Below are positions 1 to 40,931 of a stretch of DNA of 40,931 nt, piece by piece (the first letter of the stretch is position 1; every line of letters starts with the position of its first letter). The position numbers and the translations under genes are program-made. The notes below the pieces were generated by a model that made no database searches, was not told the origin of the DNA, and saw only the letters and a list, made by a program, of their open reading frames with translations. Origin of the DNA: Candidatus Tayloriibacteriota bacterium (GTDB lineage Bacteria; Patescibacteriota; Minisyncoccia; Phycocordibacterales; JACOZD01). The stretch is taken from the NCBI GenBank assembly GCA_016181525.1, contig JACOZD010000012.1, forward strand, positions 1 through 40,931. The letters run 5' to 3'.

Positions 1-1
1 T

Positions 2-355
2 ATTAAAGATAAAATACTTACGGTGGTTGCTCCGCTCAAAGATACCCCGGCCTACAGGGCGGGCATCAAATCAGGCGATAAAATTCTTAAAATCGACCAA
101 ACCACCACGGTTAATTTGACTATTGATGAAGCAGTTAAATTGATAAGAGGGGAGAGAGGAACGGAAATTATTCTCACCATTGCCCGGGACGGAGAAAAAG
201 AACCAAGGGAAATAAAAATAATCCGCGACATCGGAAAAAGCATTGCTTGCTCAAACGATTCAGTATCCAGTATGCACGAGGGAACAGGCCAAAATCATCA
301 GTCCCCGGGAGCCAGTTTTCATATCGCCCCCGGGGTTTTTCTTTTGGTAAAATAA
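2..355 (+). pseudogene. S41-family C-terminal processing peptidase, PDZ fragment, truncated
   Basis: The frame is open from the window edge. Its first ~80 residues look like the PDZ domain of CtpA-type S41 proteases, with VVAPLKDTPAYRAGIKSGD followed by KILKIDQ and LIRGERGTEIILTIARDGE. In that family the PDZ is followed by a long Ser/Lys protease domain. Here resemblance stops near base 238 at KIIRDI and the frame ends at 355 after unrelated residues, so the protease domain is absent. I checked the other two frames downstream and saw no continuation. It is either a decayed gene or a contig joint; the 5' part lies outside the window. Confidence 0.6.
302..344 (+). terminator. Terminator-like hairpin
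   Basis: The arms CCCCGGG (303-309) and CCCGGGG (329-335) enclose about 20 nt and are followed by TTTTTCTTTT. It resembles a rho-independent terminator for the preceding fragment, although the loop is long. Confidence 0.45.
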
Positions 356-380
356 GCTGCGATCGCAGCTTATTTTACCA
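345..380. repeat. Perfect 36-nt palindrome
   Basis: The arm TGGTAAAATAAGCTGC is followed by GATC and then its exact reverse complement. There is no mismatch over 16 bp per arm. It lies directly before the REP-like palindrome at 384. No T-tract follows, so it is not a standard terminator. Confidence 0.85.
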
Positions 381-383
381 TCA

Positions 384-396
384 GAGGTGTCACCTC
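384..396. repeat. REP-like palindrome, copy 1
   Basis: GAGGTGTCACCTC is a perfect palindrome around a central T. The same core recurs beside the RAYT transposase (14691, 15421, 15442) and twice near 25621. This copy lacks the ATGCTAT/ATAGCAT extensions seen at the others. Confidence 0.7.
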
Positions 397-418
397 ATAT
401 GGGTAACTGAACACAATG

Positions 419-447
419 TTGACATATTGATATGAGAACACTATATT
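419..447 (+). promoter_or_regulatory. Consensus sigma-70-type promoter
   Basis: TTGACA (419-424) and TATATT (442-447) are separated by 17 nt. The promoter lies 20 nt before the ATG at 467 and just after the REP palindrome. Confidence 0.75.
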
Positions 448-466
448 GGCGGTAGAAAGGATACTT

Positions 467-985
467 ATGAATAATACTGCAGTTCTTTTGAATCGAGAGT
501 ATGATGTCTTAAAGCAAAAGGAGAGGAAACGCAAGGCACAGGAAGAAGCTGAATGGAAGCGGCAGGAACGCCGAATAAGAGCTCAAAAGAAACACGAAGA
601 AGCTTTCGGCAAAGAAGTGAAGCGCGCGCTCGCCGAAGTCTCCGCGACTTTCCAGGAGTTATTCAAAATTCCCGAAATCCGAAAGGCTCTCAAAATTGTT
701 TATGGCAATTCTCGCAACTCTTGCAACGCCTCCTTTTGGTCAAAGGATATAGAAGCGTATTGCTATTCGATAAGCGCGATGCCTGTCGATTGGTTATACC
801 CAAAAGGCAAGTGGAAAGTTTCTATCATCTACTGGCATTTACCCTCGGGCGGCCAATTCTATAATGTTTTTGAAGATAGTTTCGCTACCCTGCCCAGTTG
901 TGTCCTCGGAGCTCTTAAAAAGCTTGCTTCGAGAAAAAATATGATTAAATGTCTTGCCAGAGAGAAATACGAAGCAGAACATTGA
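467..985 (+). CDS. Hypothetical protein with charged N-terminal helix
   Basis: This encodes 172 residues and I recognise no family. The ATG at 467 is chosen over an upstream TTG (446) because AGAAAGG lies just before it and a consensus promoter ends at 447. Residues ~10-55 are almost entirely Lys, Arg, Glu, Gln and Ala and should form a long helix or coiled coil. The remainder is mixed, rich in Trp, Tyr and Cys, and looks globular. There is no signal peptide or membrane segment. It is a single-gene unit closed by a terminator. Base use is more AT-rich than the neighbouring ileS, which may indicate accessory origin. Confidence 0.6.
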   Translation: MNNTAVLLNREYDVLKQKERKRKAQEEAEWKRQERRIRAQKKHEEAFGKEVKRALAEVSATFQELFKIPEIRKALKIVYGNSRNSCNASFWSKDIEAYCYSISAMPVDWLYPKGKWKVSIIYWHLPSGGQFYNVFEDSFATLPSCVLGALKKLASRKNMIKCLAREKYEAEH

Positions 986-988
986 CAG

Positions 989-1014
989 TCGGGGACCTTA
1001 CCCCGGCTTTTTTA
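989..1014 (+). terminator. Rho-independent terminator
   Basis: CGGGG, a six-base loop and CCCCG are followed by a T-rich tract (cttttttatt), immediately after the stop codon at 985. Confidence 0.8.
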
Positions 1015-1029
1015 TTAGGCAAAACTTGC

Positions 1030-1035
1030 TAGAAT
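1030..1035 (+). promoter_or_regulatory. -10 box of ileS, leaderless type
   Basis: TAGAAT ends 7 nt before the ileS ATG. There is no Shine-Dalgarno sequence between, so the transcript probably starts at or next to the start codon. Confidence 0.5.
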
Positions 1036-1042
1036 TGCACGT

Positions 1043-4000
1043 ATGGAAAAAAAGAAAAGCGAGGCGGCGCGCAGAGAGGAGGAAATCCTTAAATTCTGGG
1101 AGAAAAATAAAATATTTGAGAAGACACTAAAGAAAGAAGCTCCGAAGGGAGAGTTTGTTTTTTATGACGGCCCGCCCTTCGCCAACGGCGCGCCGCACTT
1201 CGGCAACTTTTTGGCAAGTATCATCAAGGATGTCATTCCGCGTTACAAAACCATGCGCGGCTACGGCGTTCCTCGGCGGTGGGGCTGGGACTGTCATGGC
1301 CTGCCGGTCGAGACCGAGGTGGAGAAGGAGCTTCGACTGCCGGACAAAAAGGCCATCGAGGAATTCGGAGTAGAGAGGTTCAATGAGGCGGCGGCGAAGA
1401 GTGTCATGCGTTACGCCGCCGTCTGGCGGGAGCAGATTCCGCGAGTCGGCCGGTGGGTTGACATGGAGAGAGATTACCGGACCATGGATACTCCCTACAC
1501 CGAGTCGGTCTGGTGGATTTTTAAAACGCTTTACGATAAGGGGCTGATATACGAGGGCTTCAAAGCCATGCACCTCTGCCCCCGCTGCGGCACCACTCTC
1601 TCTAACTTTGAGGTCGGCCAGCGTTATAAATCAATTAAGGATTTGTCGGCCTACGTCAAGTTCCCGCTCAAAGGCCAAAAAGACACCTACCTTCTGGCTT
1701 GGACGACCACTCCCTGGACCTTACCCGGCAACGCCGCCCTGGCCGTCAGACCCGATGCCAGATACATGAAGATTAAAGTCGGGCCTGAAAAGCTCATCCT
1801 GGCCAAAGACAGGGCAGGTATTCTTGAGACAGAGTACGAAATCGTCGAAGAATTTTGGGGTAGGGAACTTTTAGGCCTCGAGTACCATCCCCCGTTCGAT
1901 TACTTCGAGAAAGACAAAAAGGCGAAAAACAGAGAGAGAGCATGGAGGATTTACGGCGCCGACTTTGTCACCCTCAAAGAAGGCGCGGGTATAGTTCATA
2001 TCGCTCCGGCCTTCGGTGACGATGACCTTTCTCTGGCCGAGAAGGAGGATATTCCTCTCATTCACCATGTCACGCCTCAAGGCAATTTTGCCCAGAAAGT
2101 TTTGGATTTTGCCGGCTTGCCGGTTAAGCCCAAAAGTGACCCGCAGGCGGCCGATAAACTTATAGTTGAGCATCTTAAGAATAAAAATCTTATCTTTAAA
2201 GTCCAAGAAATTGTTCATGAATACCCCCACTGCTGGCGGTGCGAGACGCCGCTTTTGAATTTCGCCTCCTCGTCGTGGTTTGTTAAGGTTATCGCTCTGA
2301 AGAACAAACTCCTTTCGGAAAATAGAAAAATCAAATGGGTGCCGCCGGAGATTGGCGAGGGGCGTTTTGGAACGTGGCTTGAAGGCGCTCGGGACTGGGC
2401 CGTCTCCCGCTCACGCTACTTTGGGGCGCCTCTGCCGGTCTGGCGGTGTGATAAGTGTGAGCGGGTTCGAGTTGTTGGTTCTGTTGCGGAACTCAAAAAA
2501 GAGTCGCCGCCAAGCGCTGAAATATATATCATGCGCCATGGGGAGGCGGAGAATAATGTTCTGGGTATTTTGAACACCAATCTGGCCGAAAACAACCTTC
2601 ATCTGACGGCCAAAGGGAGGGAGCAGGTTCGCGCCTCGGCGGCGAAACTGCGGGGGAGATTTGACATCATTATCTCCTCGCCATTCCTGCGCGCTCGAGA
2701 GACGGCCGAGCTCGCCGCCGAGGCGCTCGGTTTCTCTAAGGATAAAATCATTATTGACGAGCGCATCCGTGAGTACAACGCCGGCGTTTTTGACGGCCGG
2801 AGGGTGGATGAGTATCACGCTTTCTATGCCAAGGACGAGGAATATTTCTCTAAGCGCCCGGAAGGAGGAGAAAATTACACCGATGTCAGAAAACGGGTAG
2901 GGGAGTTTCTCTACGAGGCGGCGGGCAAGTACATCGGCAAACAAATTCTGGTCGTCTCGCACGATGCGCCCTTGTGGCTCATGTGGGGAGTGTCGGGAGG
3001 GAAGAGTGTCGGGGAGTTACTTAAGGGCGAGCCGGTCAGCGCCTACTTTCTCGGTAACGGCGAGTGGCGGGAGCTTGACTTCGCTCCGCTGCCTTTGAAC
3101 AGCCACTTCGAGCTTGATTTCCATCGGCCCTACATTGACCGCATTACTCTCACCTGTCCCTGCGGAGCGCCGGGGCGGAGAGTGGAGGAGGTTTTTGACT
3201 GCTGGTTTGAGTCCGGCTCCATGCCTTACGCCTCGCATCATTACCCCTTCGGGGATAAAGCTCTTTTCAATCCGAGTTCGGGTTTTTTGAGAAAGTCCGT
3301 GGGTTTTCCGGCTGACTTTATCGCTGAAGGTCTCGACCAGACCCGCGGCTGGTTTTATTCGATGCTGGTTTTAGGCGCGGCTCTCTTTGGGAGGAGTCCC
3401 TACAAGAAAGTGCTAGTAAACGGCATCATTCTCGCCGAGGATGGGCAGAAGATGTCCAAACGGCTCAAAAACTATCCCGACCCGATGGCGGTGGTGGACC
3501 GCTTTGGGGCCGACGCCCTTCGCTTTTACCTTCTCTCATCCCCCGTGGTCCGAGGGGAGGAGCTAAAGTTTTCGGAGAAGGGATTAGGCGAGATACAAAA
3601 AAAGGTTTTGGGTCGTCTCCACAATGTTTTGGAGTTCTACGAGCTTTACGCTTTAAAAAGTTCTACGCCCTCCACCTTAAACCCCAAACCCTCTCATATT
3701 CTGGACCGCTGGATTTTGGCGAGACTTAGCGAACTCTCAAAAGAAGTTACGGACGGACTCGAGGCCTATGAGCTGGACCGCGCCGCGCGCCCCATCGCCG
3801 AGTTTGTGGATGACCTCTCCGCCTGGTACGTGCGCCGCTCGCGCGAGCGATTTAGAGGCGATGATAAAGAGGAGAAGAAATGCGCTTCGGCTACTCTTTT
3901 CTGTGTTCTTGGAGAATTCTCTAAACTGATTGCGCCTTCTATGCCTTTCTACGCCGAGTACATTTATCAAAGGGTAAAACCGAGTGATTCAAAAGAGAGT

Positions 4001-4591
4001 GTCCACCTCGAATCTTGGCCTTCCTTAAAAGACTACAAGCTGCCCTCGGCCGACGGGCCGTCGGCACGGGCTAGGCAAGCTGCCAGCCACAAGCTTTTAG
4101 AAAATATGAAAGAGGTGCGGAGAGTGGTCTCTCTGGCTCTGGAGGCGAGAGCTCGGGCTGGAATTAAGGTCCGCCAGCCCTTGCATATGCTTAAACTAAA
4201 GGCCGCGGCCGAAGGTTTTCTTGATAAACCTCTTCTTCGCCTCGTTGCCGATGAGGTTAATGTCAAAGTAATTCTCCCGGATGAGAGTATTTCGGGCGAA
4301 GTAGAACTCGACACGCGCCTGACCGAGGCCTTGAGAGAGGAAGGTGTGGTGCGGGATATCGTACGTCTCCTCCAGGACGCCAGAAAGAAAGCGGGGCTAA
4401 AGGTCGGGGAGAAAGCGTCCGTGTCTATCGCCGCGCCGGAGGAGATAAAAAGAATCGTTGAAAAGAATAAAGGCGAGCTAATCAAATCTGCGACTCTTAA
4501 AGAGTTGAGATATGATGCCATTCCTGATTCGGAGAAATTTCAGATTGACGGAAAGCCGGTCTCTTTGAGAGTAGAAAAGAGCGATAAATAA
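1043..4591 (+). CDS. ileS: Isoleucyl-tRNA synthetase with inserted histidine-phosphatase domain
   Basis: It charges tRNA-Ile with isoleucine in the cytoplasm and has 1182 residues. The class I core is clear: the HIGH-equivalent lies in PPFANGAPHFGN (44-55, reading HFGN), the CP1 editing domain follows, KMSKR is at 803-807, and an anticodon-binding C-terminal region follows that. A zinc knuckle is split: C469/C472 lie before, and C705/C707 after, an extra domain of ~200 residues (about 492-690). That insert reads as a histidine phosphatase (phosphoglycerate-mutase fold). It has MRHGEAENN (R498, H499), SSPFLRARETA, an acidic IREYNAGVF stretch and VVSHD (H640), so the catalytic set looks intact. 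In ordinary IleRS this loop is only about ten residues. The stop codon abuts the recO ATG. Confidence 0.95.
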   Translation: MEKKKSEAARREEEILKFWEKNKIFEKTLKKEAPKGEFVFYDGPPFANGAPHFGNFLASIIKDVIPRYKTMRGYGVPRRWGWDCHGLPVETEVEKELRLPDKKAIEEFGVERFNEAAAKSVMRYAAVWREQIPRVGRWVDMERDYRTMDTPYTESVWWIFKTLYDKGLIYEGFKAMHLCPRCGTTLSNFEVGQRYKSIKDLSAYVKFPLKGQKDTYLLAWTTTPWTLPGNAALAVRPDARYMKIKVGPEKLILAKDRAGILETEYEIVEEFWGRELLGLEYHPPFDYFEKDKKAKNRERAWRIYGADFVTLKEGAGIVHIAPAFGDDDLSLAEKEDIPLIHHVTPQGNFAQKVLDFAGLPVKPKSDPQAADKLIVEHLKNKNLIFKVQEIVHEYPHCWRCETPLLNFASSSWFVKVIALKNKLLSENRKIKWVPPEIGEGRFGTWLEGARDWAVSRSRYFGAPLPVWRCDKCERVRVVGSVAELKKESPPSAEIYIMRHGEAENNVLGILNTNLAENNLHLTAKGREQVRASAAKLRGRFDIIISSPFLRARETAELAAEALGFSKDKIIIDERIREYNAGVFDGRRVDEYHAFYAKDEEYFSKRPEGGENYTDVRKRVGEFLYEAAGKYIGKQILVVSHDAPLWLMWGVSGGKSVGELLKGEPVSAYFLGNGEWRELDFAPLPLNSHFELDFHRPYIDRITLTCPCGAPGRRVEEVFDCWFESGSMPYASHHYPFGDKALFNPSSGFLRKSVGFPADFIAEGLDQTRGWFYSMLVLGAALFGRSPYKKVLVNGIILAEDGQKMSKRLKNYPDPMAVVDRFGADALRFYLLSSPVVRGEELKFSEKGLGEIQKKVLGRLHNVLEFYELYALKSSTPSTLNPKPSHILDRWILARLSELSKEVTDGLEAYELDRAARPIAEFVDDLSAWYVRRSRERFRGDDKEEKKCASATLFCVLGEFSKLIAPSMPFYAEYIYQRVKPSDSKESVHLESWPSLKDYKLPSADGPSARARQAASHKLLENMKEVRRVVSLALEARARAGIKVRQPLHMLKLKAAAEGFLDKPLLRLVADEVNVKVILPDESISGEVELDTRLTEALREEGVVRDIVRLLQDARKKAGLKVGEKASVSIAAPEEIKRIVEKNKGELIKSATLKELRYDAIPDSEKFQIDGKPVSLRVEKSDK

Positions 4592-5182
4592 ATGTACCGC
4601 ATTTATGAGACGAAGGGGATTGTGCTGGAGACGAGACCGAGAGGGGAGGCCGGCGCGTCTGTGACCATCCTGACCGACAAGTTCGGTTTAGTTAGGGCGG
4701 CGGCGCCGGGGCTCCGTCTCTCCCGGTCTAAACTGCGCTTCGGCCTTACAACTTACTCGCTCTCCCGCCTGGCTTTGGTCCGCGGCCGCGACGGCTGGCG
4801 GGTGACGGACGCCGCCGCCGCCGCCAATCTTTTTTTTGGCCTGCGCTCCCGGCCGGACGATATGCGTCTTTTAGAGAGACTCTTCACTCTCCTCAAAAGA
4901 CTGACTCCCGAGGAAGGCGGAGAGAGCAATCTTTACCGGGTCATTTGCGGCGCGGCTCGGTTTGTCTTGAGACACCATCTCTCTCCGGAGAAGGGCAGGA
5001 TTTTGGAGGCGCTTACCGCCTTGCGTATTCTCTCGGAGCTCGGCTACGGCCCCGAAGCGGAAGAGTTTTCGACCTTCTTCAGCAGGCCGTCTCTCGGAGA
5101 CAGAGTTCTAGCTTCATTTAAACCGCACCTGCGGCGGGCCTATCGGGAAATAAATACCGCTCTGCGGGCAAGCCAACTCTAG
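4592..5182 (+). CDS. recO: DNA repair protein RecO (short form)
   Basis: RecO loads RecA onto gapped single-stranded DNA together with RecR. The N-terminus YETKGIVLETRPRGEAGASV with TILTDKFGLVRAAAPGLRLS is the typical RecO OB fold, followed by a helical region (LRSRPDDMRLLERLFTLLKR, then EALTALRILSELGYG). At 196 residues it is shorter than the usual ~240, and I see no CxxC zinc motif. The ATG directly follows the ileS stop (TAAATG), which suggests translational coupling. recA lies in the same window at 16115-17113. Confidence 0.85.
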   Translation: MYRIYETKGIVLETRPRGEAGASVTILTDKFGLVRAAAPGLRLSRSKLRFGLTTYSLSRLALVRGRDGWRVTDAAAAANLFFGLRSRPDDMRLLERLFTLLKRLTPEEGGESNLYRVICGAARFVLRHHLSPEKGRILEALTALRILSELGYGPEAEEFSTFFSRPSLGDRVLASFKPHLRRAYREINTALRASQL

Positions 5183-5219
5183 TTTCTTTATTCTTGTTTC
5201 TAGTTTCTCGTTTCTCCCT

Positions 5220-5225
5220 TATAAT
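5220..5225 (+). promoter_or_regulatory. -10 box, leaderless type
   Basis: TATAAT ends 7 nt before the ATG at 5233 with no ribosome binding site between. The upstream stretch is pyrimidine-rich repeats of TTTCT. Confidence 0.6.
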
Positions 5226-5232
5226 TTGGCCC

Positions 5233-7128
5233 ATGCGCGACGAAGATGAGAGCGGGCTTGAGAAGTTGCAAAGAGGTTTGTATGCTCGAGAGGAGCCGGA
5301 GCGAAAGGAGGCCGATGATCTGGAACTTGACCCGCAGGCGGTGCGCGAAGTTTGGACCGACGCCGAAGTCCCTCCTCCTCGGGCCAAAATCCCTGTTATG
5401 AAGACGATTTTTATCTTTTCGGTTATCTTCTTTCTGATTGCCTTGGGCATGGCCGCTTTTGTCTTTTTTAAGGGTGACAACGTCGTTTCTTCCGAGAACG
5501 TGGATTTGGAGGTGACCGGTCCGGTTAATCTGCGGGGCGGCGACGAGCTTCGGCTGGCGGTCTCCATCCGCAACCGCAACAACGCTAGACTGACCAAGGG
5601 CTCGCTCAACATCACCTTTCCGGAAGGAGCCAAAGAACCGGATGACGTTAGTCAGGAACTCTCCTTCGTCTCTGTGCCCGTTCGCGACCTGTCGCCCGGC
5701 GGTCGAGAGGAGAGCGAGGTTCGGGCCGTCATTTTCGGGGCGGAGAACGAGTCCAAGAAGTTCAAGATGGTTTTTGAATATCGAGTGGCCGGTTCAAACG
5801 CTCTTTTCTCGAAGGAAGCCGAGTATGAGATAATCTTGAGTTCTGCTCCCCTGACGCTCCGTATCGACGCCCTGCGGGAAATTTCTTCCGGTCAGGAGTA
5901 TGAGATGGTTATCAATATCGTATCGAACGCCGCCTCGCCATTGGAATCAATCGCCGTGAGGGTCGATTATCCTTTCGGCTTCCGTTTCGGCAGCGCTCTC
6001 CCTCTGCCGACCTTCGGCGATAATGTCTGGATTTTGGAGACCTTGAGTCCCAGGGAGCAGCGCTCTTTTAGAATTAAAGGGGTGATGTCCGGTCGGGAGG
6101 GAGAAGAAAGAGCTTTTAAGGTGTCGCTCGGCAGCCGCAGCAGTCTCAACGAGCGCGACATCGGCTCGGTTTTCATCTCCGCCGTTCACAAAACGGCGGT
6201 CCGCTCGCCCTTCATCAGCGCCGCGCTCTTCATAGACGGCGACGACTCGACTAAAGATTACGTCAGCCGGAGCGGCAAAACCATTCGGGTGGATGTTAAT
6301 TGGCAAAACAATCTTCCCGTTTCGGTGCGCGACTTGGCGGTTGAAGCTCGGCTCTCCGGCAACGCTTTGGACAAACGAAGCGTGACGGTCGAGAACGGCT
6401 TCTACGACTCGGCTGGAGATGTTGTCATCTGGAACAAAGAGCACAAGAGCGATTTTGGCGACGTGTCCGCCGGAGCCAAGGGGGTTTTGAGCTTTATCTT
6501 CAACCCCCTCTCCTGGAGCGCCAACCAAAACCTGCGCAACCCCGAGGTTAGTGTTTCTTTGAGTGTCAAGGGTAAGCGGGCCGAGGCGGCGGTGCCGGAG
6601 GAACTTTTCCAAACGGTCAGCCGGAAGATAAAAATAGCCACCGACTTGACTCTTGGCTCAAGGGCGGTGTACTCGGTCGGCCCATTCGTAGGTCGCGGGC
6701 CTCTGCCGCCCAAAGCCGAGCGGGAAACTACTTACACCATCATCTGGACGGTTACCAACACCGCCAACTTGGTTTCCAACGTGGAGGCAATCGCCAGTTT
6801 ACCCTCATATGTTAAGTGGCTTGGCAAGAGCTCTCCTTCAGGCGAGAGAATTAACTTTGACCAAAGCTCGAACAAGGTGACTTGGGAGCTCGGAGACGTG
6901 AGAAGCGGCGCCGGCTGGGCGACTGCCGCCAAGCAGGTCAGTTTTCAGATTTTGCTCACACCCTCCGAGAGCCAGATTGGTACCGCTCCGGTCTTAGTCT
7001 CGGGGATGTCGATTTCGGCCTTAGACCGCTTTACCGGCACGGAAATCAGGAGCGGGGAGAGTCAGCTTACCACCCGCATCAGCACGGACCCGATTTTTAA
7101 TGTTGGCATGGAGTTAGTCGTAAAATAA
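5233..7128 (+). CDS. Membrane-anchored protein with repeated Ig/DUF11-like domains
   Basis: This encodes 631 residues. The acidic cytoplasmic N-terminus (~1-55) is followed by one hydrophobic segment (~57-79, IFIFSVIFFLIALGMAAFVF) and then a long predicted extracellular part. That part is built from beta-rich units such as VTGPVNLRGGDELRLAVSI and TYTIIWTVTNTANLVSNVE, reminiscent of DUF11/CARDB-like Ig folds. The ATG at 5233 is chosen because TATAAT lies 7 nt upstream; an earlier in-frame start would overlap that promoter. Its likely role is at the cell surface (adhesion or envelope structure), but no specific function can be assigned. glyS starts 3 nt after its stop. Confidence 0.7.
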   Translation: MRDEDESGLEKLQRGLYAREEPERKEADDLELDPQAVREVWTDAEVPPPRAKIPVMKTIFIFSVIFFLIALGMAAFVFFKGDNVVSSENVDLEVTGPVNLRGGDELRLAVSIRNRNNARLTKGSLNITFPEGAKEPDDVSQELSFVSVPVRDLSPGGREESEVRAVIFGAENESKKFKMVFEYRVAGSNALFSKEAEYEIILSSAPLTLRIDALREISSGQEYEMVINIVSNAASPLESIAVRVDYPFGFRFGSALPLPTFGDNVWILETLSPREQRSFRIKGVMSGREGEERAFKVSLGSRSSLNERDIGSVFISAVHKTAVRSPFISAALFIDGDDSTKDYVSRSGKTIRVDVNWQNNLPVSVRDLAVEARLSGNALDKRSVTVENGFYDSAGDVVIWNKEHKSDFGDVSAGAKGVLSFIFNPLSWSANQNLRNPEVSVSLSVKGKRAEAAVPEELFQTVSRKIKIATDLTLGSRAVYSVGPFVGRGPLPPKAERETTYTIIWTVTNTANLVSNVEAIASLPSYVKWLGKSSPSGERINFDQSSNKVTWELGDVRSGAGWATAAKQVSFQILLTPSESQIGTAPVLVSGMSISALDRFTGTEIRSGESQLTTRISTDPIFNVGMELVVK

Positions 7129-7131
7129 ATT

Positions 7132-8433
7132 ATGGTGGCGCTGGAGACAATCGTATCGTTGTGCAAGAGGCGGGGTTTTATTTTCCCCGGGAGTGAGATT
7201 TATGGAGGGCTTTCGGGCACCTGGGACTACGGCCCCTTGGGCGCGGCTCTCAAGGACAATATTAAACGCCTGTGGTGGAGACGTTTTGTCACTTCGCGCG
7301 ATGATATGTTTGGAGTGGACGCAGCAATCCTCATGCGCCGAGAAGTTTGGCAGGCCTCCGGCCACACCCAGGATTTCTCCGACCCGATGGTTGAGTGCCG
7401 TCGGTGTAAGCGGCTTTTCCGGGCCGACCAGACCGAAGTCTCGAAGTGCCCCGAGTGCGGCGGCCAGTTTGAAGAGAAGAAACAATTCAACATGATGTTT
7501 AAAACCCACGCCGGGGCGGAGGAGAATCCCGAGTCGCTCTCGTATCTTCGCCCCGAGACGGCCCAGGGTATGTTCGTTAATTTTAAAAATATTATTGACT
7601 CCTTTCATCCGCGGCTTCCCTTCGGTCTGGCCCAGATTGGCAAGGCCTTCCGCAACGAAATCGCGCCGCGCGACTTTCTCTTTCGCACCCGGGAGTTTGA
7701 GCAGATGGAGATTGAATACTTTGTCCGACCCGGGGAGTGGCGGGAGCACTTTGAGCGCTTTCGGGCGGAGATGAATGAGTGGATTGCGAGAGACTTGGGC
7801 TTGGACGGGGCCAAGGTTTGTGAGCGGGAGGTGCCTGACGATGAGCGGGCGCACTACTCGCGGCGGACCATAGATTTTGAATTTGACTTTCCCATCGGCC
7901 GCAAAGAGCTTTACGGTTTGGCCTACCGCACCGACTTTGATTTGGCTCGTCACAGTGAGCGCTCGGGAGCGGACTTTGGCTGGCGTGACGAGAAGACGGA
8001 CGAATTTTTTATCCCGCACTGCATCGAGCCGTCCTTTGGTTTGGACAGGACAGTTTTGGCTCTCCTCTGCGACGCCTATCGGGAGGACGAGATGGCAGGA
8101 GAAAAACGGGTGTATCTTAAATTTTCTCCCACGGTGGCGCCGATTAAGGCGGCTGTCTTCCCGCTTCTCAAAAATAAACCTCCTCTGGTGGAAAAAGCTC
8201 GTCATGTATACGGGATGCTCAAAGGAGAGTTTGGCGACATTATGTTTGACGACGACGGCAACATCGGCAAACGCTACCGGCGCCAAGACGAGGTCGGCAC
8301 GCCCTTCTGTGTCACCATTGACTTTGAGACGCTCGATAACGACACTGTCACCGTCCGCGCCCGCGACAGCGGCAAGCAAGAGAGGGTATTACAGGCAGAT
8401 TTGATAGGATTTTTACGGTCAAGGTTCAAATGA
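7132..8433 (+). CDS. glyS: Glycyl-tRNA synthetase, homodimeric class II type
   Basis: It charges tRNA-Gly. The 433 residues show the eukaryote/archaeal-like single-chain GlyRS: RGFIFPGSEIYGGLSGTWDY at the N-terminus, a zinc-type CRRC...CPECGG pair, motif 2 around GKAFRNEIAPRDFLFRTREF, motif 3 near IEPSFGLDRTVLALL, and a C-terminal anticodon-binding domain (PTVAPIKAAVFPLL). The length is normal to slightly short. The stop overlaps the next start as ATGA, so the M16 protease is probably translationally coupled. Confidence 0.92.
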   Translation: MVALETIVSLCKRRGFIFPGSEIYGGLSGTWDYGPLGAALKDNIKRLWWRRFVTSRDDMFGVDAAILMRREVWQASGHTQDFSDPMVECRRCKRLFRADQTEVSKCPECGGQFEEKKQFNMMFKTHAGAEENPESLSYLRPETAQGMFVNFKNIIDSFHPRLPFGLAQIGKAFRNEIAPRDFLFRTREFEQMEIEYFVRPGEWREHFERFRAEMNEWIARDLGLDGAKVCEREVPDDERAHYSRRTIDFEFDFPIGRKELYGLAYRTDFDLARHSERSGADFGWRDEKTDEFFIPHCIEPSFGLDRTVLALLCDAYREDEMAGEKRVYLKFSPTVAPIKAAVFPLLKNKPPLVEKARHVYGMLKGEFGDIMFDDDGNIGKRYRRQDEVGTPFCVTIDFETLDNDTVTVRARDSGKQERVLQADLIGFLRSRFK

Positions 8434-9701
8434 AGTTCAGCAAACATACCATCTTGGAAGGGTTGCGGGTCGTTACCGTGCCCATGAAGGACAATCCCAC
8501 AGTCACCGTCCTCGTCATGGTCGAGGCCGGCTCCAAATACGAGACCAAAGAAATCAGCGGCCTTTCGCACTTTTTGGAGCACATGTGTTTTAAGGGTACC
8601 GTCAGACGGCCCCGAGTCTCCGACATCTCCCGCGAGCTCGACTCCCTCGGTTCCCAGTACAACGCCTTCACCTCCCAGGAGTACACCGGCTACTACGCCA
8701 AGGCCGATTACAAGCATACCGACAAAATTTTAGACATCGTCTCCGACCTTTATCTGAACCCCACCTTTCCCGAAAAGGAAATTGAGAAGGAGAAGGGGGT
8801 GATTATCGAGGAGATAAATATGTATCAGGACCTGCCCCAGCGGCACGTCCAAGACCTCTTTATGAAGCTTCTTTACGGCGACCAGCCGGCCGGCTGGAAC
8901 ATCGCCGGCAGCCGCCAGAGCGTCTCGGCCATGAACCGCGAAAACTTTCTCTCTTATCGCGACAAGCACTACGTTCAGAGTGCCACGGTGGTGATTGTGG
9001 CTGGCAGAATGAACGAGGCCGAGATGGTGGCGCAGATTCGCCAGCGGTTCGCCGAGGCCAGAGCGGGCCGGAAGGGCGGGAAACTCTCGGTCAGAGAGGA
9101 GCAGAGCGGGCCGGTAATGCTCATAGAAAAAAGAAAGACCGACCAAACGCATCTGGCCATCGGGGTCAGAACTTTTGGCGTGGGGAGTCCCTTCGAGCCG
9201 GTGCTGGCGGTCTTGAACGTCATCCTCGGCGGCGGCATGAGTTCGCGCCTATTTTTGAAGCTCCGCGACGAGATGGGAGTGGGTTACTACGTCAGGTCCT
9301 TCCATGACCCCTACACCGACCATGGTTACCTGCAAGCGGCCGCCGGCGTGGATAAGAAGCGCCTGGCAGAGGTGATTGGAGCTATCACCGGGGAGTTTAG
9401 ACGGTTTAAAGACGAGGTGGTGCTCCCGGAGGAACTCAAGAAAGGCAAGGACTATTTTATGGGTAATCTCTATTTGAGTCTCGAATCCTCTGACGCCTTG
9501 GCCGAGTACTACGGCTTTCAGGAAATTCTCAAAGGCAGAGGTGAGACACCGGACGAGGTGGGGAAAAAGATCGCCGCCGTTACCGCCGAGGATGTGAAAA
9601 GAGCGGCGGGGCAGATTTTTGGCGATGACCGGCTGAACCTGGCCGTGGTCGGCGATGTGGGAGCCGAAGCGGAGCTTAGAGCCGCTCTGACTTTGGGTTA
9701 A
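8430..9701 (+). CDS. M16 family zinc peptidase (insulinase-like, PqqL/YmxG type)
   Basis: This is a 423-residue zinc metalloprotease of the single-unit M16B type. The inverted zinc motif HFLEH lies at residues 47-51, with a downstream glutamate in KGVIIEEINMYQDLP as third ligand. The C-terminal M16 domain carries the usual GGGMSSRLFLKLRDEMGVGY region. There is no signal peptide, so it probably acts in the cytoplasm on peptides; substrates are unknown. It overlaps glyS by 4 nt. Confidence 0.9.
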   Translation: MKFSKHTILEGLRVVTVPMKDNPTVTVLVMVEAGSKYETKEISGLSHFLEHMCFKGTVRRPRVSDISRELDSLGSQYNAFTSQEYTGYYAKADYKHTDKILDIVSDLYLNPTFPEKEIEKEKGVIIEEINMYQDLPQRHVQDLFMKLLYGDQPAGWNIAGSRQSVSAMNRENFLSYRDKHYVQSATVVIVAGRMNEAEMVAQIRQRFAEARAGRKGGKLSVREEQSGPVMLIEKRKTDQTHLAIGVRTFGVGSPFEPVLAVLNVILGGGMSSRLFLKLRDEMGVGYYVRSFHDPYTDHGYLQAAAGVDKKRLAEVIGAITGEFRRFKDEVVLPEELKKGKDYFMGNLYLSLESSDALAEYYGFQEILKGRGETPDEVGKKIAAVTAEDVKRAAGQIFGDDRLNLAVVGDVGAEAELRAALTLG

Positions 9702-9716
9702 TCGGCCGAGACGTGG

Positions 9717-9722
9717 TATAAT
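9717..9722 (+). promoter_or_regulatory. -10 box, leaderless type
   Basis: TATAAT ends 6 nt before the GTG at 9729. Confidence 0.55.
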
Positions 9723-9728
9723 TTCGGC

Positions 9729-10781
9729 GTGGACAAGGACAAGCCATTTATGACAATAAACATCACACCCGCCATTGTCTGGAAGGCGGTTTTAATCGGC
9801 GTTTTGGTTTACATTCTCTTTCTGGTCAGGGACCTGATTTTGGTGGTTTTGGCCGGCATTGTGGTGGCCTCGGCTATCGAGCCGTTCACCGCTTGGTTCG
9901 CTAAATACCGTATCAGGAGGTTGCCGGCGGTCATCTTAATCTATCTTCTCCTGGCCGCGGCCTTTCTTAGCATCTTTTACTTTTTTGTGCCGGAGCTCAT
10001 TCGCGACGCCACCTTTTTCTTTTCCTCCGTGCCGGAGGTGGTGGACAATCTAAAAATTTGGAATCCCCTGTCCGAGTCCCAAAAATTGGTCAAGGGTCTC
10101 AGCAGTTTATCTTTGCGGGAAATATTTTCCCAATCCAGCGACTTTCTCTCCGACCAGTCGGCCGGGTTGCTGCGGCTCGTGAGCGCCATCTTCGGCGGAG
10201 CGCTTTCCTTCGTTTTGGTTGTGGTTTTGTCGTTCTATCTGGCGGTGCAGGAGAACGGCATTGTCACCTTTCTCCGTATCGTTACGCCTTTGCGCCACGA
10301 GCGCTACGTCATCGGTCTTTGGAACCGCTCCCAGATTAAGATTGGTAAATGGCTCCAAGGTCAAATTATTCTCGGAATGGTGGTCGGGGTCTTGGTGTAT
10401 CTCGGACTGACCATTCTGGGTATTAGAAATGCCTTGGTCTTTGCTGTTCTGGCCATGATTTTCGAGCTTATCCCTCTCTTTGGGCCGATTCTGGCGGCCA
10501 TCCCGCCGATTTTGGTCGGATTCGCCGACGGGGGACTGACTCAAGGACTGCTGGTGGTCGGACTCTATCTCGTCATTCAGCAGTTTGAGAATCATCTTAT
10601 CTATCCTTTGGTGGTCAAAAAAATCGTGGGTGTGCCGCCTATTTTGGTCATTCTGGCTTTGATTGTCGGAGCCAAGCTCGGAGGTTTTTTGGGCCTTGTT
10701 TTGTCGGTGCCGATTGCGGCGGTCATCATGGAGTACATCGGCGACGTCGAACGTTCCAAAATGGAGAGACAGAGTGTATAG
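9729..10781 (+). CDS. AI-2E family (PerM-like) membrane transporter
   Basis: The 350 residues contain about eight hydrophobic segments. The profile fits the AI-2E exporter/PerM family: paired N-terminal helices (VLIGVLVYILFLVRDLILVV), a soluble central portion, and the conserved C-terminal block ALVFAVLAMIFELIPLFGPI followed by QQFENHLIYPLVVKK. Members export varied small molecules or ions, and the substrate cannot be read from sequence. The GTG at 9729 is favoured because TATAAT lies 6 nt before it; ATG 9750 is an alternative. Confidence 0.85.
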   Translation: MDKDKPFMTINITPAIVWKAVLIGVLVYILFLVRDLILVVLAGIVVASAIEPFTAWFAKYRIRRLPAVILIYLLLAAAFLSIFYFFVPELIRDATFFFSSVPEVVDNLKIWNPLSESQKLVKGLSSLSLREIFSQSSDFLSDQSAGLLRLVSAIFGGALSFVLVVVLSFYLAVQENGIVTFLRIVTPLRHERYVIGLWNRSQIKIGKWLQGQIILGMVVGVLVYLGLTILGIRNALVFAVLAMIFELIPLFGPILAAIPPILVGFADGGLTQGLLVVGLYLVIQQFENHLIYPLVVKKIVGVPPILVILALIVGAKLGGFLGLVLSVPIAAVIMEYIGDVERSKMERQSV

Positions 10782-10782
10782 T
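10777..10782 (+). promoter_or_regulatory. Possible -10 box of metG
   Basis: TATAGT lies at the end of the upstream gene, 12 nt before the metG ATG at 10795. Confidence 0.35.
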
Positions 10783-10794
10783 AGCGGTTCGTTT

Positions 10795-12231
10795 ATGCCA
10801 GACAACTCGAGAGTCTACATCACTACCACCTTGCCTTACGTCAACGCCGAGCCCCACCTCGGCTTTGCTTTGGAGCTTGTCCAAGCCGACACCTTGGCCA
10901 GGTCCTGGCGGCTGTCGGGGAAAGAAGTTTTTTTGAACACCGGCACCGACGAGCATGGTCTTAAGATTTACCTCAAGTCGGCGGAGGAGGGGAGAAGTCC
11001 GCAGAAGCTCTCGGATGATTACTCGGCCAAGTTCAAAGCTCTTATTCCTCTCCTCCATATCAGTCCGGACATTCATTTTGTAAGAACGACCGAGGCGCGC
11101 CATCTGTCGGCCGCCCGCGAGTTCTGGCGGCGCTGCCAACAATCCGGCGACATTTATAAAAAGGAATACGAGGGCAAGTATTGTGTCGGATGCGAACTGG
11201 AGAAAACCGATTCCGAGCTCGCTCTCGGGCGTTGTCCTATCCATCCGACTCTGGAGATTGAAATTATCAAAGAGGAAAATTATTTTTTCCGCTTTTCGAA
11301 GTATCAGAAGAAGCTCACAGAGCTTTATGAGGCGAAGAAAGATTTTGTGGTGCCGGACTCCCGCTTTAATGAAATCAAGGCCTTTGTAGAGAGAGGAATC
11401 AAGGACTTCAGTGTCTCTCGGCCCAAGGAGAAGGTGAGATGGGGAGTGGAGGTGCCGGGCGATTCTGGCCACAACATGTATGTCTGGTTCGACGCCCTGG
11501 TGAGTTACCTCACCGCCTTGGGCTGGCCGGAGGGAGAGGAATTTGAGCGCTTCTGGCCGGCGATCCAGTTTGCCGGCAAGGACAATCTCCGCCAGCAGTC
11601 GGCTATGTGGCAGGCCATGCTCATGTCTGCCGGTTTGCCTCCGTCCAAGCAAATCTTCATTCACGGTTTTATCTTGAGCGCCGGTCAAAAAATGTCCAAA
11701 ACCGCCGGCAACGTCCTCCGGCCGGAAGAGGTGGTGGAGAGGTTCGGGGCCGAGGCGGTGCGTTACTATCTTCTCCGCCACGTTCACCCCTTTGAAGACA
11801 GTGATGTGACGACGGAGAAAATCAAAGAGGCCTACAACGCTAATTTGGCGAACGGACTGGGGAATCTCACGGCCCGGATTTTGCAGATGTCCAGCGCATA
11901 TTTGGAGAAAGTTCCTGAAATATCGAAAGATTTTGGTTCTGCGTCAGATAAAGGGATTTTGAATCTTATCGGAGACTATAAATTCAATCAGGCGATGGAT
12001 GCGCTGTGGCGGCGGATGAAAGACCTGGACACCTTTATTCAAGAGGGAAAAACGTTCGAGATTGTTAAAAAAAATAAAATTCGGGGAGAGAAACAGCTCG
12101 TCTATTTACTGACTAATCTTTACGAAATAGCTGTATTGCTTGAGCCGTTCATGCCGGAGACGAGCCAGAAAATCAAAGCGGCCGTCGCCGCTAACAAAAA
12201 ACCGGCGGCTCTGTTTCCCAGAAAAGAATGA
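10795..12231 (+). CDS. metG: Methionyl-tRNA synthetase
   Basis: It charges elongator and initiator tRNA-Met. The 478 residues carry the MetRS core: TTTLPYVNAEPHLGFALELV at the N-terminus, a zinc knuckle YCVGCE...RCPIH, and KMSKT at 299-303. The HIGH motif reads HLGF (21-24), with Phe in place of the second His. The protein ends after the anticodon-binding helices without the C-terminal tRNA-binding (EMAP-like) domain, the short form. A longer in-frame reading from 10663 would overlap the permease gene and is not supported. The stop overlaps the tatD start. Confidence 0.93.
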   Translation: MPDNSRVYITTTLPYVNAEPHLGFALELVQADTLARSWRLSGKEVFLNTGTDEHGLKIYLKSAEEGRSPQKLSDDYSAKFKALIPLLHISPDIHFVRTTEARHLSAAREFWRRCQQSGDIYKKEYEGKYCVGCELEKTDSELALGRCPIHPTLEIEIIKEENYFFRFSKYQKKLTELYEAKKDFVVPDSRFNEIKAFVERGIKDFSVSRPKEKVRWGVEVPGDSGHNMYVWFDALVSYLTALGWPEGEEFERFWPAIQFAGKDNLRQQSAMWQAMLMSAGLPPSKQIFIHGFILSAGQKMSKTAGNVLRPEEVVERFGAEAVRYYLLRHVHPFEDSDVTTEKIKEAYNANLANGLGNLTARILQMSSAYLEKVPEISKDFGSASDKGILNLIGDYKFNQAMDALWRRMKDLDTFIQEGKTFEIVKKNKIRGEKQLVYLLTNLYEIAVLLEPFMPETSQKIKAAVAANKKPAALFPRKE

Positions 12232-13079
12232 TGCCTAAATATATTGATATTCACTGTCATCTTTCCTTCAAAGATTACGACCGGGACCGGGAGGAGATTA
12301 TTGATCGGCTGGAGGGTCAGGGAATATCGGCTATTGGAGTGGGAGTGGACCTGGAGTCGTCGCGGAAGGAAGTGGCGCTGGCAAAGAAACATCAAAATCT
12401 TTTTGCTTGCGTTGGTCTTCATCCTGCCGATAATCGGTCAGAAAAATTTGATGACCAGAAGTTTGAAGAACTTGTGAGCTGTCCCAAGGTGGTAGCGGTG
12501 GGTGAGTGCGGTCTGGATTACTCTAGATTTCCGCCTTCGCGAGGCTTTGGGCGGGCGGGTAAAATTAGGGATTCAAGTTTTGAGAAGGAGCGAAAGAGAC
12601 AGGTGGAATTTTTTGAAAAACAGGTAGAATTCGCCGTGAAGCACGGCAAGCCTTTGATGATTCACGCTCGCGACGCGTACGACGATGTCCTCGGCGTTCT
12701 CAAATCTTTCTCGCGACTTGCTGGCCTCGCTCAAGCGGGCGCGGAGCGGAAATCTCGCCCGCGCGGCAACGTCCATTTTTTCACTGGTGACACAGCCGTG
12801 GCCAGAAGCTACCTCGACATCGGTTTTACGCTCTCTTTCTCCGGAGTCATTACCTTCGCGCCCTACGACGAGGTTGTGCGATACGTGCCCTTAGAAAGTA
12901 TGCACGCCGAGACAGACGCGCCTTTTGCCGCTCCGATACCTTTCCGCGGCCGGCGAAACGAACCCTCCTACGTGGTCGAGGTGGTAAAGAAAATCGCGGA
13001 GATTAAAAAGATGGATATGGAGGCCGTGCGCCGGAAGCTCCTTGAAAATGCGCGCTCTCTGTTTGAATTGGCTGATTGA
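12228..13079 (+). CDS. tatD: TatD family metal-dependent hydrolase (DNase)
   Basis: TatD proteins are TIM-barrel metal-dependent nucleases with roles in DNA turnover. The ligands are visible: DIHCH (H9, H11), GECGLDY, MIHARDA, VHFFTGD and ETDAPFAAPIPFRGRRNEPS. The length of 283 residues is slightly above the usual ~260 because of a short Arg/Gly-rich insert after GLDYSRFPPSRGF. The ATG at 12228 or 12231 overlaps the metG stop, so the pair is co-transcribed. Confidence 0.9.
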   Translation: MMPKYIDIHCHLSFKDYDRDREEIIDRLEGQGISAIGVGVDLESSRKEVALAKKHQNLFACVGLHPADNRSEKFDDQKFEELVSCPKVVAVGECGLDYSRFPPSRGFGRAGKIRDSSFEKERKRQVEFFEKQVEFAVKHGKPLMIHARDAYDDVLGVLKSFSRLAGLAQAGAERKSRPRGNVHFFTGDTAVARSYLDIGFTLSFSGVITFAPYDEVVRYVPLESMHAETDAPFAAPIPFRGRRNEPSYVVEVVKKIAEIKKMDMEAVRRKLLENARSLFELAD

Positions 13080-13129
13080 GAGAAATTTTCTTGCCCGAAA
13101 GAGGAACTCATGTTAATGTAGTTCGCACT

Positions 13130-13612
13130 ATGGAAAGAGAGGTCGAAGACTTGGGGCAGAAGCAGATTTATGAAGTCGGTTTTCATCTTAACCCGGCCCT
13201 GTCGGAAGAGAAGCTCTCCGGTGAGGTCACGGGGCTGCGTTCTGCCATCGAGCGCTCCGGCGGCGTCATTATCGCCGAGGAGTTCCCTCAACCGCGGCCG
13301 CTCTCTCACATCATCATCAAGGCCATCGGCCGCGAGCGGAGGCGATTCGCGAGCGTTTTTTTCGGCTGGATGAAGTTTGAGGCCGAGAGAACCGCAGCCG
13401 CCGCTCTCAAAGAATATCTCGACAAGAGCGAAAATTTTTTGCGCTACCTCATCGTTAAAACCGTCCGGGAGAGCACTATGGGGAGTCACAGAGCGGTCTT
13501 CGCTCGTGGCCGGCCAGCCGGCAGGAGAGACGAATCTGCTGACAAAACTCCAAGGCCGAAGATGAGTGAGGAGGAGATTGACAAGACAATTGAAAAGCTT
13601 GTGATAGAATAA
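13130..13612 (+). CDS. rpsF: 30S ribosomal protein bS6
   Basis: bS6 binds 16S rRNA together with bS18 in the platform. IYEVGFHLNPALSEEKL and PLSHIIIKAIG with FGWMKFEAE match the family, and rpsF-ssb-rpsR is the canonical bacterial order. I use the ATG at 13130 (160 residues), since the upstream TTG at 13076 would add 18 unrelated residues. The C-terminal ~40 residues (RGRPAGRRDESADKTPRPK and a helix) are a charged extension beyond typical S6. Confidence 0.85.
   Translation: MEREVEDLGQKQIYEVGFHLNPALSEEKLSGEVTGLRSAIERSGGVIIAEEFPQPRPLSHIIIKAIGRERRRFASVFFGWMKFEAERTAAAALKEYLDKSENFLRYLIVKTVRESTMGSHRAVFARGRPAGRRDESADKTPRPKMSEEEIDKTIEKLVIE
13605..13610 (+). promoter_or_regulatory. -10 box of ssb, leaderless type
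   Basis: TAGAAT overlaps the rpsF stop codon and ends 6 nt before the ssb ATG. A TTGACA (13578) lies 21 nt upstream of it, longer than optimal spacing. Confidence 0.45.
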
Positions 13613-13616
13613 AATT

Positions 13617-14048
13617 ATGTACTTGAATAAGGCAATTATTGTCGGCAACCTTACTCGCGACCCGGAGCTCAAGGCTCTGCCCAGCGGCATCCAGGTCTGC
13701 TCCTTTGGAATGGCTACCAACCGCGTTTGGAAGGACAAGGACGGCAATAAAAAAGAGGCAGCGGACTTTCACAATGTGGTGGTCTTCGGCCGGCAGGCGG
13801 AGATTGTTTCGCAGTATCTGCGCAAAGGCAGTCAGGTTTTGGTCGAGGGACGGATGCAGACCCGCAGTTGGGACGGTCAGGACGGGCAAAAGAGATATCG
13901 CACCGAGATTGTGGCCGACCGAGTGCAGTTTGGAGCTAGAAGCGGCGGGGGCGGGGCGGCCGGCGGCAGCAAGGAAAAGAAAGAGGTCTCGGACGAGGCC
14001 ATCGAATACCCAGAGGAGGACATTAAGCCGGAAGATATTCCTTTCTAG
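13617..14048 (+). CDS. ssb: Single-stranded DNA-binding protein
   Basis: The 143 residues form an OB fold starting MYLNKAIIVGNLTRDPELK, with the SSB signatures TNRVWKDKDG and GSQVLVEGRMQTRSW. A Gly-rich linker and the acidic tail EDIKPEDIPF follow; this tail normally recruits repair and replication partners. It sits between rpsF and rpsR as in most bacteria. It protects single-stranded DNA during replication and repair. Confidence 0.95.
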   Translation: MYLNKAIIVGNLTRDPELKALPSGIQVCSFGMATNRVWKDKDGNKKEAADFHNVVVFGRQAEIVSQYLRKGSQVLVEGRMQTRSWDGQDGQKRYRTEIVADRVQFGARSGGGGAAGGSKEKKEVSDEAIEYPEEDIKPEDIPF

Positions 14049-14128
14049 AAGTTAAAGATTGGAGGTCAAAAGTCAAAATTAAATTTCAAAAAGCTAAGCT
14101 TCAGCTTTGAGATTTGAGTTTTAAATTC

Positions 14129-14332
14129 ATGAAGAAGCAGTGTTATTTCACCCAAAATAATATTAAGCACATCGACTACAAAGACGTCGAACTTTTGCGC
14201 AAGTTCCTAAACCCTCACGGGCGCCTGCTCTCGCGCCGGCGCACCGAGGTCTCCGCCAAGTACCAACGCAAGCTGTCCACGGCTGTTAAGCGCGCCCGCT
14301 TCATGGCCCTTTTGCCGTACGTTGCAAAATAA
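14129..14332 (+). CDS. rpsR: 30S ribosomal protein bS18
   Basis: The 67 residues contain [20 protein letters not shown] and the basic C-terminus [13 protein letters not shown], typical of bS18. The ATG at 14129 is preferred to a TTG 15 nt upstream. The 80-nt gap after ssb contains a small AAAGCT...AGCTTT hairpin. It partners bS6 in the small subunit. Confidence 0.92.
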
Positions 14333-14396
14333 CCCCGCCGCCAAGCCGAGGTTCCGACTGAAACGGTCGGGATTGTCAGCGGTCTTAAATCGGAAT

Positions 14397-14588
14397 CTAT
14401 TTTGAGGTCAGTCTGTAGCCGTTCCAGACCATGACAGCGGTGATGAAAATGGCAATCCAGCTGGCGTAGGTTGGAATAATGACAGTGCCAATTGTCGCCT
14501 CCCAGTTGGAGATGATTCTCCAGAGATGAAGGAGGCCGATGATGAGAAAGATGTAAGTCGAGAGTTGAACAAAGTTTTTTGTCTTCAT
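14397..14588 (-). CDS. Small two-helix membrane protein
   Basis: The 63 residues contain two hydrophobic helices (STYIFLIIGLLHLWRII and IPTYASWIAIFITAVMVW) separated by a short polar loop, starting MKTKNF. It has the pattern of small conserved Parcubacteria membrane proteins, but I cannot name a family or function. It is transcribed toward rpsR. Confidence 0.6.
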   Translation of the reverse strand: MKTKNFVQLSTYIFLIIGLLHLWRIISNWEATIGTVIIPTYASWIAIFITAVMVWNGYRLTSK

Positions 14589-14682
14589 GTTTTTAATAAT
14601 TTAGATTCTGCTAATGCAGTTATTATAAACTATCTCCGTCACAAGACCTGTAGATATCTCTGTCGAGTGTTCAATATGTAAT

Positions 14683-14727
14683 CATGCTATGAGGTGTCAC
14701 CTCATAGCATGACCTCATAGCATGATG
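14683..14727. repeat. REP-like palindrome, copy 2, left flank of RAYT
   Basis: A perfect 29-nt palindrome (arm CATGCTATGAGGTG around a central T) spans 14683-14711. A half copy, ACCTCATAGCATG, follows. It ends 24 nt before the RAYT start codon. Confidence 0.85.
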
Positions 14728-14738
14728 TTGAAGTAGGA

Positions 14739-14744
14739 TATAAT
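14739..14744 (+). promoter_or_regulatory. -10 box of the RAYT gene, leaderless type
   Basis: TATAAT ends 6 nt before the ATG at 14751. Confidence 0.55.
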
Positions 14745-14750
14745 TTAGGT

Positions 14751-15422
14751 ATGATTAGGCGTTTTGAATTCGAGATTAGTGAATGGTATCACTGTTTTTC
14801 AAAAGGAGTCGAGGGACGGAAGACATTTCAGGACAGAGGTGATTATGAACGCTTTCTCTCGCTCATCTATCTTGCGAATAGCGTCAAGTCCGTAAACCTT
14901 TTCAGTCAAAGGAATTTCTCCTTTTCAGACGCGTTGAATGTGGATAGAGGAAAATCGATAGTAACGGTTGGGGCTTATTGTTTGATGCCGACGCATTATC
15001 ACCTTGTGTTAAGAGAAGATACCGAAGGTGGTATAAGTAAGTTTATGCAAAAGTTAGGTACAGGATACGCAATGTACTTTAATTTAAAAAATGAACGTAT
15101 AGGGAATTTATTCGTCAGACCGTTTCGTGCGAGATATTTGGATAAGGATGAATATTTTCAGCACGTTATAAAGTATGTTCATTTCAATCCTTCTGAACTC
15201 TATGAGCCTAGATGGAGGGAGGGAAAGGTCAAAGATTTAAAAACCTTGCAGCAAAAAATTCTTAATTATCCATATTCAAGCCTGAACTGTTATGAAGATA
15301 AGAGTAGTCTTATTAGAAAACTGATTGGAGAAAGTGTTTTTAGTGTATACAGAAAAGAGCCTATTTCTGGGATGTTAAATGATGCTAGAAAATACTACGA
15401 AGAGTGTAAATCTATGCTATGA
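14751..15422 (+). CDS. REP-associated tyrosine transposase (RAYT, IS200-like Y1 HUH)
   Basis: The 223 residues form a Y1 transposase-type HUH endonuclease. The His pair is LMPTHYHLVL (H82, H84), the catalytic Tyr is in GTGYAMYFNL (Y106 or Y109), and IGNLFVRPFRARYLDKDEYF followed by IKYVHFNP is the RAYT signature. RAYTs are single-copy domesticated relatives of IS200/IS605 that cut and move REP palindromes. Here the gene is flanked by matching palindromes on both sides, and its TGA stop lies inside the right-hand one. Its AT-rich codon use differs from the GC-rich neighbours, which fits recent acquisition. Confidence 0.9.
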   Translation: MIRRFEFEISEWYHCFSKGVEGRKTFQDRGDYERFLSLIYLANSVKSVNLFSQRNFSFSDALNVDRGKSIVTVGAYCLMPTHYHLVLREDTEGGISKFMQKLGTGYAMYFNLKNERIGNLFVRPFRARYLDKDEYFQHVIKYVHFNPSELYEPRWREGKVKDLKTLQQKILNYPYSSLNCYEDKSSLIRKLIGESVFSVYRKEPISGMLNDARKYYEECKSML

Positions 15423-15457
15423 GGTGACACCTCATAGCATAAGGTGTCACCTCATAG
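15414..15457. repeat. REP-like palindrome pair, copy 3, right flank of RAYT
   Basis: A 27-nt perfect palindrome (arm ATGCTATGAGGTG around a central A) spans 15414-15440. A second unit, AAGGTGTCACCTCATAG, follows to 15457, 3 nt short of the efp stop. The tandem arrangement resembles a BIME. Confidence 0.85.
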
Positions 15458-15460
15458 TTA

Positions 15461-16021
15461 CTACACGCGCTCGACGTATTCGCCGGTTTCGGTGTTGATG
15501 CGAATAATATCACCTTCGTTTATAAAGAGAGGAGTGTTCAGAGTGGCGCCGGTCTCCACCTTGACCGACTTCATGCCGCCCTTGGCCGTGTCGCCTTTGA
15601 CCCCCGGCGGCGCCTCGGTTACCTTAAGCTCGGCTTTGATAGGCAGTTTCAATCCCACAAACTTGCCGTTGAAAGTCAGAAGACCGACTAAACTGTCGGG
15701 TTTAAGAAATTTTCCTTGTTCTCCCGCGGCCTCGCTTTTAAACGAGAAGCGTTTGCCGGGGTTATCAACCTCGCAAAACCAATACTCTCCACGATTATTG
15801 TAAAGATACTTTATCTCGCGGCTGTCAATCTCCGCCTCCTCGACCTTGTCGGCCACATGGAAGGTACGCTCTTTAACTTTGCCGCTCATGAGATTGCGGA
15901 GCTTGGTGACATTCTGGGGTTTGCGCTGCTGCATGCGAAAAACGTGAGAGGAGAGGACCTCGAATGGCTCGCCGTCGAGCACGATATATTTCCGCGGCGT
16001 GATTTCGTTGTATTCCAGCAT
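15461..16021 (-). CDS. efp: Translation elongation factor P
   Basis: EF-P relieves ribosome stalling at polyproline. The 186 residues comprise the KOW-like domain I (MLEYNEITPRKYIVLDGEPF), then EFP and C-terminal OB domains ending TGEYVERV. The domain I loop that carries the modified Lys or Arg in other bacteria reads VFRMQQRKPQNVTKLRNL. Aligning from KLRNL, the usual Lys34 position falls on Q32, with R33 and K34 next to it. The required modification therefore cannot be assumed. Confidence 0.93.
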   Translation of the reverse strand: MLEYNEITPRKYIVLDGEPFEVLSSHVFRMQQRKPQNVTKLRNLMSGKVKERTFHVADKVEEAEIDSREIKYLYNNRGEYWFCEVDNPGKRFSFKSEAAGEQGKFLKPDSLVGLLTFNGKFVGLKLPIKAELKVTEAPPGVKGDTAKGGMKSVKVETGATLNTPLFINEGDIIRINTETGEYVERV

Positions 16022-16027
16022 AATAAA

Positions 16028-16093
16028 TAGCTGTCAGTTGTTAGCTATCAGCTGTTATTTTTTGCTGAAAGCTGATAGCTCCCCGTGACGGGG
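16028..16093. repeat. Inverted repeats between recA and efp
   Basis: AGCTATCAGC and GCTGATAGCT form a 10-bp stem around a T-rich loop. CCCCG-TGA-CGGGG lies next to it (16081-16093). Words of this type (AGCTATC, GCTTTCAGC) recur at 29563-29588. There is no T-tract after the stem on the recA strand, so termination is uncertain. Confidence 0.5.
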
Positions 16094-16114
16094 CAGATTG
16101 TGTATTGAATCTCT

Positions 16115-17113
16115 CTATTCTTTCAATTTTTTTCTTATTTCCCCGAGGATTTTTTCTCCGATTTCTTTGTTCTCGCGCAGGAACTGGCGGGTGGCGTCGT
16201 AGCCTCGGCCGAGCTTTACCTCACCGAACTGGTATGAGGTGCCCGATTTGGCGATAATGCCCATCTTCTCTCCCAGAGCAATCATCTCACCCTCGCGCGA
16301 GATGCCTTCGTTGTACATGAGGTCGAACTCCGTTTGTTTGAAGGGCGCCGCCACTTTGTTCTTAACCACCTTGGCTCTGATTCGCGAACCCATCACTTCC
16401 TCGCCTTTCTTTATCTGGGCGATGCGGCGCACGTCGATTCGCACCGAGGTGTAGAACTTAAGCGCTTTCCCCCCGGGAGTTGTTTCGGGATTTCCCCAGA
16501 GGACACCTATCTGCATGCGTATCTGGTTTATGAAAACAATGATTGTTTTTGACTTTGCGGCGATAGCCGTCAGTTTTCGGAGAGCTTGCGACATGAGCCG
16601 GGCTTGTTTGCCGACATGTTGGGCCCCCATCTCTCCCTCAATTTCGTCTTTGGGAGTGAGAGCGGCCACCGAGTCCACCACAATGGCATCGATTTTGCCG
16701 GAGCGAACCAGACTCTCAACGATCTCTAGAGCTTGCTCGCCGGTGTCGGGTTGGGAGATGAGGAGTTCCTCGATTTTAACGCCGAGCTTGCGGGCGTACT
16801 CCGGGTCCATGGCGTGCTCGGCGTCGATGTAGGCGGCGATGCCGCCGCGTTTTTGGGCCTCGGCCACCACGTGCAGAGCCAGGGTAGTTTTACCGCTCGA
16901 CTCCGGACCGAAGATTTCGATAATCCGCCCGCGCGGGAGTCCTCCCACCCCCAGCGCGGCGTCGAGTCCGATGGAGCCGGTCGGGATGGCATTGACGTCC
17001 ACCCGCGGTTTATCCCCGAGTTTCATGATGGCTTCCTCGCCAAACTTGGTCTGGATTTCGCGGATGGTGGCGGAGATATCGGGTTTGCTTAAGACGTTGG
17101 TTTTTTTGGACAT
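16115..17113 (-). CDS. recA: Recombinase RecA
   Basis: RecA is the ATP-dependent strand-exchange protein of homologous recombination. The 332 residues carry Walker A GPESSGKT at 69-76, [23 protein letters not shown], and the DNA-binding [10 protein letters not shown] / [18 protein letters not shown] loops. The start is the ATG at 17113, giving MSKKTNVL; the reading from a TTG eight codons upstream would include the promoter. The C-terminal tail is short. A TATACT lies 10 nt upstream. I see no SOS-type operator. Confidence 0.96.
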
Positions 17114-17123
17114 GAATAAAGTG

Positions 17124-17129
17124 AGTATA
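17124..17129 (-). promoter_or_regulatory. -10 box of recA
   Basis: On the minus strand TATACT lies 10 nt before the recA ATG. The region is preceded by GTCAAAAGTCAAAAT-type words also found at 14063. Confidence 0.45.
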
Positions 17130-17147
17130 TAATTCAAAGGTCAAAAG

Positions 17148-17516
17148 TCAAAATAATTTGTACGTGAGCTCCAGAATTTTTTGAGTCTTGCGGCCGAACT
17201 TGTCTTCGGCTTCAATTTTTACCGCGTTGTAACCGGCAAGGAGCATAACGTCATCTTTGAACTGTCCCTCCCTGTCAACGAAGATTTTCCGGTCGTTCAG
17301 GGAGATATCGGATATGCGTTTAGCTATACCGCGGATAGTGACAGGAGATTCGGCGAAGACAGCGCCATTCAGTGGACTTTGAATGATAATCTCCGGCCCG
17401 CGCCTTAAGTTTCTGGTTTGATAAAGGGAGTAGACAACGATAAACAGGATTGACAGGCCAACTCCGAGACGCTTGAGCAGTCTGCGCGGTTCGCCTGGGG
17501 AAATAGACCGTCTCAT
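17148..17516 (-). CDS. Membrane-anchored Ig-like domain protein
   Basis: The 122 residues have a basic N-terminus, one hydrophobic segment (LGVGLSILFIVVYSLYQT, ~17-34) and then a single beta-rich domain. PEIIIQSPLNGAVFAESPVT with IRGIAKRISDISLNDRKIF and FKDDVMLLAGYNAVKIEAED match the glucodextranase-B-like bacterial Ig unit. It is probably an extracytoplasmic anchored domain of unknown partner. Its ATG overlaps the ftsK stop (ATGA), so it is co-expressed with ftsK. Confidence 0.7.
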   Translation of the reverse strand: MRRSISPGEPRRLLKRLGVGLSILFIVVYSLYQTRNLRRGPEIIIQSPLNGAVFAESPVTIRGIAKRISDISLNDRKIFVDREGQFKDDVMLLAGYNAVKIEAEDKFGRKTQKILELTYKLF

Positions 17517-19636
17517 ATTACCCTGCGCTCTCCGTCAGCGCCGAAGATTTCGCCCGTCTTGCCGACAATCACTGCTCGAGCTTTGGCGCCTCCTTCGCCC
17601 GGCCCGATTATCCCTCGTTCTTCGAGCATGTCCATGATGCGAGCCGCCCGGGCGTAACCGATGCGGAGTTTCCTCTGAAGGTAAGAGGTAGAGGCCTTGC
17701 CGGCCTGGATGACTGTTTGTCTGGCCTCTTCGTAAAGTTCGTCGTCCCCGGCGTCCTCACCGGCGCTCTCCTCGGGGAAAAAGGTACTGCCCTCGGCGAA
17801 GTTTATTTCGGGAGGCGTTTCTTCCGCGTAGTTTTCGGCAAAGTACTTGACGACCCGTTTGACTTCTGACTCGGAGATAAAAGGCGACTGAATGCGCACC
17901 GGCTTGCCGGCCTCGGCGGAGAGATAGAGCAGGTCGCCGGCGCCGAGAAGCTTCTCGGCGCCGGCGGTGTCGAGAATGGTTCGGGAGTCGACTTGCGAGG
18001 CCACCTGGAGAGCCAATCGGGTAGGAATATTGGCTTTGATGAGACCGGTAATGACGTTTACGCTAGGCCTCTGGGTGGAGAGAATGAGATGAATGCCGAC
18101 CGCTCGAGACATCTGGGCCAAGCGGACCACCGCCGCCTCAAGCTCTCTGGGATAGGTGCTCATGATATCAGCCAGCTCGTCGATGATGATGACGATATAA
18201 GACATTCGCTCCACTCCTCTCTCGTCTCGGCCGGCGGCAAGGAGAGGAGAGAGGACGTTTCGATGATAAGACTGGATGTCTCTGACCGAGTCGTTCTCGA
18301 GGATGTCGTAGCGCCGCTCCATCTCCCTAGCCGCCCACTTCAAAGCCAGAATAGCTTTTTTGGGGTCTGTCACCACGGGTGTCAGGAGGTGAGGGATGCG
18401 GTTGTAGAGAGTCAGTTCCACTCTTTTGGGGTCTATCATGATGAACTTCAGGTTCTCCGCCGCGTTGCGGTAAAGGAGGGAGGTGATGATGCCGTGGATG
18501 GCCACCGATTTGCCGGAGCCGGTGGCGCCGGCGATGAGGAGATGCGGCATTTTGCCGAGATTGGCAAAATGAATATTGCCAGCCACTCCTTTGCCCAAAG
18601 CGATGAGAAGCGACGCCTCCGATTCGCGGTACTCCGGGGCGGAAAGAAGAGTGCCCAAGCCAACTAGCGTTTTGGTGCTGTTCGGAATCTCGATGCCGAC
18701 GAGCGACTTGCCGGGAATGGGCGCCTCGATGCGGATGGGGTGGGCGGCCAAGGAGAGAGAAAGGTCATTCTGCAGGGCAACGATGCGGGAGAGTTTGACT
18801 CCTTCGGCGGGCTTCAAGGCGTAGCGGGTAACCGAGGGGCCGATGGTTATCTCGTCCATCTCGACAGAGATGCCGAAGTTCTGGAGAGTGCGTTTGATGA
18901 TGTTTGAGTTGGTCTTAATGTCACCCACTCCCGGTTTGCCGCGGTCAACCTCCAACAAGTCCAAGGGGGGAGGAATAAACTTTTTTCGAGTGGCGGCAGT
19001 GGTTTTGGAAGAAATTTTGTCTTTGTCTGCCGGCTCTCGTTCTGTCTCTCTCCCCGCGGCGGGAGTGATATCAATTTCTCTTTGATAGAGTTCATCGGCC
19101 GTCGGTTCGGCTTCTCTGCGCGTCTCCGTCTCTTTGTCCCGCTTTTTCCGGGAGAAGGAGAAAGTCGGCAGCGACAGACTGGTGTCGAAAGTGATGAGAA
19201 TCGATACCAAGAAAGCCGCCCCGAGGAGAGCCACCGGAACATAAATGTCAAAGAGAGCCACAAGCGGGGAAGAGATGGCTTTGCCAATAAGGCCGCCCTG
19301 ACCTTTCCATAAGGTGCCGATAAAGCCGACGCCCGCCGAGACAAACAGCGCCGCTCCGAGGATCTTGGTCTTCAAGGTTCGCTCCATTTTGGAGAGAAAG
19401 GCGCCGCCCAGGAAAAGCGAAATGACGGGGAGAAGAAAATAGCCGGAGCCGAAGAGACGGGAGAGAAGTTTGTACGAGAGTTCCCCGACCATCCCGGCGA
19501 ATCCCAGAGCCGAGAGAACGAAGAAGAGAAAGCAGAAAAAGAAAAAGAAACTCAAAATTGAGCCGACGGTTTCCTCCTTTAAACCGCCAAGAAGAGACGG
19601 CCATTCGTTATCCTTATTTTTGCTTTTTCTCCCCAC
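17513..19636 (-). CDS. ftsK: DNA translocase FtsK/SpoIIIE
   Basis: FtsK pumps chromosome ends through the division septum. The 707 residues contain an N-terminal block of about four membrane helices, a charged linker, alpha/beta motor domains with Walker A GATGSGKS (from residue 370), Walker B VIIIDELADIM, LILSTQRPSVNVITGLIKAN, and a C-terminal gamma winged helix (STSYLQRKLRIGYARAARIM). The GTG start at 19636 follows a -10-like TATGATAAAAT. It is divergent from the regulator gene at 19774. Confidence 0.95.
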   Translation of the reverse strand: MGRKSKNKDNEWPSLLGGLKEETVGSILSFFFFFCFLFFVLSALGFAGMVGELSYKLLSRLFGSGYFLLPVISLFLGGAFLSKMERTLKTKILGAALFVSAGVGFIGTLWKGQGGLIGKAISSPLVALFDIYVPVALLGAAFLVSILITFDTSLSLPTFSFSRKKRDKETETRREAEPTADELYQREIDITPAAGRETEREPADKDKISSKTTAATRKKFIPPPLDLLEVDRGKPGVGDIKTNSNIIKRTLQNFGISVEMDEITIGPSVTRYALKPAEGVKLSRIVALQNDLSLSLAAHPIRIEAPIPGKSLVGIEIPNSTKTLVGLGTLLSAPEYRESEASLLIALGKGVAGNIHFANLGKMPHLLIAGATGSGKSVAIHGIITSLLYRNAAENLKFIMIDPKRVELTLYNRIPHLLTPVVTDPKKAILALKWAAREMERRYDILENDSVRDIQSYHRNVLSPLLAAGRDERGVERMSYIVIIIDELADIMSTYPRELEAAVVRLAQMSRAVGIHLILSTQRPSVNVITGLIKANIPTRLALQVASQVDSRTILDTAGAEKLLGAGDLLYLSAEAGKPVRIQSPFISESEVKRVVKYFAENYAEETPPEINFAEGSTFFPEESAGEDAGDDELYEEARQTVIQAGKASTSYLQRKLRIGYARAARIMDMLEERGIIGPGEGGAKARAVIVGKTGEIFGADGERRVI

Positions 19637-19690
19637 TCGTTCATTTTATCATACGCCGGCCAGATATTTCGGATATTTTGGTTCTCTACT

Positions 19691-19794
19691 TTGACAAGGA
19701 CATTTGCGTCCCTATAATGGACATTATCATAAAGACTATAAAAGACATTTAAAGGACATTTATTAAAGACACTATGGACGATAAAAAGGACATC
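19691..19794 (+). promoter_or_regulatory. Promoter with repeated GGACATT operator-like motifs
   Basis: TTGACA (19691-19696) and TATAAT (19713-19718) are separated by 16 nt, a near-consensus promoter. GGACATT or close variants start at 19698 (between -35 and -10), 19719, 19743, 19754, 19767, 19776 (partial) and 19788. The last two are inside or at the start of the coding region, and another lies at 19914. Such clustering over a promoter of a DNA-binding protein gene is what autoregulation looks like; the binding itself is inference. Confidence 0.65.
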
Positions 19795-20478
19795 AGTTTT
19801 ATATACTCCAAGTCAGAGAGGATATCGAGCGCCCTCCATCTTCTGTCTAGGACGTTCCATGATGAGGAGCCGCTCCGCCGAGAGATGAGAGAGATGGGTC
19901 TTGGTCTCATAAAGGACATTCTTAGTCTGTTTGGAGGTGTTTTTCCGAGACTCGAGGATGGTATATCTCAAATTTTTTCCAGAGTGGACGGGATTTTATC
20001 TTTATGCAGGATGGCCCGAGTCTGCGAGATGATGAACGAGACCAACTTTGAAATAATGTTCAAGGAGCTTATGGCCTTCAAGTTAAAATTGAGCGAGGCG
20101 GTCTCGAGGGGAGAGTCTCACGGCTTTCTGCTTTCCTCCGACTTTTTCGGGGCGGGCTATCCTCCCCCCGGAGCTCTCCCGCCGACTAAGACTCCAAGCG
20201 CCGTCCGGCCGGCTCTAGGCGAAAATTCCCTTAATTTGAGCCATAATTTGAAACAGAAATCCATGCCAGTCTCCTCCATTGAAAAGAAAGAGAAAAGACG
20301 CGAGACAGTCTTGAATCTCCTCAAGAAAATGAGGGAGGTTACGGTTAAAGACGTCGCTCAAGTGCTCTCCGGATGCAGTGAAAAAACCATTCAGAGAGAC
20401 CTCCTTGAGCTGGTAGAGAGCGGAGTGCTTAAAAAGAACGGAGAGAGGCGCTGGAGCCGTTACTCCCTTCCTCTTTAG
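19774..20478 (+). CDS. Winged-helix (DeoR-like) putative transcriptional regulator
   Basis: The 234 residues start with a helical N-terminal half (SKSERISSALHLLSRTFHDE, LGLIKDILSLFGGVF) that may bind a partner or oligomerise. A Pro/Ser-rich linker (~130-165) follows, then a C-terminal winged helix: REVTVKDVAQVLSGCSEKTI with QRDLLELVESGVLKKNGERR is the DeoR/FaeA-type recognition pattern. The promoter carries many copies of GGACATT, consistent with self-control. It is divergent from ftsK, so it could also affect ftsK. Its ligand and targets are unknown. Confidence 0.7.
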   Translation: MDDKKDISFIYSKSERISSALHLLSRTFHDEEPLRREMREMGLGLIKDILSLFGGVFPRLEDGISQIFSRVDGILSLCRMARVCEMMNETNFEIMFKELMAFKLKLSEAVSRGESHGFLLSSDFFGAGYPPPGALPPTKTPSAVRPALGENSLNLSHNLKQKSMPVSSIEKKEKRRETVLNLLKKMREVTVKDVAQVLSGCSEKTIQRDLLELVESGVLKKNGERRWSRYSLPL

Positions 20479-20667
20479 ATAAAAGTGTTGTCGAATCAGA
20501 TTTCAGGTCAGGTTTTTGACGCAATCACGCTATTTTTCTTCTTGACGCAGCGACTGGAGAGTATTGTGAGCCTTAAAAGCGCCCATTTTGGTTGACTTTG
20601 CCCGAAGGCAGTGTAAAAATCACGAGGTTGTGGCTAAACCGCGTTTTTAGTTATCCACAACGAATTT

Positions 20668-20696
20668 TTGCAGGCATCTCCGTTGCCAGATATAAT
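20668..20696 (+). promoter_or_regulatory. Promoter of the S-layer-like gene
   Basis: TTGCAG (20668-20673) and TATAAT (20691-20696) have 17-nt spacing. The expected 5' UTR is about 345 nt, exceptional in a window where most genes look leaderless. Confidence 0.6.
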
Positions 20697-20966
20697 CTTT
20701 TCTAAGAGTGTCAGGTGAGCGTGTGTCTCTCTGCGCTCGTTTCTGGCTTTTTGGAAAAACTTGGTTTTACCGGACGAGAGTTTTGAAAAGGGACATTGAA
20801 AACTGAATATTCCATGTTCAACAGTATTCAACAGTATATAGAACCTGAAAACGCCGCATGGCGTTTCATCAAGAATTTTCTGAAACTCGGTCCAAATTAT
20901 CAAAACTAAATCTCGAGGAGTGAAGTCGAAAGAAACTCTTCAAGTTTAGTCAAACGGGCGCTTTGA

Positions 20967-21006
20967 GATATTTAAATATTTAAAAATATTTAAACATTTA
21001 AATATC
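20967..21006. repeat. AT-rich inverted repeat before the S-layer-like gene
   Basis: GATATTTAAAT and ATTTAAATATC are exact reverse complements (11 bp) enclosing further ATTTAAA words. It lies 41 nt before the start codon. Confidence 0.7.
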
Positions 21007-21047
21007 GCGGAGTCGTTCGATTAAAAAATTAAAAGCTAACCATATAT

Positions 21048-24000
21048 ATGAGTCATTTAAAAGAATCTAAAGCCACGAAGTTGGTGGCAGGGCTTGTGGG
21101 AGTAACCATGACCCTTTCGCTCTTTGTGGGTTTGGGAGCGTTGACGGCTTCGGCGCAGGGCATTTCGGCGACCGAACTCGTTAACCTTCTTATCAGTCTC
21201 GGCATTATCCCGCCGGACAAGGCAGACCTCGCTCGGCAAGCGGTCGGCGCGGGCGGTCCTCCCTCGGGCGGCTTCACCTTCACCCGTAACCTCTCACTTG
21301 GTTCGCGCGGCACGGACGTGATGCGGCTTCAGGAGGCGCTAAACAGAGACGCGGCCACACGAGTATCGGTCTCCGGCGCCGGTTCGCCCGGCAACGAGAC
21401 CACCTACTTCGGTCCCGCGACCAAACGGGCGGTCATCAAGTTCCAGATTAAGTACAGCATCTCTCCGGCGGTCGGTTTTGTCGGTTCGCTGACGAGGGGT
21501 CAACTTAATTTGCTTGCTGGCGGTCCGACTCCGCCCCCGCCCCCTCCTCCGCCAGGACCCACTCCGCCTCCGCCTTCACCAGGCACGGGAGTGACGATAA
21601 CCAAGAGTCCGGACCAGCCCACCGGGACGCAGGCGCCTGAAAACGCCGCCCGCGTGCCCTTCACTAAGTTCACGCTCACGGCCGGCACTGACGGCGACGT
21701 CGTTATTGACAGCGTGCGCGTTGAGCGCGGCGGCCTCGGCGCTGACGCGGCTTTCACAGGCGTAGTGCTTATTGACCAAGATAACAAGCAACTCGGCAAT
21801 TCCAAGACCTTGGACTCCAATCACCAGGCGAATGTCGGCGAGAAAGTCACCATTCCTCGCGGCACCACCAAAACCTTCACAGTGGCGGGCAATATGGCTG
21901 CGAATAATGATGCTCGCGATGGTCAGGATGTATCCTTCCGCGTTGTGAGCATTAACACCAGCGCCACGGTTTCCGGCTCTCTTCCGGTTGAAGGTATCAC
22001 TCGTCGAATCAACTCCACTCTCTCCCTCGGCAGTGTAACGATGGCTGTTGGTTCTCTCGACCCGGGCGCGGCCGCCACCAAGAACGTGGGGGAGACCGGT
22101 ATCAATTTCTCGGCCATCAAAATCACGGCCGGCACGGCAGAAAAGATTCGGCTCCATTCAATCCGCTGGAATCAAGCATCATCCGCCGGTTCCACTGATA
22201 TTGCTAACATTGTGACGGTTGTGGACGGCGCTACCTACCCGACCGCCGTCTCTTCCGACGGCAAGTTCTACACTTCTACTTTCGGTTCAGGCATCGTTAT
22301 AGACAAAGGTCTCTTCAAGGAGCTCACAGTGAAGGGTGATTTGACTGGCGGCTCTGGCCGCGCCGTGGCCTTCACCATTGACAAGAACACTGATATCTAC
22401 TTGACCGGCGAGGATTACAACTTCGGTATTGCCGCTCCGGACGACGATATAGCGAGCAGCGGACGGGACATATTCGATGATGATGACACTATTTACTTTG
22501 AGGCCTTCACCGTCACTATTGACACCGGCAGCATCACCTTCGAGAACAGCACGTCGGTGGCGGCTCAAAACATCGCCATCAACAAGACCGACCAGCCGCT
22601 CGGCGCCTTCAATATTGACGTCAAGGGCGAGCGAATCAACGTGGCCAGTCAGGTCTTTACCCTCTCGACATCCGGCACCAACGGTTCAAGCGGCTCCAGC
22701 CAGCGGATTGTCAGCGTCACCTTGGTTGACCCCAACGGGAAAGTTGTGGCCGGACCGGTTGACGCCACAGACGCCTCTTCAGGCACGGTCACCTTTACGG
22801 ACACGGTTGCCTACCCGGTTGGCAAAAGCACCTATAAGCTCCAAGGAAAGTTGAGTTCCGGAGTTTTGAACGACCACACTGTCCGGTTTCAGTTCACTCC
22901 ATCAACAGCTATTACCAGCATCACCGGTGAGACCACCAACAAGGCCATTACCGCTTCTCCGAGCTCTCAAGTCTCTCTGAACATTATGACGGCCAAGTCG
23001 GCGGCTCTCTCCATCAGCGCCCTGCCCGAGCCCGCTTCGCAGACGGTGGTGGCCGGCGCCAGTGGTTTGCTGGTGGGCAGGATTCTTCTCGACGCCTCGG
23101 CCTCGGGTGAGGACCTCAAAATGAACGCCATTCCTCTCGACACGTCTGTGAACTCGAGCACCTCAAACATCACCAAGTGTGTTCTCTACGATGGGAGCAC
23201 CGCTCTCCAGACGGGGTCGAACCAGATGACCTCATTCTCAAACTCTTCGACTTCAAACTTCACCTTCGATAATCAGCTCGTTATCCCCAAGGGTTCATCT
23301 AAGACCCTCGACCTTAAGTGCAGTTTCAACACCTCGGCCAGCGGCACCTACCGTTTCGGCTACTCCGACACCGCCTCGCCGACTGTAACCGGAGTAACTT
23401 CTGGTCAATCCGCCACTCTGACAGAGTTGACCTCCGCTTCCGGACTGTTCACCTTCACCACCTCGGGCACGCTTGCCGTGGCGCTTGATGCCTCCAGTCC
23501 TTCATACGCTCTGGCCAACGCCGGCGGAACGCAAACTGTCTCCGCTCTGCGGATTACCGGCAAGAACGAGCAAATCCGCATTAATGAGGTTGGTTTGCAG
23601 TTGTTCTCCGGCTCTAGCCCTTCCGCTTCAACTACGGCTGCAGATTTGGTAAAAATCACGTTGTGGGATGGGACCAATAAAGTTGGTGAGAAAGTGTTCT
23701 CGCCCGGCAGTTTCTGGGCTTCCACCACCCTTGGCACTTGCACCGGTTGTTCTGAATTGATTGTTCCCAGAAACGACGATAAAGTTCTGACCATTAAGGC
23801 CGAACTGGCCGCTCAAGGAGATGGACTGATTGGTACCCCGGGAGCAGTCGTCGCAGTTGATTGGGACGGTGACGGCTCACAGGGAACGGGAAGCTCGGCG
23901 GCCTCCTCCGGCGGTATTGCCGGCACTGGACTCTCGAGCGGCACGAAGATTACAGCTTATGGCACCGACAGCGCGTCTTCCGGCGTGAGAGTGGTGAAGT

Positions 24001-24704
24001 CGGTACCTTCGTTTGAGAAGATAGACTTCACCGATACTAAACTGGTGGCCGGACGCCGTGACCTCTTCAAGTTCAAGGTTACCGCTTCGGCGAATGGCCA
24101 GGTGGGCATCAATAAATTAACCTTCAGAATCGCGACATCGTCGGCGACATCGCAGATAAACATGATTGACGCTCTTAACGTCTATGCCTACACCAGTTCA
24201 TCGTATAGTTCAGGGTCAGAGGTAACAGGCATCCAGACTGATGGTGCATTCCTCCAGACATCGAAGGATCTCTCTTCAAACGATAATGGTACTCCTAATC
24301 TTTGGGCTAGCGCCTCAACCGACTTAAGCTTCCATCCGCATGATTCGGCCAATGCTTCTACCACAGTGTCAATTCCGGCCGGTCAGACCTATTACTTCGT
24401 GCTTCGCGGTGATGTAACGCTCGCCGGCACGACCTATAACGTCTCAACCCAGCTTCAGGGAGACAACCGCTTCTACACGCCGGCAACCCGTCCATATTGG
24501 GTCAGCGGCGGCGGCGCAACGACCACACTGCTTGCCACATCCACTTACTTCGACAACTCGGCTGATGCGACTCTCGATGACTTCATCTGGAGACCGCATT
24601 CAACCACGAGTAACAGAAGCAACACCGCCAACGATTACTTGAACGGTTATGGAGTGCCGGGCCTTGGAGCAGTTAACACCAATGCTCAAATCCTCTCCAA
24701 CTAA
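21048..24704 (+). CDS. Large secreted S-layer-like surface protein with peptidoglycan-binding domain
   Basis: The 1218 residues have a signal peptide at ~1-37 (LVAGLVGVTMTLSLFVGLGA, cleavage near ASAQG). A peptidoglycan-binding type 1 domain follows at ~80-155, with LSLGSRGTDVMRLQEALNRD and YFGPATKRAVIKFQIKYSI. A polyproline linker (~163-185) leads into about 1000 residues of Ser/Thr/Gly/Ala-rich beta repeats with almost no Cys. Composition, size and anchoring match abundant S-layer-like proteins of Parcubacteria. It has its own strong promoter, a long leader and a strong terminator, consistent with very high expression. The array-forming role is inferred. Confidence 0.85.
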   Translation: MSHLKESKATKLVAGLVGVTMTLSLFVGLGALTASAQGISATELVNLLISLGIIPPDKADLARQAVGAGGPPSGGFTFTRNLSLGSRGTDVMRLQEALNRDAATRVSVSGAGSPGNETTYFGPATKRAVIKFQIKYSISPAVGFVGSLTRGQLNLLAGGPTPPPPPPPPGPTPPPPSPGTGVTITKSPDQPTGTQAPENAARVPFTKFTLTAGTDGDVVIDSVRVERGGLGADAAFTGVVLIDQDNKQLGNSKTLDSNHQANVGEKVTIPRGTTKTFTVAGNMAANNDARDGQDVSFRVVSINTSATVSGSLPVEGITRRINSTLSLGSVTMAVGSLDPGAAATKNVGETGINFSAIKITAGTAEKIRLHSIRWNQASSAGSTDIANIVTVVDGATYPTAVSSDGKFYTSTFGSGIVIDKGLFKELTVKGDLTGGSGRAVAFTIDKNTDIYLTGEDYNFGIAAPDDDIASSGRDIFDDDDTIYFEAFTVTIDTGSITFENSTSVAAQNIAINKTDQPLGAFNIDVKGERINVASQVFTLSTSGTNGSSGSSQRIVSVTLVDPNGKVVAGPVDATDASSGTVTFTDTVAYPVGKSTYKLQGKLSSGVLNDHTVRFQFTPSTAITSITGETTNKAITASPSSQVSLNIMTAKSAALSISALPEPASQTVVAGASGLLVGRILLDASASGEDLKMNAIPLDTSVNSSTSNITKCVLYDGSTALQTGSNQMTSFSNSSTSNFTFDNQLVIPKGSSKTLDLKCSFNTSASGTYRFGYSDTASPTVTGVTSGQSATLTELTSASGLFTFTTSGTLAVALDASSPSYALANAGGTQTVSALRITGKNEQIRINEVGLQLFSGSSPSASTTAADLVKITLWDGTNKVGEKVFSPGSFWASTTLGTCTGCSELIVPRNDDKVLTIKAELAAQGDGLIGTPGAVVAVDWDGDGSQGTGSSAASSGGIAGTGLSSGTKITAYGTDSASSGVRVVKSVPSFEKIDFTDTKLVAGRRDLFKFKVTASANGQVGINKLTFRIATSSATSQINMIDALNVYAYTSSSYSSGSEVTGIQTDGAFLQTSKDLSSNDNGTPNLWASASTDLSFHPHDSANASTTVSIPAGQTYYFVLRGDVTLAGTTYNVSTQLQGDNRFYTPATRPYWVSGGGATTTLLATSTYFDNSADATLDDFIWRPHSTTSNRSNTANDYLNGYGVPGLGAVNTNAQILSN

Positions 24705-24757
24705 TCTAGCCATCTTGTGTCCAGCCCCGCTTTGCGGCTAAAGTGGAGCTGGAGGCT

Positions 24758-24793
24758 AAAAAACAACCCCGACGTACGTCGGGGTTGTTTTTT
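24758..24793 (+). terminator. Strong rho-independent terminator
   Basis: The arm AACAACCCCGACGT is followed by its exact complement and a run of T. Just before it, CCAGC...GCTGG (24721-24752) forms a second hairpin. It closes the S-layer-like transcript. Confidence 0.9.
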
Positions 24794-24806
24794 TATTTCC
24801 GCTTGA

Positions 24807-24812
24807 TAAAAT
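24807..24812 (+). promoter_or_regulatory. -10 box, leaderless type
   Basis: TAAAAT ends 8 nt before the ATG at 24821, directly after the terminator. Confidence 0.4.
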
Positions 24813-24820
24813 GTGGCGTT

Positions 24821-25627
24821 ATGAACTTCAGGCGCGGCCCAATCTTGTTTGGCGCTCTGGCTTTGCTCATAGCCGCTGTTTTTATTGTCAAATTACGGAA
24901 CGAAAAGAAAACGATTCCACCATCGCCGCTATCCGAAAAAGCAAGCGCGTCAACTCCGGTCTCTGATAGTAAAGGTTTGTCGGCGGTCTCCGGAACCGGA
25001 GATTTTACCATCGAGAAAGTGCCCTTGAGGTCTTATCCCTCTCTCGCAAGACCCATCAAATTGCCGCCGGTTTTTGAAGGCCAAGCGGCCGAGAGCATGT
25101 TAGGGAGTATCAGCCGAACCTTGGCCATCCTCAAAAAAGACCCCGGTAACGTTAACGCCTGGTATGCTTTAGCTCTGAACAGAAAAATGATAAATGACTA
25201 CGCTGGAGCAGTCGAAATATGGGAGTTTCTAAAAGTTTCAGGCATTAAGGACTCTGCGGTTTTTGTGAATCTTGGGGAACTCTATCATCTATATCTCAAG
25301 AATTACGCCAAATCAGAGTTGAATTACAGAATGGCTATTTCAAAGTTGCCAGTCAATTTGTCCTCTTACAGCGGTTTGCATGAGCTGTATAAGTACTCAT
25401 ACAAAAAGGAGACTGCCGCGGCGGCCGATATTCTCAAAGAGGGTATCTCCAAAAACCCGGAAGCCATTGATTTGATGGTGCTTTTGGCTCGGTATTATGA
25501 GGAGAAAAAAGACTTCGTTTCGGCGCGTTTGTATTATGAGAAGGCCGCGGCGGAGGCAAGGAGGCAGGGAGACATTTCCCGCGCTGATTTGATTGAAAAA
25601 GATTTGAAAGCCCTTGATATGAGGTGA
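24821..25627 (+). CDS. Membrane-anchored TPR protein
   Basis: The 268 residues have an N-terminal signal anchor (GPILFGALALLIAAVFIVKL), then a Pro/Ser linker, then helical TPR units: GNVNAWYALALNRKMINDYA, DSAVFVNLGELYHLYLKNYA, AIDLMVLLARYYEEKKDFVS. The ATG at 24821 is chosen because an earlier in-frame start would put the upstream terminator inside the gene. TPR repeats mediate protein contacts, here probably outside the membrane near the surface layer. The last two codons and the stop (ATGAGGTGA) come from a REP palindrome, so the original C-terminus may have been altered. Confidence 0.75.
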   Translation: MNFRRGPILFGALALLIAAVFIVKLRNEKKTIPPSPLSEKASASTPVSDSKGLSAVSGTGDFTIEKVPLRSYPSLARPIKLPPVFEGQAAESMLGSISRTLAILKKDPGNVNAWYALALNRKMINDYAGAVEIWEFLKVSGIKDSAVFVNLGELYHLYLKNYAKSELNYRMAISKLPVNLSSYSGLHELYKYSYKKETAAAADILKEGISKNPEAIDLMVLLARYYEEKKDFVSARLYYEKAAAEARRQGDISRADLIEKDLKALDMR

Positions 25628-25660
25628 CACCTCATAGCATAAGGTGACACCTCATAGCAT
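25619..25660. repeat. REP-like palindrome pair, copy 4
   Basis: ATGAGGTGACACCTCATAGCAT is followed by AAGGTGACACCTCATAGCAT. The layout is nearly identical to the pair at the right flank of the RAYT gene. It provides the stop codon of the upstream gene and ends 4 nt before a small ORF. Confidence 0.85.
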
Positions 25661-25664
25661 AATA

Positions 25665-25802
25665 ATGTTAGACAAAACCTCGTTTAAGTTTATAGTCGGC
25701 TTCGTGGCCATTTTGGCGGCGTCCTTCCTCCTTTTTTACTCCATTGACGAGTATCTCAAGGCCAAATCAGAAGCGGCACTCTCCGCGCCAGCTTCGCCTT
25801 AA
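25665..25802 (+). CDS. 45-residue single-pass membrane peptide
   Basis: The ORF begins MLDKTSFKFIVGFVAILAAS and has one hydrophobic helix (~8-25), then a charged, Ala/Pro-rich tail (EYLKAKSEAALSAPASP). It sits between two envelope genes in the same orientation. It has typical signal-anchor composition. No family is recognised, and its small size keeps confidence moderate. The REP pair immediately upstream may separate it from a former operon partner. Confidence 0.5.
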   Translation: MLDKTSFKFIVGFVAILAASFLLFYSIDEYLKAKSEAALSAPASP

Positions 25803-25835
25803 AGAGTCAATTTCTCATCTCTTAGACTCTCTTAG

Positions 25836-25874
25836 TTATCCACATGCTCTTTTGAGAGAGAGAGAGAGTATAAT
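25836..25874 (+). promoter_or_regulatory. TTATCCACA motif plus -10 box
   Basis: A perfect TTATCCACA (25836-25844) lies 24 nt before TATAAT (25869-25874), which ends 7 nt before the ATG at 25882. A GAGAGAGAGAG tract fills the space. Confidence 0.5.
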
Positions 25875-25881
25875 TTAGCTT

Positions 25882-26748
25882 ATGAGAAGATTTATTCATA
25901 AGGTACTGCGTTCAGCCGTATCTCATATTATTTTACTAGCTATTTTTATTGCTGCCACGGTCTCGGCCGCCACCACCATCAGCACTAACATCCAGACTGA
26001 CGGAACGCTTTCAGTCACCGGTGTCGGTCACTTCACAGATGATATAAATGTTTATGGAGGGAGTATTAATTTGGGCACCGGTTCGGCCAGCACTACTTTA
26101 ACCACGCTCTCCGAAACTCTTCTGTCTTTATCAGACGATCTTGATATCTATGGCGGGGAGCTCAACTTGGGCTCTGGCTCCGCCACCACCTCTCTGACAT
26201 CATCCGGCGGGCGCCTTGGTCTGGCCTCAACCTCTCCATGGGGATTTTACTCCATCGAGTCGCCCGGAGGCGCCACCGTTGGCACCGCTAATCCTATTTT
26301 TGTTGTCGGTGACCAGGGCACCACCTCTCCCTTTCTTTTTGTGAGCGGTAATAACGGCAATGTGGGGCTCGGTTCGACATCTCCGACCCAGGTTTTAAGT
26401 GTTACTGGTACCACTACCTCGAGTTTAGGTATGCGCATCGGCGCGACTGGTTCGGGAATCACCCAGCTTCGGTTTGGCACATGCACCTATAATCCCGGGG
26501 TGGCTATAAATGCGAGCACGACTGTCAGCACGAACTGCACCGGAGCTACGGGCGCGCAGACTTTCGACAGGGTATTCGTTACTCCGGTTGAGCTTGAGGC
26601 CGGACTGGTACTGGTAGCTGCTTCTTCTACTGCTGATGATGTCATCCAAGTGTCGGTTTTTAACACCGGTTGGAGAAATGGGGGCGCCTTGAACGGCGCT
26701 TCGGTTACACCGACGTCACGCAGCTGGTTCTGGATGGCTATCCGATAA
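25882..26748 (+). CDS. Secreted fibre-like repeat protein
   Basis: The 288 residues have a signal peptide (SHIILLAIFIAATVSAATTI). Ser/Thr/Gly-rich repeats follow: INVYGGSINLGTGSAST and LDIYGGELNLGSGSATT are clear tandem units, then GLASTSPWGFYSIESPGG and NVGLGSTSPTQVLSVTG. This pattern is like phage tail-fibre or beta-helical stalk proteins common in Parcubacteria. A C-terminal globular part ends in SRSWFWMAIR. It is likely exposed on the cell surface. The next gene starts 4 nt downstream. Confidence 0.7.
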   Translation: MRRFIHKVLRSAVSHIILLAIFIAATVSAATTISTNIQTDGTLSVTGVGHFTDDINVYGGSINLGTGSASTTLTTLSETLLSLSDDLDIYGGELNLGSGSATTSLTSSGGRLGLASTSPWGFYSIESPGGATVGTANPIFVVGDQGTTSPFLFVSGNNGNVGLGSTSPTQVLSVTGTTTSSLGMRIGATGSGITQLRFGTCTYNPGVAINASTTVSTNCTGATGAQTFDRVFVTPVELEAGLVLVAASSTADDVIQVSVFNTGWRNGGALNGASVTPTSRSWFWMAIR

Positions 26749-26752
26749 AATT

Positions 26753-27850
26753 ATGAGGCGCATTCTCGGCGTCGTAATTCTTTTATTGCTGCCGCTTCTG
26801 GTTTTTGCCGGCTATGCTGATGTTACTTTGACCACGGATGCCCAGTTTACCGTAAACGGTGTTACTTTGACCGTCTCTGGTTCAAGTGGCGCTGTGGAAA
26901 GAGTGAGAGTCGACGGCACTGCTCTTTCAATTGATTTGCAATACAATTCCAGTTTGACTGTTCGCTCGAGTGCCCGAAAGAGACTTCAGGTAAATGACAA
27001 TGATGTCGTATCCTCCACTGCCTGCGCAAGCTCTTATTCCGAAATAGTTTTGAAGTCGTCCTATATCCAACCAAAGGGGGTGAGCATTGAGCCGCAGTCT
27101 GACGCTTGTGACGCCGGCTCTTCTTCAAGTTCCTCTTCGAGCAACAGCACAGCCGGTTCTGGCGGGAGCGTTAGTGTGGAATCGCGCCCGCAGATAGTTT
27201 ATCCAGATGGCACAATTGTCTATTTGGAAGAGAAAAAGCCGGACGAAGTTCCTCTAGCTATTCCGGTTCAAAGAGAAGAGAAGAAGATTCAGCCGCGGAT
27301 ATTTTTGAGCAATTTCGGATACGGCGCGACTTCGGCTGATGTTCGCAAGCTCCAGGAGCTGTTTGCCCAAAATCCAGACATCTACCCGGAGGCAGTCATT
27401 TCCGGCTATTATGGGCCTCTCACCACAAGGGCTGTAGAGAGATTCCAGACCAAACACGGCATTGTAAGCGGCGGCAGTCCGGAGACGACCGGTTTCGGGT
27501 TTGTGGGGCCGAGAACCCGCGCTAAGCTCAACGAAATTTTCTCTGGGAATTTTCCCGGCCAGATGCCGAATTTTCAGCCGGAATCCCAAGCGGTATTCTC
27601 CAAACGTCTGGTGCGCGGGATAAGTGATCCAGACGTCAAGATGCTTCAGGTAATCTTAAATAGAGATAGGGATACTTCGCTGGCCCCAAACGGAGATGGT
27701 TCTCCGGGGCAGGAGACAGATTACTTTGGTGTTTTAACAGAGGCGGCGGTTAGGAAGTTCCAAGAGAAATATGGTATTGCCGGTCCTGGAGCTCTTGGGT
27801 ATGGTGAAGTGGGACCCAATACTAGGGCAAAGTTAAACGAGCTTCGTTAG
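26753..27850 (+). CDS. Secreted protein with two peptidoglycan-binding domains
   Basis: The 365 residues have a signal peptide (RRILGVVILLLLPLLVFAGY), then a beta-rich N-terminal region with a two-Cys segment. A Ser-only tract follows near residue 125 (SSSSSSSSNS). Two peptidoglycan-binding type 1 repeats come last: SADVRKLQELFAQNPDIYPE...YYGPLTTRAVERFQ and DVKMLQVILNRDRDTSLAPN...YFGVLTEAAVRKFQEKYG. It resembles the anchoring domain of the 1218-residue protein. It probably fastens the neighbouring secreted protein or layer to the wall. Confidence 0.8.
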   Translation: MRRILGVVILLLLPLLVFAGYADVTLTTDAQFTVNGVTLTVSGSSGAVERVRVDGTALSIDLQYNSSLTVRSSARKRLQVNDNDVVSSTACASSYSEIVLKSSYIQPKGVSIEPQSDACDAGSSSSSSSSNSTAGSGGSVSVESRPQIVYPDGTIVYLEEKKPDEVPLAIPVQREEKKIQPRIFLSNFGYGATSADVRKLQELFAQNPDIYPEAVISGYYGPLTTRAVERFQTKHGIVSGGSPETTGFGFVGPRTRAKLNEIFSGNFPGQMPNFQPESQAVFSKRLVRGISDPDVKMLQVILNRDRDTSLAPNGDGSPGQETDYFGVLTEAAVRKFQEKYGIAGPGALGYGEVGPNTRAKLNELR

Positions 27851-27861
27851 AATTTCTAGAT

Positions 27862-27889
27862 TTGACAGAGAATCATCGTTTGTTATATT
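27862..27889 (+). promoter_or_regulatory. Promoter of the rplJL operon
   Basis: TTGACA (27862-27867) and TATATT (27884-27889) have 16-nt spacing. Confidence 0.7.
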
Positions 27890-27984
27890 GGAGCTAATAG
27901 GCCAGAGACAAGAGACAGCGGAGTAACCGCGTAAGATCTCTCGAGGTTTATCTATTTTGTTTCGGCCTAAATAAGAGGTCGATT
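27890..27984 (+). promoter_or_regulatory. Ribosomal protein L10 leader (autoregulatory RNA)
   Basis: The 5' UTR of rplJ folds into an outer helix TAGGCC (27898-27903) / GGCCTA, enclosing GCGG-AGTAA-CCGC and further stems. Position, length and the AGAGACAAGAGACAG-type internal loop fit the L10 leader, to which the L10-L12 complex binds to repress its own operon. Assignment is by context and fold, not by a covariance model. Confidence 0.6.
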
Positions 27985-28473
27985 ATGGCAATATCCAAAG
28001 ACAAGAAAAAAGAGATAATCAAAAAAATCAAAGAGGCAGTGAGCGGAGCGGCCACGGTGGTTTTCGTGAATTTCAGGGGAGTGACAGTAAAAGAAGTTAT
28101 GGAGATGCGCCGGACCCTGCGGGCCGCTGGAGTCGGTTATTATGTGGCTAAGAAAACTCTCGTCGGCAGAGTTCTTGAGGATGAAAAGTTCTCCGGCGAG
28201 AGACCGGAGATTGTTGAAGGTGAGCTGGCACTGGCTTATGGAGCCGATATGGTGGCGCCAGCCAGGGAGATTTATAACTTCCAAAAGAAGTATGAGGACA
28301 GGATAAAAATTTTAGGCGGAGTTTTTGAAAGAAAGTATGAAACCGCTGAAGGAATCACTGCCTTGGCGAAAATCCCTTCACTTTCGGTTCTTATTGGTCG
28401 GTTTGTTAATCTTATAAACTCACCGCTGCAGAGGTTCGTCGTGGCGTTAAGCGAAATTAGCAGGAAAAAATAA
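27985..28473 (+). CDS. rplJ: 50S ribosomal protein uL10
   Basis: The 162 residues include [40 protein letters not shown] and [18 protein letters not shown], the uL10 fold that anchors the L12 stalk to 23S rRNA. The C-terminal helix carries the L12-binding region. Eight nt separate it from rplL. An L10-leader-like RNA precedes it. Confidence 0.95.
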
Positions 28474-28481
28474 CAATAACA

Positions 28482-28895
28482 ATGGCAGAAGAAACAAAAA
28501 ATAGCGAAGTTGTTGAGGTTCCAGACAAGTTCAAGTCTCTGGTAGAGACAGTCGAGAAAATGACTGTTCTGGAACTCAATGAGTTGGTCAAGGTTTTGGA
28601 GAAGAAATTCGGGGTGAGCGCGGCTGCAGTTGCCCTTGCCCCAGCCGGCGCCGCTCCTTCGGGAGCCGGCGCAGAAGAGGAGAAATCTATCTTCAATGTG
28701 GAGCTTACCGCTGCCGGCGGTCAGAAAATTGCCGTCATCAAGGCAATCAAGGAAGCTCTCGGGCTCGGCCTCAAAGAAGCCAAGGACCTCGTTGAAGCCG
28801 CTCCCAAGATTCTTAAGGAGGGTCTCAAGAAGGCCGATGCCGAGGAGCTTAAAAAGAAACTCGAGGCGGCGGGCGCCAAAGTGGAGTTGAAATAA
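28482..28895 (+). CDS. rplL: 50S ribosomal protein bL12
   Basis: The 137 residues include the N-terminal dimerisation domain ([20 protein letters not shown]), an Ala/Pro/Gly hinge, and the C-terminal factor-binding domain ([20 protein letters not shown] with [20 protein letters not shown]). It recruits translation factors to the ribosome. It is slightly longer than the E. coli protein, with an extended N-terminus. A strong terminator follows the stop. Confidence 0.96.
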
Positions 28896-28928
28896 AGAAA
28901 AAAGCGAGGCGGCTCGCTTTTTTCTTTT
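28896..28928 (+). terminator. Rho-independent terminator of rplJL
   Basis: AAAAAAGCGAG, a GCGG loop, then CTCGCTTTTTTC form a stem ending in a T-run, right after the rplL stop. The A-tract on the other side makes it potentially bidirectional. Confidence 0.9.
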
Positions 28929-28956
28929 GTCAATGGTCAGTTTTTTCTTCTGGTGG

Positions 28957-28962
28957 TAGAAT
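28957..28962 (+). promoter_or_regulatory. -10 box, leaderless type
   Basis: TAGAAT ends 8 nt before the ATG at 28971. Confidence 0.45.
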
Positions 28963-28970
28963 CCGAAAAC

Positions 28971-29567
28971 ATGGAGACATTGTCCAAACTTTTCGGCGGG
29001 GCGGGGTATGTCAAGGCCATGCGGCTTTTTCTCTTTAACCCGGAGAGCGCCTTTGGGGCGCGGGAGGTGAGCGGTCGGAGCAAGATTTCTCTCTCCGAGG
29101 CCAAACGGGTTCTTACTCATCTCGAGCGAGCCGCCTTCATAAAACGCAGGTTGTTTCTGAAGGGCGACGGCCGGCGCGGCGGGATCGGTTTTTCTCTTGA
29201 CCAGAGCTTTCCTTATCTTTCTGAACTGCAGAACCTGCTCATAGACTCCGTTTTAATGAAAAACGAGGAGATAATGAGGCGTCTCGGCCGAGTCGGCAAA
29301 ATTAAGCTTATTATCAGCTCCGGCGTTTTTCTCCGAGAGTTCGACGACAGCCGGGTGGACCTCCTTATTGTAGGGGATAATATTCGGCGAAGTTCGCTTG
29401 AGAACGTCATTAAAACCATGGAGTCGGAAATAGGTAAAGAACTGCGCTACTCCGTGCTCAACACCGATGACTACAAATACCGGGCCAGTATCTGCGATAA
29501 GCTCATCCGGGATATTTTCGACTTTCCTCACTCGGTGGTCACGGACAAGATAGGGCTCTCTGGATAG
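28971..29567 (+). CDS. Winged-helix protein with nucleotidyltransferase-like C-terminus
   Basis: The 198 residues start METLSKLFGGAGYVKAMRLF. An N-terminal winged helix is seen in SAFGAREVSGRSKISLSEAK with RVLTHLERAAFIKRR. The C-terminal half, KIKLIISSGVFLREFDDSRV followed by DLLIVGDNI, resembles the small nucleotidyltransferase (MNT-like) fold, but the GSxxxxD catalytic pair is not evident, so it may be inactive. Such two-domain proteins are common in Parcubacteria and probably regulate transcription. The ATG at 28971 is favoured by TAGAAT 8 nt upstream. Confidence 0.6.
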   Translation: METLSKLFGGAGYVKAMRLFLFNPESAFGAREVSGRSKISLSEAKRVLTHLERAAFIKRRLFLKGDGRRGGIGFSLDQSFPYLSELQNLLIDSVLMKNEEIMRRLGRVGKIKLIISSGVFLREFDDSRVDLLIVGDNIRRSSLENVIKTMESEIGKELRYSVLNTDDYKYRASICDKLIRDIFDFPHSVVTDKIGLSG

Positions 29568-29588
29568 CTGTCGGCTTTCAGCTATCCA
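29563..29588. repeat. Inverted repeat, TAGCTGTC/GCTTTCAGCTA type
   Basis: GGATAGCTG and CAGCTATCC pair over 9 bp around TCGGCTTT. Related words occur in the recA-efp gap. The right arm runs into TATCCACA (29580-29587). Confidence 0.5.
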
Positions 29589-29669
29589 CACCCTCTTCGA
29601 ATCTTTCTTGCCAAGTGGTGGTACAATTATCAGCAGAAACAAAAAGGTCGTTTTGTACATTATGAGCTA

Positions 29670-30395
29670 ATGCGTTCATCAAAGGATGACGCGAAAAAAT
29701 ATTTTATGACGTTTTTTGAAAGATGGAATGAGGTTTTGTCAGACTCTTTTCTGCGGACCTGGGGAGGTGTGGCGGATTACCTTCCGAACATTGTGGCGGC
29801 TATTATAGTTTTTATAATCGGCTGGGTCATAGCCACTCTCATCGGTCGAGTTATCGCCCAACTTATCAGGCAGCTTAAGGTAGACAATGCCTTAAAGGCC
29901 TTAAAGGTCGATGTGGCGGTCGAGCATGCCGGGCTTAAGCTTGACTCGGGAGCTTTTTTGGGAGGTTTGGTTAAGTGGTTCATTATCATTGTCTTTTTGA
30001 TTGCCTCGCTTAACGCCCTCAAGCTCACCCAAGTAAACGAGTTTCTGATAAAAGTCGCCAACTACCTGCCTGATGTCATCGTGGCGGTCATCATTCTTTT
30101 GGCGGCAGTGGCCATCGCCGAGGTGATGCAAAAAATCGTGCTTGGCAGCGCCCGCTCGGCTCACTTGAAGTCGGCTCATTTTCTCGGCTCTATCACCAAA
30201 TGGTCGATATTGATTTTCGCTCTCTTCGTGGCCTTGAACCATTTACGCATCGGCGAGCCGTACTTTCAGATCCTCTTCCAGACAGTGATGCTCGGCCTCT
30301 CCATCGCTTTTGGTCTTTCCTTCGGTCTCGGCGGGCAGGATGCCGCTCGCGGCTTTGTAGACAAAGTCAGACATGAAATGACGGATAAATCTTGA
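29670..30395 (+). CDS. MscS-like / conserved-TM-helix membrane protein
   Basis: The 241 residues have about five hydrophobic helices. The repeated pattern YLPNIVAAIIVFIIGWVIAT and YLPDVIVAVIILLAAVAIAE is the conserved TM-helix repeat found in small mechanosensitive-channel relatives. The end LGLSIAFGLSFGLGGQDAAR matches the MscS pore-lining helix, but the cytoplasmic beta and vestibule domains are missing. It may form a minimal channel. A start at ATG 29706 is also possible. The gene is closed by a perfect hairpin terminator. Confidence 0.75.
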   Translation: MRSSKDDAKKYFMTFFERWNEVLSDSFLRTWGGVADYLPNIVAAIIVFIIGWVIATLIGRVIAQLIRQLKVDNALKALKVDVAVEHAGLKLDSGAFLGGLVKWFIIIVFLIASLNALKLTQVNEFLIKVANYLPDVIVAVIILLAAVAIAEVMQKIVLGSARSAHLKSAHFLGSITKWSILIFALFVALNHLRIGEPYFQILFQTVMLGLSIAFGLSFGLGGQDAARGFVDKVRHEMTDKS

Positions 30396-30421
30396 TAAGG
30401 GGTTTGTCTATAATCGGTCAT

Positions 30422-30458
30422 AAACCAGCCGTACTTTCATTGAAAGTACGGCTGGTTT
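30422..30458 (+). terminator. Hairpin terminator made of a CCAGCCGTA element
   Basis: CCAGCCGTACTTTCA (from 30425) and its exact complement surround one T, flanked by AAA and TTTT. It terminates the MscS-like gene 30 nt before the rRNA promoter. The arms belong to the same family as hairpins inside the 23S gene and its first intron. Confidence 0.85.
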
Positions 30459-30488
30459 TCACTTTTCCACAGTCCCCGATAATTCGGT

Positions 30489-30516
30489 TTGACTTTATTC
30501 AACCGGGGTATATAAT
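30489..30516 (+). promoter_or_regulatory. rRNA promoter
   Basis: TTGACT (30489-30494) and TATAAT (30511-30516) have 16-nt spacing. It starts the 23S-5S transcript, with about 230 nt of leader. TTTTCCACA lies at 30463-30471. Confidence 0.75.
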
Positions 30517-30588
30517 CCTTAGTGTTCAGATATGCTAAAAAACCACAATAACAAGCGGAAGAGGTGATGGCTCACTATATTGAAGCTC

Positions 30589-30636
30589 GTCTCTGGCCGC
30601 TTAAAGGAGCGGTTTTTTGTTGAGTTCCAGAGAGAC
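30589..30636 (+). promoter_or_regulatory. rRNA leader attenuator: terminator nested in a larger stem
   Basis: CCGCT-taaagg-AGCGG followed by TTTTTT (30597-30618) is a typical terminator. It is enclosed by GTCTCTGG (30589-30596) and CCAGAGAGAC (30627-30636), which pair with each other. A terminator ahead of 23S implies antitermination or attenuation of rRNA synthesis. Nothing in the sequence shows what releases it. Confidence 0.6.
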
Positions 30637-30682
30637 TGCAGCTTGAAAACTGAATAAATCTGTCAGATGAAAAGAATTCATT

Positions 30683-30700
30683 CCATCTGACAGACTGCAA
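30683..30700 (+). other. 23S processing stem, 5' strand
   Basis: CCATCTGACAGACTGCAA is the exact reverse complement of TTGCAGTCTGTCAGATGG at 36950-36967. The two bracket the 23S gene and should form the RNase III-type precursor stem. CTGTCAGATG at 30659 can also pair locally with CATCTGACAG, giving an alternative fold. Confidence 0.8.
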
Positions 30701-30916
30701 TTGTATCCCGTGGGGCCGTAGGCCTTTTACGGGATAAAGACGTATTTTCAGTGGTTACATGGTTTCCTAACAGGAAACCAAGGGCGTACGGCGGATGCCT
30801 TGGCTCTAAAAGGCGATGAAGGACGCAGCAAAGCTGCGATAAGCTCCGGGGAGGTGCCAAGCAACCTTTGATCCGGAGATTTCCGAATGGGGAAACCCCT
30901 CGTATTTATACGAGAT

Positions 30917-31000
30917 CCAGCCGTAATTTTTGGTCGGGATTAAGGTTTCGACCTTATTCCCGATCCAAGGTTGAACCTTGGGATCAAAAATTACGGCTGG
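30917..31000 (+). repeat. 23S expansion hairpin with CCAGCCGTAATTTTT arms
   Basis: CCAGCCGTAATTTTT and AAAAATTACGGCTGG pair. Between them lie two inner hairpins (TAAGGT-TTCG-ACCTTA type, and CCAAGGTT-GAACCTTGG), giving a three-way junction. It replaces a short E. coli hairpin in the domain I region after GGGGAAACCC. Confidence 0.75.
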
Positions 31001-31038
31001 AAGCGCACCCAGGGAAGTAAAACATTTCAGTACCTGGA

Positions 31039-31180
31039 GGAATAAAAAACAATCTGCTTTGTTTTTTATCCGGTTCCGCGAAAGCGGAAATGGCCGATGT
31101 TTTTCCGAGTTTTACGAGGAAAAACAGGCGATAGGGGAGAAAACAATTCTCGCCCCGGGCGAGAAACAAAGCAGGACATT
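31039..31180 (+). other. 23S expansion segment with four hairpins
   Basis: Between TACCTGGAGG and GTAGCGGCGAGCG, where E. coli has about 25 nt, four local stems follow one another: ATAAAAAAC/GTTTTTTAT, TTCCGC-GAAA-GCGGAA, GTTTTTCC/GGAAAAAC and TTCTCGCCCCGGGCGAGAA. It is part of the rRNA; I see no coding sequence in it. Confidence 0.6.
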
Positions 31181-31452
31181 CCGTAAGTAGCGGCGAGCGA
31201 AAACGGAGAAGCCTAGATTGAAAATTTCGCAAGAAATTTTTGAAGTTGGAAGAGAGCGACGTCGCATTTATTTGTGAGGAGAGTTACAAAATGTTTCGTT
31301 AGCTGAAGCATCTGGAAAGATGCACCCCAGAGGGTAATGGTCCCGTAAGCGAAAACGAAACATCTCTCTTGTTGCTTTTCTTGAGTACCTCAAGACACGA
31401 TAAGCTTGAGGGAATCAGCCGGAACTAACCGGCAAGGCTAAATACTTTTAGA

Positions 31453-31492
<40 letters not shown>

Positions 31493-31548
31493 CAGCCCGG
31501 TGAGGGCGGTGAAATAGACCTGAAACCGTATGCCTACAAGGAGTCATA

Positions 31549-31626
31549 GCTGGAAGCTAGACTCTGGATGCTGGCGGCTGGAAGATTTTTCTTTCCAGTT
31601 TCCAGTTTCTAGATTCTAGCTTCTGG
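31549..31626 (+). other. 23S expansion hairpin rich in CTGGA/TCCAG words
   Basis: GAAGCTAGA and TCTAGCTTC form the outer stem; CTGGAAGA and TTTCCAG form an inner one. It lies after CCGTATGCCTACAAG, where E. coli has a shorter hairpin. Confidence 0.55.
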
Positions 31627-32843
31627 TAGTGGCGTGCCTATTGAAGAATGAGCCAACGAGTTAATCCAGCCCCTTTGTTTAAGGGGTTAAAACCCTGGAG
31701 GCGTAGCGAAAGCGAGTCTTAATAGGGCGATTGTCCGCGGCAACGCGTGACAGGAGGGACTGGATTAGACCCGAAACCAGAGCGAGCTTGCCATGGGCAG
31801 GGTGAACTCCGTAGAAATACGGGAGGAGGCCCGAACGGGTTAGCCGTGCAATACTATCCGATGACCTGTGGCAAGAAGTGAAAAGCTAACCGAGCCTGGT
31901 AATAGCTGGTTCTCTCCGAAATAGCTTTTGGGCTAGCGTCGTGTGTTTCTTGCGGGGGTAGAGCACTGGATGGTTCGGACAGGGGGCAACCCCGCCAAAC
32001 CAATCAAACTCCGAATACCGCAAGTTAAAAGCGCGGCAGTTAGACCGTGGGGGCTAAGCTCCATTGGTCAAAAGGGAAACAGCCCGGACCTCCGGTTAAG
32101 GTCCCTAAATCCATGCTAAGTGCATCACAAGGTGGTGGATTTTCTCCGACAGTGAGGATGTAGGCTTAGAAGCAGCCATCATTTAAAGAAAGCGTAACAG
32201 CTCACTCATCGAGAGAGTCTGCGCCGAAGATAATCGGGGCTAAGCATGGTACCGAAACTGAGGATGTCAGCGCTTTGCGTTGACGTGGTAGGAGAGTTTT
32301 CGCATCTGTCCGCCAGAAATGGCGAGACAAAGCCGTGAAGCCTAAGCCGTGAGGCGGGGTGGAGCGTTGCGAAGTAAGAATGTTGGCACAAGTAACCACA
32401 ATGCGGGTGAGAACCCCGCACGCCGAAAGACCCAGGTTTCCTTGGCGATGACAATCAGCCAAGGGTTAGTCGGGCCTAAGCCGATGGCGAGAGCCGCAGG
32501 CAATGGACACACGGTTAATATTCCGTGACTTTTCCGTTTTTCGATGGGAGGACGGAGTTTAGTATGTTTAGCGCATTATTGGATTTGTGTTTGAGTTGTG
32601 AGGAAGCTTGCTAGGTAAATCCGGCAAGCGCATTAAATTGCGATTCCAAGCGATTCAAAAATATCGGAGGCAACTCCGATAAATTAAACAAAGCAGACTC
32701 CCGAGAAAATTCTCTAAGATTAAAAACGGGAAAACCGTACCGCAAACCGACACAGGTGGTCGCGTCGAGTAGACGAAGGCGAACGAGTGAGAGTTCCCCA
32801 AGGAACTCGGCAAAAAAGCAGCCGTAACTTCGGGATAAGGCTT

Positions 32844-32991
32844 TCCCTCCCCACTTTTGGTAGAATTTTGTTATGCACGTTCTATACGTAATTCAAAACG
32901 ATAGAGGAGATTAAAATCACATGGTAGTGGCAAAATTGGACTATTCAAGCGAATCATAAATAGTTTACTTGAAACCAAAAGTGGGGAGGGA
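32844..32991 (+). repeat. CCCTCCCCA hairpin element B1 in a 23S expansion
   Basis: TCCCTCCCCACTTTTGGT (32844-32861) and ACCAAAAGTGGGGAGGGA (32974-32991) are perfect complements, 18 bp. The 112-nt loop contains two tiny ORFs (ATG 32873 and 32920). The first reads MHVLYVIQND, faintly like a GIY-YIG start. It is inserted after GGGATAAGG, at the variable hairpin near E. coli 1700-1750. Confidence 0.8.
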
Positions 32992-33172
32992 CGCAGCTAA
33001 AGTATGCTTGGCAACTGTTTATCAAAAACACAGCTCCCTGCGAACTCGCAAGAGGATGTATAGGGGGTGACACTTGACCAATGCCAGAAGGTCAAAGCTC
33101 GGCGGTGTGTTCCGCTTTGCTCCGGATGAATTGTCGGAGCAGCGCGGAGCATGCTGACTGAGCTAAGCCCTG

Positions 33173-33207
<35 letters not shown>

Positions 33208-33445
33208 TCTCGGTTTGTCCTCGGACGAATCGAGAAGGACTAGGACTGTTAGCGGCCTTGATGAATATACACAAAAGCTGCCTCGTTATGCAGTAATGCA
33301 TAATTGGTCCAAAAAACATGACTATATGTTCCCGATTTGTCTGCGAGCGTAGCGAGTAGCTACAAATCGCAATCCCGCCGGTTGTGAAATCGGTCGGAAT
33401 GTAAGTCGGGAATCTCGTCGGTTTAAACCGGCGGGGCTGGGAAGT

Positions 33446-33497
33446 CCAGCTGTAATTTTGGTTTATAGAAAATTCTATTGATCAAAATTACGGCTGG
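33446..33497 (+). repeat. CCAGC(C/T)GTAATTTTG hairpin element in intron 1
   Basis: CCAGCTGTAATTTTG and CAAAATTACGGCTGG pair, with one T-G wobble. It lies just 5' of the intron P segment. The same arms occur in the domain I expansion at 30917. Confidence 0.75.
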
Positions 33498-33535
33498 ATG
33501 ATCAGCAGGAAACTACAATATCCAATGGAGGAAAA

Positions 33536-33712
33536 ATGAATAAAGTACAAAAAAGAAAAAATCCATCAGCTCCAAGAATAGAAAAGAAAATTTGTCCAGA
33601 ATGTGCAACAGAACATTCCCATAAAAAATGGGGCCAGTTCTGTTCATATATGTGCCAGTTAAGAAGGGAGAATCCAGAGCAGTATCGGTTTGCAATATAT
33701 GGATGGCCCTAA
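33536..33712 (+). CDS. 58-residue zinc-ribbon protein inside intron 1
   Basis: The ORF begins MNKVQKRKNPSAPRIEKKIC and ends RFAIYGWP. It has a strong ribosome binding site (GGAGG, 5 nt before the ATG). Potential zinc ligands are C20, C23, H27, H29, C36 and C40 (CPEC and FCSYMC). The first 18 residues are very basic, suggesting nucleic-acid binding. It lies in the P5 loop, bracketed by CCAATGG (33522) and CCATTGG (33753). No nuclease motif is visible. It could be an intron maturase-like or regulatory protein, or the remains of a larger zinc-finger homing enzyme. Confidence 0.6.
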   Translation: MNKVQKRKNPSAPRIEKKICPECATEHSHKKWGQFCSYMCQLRRENPEQYRFAIYGWP

Positions 33713-33794
33713 ACTATTCTAGCTGAGGTCGGGGAACTCATAGTTCCCCCTTCCATTGGGTACTGCAGGATCCTCAGAGACCATACGTCATGCT

Positions 33795-33820
33795 CCAGCC
33801 GTAAAAGATATTACAGCTGG
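33795..33820 (+). repeat. CCAGCCGTAA hairpin element as P8 of intron 1
   Basis: CCAGCCGTAA-AAGATA-TTACAGCTGG lies between R and S of the intron, the position of P8. One C-A mismatch is present. Confidence 0.65.
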
Positions 33821-33959
33821 ATGAAGATATGGTCCTTCGCAAAAGGAAGCGAAAAGCGAAATTCCTTAACGATAGGGACCTGTCAATTCAGGGAAATTGA
33901 TAGGAAAACTTGGCTATATGCGGGAAAACCCGGTGGTATCTGAAAACTACTTTGTCGGG

Positions 33960-33965
33960 TATAAT
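33960..33965 (+). promoter_or_regulatory. -10 box for the intron endonuclease gene
   Basis: TATAAT inside the intron ends 7 nt before the ATG at 33973, so the gene may be expressed independently of rRNA synthesis. Confidence 0.5.
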
Positions 33966-33972
33966 ATACTCA

Positions 33973-34845
33973 ATGAGTAAAAAAGTTTTCAGTGATTCCA
34001 ATATAAATTGGAAGCCGGACAATCCGCAGGAAATGTTGAAGAGCAATTTCTATTTTTCTGGCCTTTTGGCCGCAGAAATGTCTTGCTCAATTATCAAAGC
34101 AACTAATAAAAATCCGAAAGGTTATTACTTTGCCCTAGACTTAACAGTCTCTAACGCCGACAGAAAACTTCTGACGGAAGTGAATAGGGTTGTTATGAAC
34201 GGTAGAGGAATAATTACTCCGGTCAAAGGAGCATATAATCTTTCTGCAAGAGGAAGGGAAAAGGTGAGGGAAACACTCAATTTCCTCAAGACGTACCCCA
34301 TTCTTGTTGGCGATTTAGCAAAAAATCGCATTACACTTTTAGAAACTGCGCTTGCGTATCTGGATAAATACAGGACGCATCAGTTTCAAAAAGACAAGAA
34401 TGTAAAAATGGAGAAATTGCGAAAAAGATTTCGAGAGATCAAAGAAAGGGGAATTGTTGATTTGAAATTTGGTTTACCGAAAGTGCCGAAAGTAGATAGA
34501 GAATTTCTCGGATATTTTTTCGCAGGGGTAATTGATGGAGAAGGTTCATTTGGAGTAAAGTCCTCGAGATTTACTCAAGAGCCATTTTTCGCAATTGCTA
34601 TGAAGGATAGAAGGATAATTGAGTCATTAAGAGAATTTGTCGGTTACGGAAATGTTAGATTGAGAAAAGATGGAGTTTATCATCTTGAAATAAATTCTCG
34701 CGAATTTTTAAAGAAAATATGCGGAATGTTTCTTAATCAGTTTCCACTGCGACACGAAGGTCAGAAAAATAGATTGCTTAAACTTCAACAGCTCCTCAAC
34801 GACTACACGCCAAGCCCCGCATTGCGCGGGGATGATATAGTCTGA
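33973..34845 (+). CDS. LAGLIDADG homing endonuclease of intron 2
   Basis: The 290 residues form a two-motif LAGLIDADG enzyme, which cuts intron-less 23S alleles to spread the intron. The second motif is canonical: FLGYFFAGVIDGEGSFGVKS (~178-197). The first is degenerate, FYFSGLLAAEMSCS (~26-39), keeping the Glu but with Ala/Met where Gly is usual. The C-terminus LNDYTPSPALRGDDIV is encoded by the intron's own R, P8 and S elements, so protein and ribozyme sequences constrain each other. The ATG at 33973 is preferred over TTG upstream because a -10 box precedes it. Confidence 0.88.
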   Translation: MSKKVFSDSNINWKPDNPQEMLKSNFYFSGLLAAEMSCSIIKATNKNPKGYYFALDLTVSNADRKLLTEVNRVVMNGRGIITPVKGAYNLSARGREKVRETLNFLKTYPILVGDLAKNRITLLETALAYLDKYRTHQFQKDKNVKMEKLRKRFREIKERGIVDLKFGLPKVPKVDREFLGYFFAGVIDGEGSFGVKSSRFTQEPFFAIAMKDRRIIESLREFVGYGNVRLRKDGVYHLEINSREFLKKICGMFLNQFPLRHEGQKNRLLKLQQLLNDYTPSPALRGDDIV

Positions 34846-34943
34846 ACTGCATGGCGACATGCAGAGTCCGGTTCGCGCCGGACCGCTCTAATTTTATTGG
34901 AGTCATCCGCCACTCGGCGGAAAAGTAACAGATTGTGTCGGGT

Positions 34944-35284
34944 AGGAACTGCCCGTCTCGAGAGTGATCTCGGGAGCAAAACTGGCTTATAACGGTGGAT
35001 TCCTCGCTGGAGACTTGAGGAGGTCTATGAAAGCAGGAGAATACCGTGGGAAGTCATCTTAATAAAAAAGATTGACCCCGTATCGACTTTAGTCACCAAC
35101 AACCGTTGGCGACTAAGATAGTAACTGATATAATCATTACTATAATACGCCAGCTCTAATGAAGAATATTGAAGAATATATTTCGGGATATGTTGATGGA
35201 GAAGGATGTTTCTCCTTTTCAATATTCTTGAATTATTAGATGAATATATAGTCAATGCTACTAGAGATAGTAGGAAGGAACATG
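34944..35284 (+). mobile_element. Group I intron 3, after E. coli U1951
   Basis: The 8-nt exon TGTCGGGT (34936-34943) precedes it, and AAGTTCCGACGCGCACG resumes at 35285 after a terminal G. The guide GCCCG (34951) pairs with CGGGU, with U-G at the splice site. The core words GGCTTATAACGGTGGA (34984), AATACCGTGGGAAG (35040), GACCCCGTATCGACT and TAATACGCC (35143) are shared with introns 4 and 5. Two hairpins between P7 and P3 (TTAGTC/GACTAA and ATAGTA/TACTAT-like) indicate a subgroup IA fold. P8 contains an endonuclease remnant. Confidence 0.85.
35159..35239 (+). pseudogene. LAGLIDADG homing endonuclease remnant in intron 3
   Basis: This is a 26-residue frame containing EEYISGYVDGEGCFSFS, the exact start of a LAGLIDADG domain, cut off by TAG shortly after the motif. 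It sits in P8, where the full gene would have been. AAGAATATTGAA near its 5' end and TTCAATATTCTT near its 3' end are perfect complements and close the shortened P8. Confidence 0.75.
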
Positions 35285-35783
35285 AAGTTCCGACGCGCAC
35301 GAATAGTGTAATGACTGAGCAACTGTCTCGGGGAATCGCTCGGTGAAAATACAATACCGGTGAAGATGCCGGTTACCTGCAGTTAGACGAAAAGACCCTA
35401 GAAGCTTTACTGCAACTTGATATTGATTGCATGTCTTTGATGCGTAGCGTAGGCGGGAGACTTTGAAGTCTCGCTCTCGGGCGAGATGGAGTCGTCGATG
35501 AAACACCGCTCTTTAAAAATATGCACTCTAACCTTTGCGGCAAAAACGCATTGGGACAGTATCTGGCGGGCAGTTTTAGTGGGGCGCTATCCTTCTAAAA
35601 AGTAACGAAGGAGTTTATTAAGGTCAGCTAGGCGCGAATGGAAACCGTGCCGATAGTGCAATGGCATAAGCTGGCTTAACTGTGAGGCGTAAGTGCCGAG
35701 CAGATGCGAAAGCAGAACATAGTGATCCGATGGTCCGTGTTAGAGGCGGCCAGAGCTCATCTGATAAAAGCTACTCTAGGGAT

Positions 35784-36139
35784 GGACCCTGAAATAAGGG
35801 TCTTGTTGTCCGACTTCACAGTAATGTGAAGTATGTATGGCTTATAACGGTGAACCTCACGCTGGTCTTTCCTGTCCGTCGTTTGACGGAAGGTTTTAAG
35901 GTGTGAGGAATACCGTGGGAAGTCGCCGAAGCGTCATTTGGCGCTCGGTTGACCCCGTAACGACTGGATTCGAATTCGCTTTTTGCGAGTAAGATGAAGA
36001 TAGTGGATGCCGTAGTGCTAGACATTACGATAACACCGCTATAATACGCCATCCCCCTCCCCAATTTTGGATTTTAGAAATTTCTAGAGTGCAAAATTGG
36101 GGAGGGGTGAAGATATAGTCTAGTACTGAAAAAGTATTG
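35784..36139 (+). mobile_element. Group I intron 4, after E. coli U2449
   Basis: The 5' exon ends TACTCTAGGGAT (35783) and the 3' exon AACAGGCTAG starts at 36140 after a terminal G. This is the known L2449 site in the peptidyl-transferase centre. GGCTTATAACGGTG (35839), AATACCGTGGGAAG (35909), GACCCCGTAACGACT, TAATACGCC (36042) and GAAGATATAGTC (36110) form the core shared with introns 3 and 5. P7.1/P7.2-like hairpins are present. P8 is occupied by a CCCCTCCCCA hairpin element. There is no ORF. Confidence 0.87.
36054..36107 (+). repeat. CCCCTCCCCA hairpin element B2 as P8 of intron 4
   Basis: CCCCTCCCCAATTTTG and CAAAATTGGGGAGGGG are perfect complements, 16 bp, around a 22-nt loop. It has the same arms as B1 and B3, except for one pair that is A-T here. 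Confidence 0.85.
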
Positions 36140-36190
36140 AACAGGCTAGTTCCGCCTAAGAGTTCATATCGACGGCGGAGTTCGGCACCT

Positions 36191-36536
36191 TAACACATTG
36201 GGGCGCCATAGCAGAGATGCTATTAGCCATTTCGGCACGAAACTGTGAGCCAGTTCATGCTGAAATCAAAATATTGGCTTATAACGGTGGACACCATATG
36301 TTAAAATATGGCCAATACCGTGGGAAGCTTAACTCAATGAATAAATTTTTCTCAATAATTTCAAAAAACATTATTCCCTCGATGCGATATAAATTGAGTT
36401 ATAGCCCTGTAGAGACTTGATTCTAAGAGAATCAGAGTTCGAATCCTTATTCGAGCTAATACGCCAACGCCTAACCCCCTTCGGGGAAGGATGAAGATAT
36501 AGTCCGCTACTTTTGGTAACAAAAGAAAACAATCGA
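36191..36536 (+). mobile_element. Group I intron 5, after E. coli U2500
   Basis: The 5' exon ends TTCGGCACCT (36190) and CGATGTCGGCTC resumes at 36537. GGGCGCC at 36201 can pair with GGCACCU (one A-C mismatch), with U-G at the splice. Shared core words are GGCTTATAACGGTGGA (36276), AATACCGTGGGAAG (36314), TAATACGCC (36457) and GAAGATATAGTCC (36492); R is CCTGTAGAGACTTG. The terminal G expected at the 3' end is at 36535, leaving one extra A, so the exact junction is unsure. There is no ORF. Confidence 0.8.
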
Positions 36537-36949
36537 CGATGTCGGCTCAAGATATCCTCCCGCTGGAGAAGGTGGGAAGGGTTTGGCTGTTCGCCAATTA
36601 AAATCTTACGTGAGCTGGGTTCAAACCGTTGCAAAACAGGTTGGTCTCCTATCTACTGCAGGCGCTGATTCTTGAGGGGAGTCTCTGATAGTACGAGAGG
36701 ACCTTAGAGAACGGACCTCTGGTCTGTCTGCTGTCGCGCCAGCGGCACCGCAGAGTAGCTATGTCCGGAACGGATAACCTCTGAAAGCATCTAAGAGGGA
36801 AGCCGTCCCCAAGATTATGAATCGTTTAGGTCCGTGGCAGATTACCACGTTGATAGGCCCTAGGTGTACGCACGGTAACGTGTTCAGCCGAGGGGTACTA
36901 ATTAACCGAATCCTGTTGGGAAGCTTTGTAATCACGAAAATTGTCTTTT

Positions 36950-36967
36950 TTGCAGTCTGTCAGATGG
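36950..36967 (+). other. 23S processing stem, 3' strand
   Basis: TTGCAGTCTGTCAGATGG is fully complementary to 30683-30700. The stem closes the 23S precursor and lies between 23S and 5S. Confidence 0.8.
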
Positions 36968-37001
36968 GATGAGCATGTCCCGTAGTGAAATTTGAACTTT
37001 G

Positions 37002-37147
<146 letters not shown>

Positions 37148-37154
37148 GAGGGTT

Positions 37155-37212
37155 TAAGTTTGGTGCGGGGCGAACAGAAAAGTTAAGCGCTGCTGGTGCC
37201 GATGATACCCAA
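37155..37212 (+). pseudogene. Degenerate 5S rRNA fragment
   Basis: CGAACAGAAAAGTTAAGC then GTGCCGATGATACCC repeats the central part of the 5S gene just upstream (CGAACAGAGAAGTTAAGC ... GAGCCGATGGTACCC), with several changes. Helix I partners and the 3' part are missing. It looks like the remains of a tandem 5S duplication. Confidence 0.75.
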
Positions 37213-37221
37213 TAGCGCCTT

Positions 37222-37234
37222 TATACTTTATACT
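37222..37234 (+). promoter_or_regulatory. Duplicated -10 box, leaderless type
   Basis: TATACT occurs at 37222-37227 and 37229-37234; the second ends 6 nt before the ATG at 37241. Confidence 0.45.
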
Positions 37235-37240
37235 TAAAAC

Positions 37241-38611
37241 ATGTCTTTGAGCTGGGCGGAACGCCGGCGACTCGGATATGGCGGAGCGTTTGGGGCGGTT
37301 TTTGTTTTGGGCTTGGCCTTGATTACTTTGGCTGTTTTTAACCGTGAGCCGAGCTGTTTTGACGCTCGGGTCAACGGCGGAGAGAGAGGTGTGGACTGCG
37401 GCGGTCCGTGCGTCAGAGTCTGTCAGGCGGACCTTAAAGAAATTAGAGTAGTTTGGCAAAGACTTTTTAAGGTCTCGGCGGGCGACTGGAGCGCCGCCGC
37501 TTATGTGGAAAATCCTAACGCCGAAGCCGAAGCCGCTCGCCTGCCGTACTCCCTCAAAATTCTGGATGGCGCCGGCTCCGTTATTCTCACTCGCTCCGGC
37601 GAGGTTTATGCCCCTCCTCGAACTTCTTTTCTGGTTTTTGAAAGCGATATTAAACTTGAGGAGAGTCAACGGGCCAGGGTTTTGTTTGAGTTTTCGTCAT
37701 CGGCGGAGTGGCTGAAGCCCGACTCCGCCCGCCCGCGGTTCAAGGTTTCTGAAATCAGTCTGACCAGAGAGAAAACCAAGCCGCGCCTTCAGGCCAAGAT
37801 AGAGAATCCCGAAGTCCGCGACTTCAGTGATGTCGAGGTTTATGCCGCCGTTTATGACTCGAACTCCAACGCCATTGCCGCTTCACGCACCTTTATCGAG
37901 AAAATTTACAAAGGTGCTTCGGTGCCGATTGTTTTTACTTGGCCGACGCCTTTTGAAACGGAGTATGACCGCTGCCGCGCTCCGGTGGATGCGGTGCTGG
38001 CCATCGACCGGTCCGGCAGCATGGACGATGAGGCGCAGAACCCTCCCGAGCCGCTCGAGAGCGCCAAGGCGGCGGCCAAAACCTTCGTCAATGAGATGGA
38101 AGATAATGACCAAGTAAGCGTTGTCTCCTTTGCCAATTCCGTCACCGCGGCGCCTCTTACAGCCGACAGAGATTTGGCCAAAAGGAATATAAACGCTGTA
38201 AGAATTCTCCAAACCGGAGTTCAGTATACCAACATAGGCGAGGCGATTTCTAAAAGCGCTCTGGAGCTTAGCCGTCGCGGCCGAGAAGGAAGCACCAAAG
38301 CTGTTATTGTTCTCACCGACGGCGTGGCCAGCTTTCCTCGCCGAAACGGCGAGCCGTCTTATCCTCTCCGCTACGCGGAGGAAGCGGCTCGGGCCGCTAA
38401 AGAGAAAGGGATTGAACTCCACACCATTGCCTTGGGCAGTAAAGCTGATTTTCAGTTTCTAAGCGGCCTAGCTTCCTCGCCCGAGTTGTCCTATCTGGCC
38501 TCGACGGTCAACCTCCCGGAAATTTACGCTGAAATCAGCGCAAAGTTGTGCCGGAGAGAGCCGGCGGTGGTAGAGATTCTTCCCAAATTGAATGCTCCGC
38601 CTCCTCGCTAA
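37241..38611 (+). CDS. Membrane-anchored VWA domain protein
   Basis: The 456 residues have an N-terminal membrane helix (YGGAFGAVFVLGLALITLAV). A Cys-rich motif follows, CFDARVNGGERGVDCGGPCV, seen in CPR surface proteins. Then comes a beta-rich domain (~70-240), and a von Willebrand A domain with MIDAS motif DRSGS at 256-260, VVSFANS and VLTDGVASF. VWA domains bind proteins through a metal ion, so an extracellular adhesion or assembly role is likely. The C-terminus overlaps the rodA start by 20 nt in another frame. Confidence 0.8.
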   Translation: MSLSWAERRRLGYGGAFGAVFVLGLALITLAVFNREPSCFDARVNGGERGVDCGGPCVRVCQADLKEIRVVWQRLFKVSAGDWSAAAYVENPNAEAEAARLPYSLKILDGAGSVILTRSGEVYAPPRTSFLVFESDIKLEESQRARVLFEFSSSAEWLKPDSARPRFKVSEISLTREKTKPRLQAKIENPEVRDFSDVEVYAAVYDSNSNAIAASRTFIEKIYKGASVPIVFTWPTPFETEYDRCRAPVDAVLAIDRSGSMDDEAQNPPEPLESAKAAAKTFVNEMEDNDQVSVVSFANSVTAAPLTADRDLAKRNINAVRILQTGVQYTNIGEAISKSALELSRRGREGSTKAVIVLTDGVASFPRRNGEPSYPLRYAEEAARAAKEKGIELHTIALGSKADFQFLSGLASSPELSYLASTVNLPEIYAEISAKLCRREPAVVEILPKLNAPPPR

Positions 38612-39716
38612 AAAAATTGATTGGCTGCTTTTGACCTCGGCCCTCACCCTTGTCGGGGCGGGACTTGTCACTATGTACTCCTTCGAGGGGGGCGCTAACG
38701 CTTTTTTTGAGAGGCAGATTGCCTGGACAGCCGCTTCTGTCTTAGTTTTGGGGATTTGTTCCCTTATTGATTTTCGTTTTCTCCGCCGGTCCAGAGTGGT
38801 GATCTCTATTTTCGTCATATCCTGTCTCCTTCTTTTGGTGCTTTTCGGCTTGGGCAAAGCGGTTAGAGGCTCACAGAGCTGGTTTGATTTAGGGCCGTTT
38901 TCCTTTCAGCCATCGGACCCGGCCAAGATTGCCTTGATTCTTATTTTGGCCAAATACTTTTCCCGCCGGCACATCGAAATCGCCAATTTTCGGCACATAT
39001 TTATTTCGGCCGTCTACGCCGCCGTTATCTTTTTGCTGGTGTTTCTTCAGCCGGACTTCGGTTCAGCCATCATCATCTTTCTTATCTGGCTGGGTATGGT
39101 TTTGGTTTCGGGCATCTCCAAGAAGCATCTCCTCTTGGTGGCTGTTGCTGTTCTCCTCGGTTCCATGTTTTTGTGGTTTGACGTATTCGAGGATTATCAG
39201 AAGGAAAGGATTTTAACTTTCCTTCATCCTTATACCGACATCTCCGGAGCCGGCTACAACGCTTATCAATCAACCGTCGCGGTCGGCTCCGGGGAGGTGC
39301 TCGGCAAGGGCGTGGGCTACGGTACCCAATCCCGCCTTAAATTTTTACCCGAGTACCAGACCGATTTTATCTTCGCCGCCTTTGCCGAGGAGTGGGGTTT
39401 TGTCGGAGTGATGCTCCTTTTTGCCCTGTTCGGCGTTTTAATCTGGAGAGTCCTTGGCAACGCCGCCCACGGGGCCACGAACTTTGAGATATTGTTCGGA
39501 TTGGGGATGGCCACATTTTTCATCTCCCACTTCGTTATCCACGTTGGCATGAATCTGGGCATCCTGCCGGTCACAGGCACGCCTATTCCTTTCATGAGTT
39601 ATGGCGGCTCGCACTTGCTGACCGAGTTTTTGGGTCTCGGTATTCTCATGGGCATGCGCGCTTACGCTAGGCCGGTCCACAAAGCGGCTTATCAGAACGA
39701 GTTCCTCGGGGCTTGA
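38592..39716 (+). CDS. rodA: RodA/FtsW peptidoglycan glycosyltransferase
   Basis: SEDS-family polymerase of cell-wall glycan strands. The 374 residues have about ten membrane helices. Signature stretches are GSQSWFDLGPFSFQPSDPAK, FLQPDFGSAIIIFLIWLGM, LPEYQTDFIFAAFAEEWGFV and GMNLGILPVTGTPIPFMSYG. The usual QPSE reads QPSD here. RodA (elongation) is favoured over FtsW by the QTDFIFAAFAEEWGF wording, but the split is not certain. The start overlaps the VWA gene. Confidence 0.9.
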   Translation: MLRLLAKKIDWLLLTSALTLVGAGLVTMYSFEGGANAFFERQIAWTAASVLVLGICSLIDFRFLRRSRVVISIFVISCLLLLVLFGLGKAVRGSQSWFDLGPFSFQPSDPAKIALILILAKYFSRRHIEIANFRHIFISAVYAAVIFLLVFLQPDFGSAIIIFLIWLGMVLVSGISKKHLLLVAVAVLLGSMFLWFDVFEDYQKERILTFLHPYTDISGAGYNAYQSTVAVGSGEVLGKGVGYGTQSRLKFLPEYQTDFIFAAFAEEWGFVGVMLLFALFGVLIWRVLGNAAHGATNFEILFGLGMATFFISHFVIHVGMNLGILPVTGTPIPFMSYGGSHLLTEFLGLGILMGMRAYARPVHKAAYQNEFLGA

Positions 39717-40480
39717 GTCTTTGAACCAAAAATCAGGTAAACGAGAATTGCGGCCAGGATGATAAAGAGGATAAGCCAGTAGGAAACAAGAGATATGCCG
39801 CTCTTTAGGACTTCGTTGTAGAAGAACGACCCGCTGATTCCATCGAGCACGAATTTAAAATTCTTTATGCCGTAGGCGTAACTGTCTGACCAAGGAGAGA
39901 GAGATGAAGTGGTGAGAGCGCCGGAGAGGGCATTGGCGGTTGAATAAAGACATGTTAAAAAGACACCTATCCGCCATCCGGCATTTTTTAAGTTGGCGGC
40001 TAGCACAGCCAAGATTGATAAAAAGGGCATGGACGGCACCAAATAACGAGAGCCAAATGACCAACCCCCGTTTGGGTCCTTGAAGCTGGCGTAAAGCAGT
40101 ATGTTTGCGGCTATTGCTATTATCATCACCAGATGTTCTCTGCGCATTTCCTTTCGGAGCGCGAACACAACCAGGATACTTAGAAAAAATACAGGCGAGA
40201 GAGCAAAGATACCGTATCGGGGGCTTATAGTGAGAGTATAAAGGCCGTGTCTTAAGTGGAAGATGGAGAGGGATTGACCGTCAAAAGGATTGGATTTGTT
40301 TTTTGCCTCTCTCTCGCTGTTGAGTTCGAGGAAGCCCAGATTCCTGCCATTATATTCGGGCAGGAGATTGCTTAGCTGTTTCCAATTTCCGAAGGCCAGA
40401 TGGTTGTATAGAGCTTTTGAGCCCAAGAGAACCGCGCCGACGGTGATTATCAAAGCCAGTCTTTTTAGGGGAGCTTTTCC
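39692..40480 (-). CDS. Polytopic membrane protein, 5' end lost at a sequence junction
   Basis: This is the C-terminal part of a membrane protein with about six hydrophobic segments (LALIITVGAVLLGSKALY, LSPVFFLSILVVFALR, LVMIIAIAANILLYASF, FLSILAVLAANL, SYWLILFIILAAILVYLIFG). YLVPSMPFLSIL is reminiscent of the C-terminal region of PMT/GT-39-like glycosyltransferases, but this is weak. The open frame extends to 40537, but the first ~20 residues there are the reverse of a glnD reading, so the real gene is cut near 40470-40500. Its stop overlaps the rodA 3' end by 25 nt, convergent. Confidence 0.55.
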   Translation of the reverse strand, partial: GKAPLKRLALIITVGAVLLGSKALYNHLAFGNWKQLSNLLPEYNGRNLGFLELNSEREAKNKSNPFDGQSLSIFHLRHGLYTLTISPRYGIFALSPVFFLSILVVFALRKEMRREHLVMIIAIAANILLYASFKDPNGGWSFGSRYLVPSMPFLSILAVLAANLKNAGWRIGVFLTCLYSTANALSGALTTSSLSPWSDSYAYGIKNFKFVLDGISGSFFYNEVLKSGISLVSYWLILFIILAAILVYLIFGSKTQAPRNSF

Positions 40481-40931
40481 GCCGAGGAGATTGATCTGCT
40501 CGAATTTTTGGAAAAGAGCCACTTGATTATGCCGCATCTCGCCTTTCGGAGGGATCTCGAAGACCAGAACATGATCATCCAGTTTGCCCGTTCATTTCCG
40601 AGCCTGGAGGCCCTCTCGATGCTCACCCTTCTGACCTTCTGCGATATCAAGGCGGTCGGTCCGGCCACCATGACCCCCTGGAAGTCGGCTCTTTTGGAGA
40701 ACCTTTATCGGAAGACCCGTGAGGTCCTGGTCAAGGGAACCTTTGACAAAGAAAAGGTTTCCACACTGGTTGACAGGGTCAAAAAGGAATCTGAAAAACT
40801 CCTTGGCCGTTCCATTTCTGTCGAAGAACAATCCGGTTTTTTCAGCGCCATGCCTTCACGATACCTTCTGGCCGCACCACCGGCTGAAATTATCCGTCAC
40901 CTCGCCCTCTGGAAAAAGTTCAAGAAAGAAG
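40475..40931 (+). CDS. glnD: [Protein-PII] uridylyltransferase fragment (GlnD)
   Basis: The open frame runs from an upstream in-frame TAG (40466) through the window end. EEIDLLEFLEKSHLIM, then HLAFRRDLEDQNMIIQFAR, then SLEALSMLTLLTFCDIKAVG and PATMTPWKSALLENLYRKT, is the central region of GlnD after its HD domain. The N-terminal nucleotidyltransferase part is missing and the gene runs off the contig. GlnD is a ~850-900-residue nitrogen sensor of Proteobacteria and relatives, unexpected in a CPR genome. It most likely marks a chimeric assembly end. Confidence 0.85.

Follow-up and report, generated by a model that had tools for sequence, protein, structure and literature searches.

Why should an isoleucyl-tRNA synthetase (IleRS) carry a second enzyme within its own polypeptide? 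The window analyzed here, a stretch of 40,931 nucleotides, raises this question with its ileS gene (1043-4591, forward strand), a single open frame of 1182 amino acids that encodes a complete IleRS and, inside it, a histidine phosphatase (HP) domain. The host genome comprises 491,707 bases (0.49 Mb) and is 82% complete; its relatives are named Patescibacteria (candidate phyla radiation). The relevant features of the gene are the following:

1043..4591, forward strand: ileS, isoleucyl-tRNA synthetase with inserted histidine phosphatase, 1182 amino acids (profiles, AlphaFold2, Foldseek)
1196..1207, forward strand: HIGH-type signature, reading HFGN, residues 52-55 (sequence)
1625..2242, forward strand: CP1 editing domain, residues ~195-400, motifs WTTTPWTLPGN and GTGIVHIAP...D intact (alignment)
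2447..2458, forward strand: C469-x-x-C472, first half of the zinc knuckle (sequence)
2507..3112, forward strand: HP insert at site A, residues ~489-690 (match of HP-free relatives split at ~488-493 / 679-692)
2522..2989, forward strand: PF00300 (His_Phos_1) match, residues 494-648 (Pfam, whole-genome search)
2534..2542, forward strand: R498-H499-G500, phosphate-binding Arg and nucleophile His (RH in 59/59 aligned relatives)
2678..2692, forward strand: S546...R550, second phosphate-binding Arg motif (59/59 relatives)
2771..2773, forward strand: E577, general acid position (E or D in 59/59 relatives)
2960..2962, forward strand: H640, second catalytic His (59/59 relatives)
3155..3163, forward strand: C705-x-C707, second half of the zinc knuckle (sequence)
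3449..3463, forward strand: KMSKR signature, residues 803-807 (sequence; K803, M804, and K806 invariant)

The NCBIfam profile TIGR00392 (ileS) matched the window protein above its cut-off (871 bits vs. 621.4), and Pfam identified tRNA-synt_1, Anticodon_1, and DUF5915 in addition to the inserted PF00300. The class I signatures (HFGN, KMSKR) and the CP1 editing residues are all present, and W220, T221, T222, N230, H319, and D328 are invariant among the aligned relatives. A role of the HP in editing, one of the possibilities raised by the sequence-only reading of this DNA, is not supported, as the CP1 editing residues are intact alongside it. Judged by these motifs and matches, the window protein is a functional-looking IleRS with a complete branch-1 HP module. 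Residue 55 is a nearly invariant His in the HIGH motif of the relatives, and the window IleRS reads HFGN. The zinc Cys pairs are missing in part of the HP-bearing and also in part of the HP-free relatives. Elsewhere in the window, a 1218-amino-acid open reading frame (21048-24704) gave zero Pfam matches at E 1e-5; a frame of 179 amino acids upstream of ileS (446-985) is likewise without a Pfam match and may not be a gene.

The inserted domain was recognized by PF00300 with 114.2 bits (E 8.2e-33, cut-off 21.7 bits), and a profile search of the whole 0.49-Mb genome revealed it as the single HP encoded there. Alignments of the inserts alone were too diverse for a pattern scan, so the full-length alignment was used; E610 and R618 were likewise invariant among the 59 aligned insert-bearing IleRS. 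The two zinc half-sites flank the insert, and together with the Pfam and TIGR00392 matches they bear out the original observation of an HP placed between C469/C472 and C705/C707 of a real IleRS. The catalytic set (R498-H499-G, S546/R550, E577, and H640) is intact, as had been claimed. The same reading took the interrupted loop to be about ten residues long. This holds insofar as the loop itself is short, the insertion point lying between residues 478 and 485 of Priestia megaterium IleRS2, but the two Cys pairs are normally some 30-35 residues apart, because the piece between the PxPxW and DxWFDSG anchors has a median length of only 55 residues in HP-free IleRS (range 47-65). In one-HP IleRS this distance amounts to 226-287 residues (median 251). 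Neither a transposition scar nor foreign composition was found near the insert when repeats and G+C were checked. An assembly join or chimera at the insert was ruled out by identical junctions in many independent relatives.

Structure prediction gave a confident model of synthetase and HP together. The full-length AlphaFold2 model, based on 28 sequences, reached a mean pLDDT of 89.1 and a pTM of 0.83, with the HP blocks mostly at 85-95; the isolated HP domain folded from a single sequence reached a pLDDT of 48.7. In a Foldseek search with the full model, the best match was IleRS2 (8c8v), the TMt to the Thermus enzyme (1ile) was 0.93, and the matches listed were all synthetases. As IleRS2 structures and Thermus IleRS were returned, the synthetase fold is preserved around the insert. 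Among solved structures, the HP profile was closest to true phosphatases, namely PSP1 (4ij5) and PhoE (1ebb/1h2e). The scores were below the cut-offs for dPGM (84.3 bits vs. 225, dPGM_arch) and below the equivalog cut-offs for PspA (58.3 vs. 350), alpha-ribazole phosphatase (64.7 vs. 162.9), and SixA (35.2 vs. 74.5). Because the domain is nearest to PSP1 and PhoE yet falls below these NCBIfam cut-offs, its substrate is not nameable from sequence; a by-product, a signaling nucleotide, or a toxic analogue had been suggested, and no named substrate is supported.

To what extent the insertion is shared by relatives was explored in several samples. In the order sample (60 genomes, each from a separate family), IleRS was scoreable in 58 genomes, 54 of which carry the site-A HP insert. 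The matches of the four HP-free genomes (G021, G028, G053, and G054) split close to residues 489 and 690. By our reading of the match table, the insert is present in 95 of the 131 scoreable genomes of the class and missing in 36. It also occurs, as a minority, in other lineages of the phylum, whereas among 80 IleRS loci from all prokaryotes HP inserts were found only in loci named as candidate-phylum or unplaced bacteria and in L102, labelled as a Spirochaetia MAG. HP-containing IleRS are spread widely through a phylum that ranks among the largest of the bacteria, and the window gene is therefore not a one-genome curiosity. The question of spread that the sequence-only reading had posed is thereby answered with wide occurrence in the phylum; the findings described below, four insertion sites and as many as three HPs in IleRS, and HPs in ValRS, go beyond it.

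The main survey yielded 109 complete IleRS HP domains, and all of them retained the six catalytic positions. Relatives with a degenerate catalytic set were therefore absent there, but a survey of another class of the phylum, that of G432, yielded one degenerate HP (L311, site D; the catalytic Arg and the second His lost) and two further domains with a substituted Ser. On average, the majority residue of a position had a frequency of 0.53 in the insert, compared with about 0.70-0.76 for the catalytic and the editing regions. For the four closest pairs, dN/dS of the HP was 0.05-0.15, which is about the value for the rest of the gene in three pairs and lower than the rest in the mosaic pair L006/L049. 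Purifying selection acts on the HP module, and the module is conserved in a large part of the phylum. Considering its residues, the inserted HP is very probably an active phosphatase, presumably a phosphomonoesterase, in which phosphoryl transfer would occur to H499, helped by R498, R550, and H640, with E577 as the acid. A non-catalytic module with a structural or tRNA-binding role would fit the degenerate copy in L311 and the position of the insert in the zinc subdomain; the near-universal retention of the catalytic set makes it very unlikely.

The site survey centered on G432, whose class has in-frame TGA in several genomes. Four HP sites were distinguished (window numbering): A at ~490, B at ~708 at the tip of the second zinc hairpin, C at ~737-743, and D at ~877 in the linker to the anticodon domain. 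IleRS of that class contain one to three HPs per protein. An IleRS of 1569 amino acids (L296:376-5085, G490) carries three Pfam-confirmed HPs at sites B, C, and D, and two HPs per IleRS were found in four Peregrinibacteria-like proteins (L109, L111, L265, and L266). All sites surround the synthetic core, in the part of the protein that follows the CP1 editing domain and precedes the anticodon domain; the CP1, anticodon, and C-terminal domains themselves hold no HP. Two IleRS of this survey contain other domains: L300:1602-6020 (reverse strand, G496; 1472 amino acids) has a GNAT acetyltransferase and ~250 further, unassigned residues after DxWFESG, in the site C region, and L306:332-4258 (G480) has a Y1_Tnp (IS200-like transposase) domain within its CP1 editing domain, all of it encoded by a single open frame. 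A separate HP fusion was seen in L069:1728-3182 (G086), where a phosphoglycerate-mutase-type HP is joined to a pyruvate-kinase-like C-terminal part and adjoins enolase.

ValRS was sampled in 197 genomes of the order, 140 of which gave a match at the threshold applied. An HP in the corresponding position was clear in G011, G034, and G259 and more distant in G308. Most other ValRS of this sample match only as far as the insertion point. The NCBIfam ValRS profile confirmed all three proteins compared with it, those of G034 (858 bits), G011 (903 bits), and G308 (777 bits), against a cut-off of 704. IleRS and ValRS were the only aminoacyl-tRNA synthetase types seen with an HP.

These observations bear on the question whether the phosphatase serves the synthetase at all. 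It could be a hitch-hiking metabolic phosphatase with an ordinary small-molecule activity (PhoE, phosphoserine, or sugar-phosphate type), for which IleRS is an essential and steadily expressed carrier. The nearest solved structures are indeed general or phosphoserine phosphatases, and 41 of 118 order genomes, including that of the window, had exactly one HP match, in most cases that of the fused domain. However, the insert-less genomes G028 and G054 encode no HP anywhere, so that no free HP compensates for the absence; this complete lack of HPs makes a compensated metabolic enzyme an unlikely reading. A link with these synthetases is further indicated by IleRS that combine two or three HPs of different lineages and by the occurrence of HPs in ValRS, all other synthetase types seen being free of them. 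We consider this explanation rather unlikely, though it remains a serious rival.

To trace the history of the insert, the HP was removed from the sequences and a tree was built from 201 IleRS bodies. HP presence switches ~20 times on this tree, at least 19 times on well-supported branches, a count in which gain and loss are not distinguished. Close pairs such as L012/L065, L210/L247, and L091/L067 differ in HP presence. Within one genus, L006 and L049 have bodies with ~50% identity, HPs with 83-98%, and C-termini with ~90%, so that the body was replaced around a retained HP. For L104/L080, identity is mostly 65-85% between the bodies and about 20-47% between the HPs; these two patterns indicate that HPs were swapped between IleRS genes. 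In HP trees, whose internal support is weak, the copies of sites A, C, and most of D form one clade, while those of site B, some of D, and ValRS group with free HPs, which makes several separate acquisitions likely. Recurrent gain, loss, and exchange of HP in IleRS are evident.

Such turnover, with at least 19 state changes and swapped HPs, could also mean that a few IleRS loops accept additional domains and that recombination spreads HPs without much gain for the synthetase. Because the GNAT (L300) and Y1_Tnp (L306) domains likewise reside inside IleRS of the G432 class, insertion tolerance contributes and tolerated mobility has to be taken as a serious rival. On the other hand, the catalytic decay expected in this case is absent, the residues being kept in all complete domains of the main survey and nearly all others, dN/dS is well below 1, and every long site-A insert among 172 IleRS measured was an HP. 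Tolerated insertion as the whole explanation thus appears improbable.

Pyrophosphate arises at the core near the insert, and the family I soluble pyrophosphatase is present in only 20% of the class genomes, which might suggest that the HP clears the PPi of aminoacylation. HPs of this type are phosphomonoesterases, though, and the genome of the window encodes an H+-PPase. Moreover, any PPase was found in 81/95 HP-bearing vs. 31/36 HP-free class genomes (Fisher p = 1.0, phylogeny ignored), and we judge a pyrophosphatase role highly improbable. The H+-PPase occurs in about half of the class genomes and the family I enzyme in about one fifth. Replacement of a missing PPase by the HP was dropped, as no association was seen in the class sample. 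Nor was an association with RelA/SpoT found (78/95 vs. 27/36, Fisher p = 0.46, phylogeny ignored). HipA-type kinases phosphorylate class I synthetases at the KMSKS loop, and a protein phosphatase undoing this modification is conceivable; with zero HipA_C matches in 142 class genomes and positive controls, it is scarcely credible.

Our tentative preference, held with less than even confidence, is an active accessory phosphatase that works in cis at the synthetic core of IleRS, because every HP site surrounds this core. The intact catalytic residues and low dN/dS, repeated association at diverse sites, the several HP lineages, the retention of the HP in L006/L049, the profile similarity to true phosphatases, and the confident model are in line with it. 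In this role, the HP would dephosphorylate a molecule that the core binds or produces; preferred candidates are a phosphorylated tRNA-Ile acceptor end or a nucleotide (AMP or an inhibitory adenylate-like compound). Some relatives lack the HP, and its function would thus be conditional rather than essential; closely related IleRS without it, and two HP-free genomes without any HP, indicate that it is dispensable. The more specific proposal that Patescibacteria IleRS, and a few ValRS, are bifunctional synthetase-phosphatases that act in cis to repair or clear a phosphorylated acceptor end of the tRNA or an adenylate-like nucleotide is rather unlikely as it stands. If active in cis, the HP would add a phosphate-removing reaction to aminoacylation, and if the bifunctional reading is true, this would be a quality-control or self-protection step not known in any aminoacyl-tRNA synthetase. 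The existence of close relatives with and without HP makes this directly accessible to experiments on purified enzymes.

Additional domains on aminoacyl-tRNA synthetases are well known. A description of an HP domain in any of them was not found in openly searchable papers (subscription papers and InterPro architectures lay outside the search), and the papers searched do not mention a catalytically intact phosphatase within the synthetic core, present once to three times per protein and at four positions. The architecture is also missing from the family libraries, in agreement with its initial description as non-standard.

With type 2 IleRS (Priestia megaterium, 8c8v; Thermus, 1ile), the window protein shares the synthetase fold, the CP1 motifs, the zinc subdomain, and the C-terminal domain, but these enzymes have a loop of about six residues and no inserted enzyme at the position of the HP. 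With the branch-1 HPs (PSP1, 4ij5; PhoE, 1ebb/1h2e; CobC), it has the catalytic motifs in common and a profile match over ~170 residues; those are free enzymes, whereas the HP of the window is an internal synthetase domain. The IleRS with N-acetyltransferase domain (NF040702, ileS_w_GNAT) likewise combine IleRS with an additional enzyme domain, but a GNAT instead of an HP; the window IleRS scored 293 bits against the required 1999, and no GNAT was detected by Pfam scan. Mycobacterial MutT1, a Nudix enzyme with a C-terminal RHG histidine phosphatase (PMC11784022), also joins an HP to another nucleotide-acting enzyme. There the fusion is terminal and involves no aminoacyl-tRNA synthetase, whereas in the window the HP is an internal insert in one.
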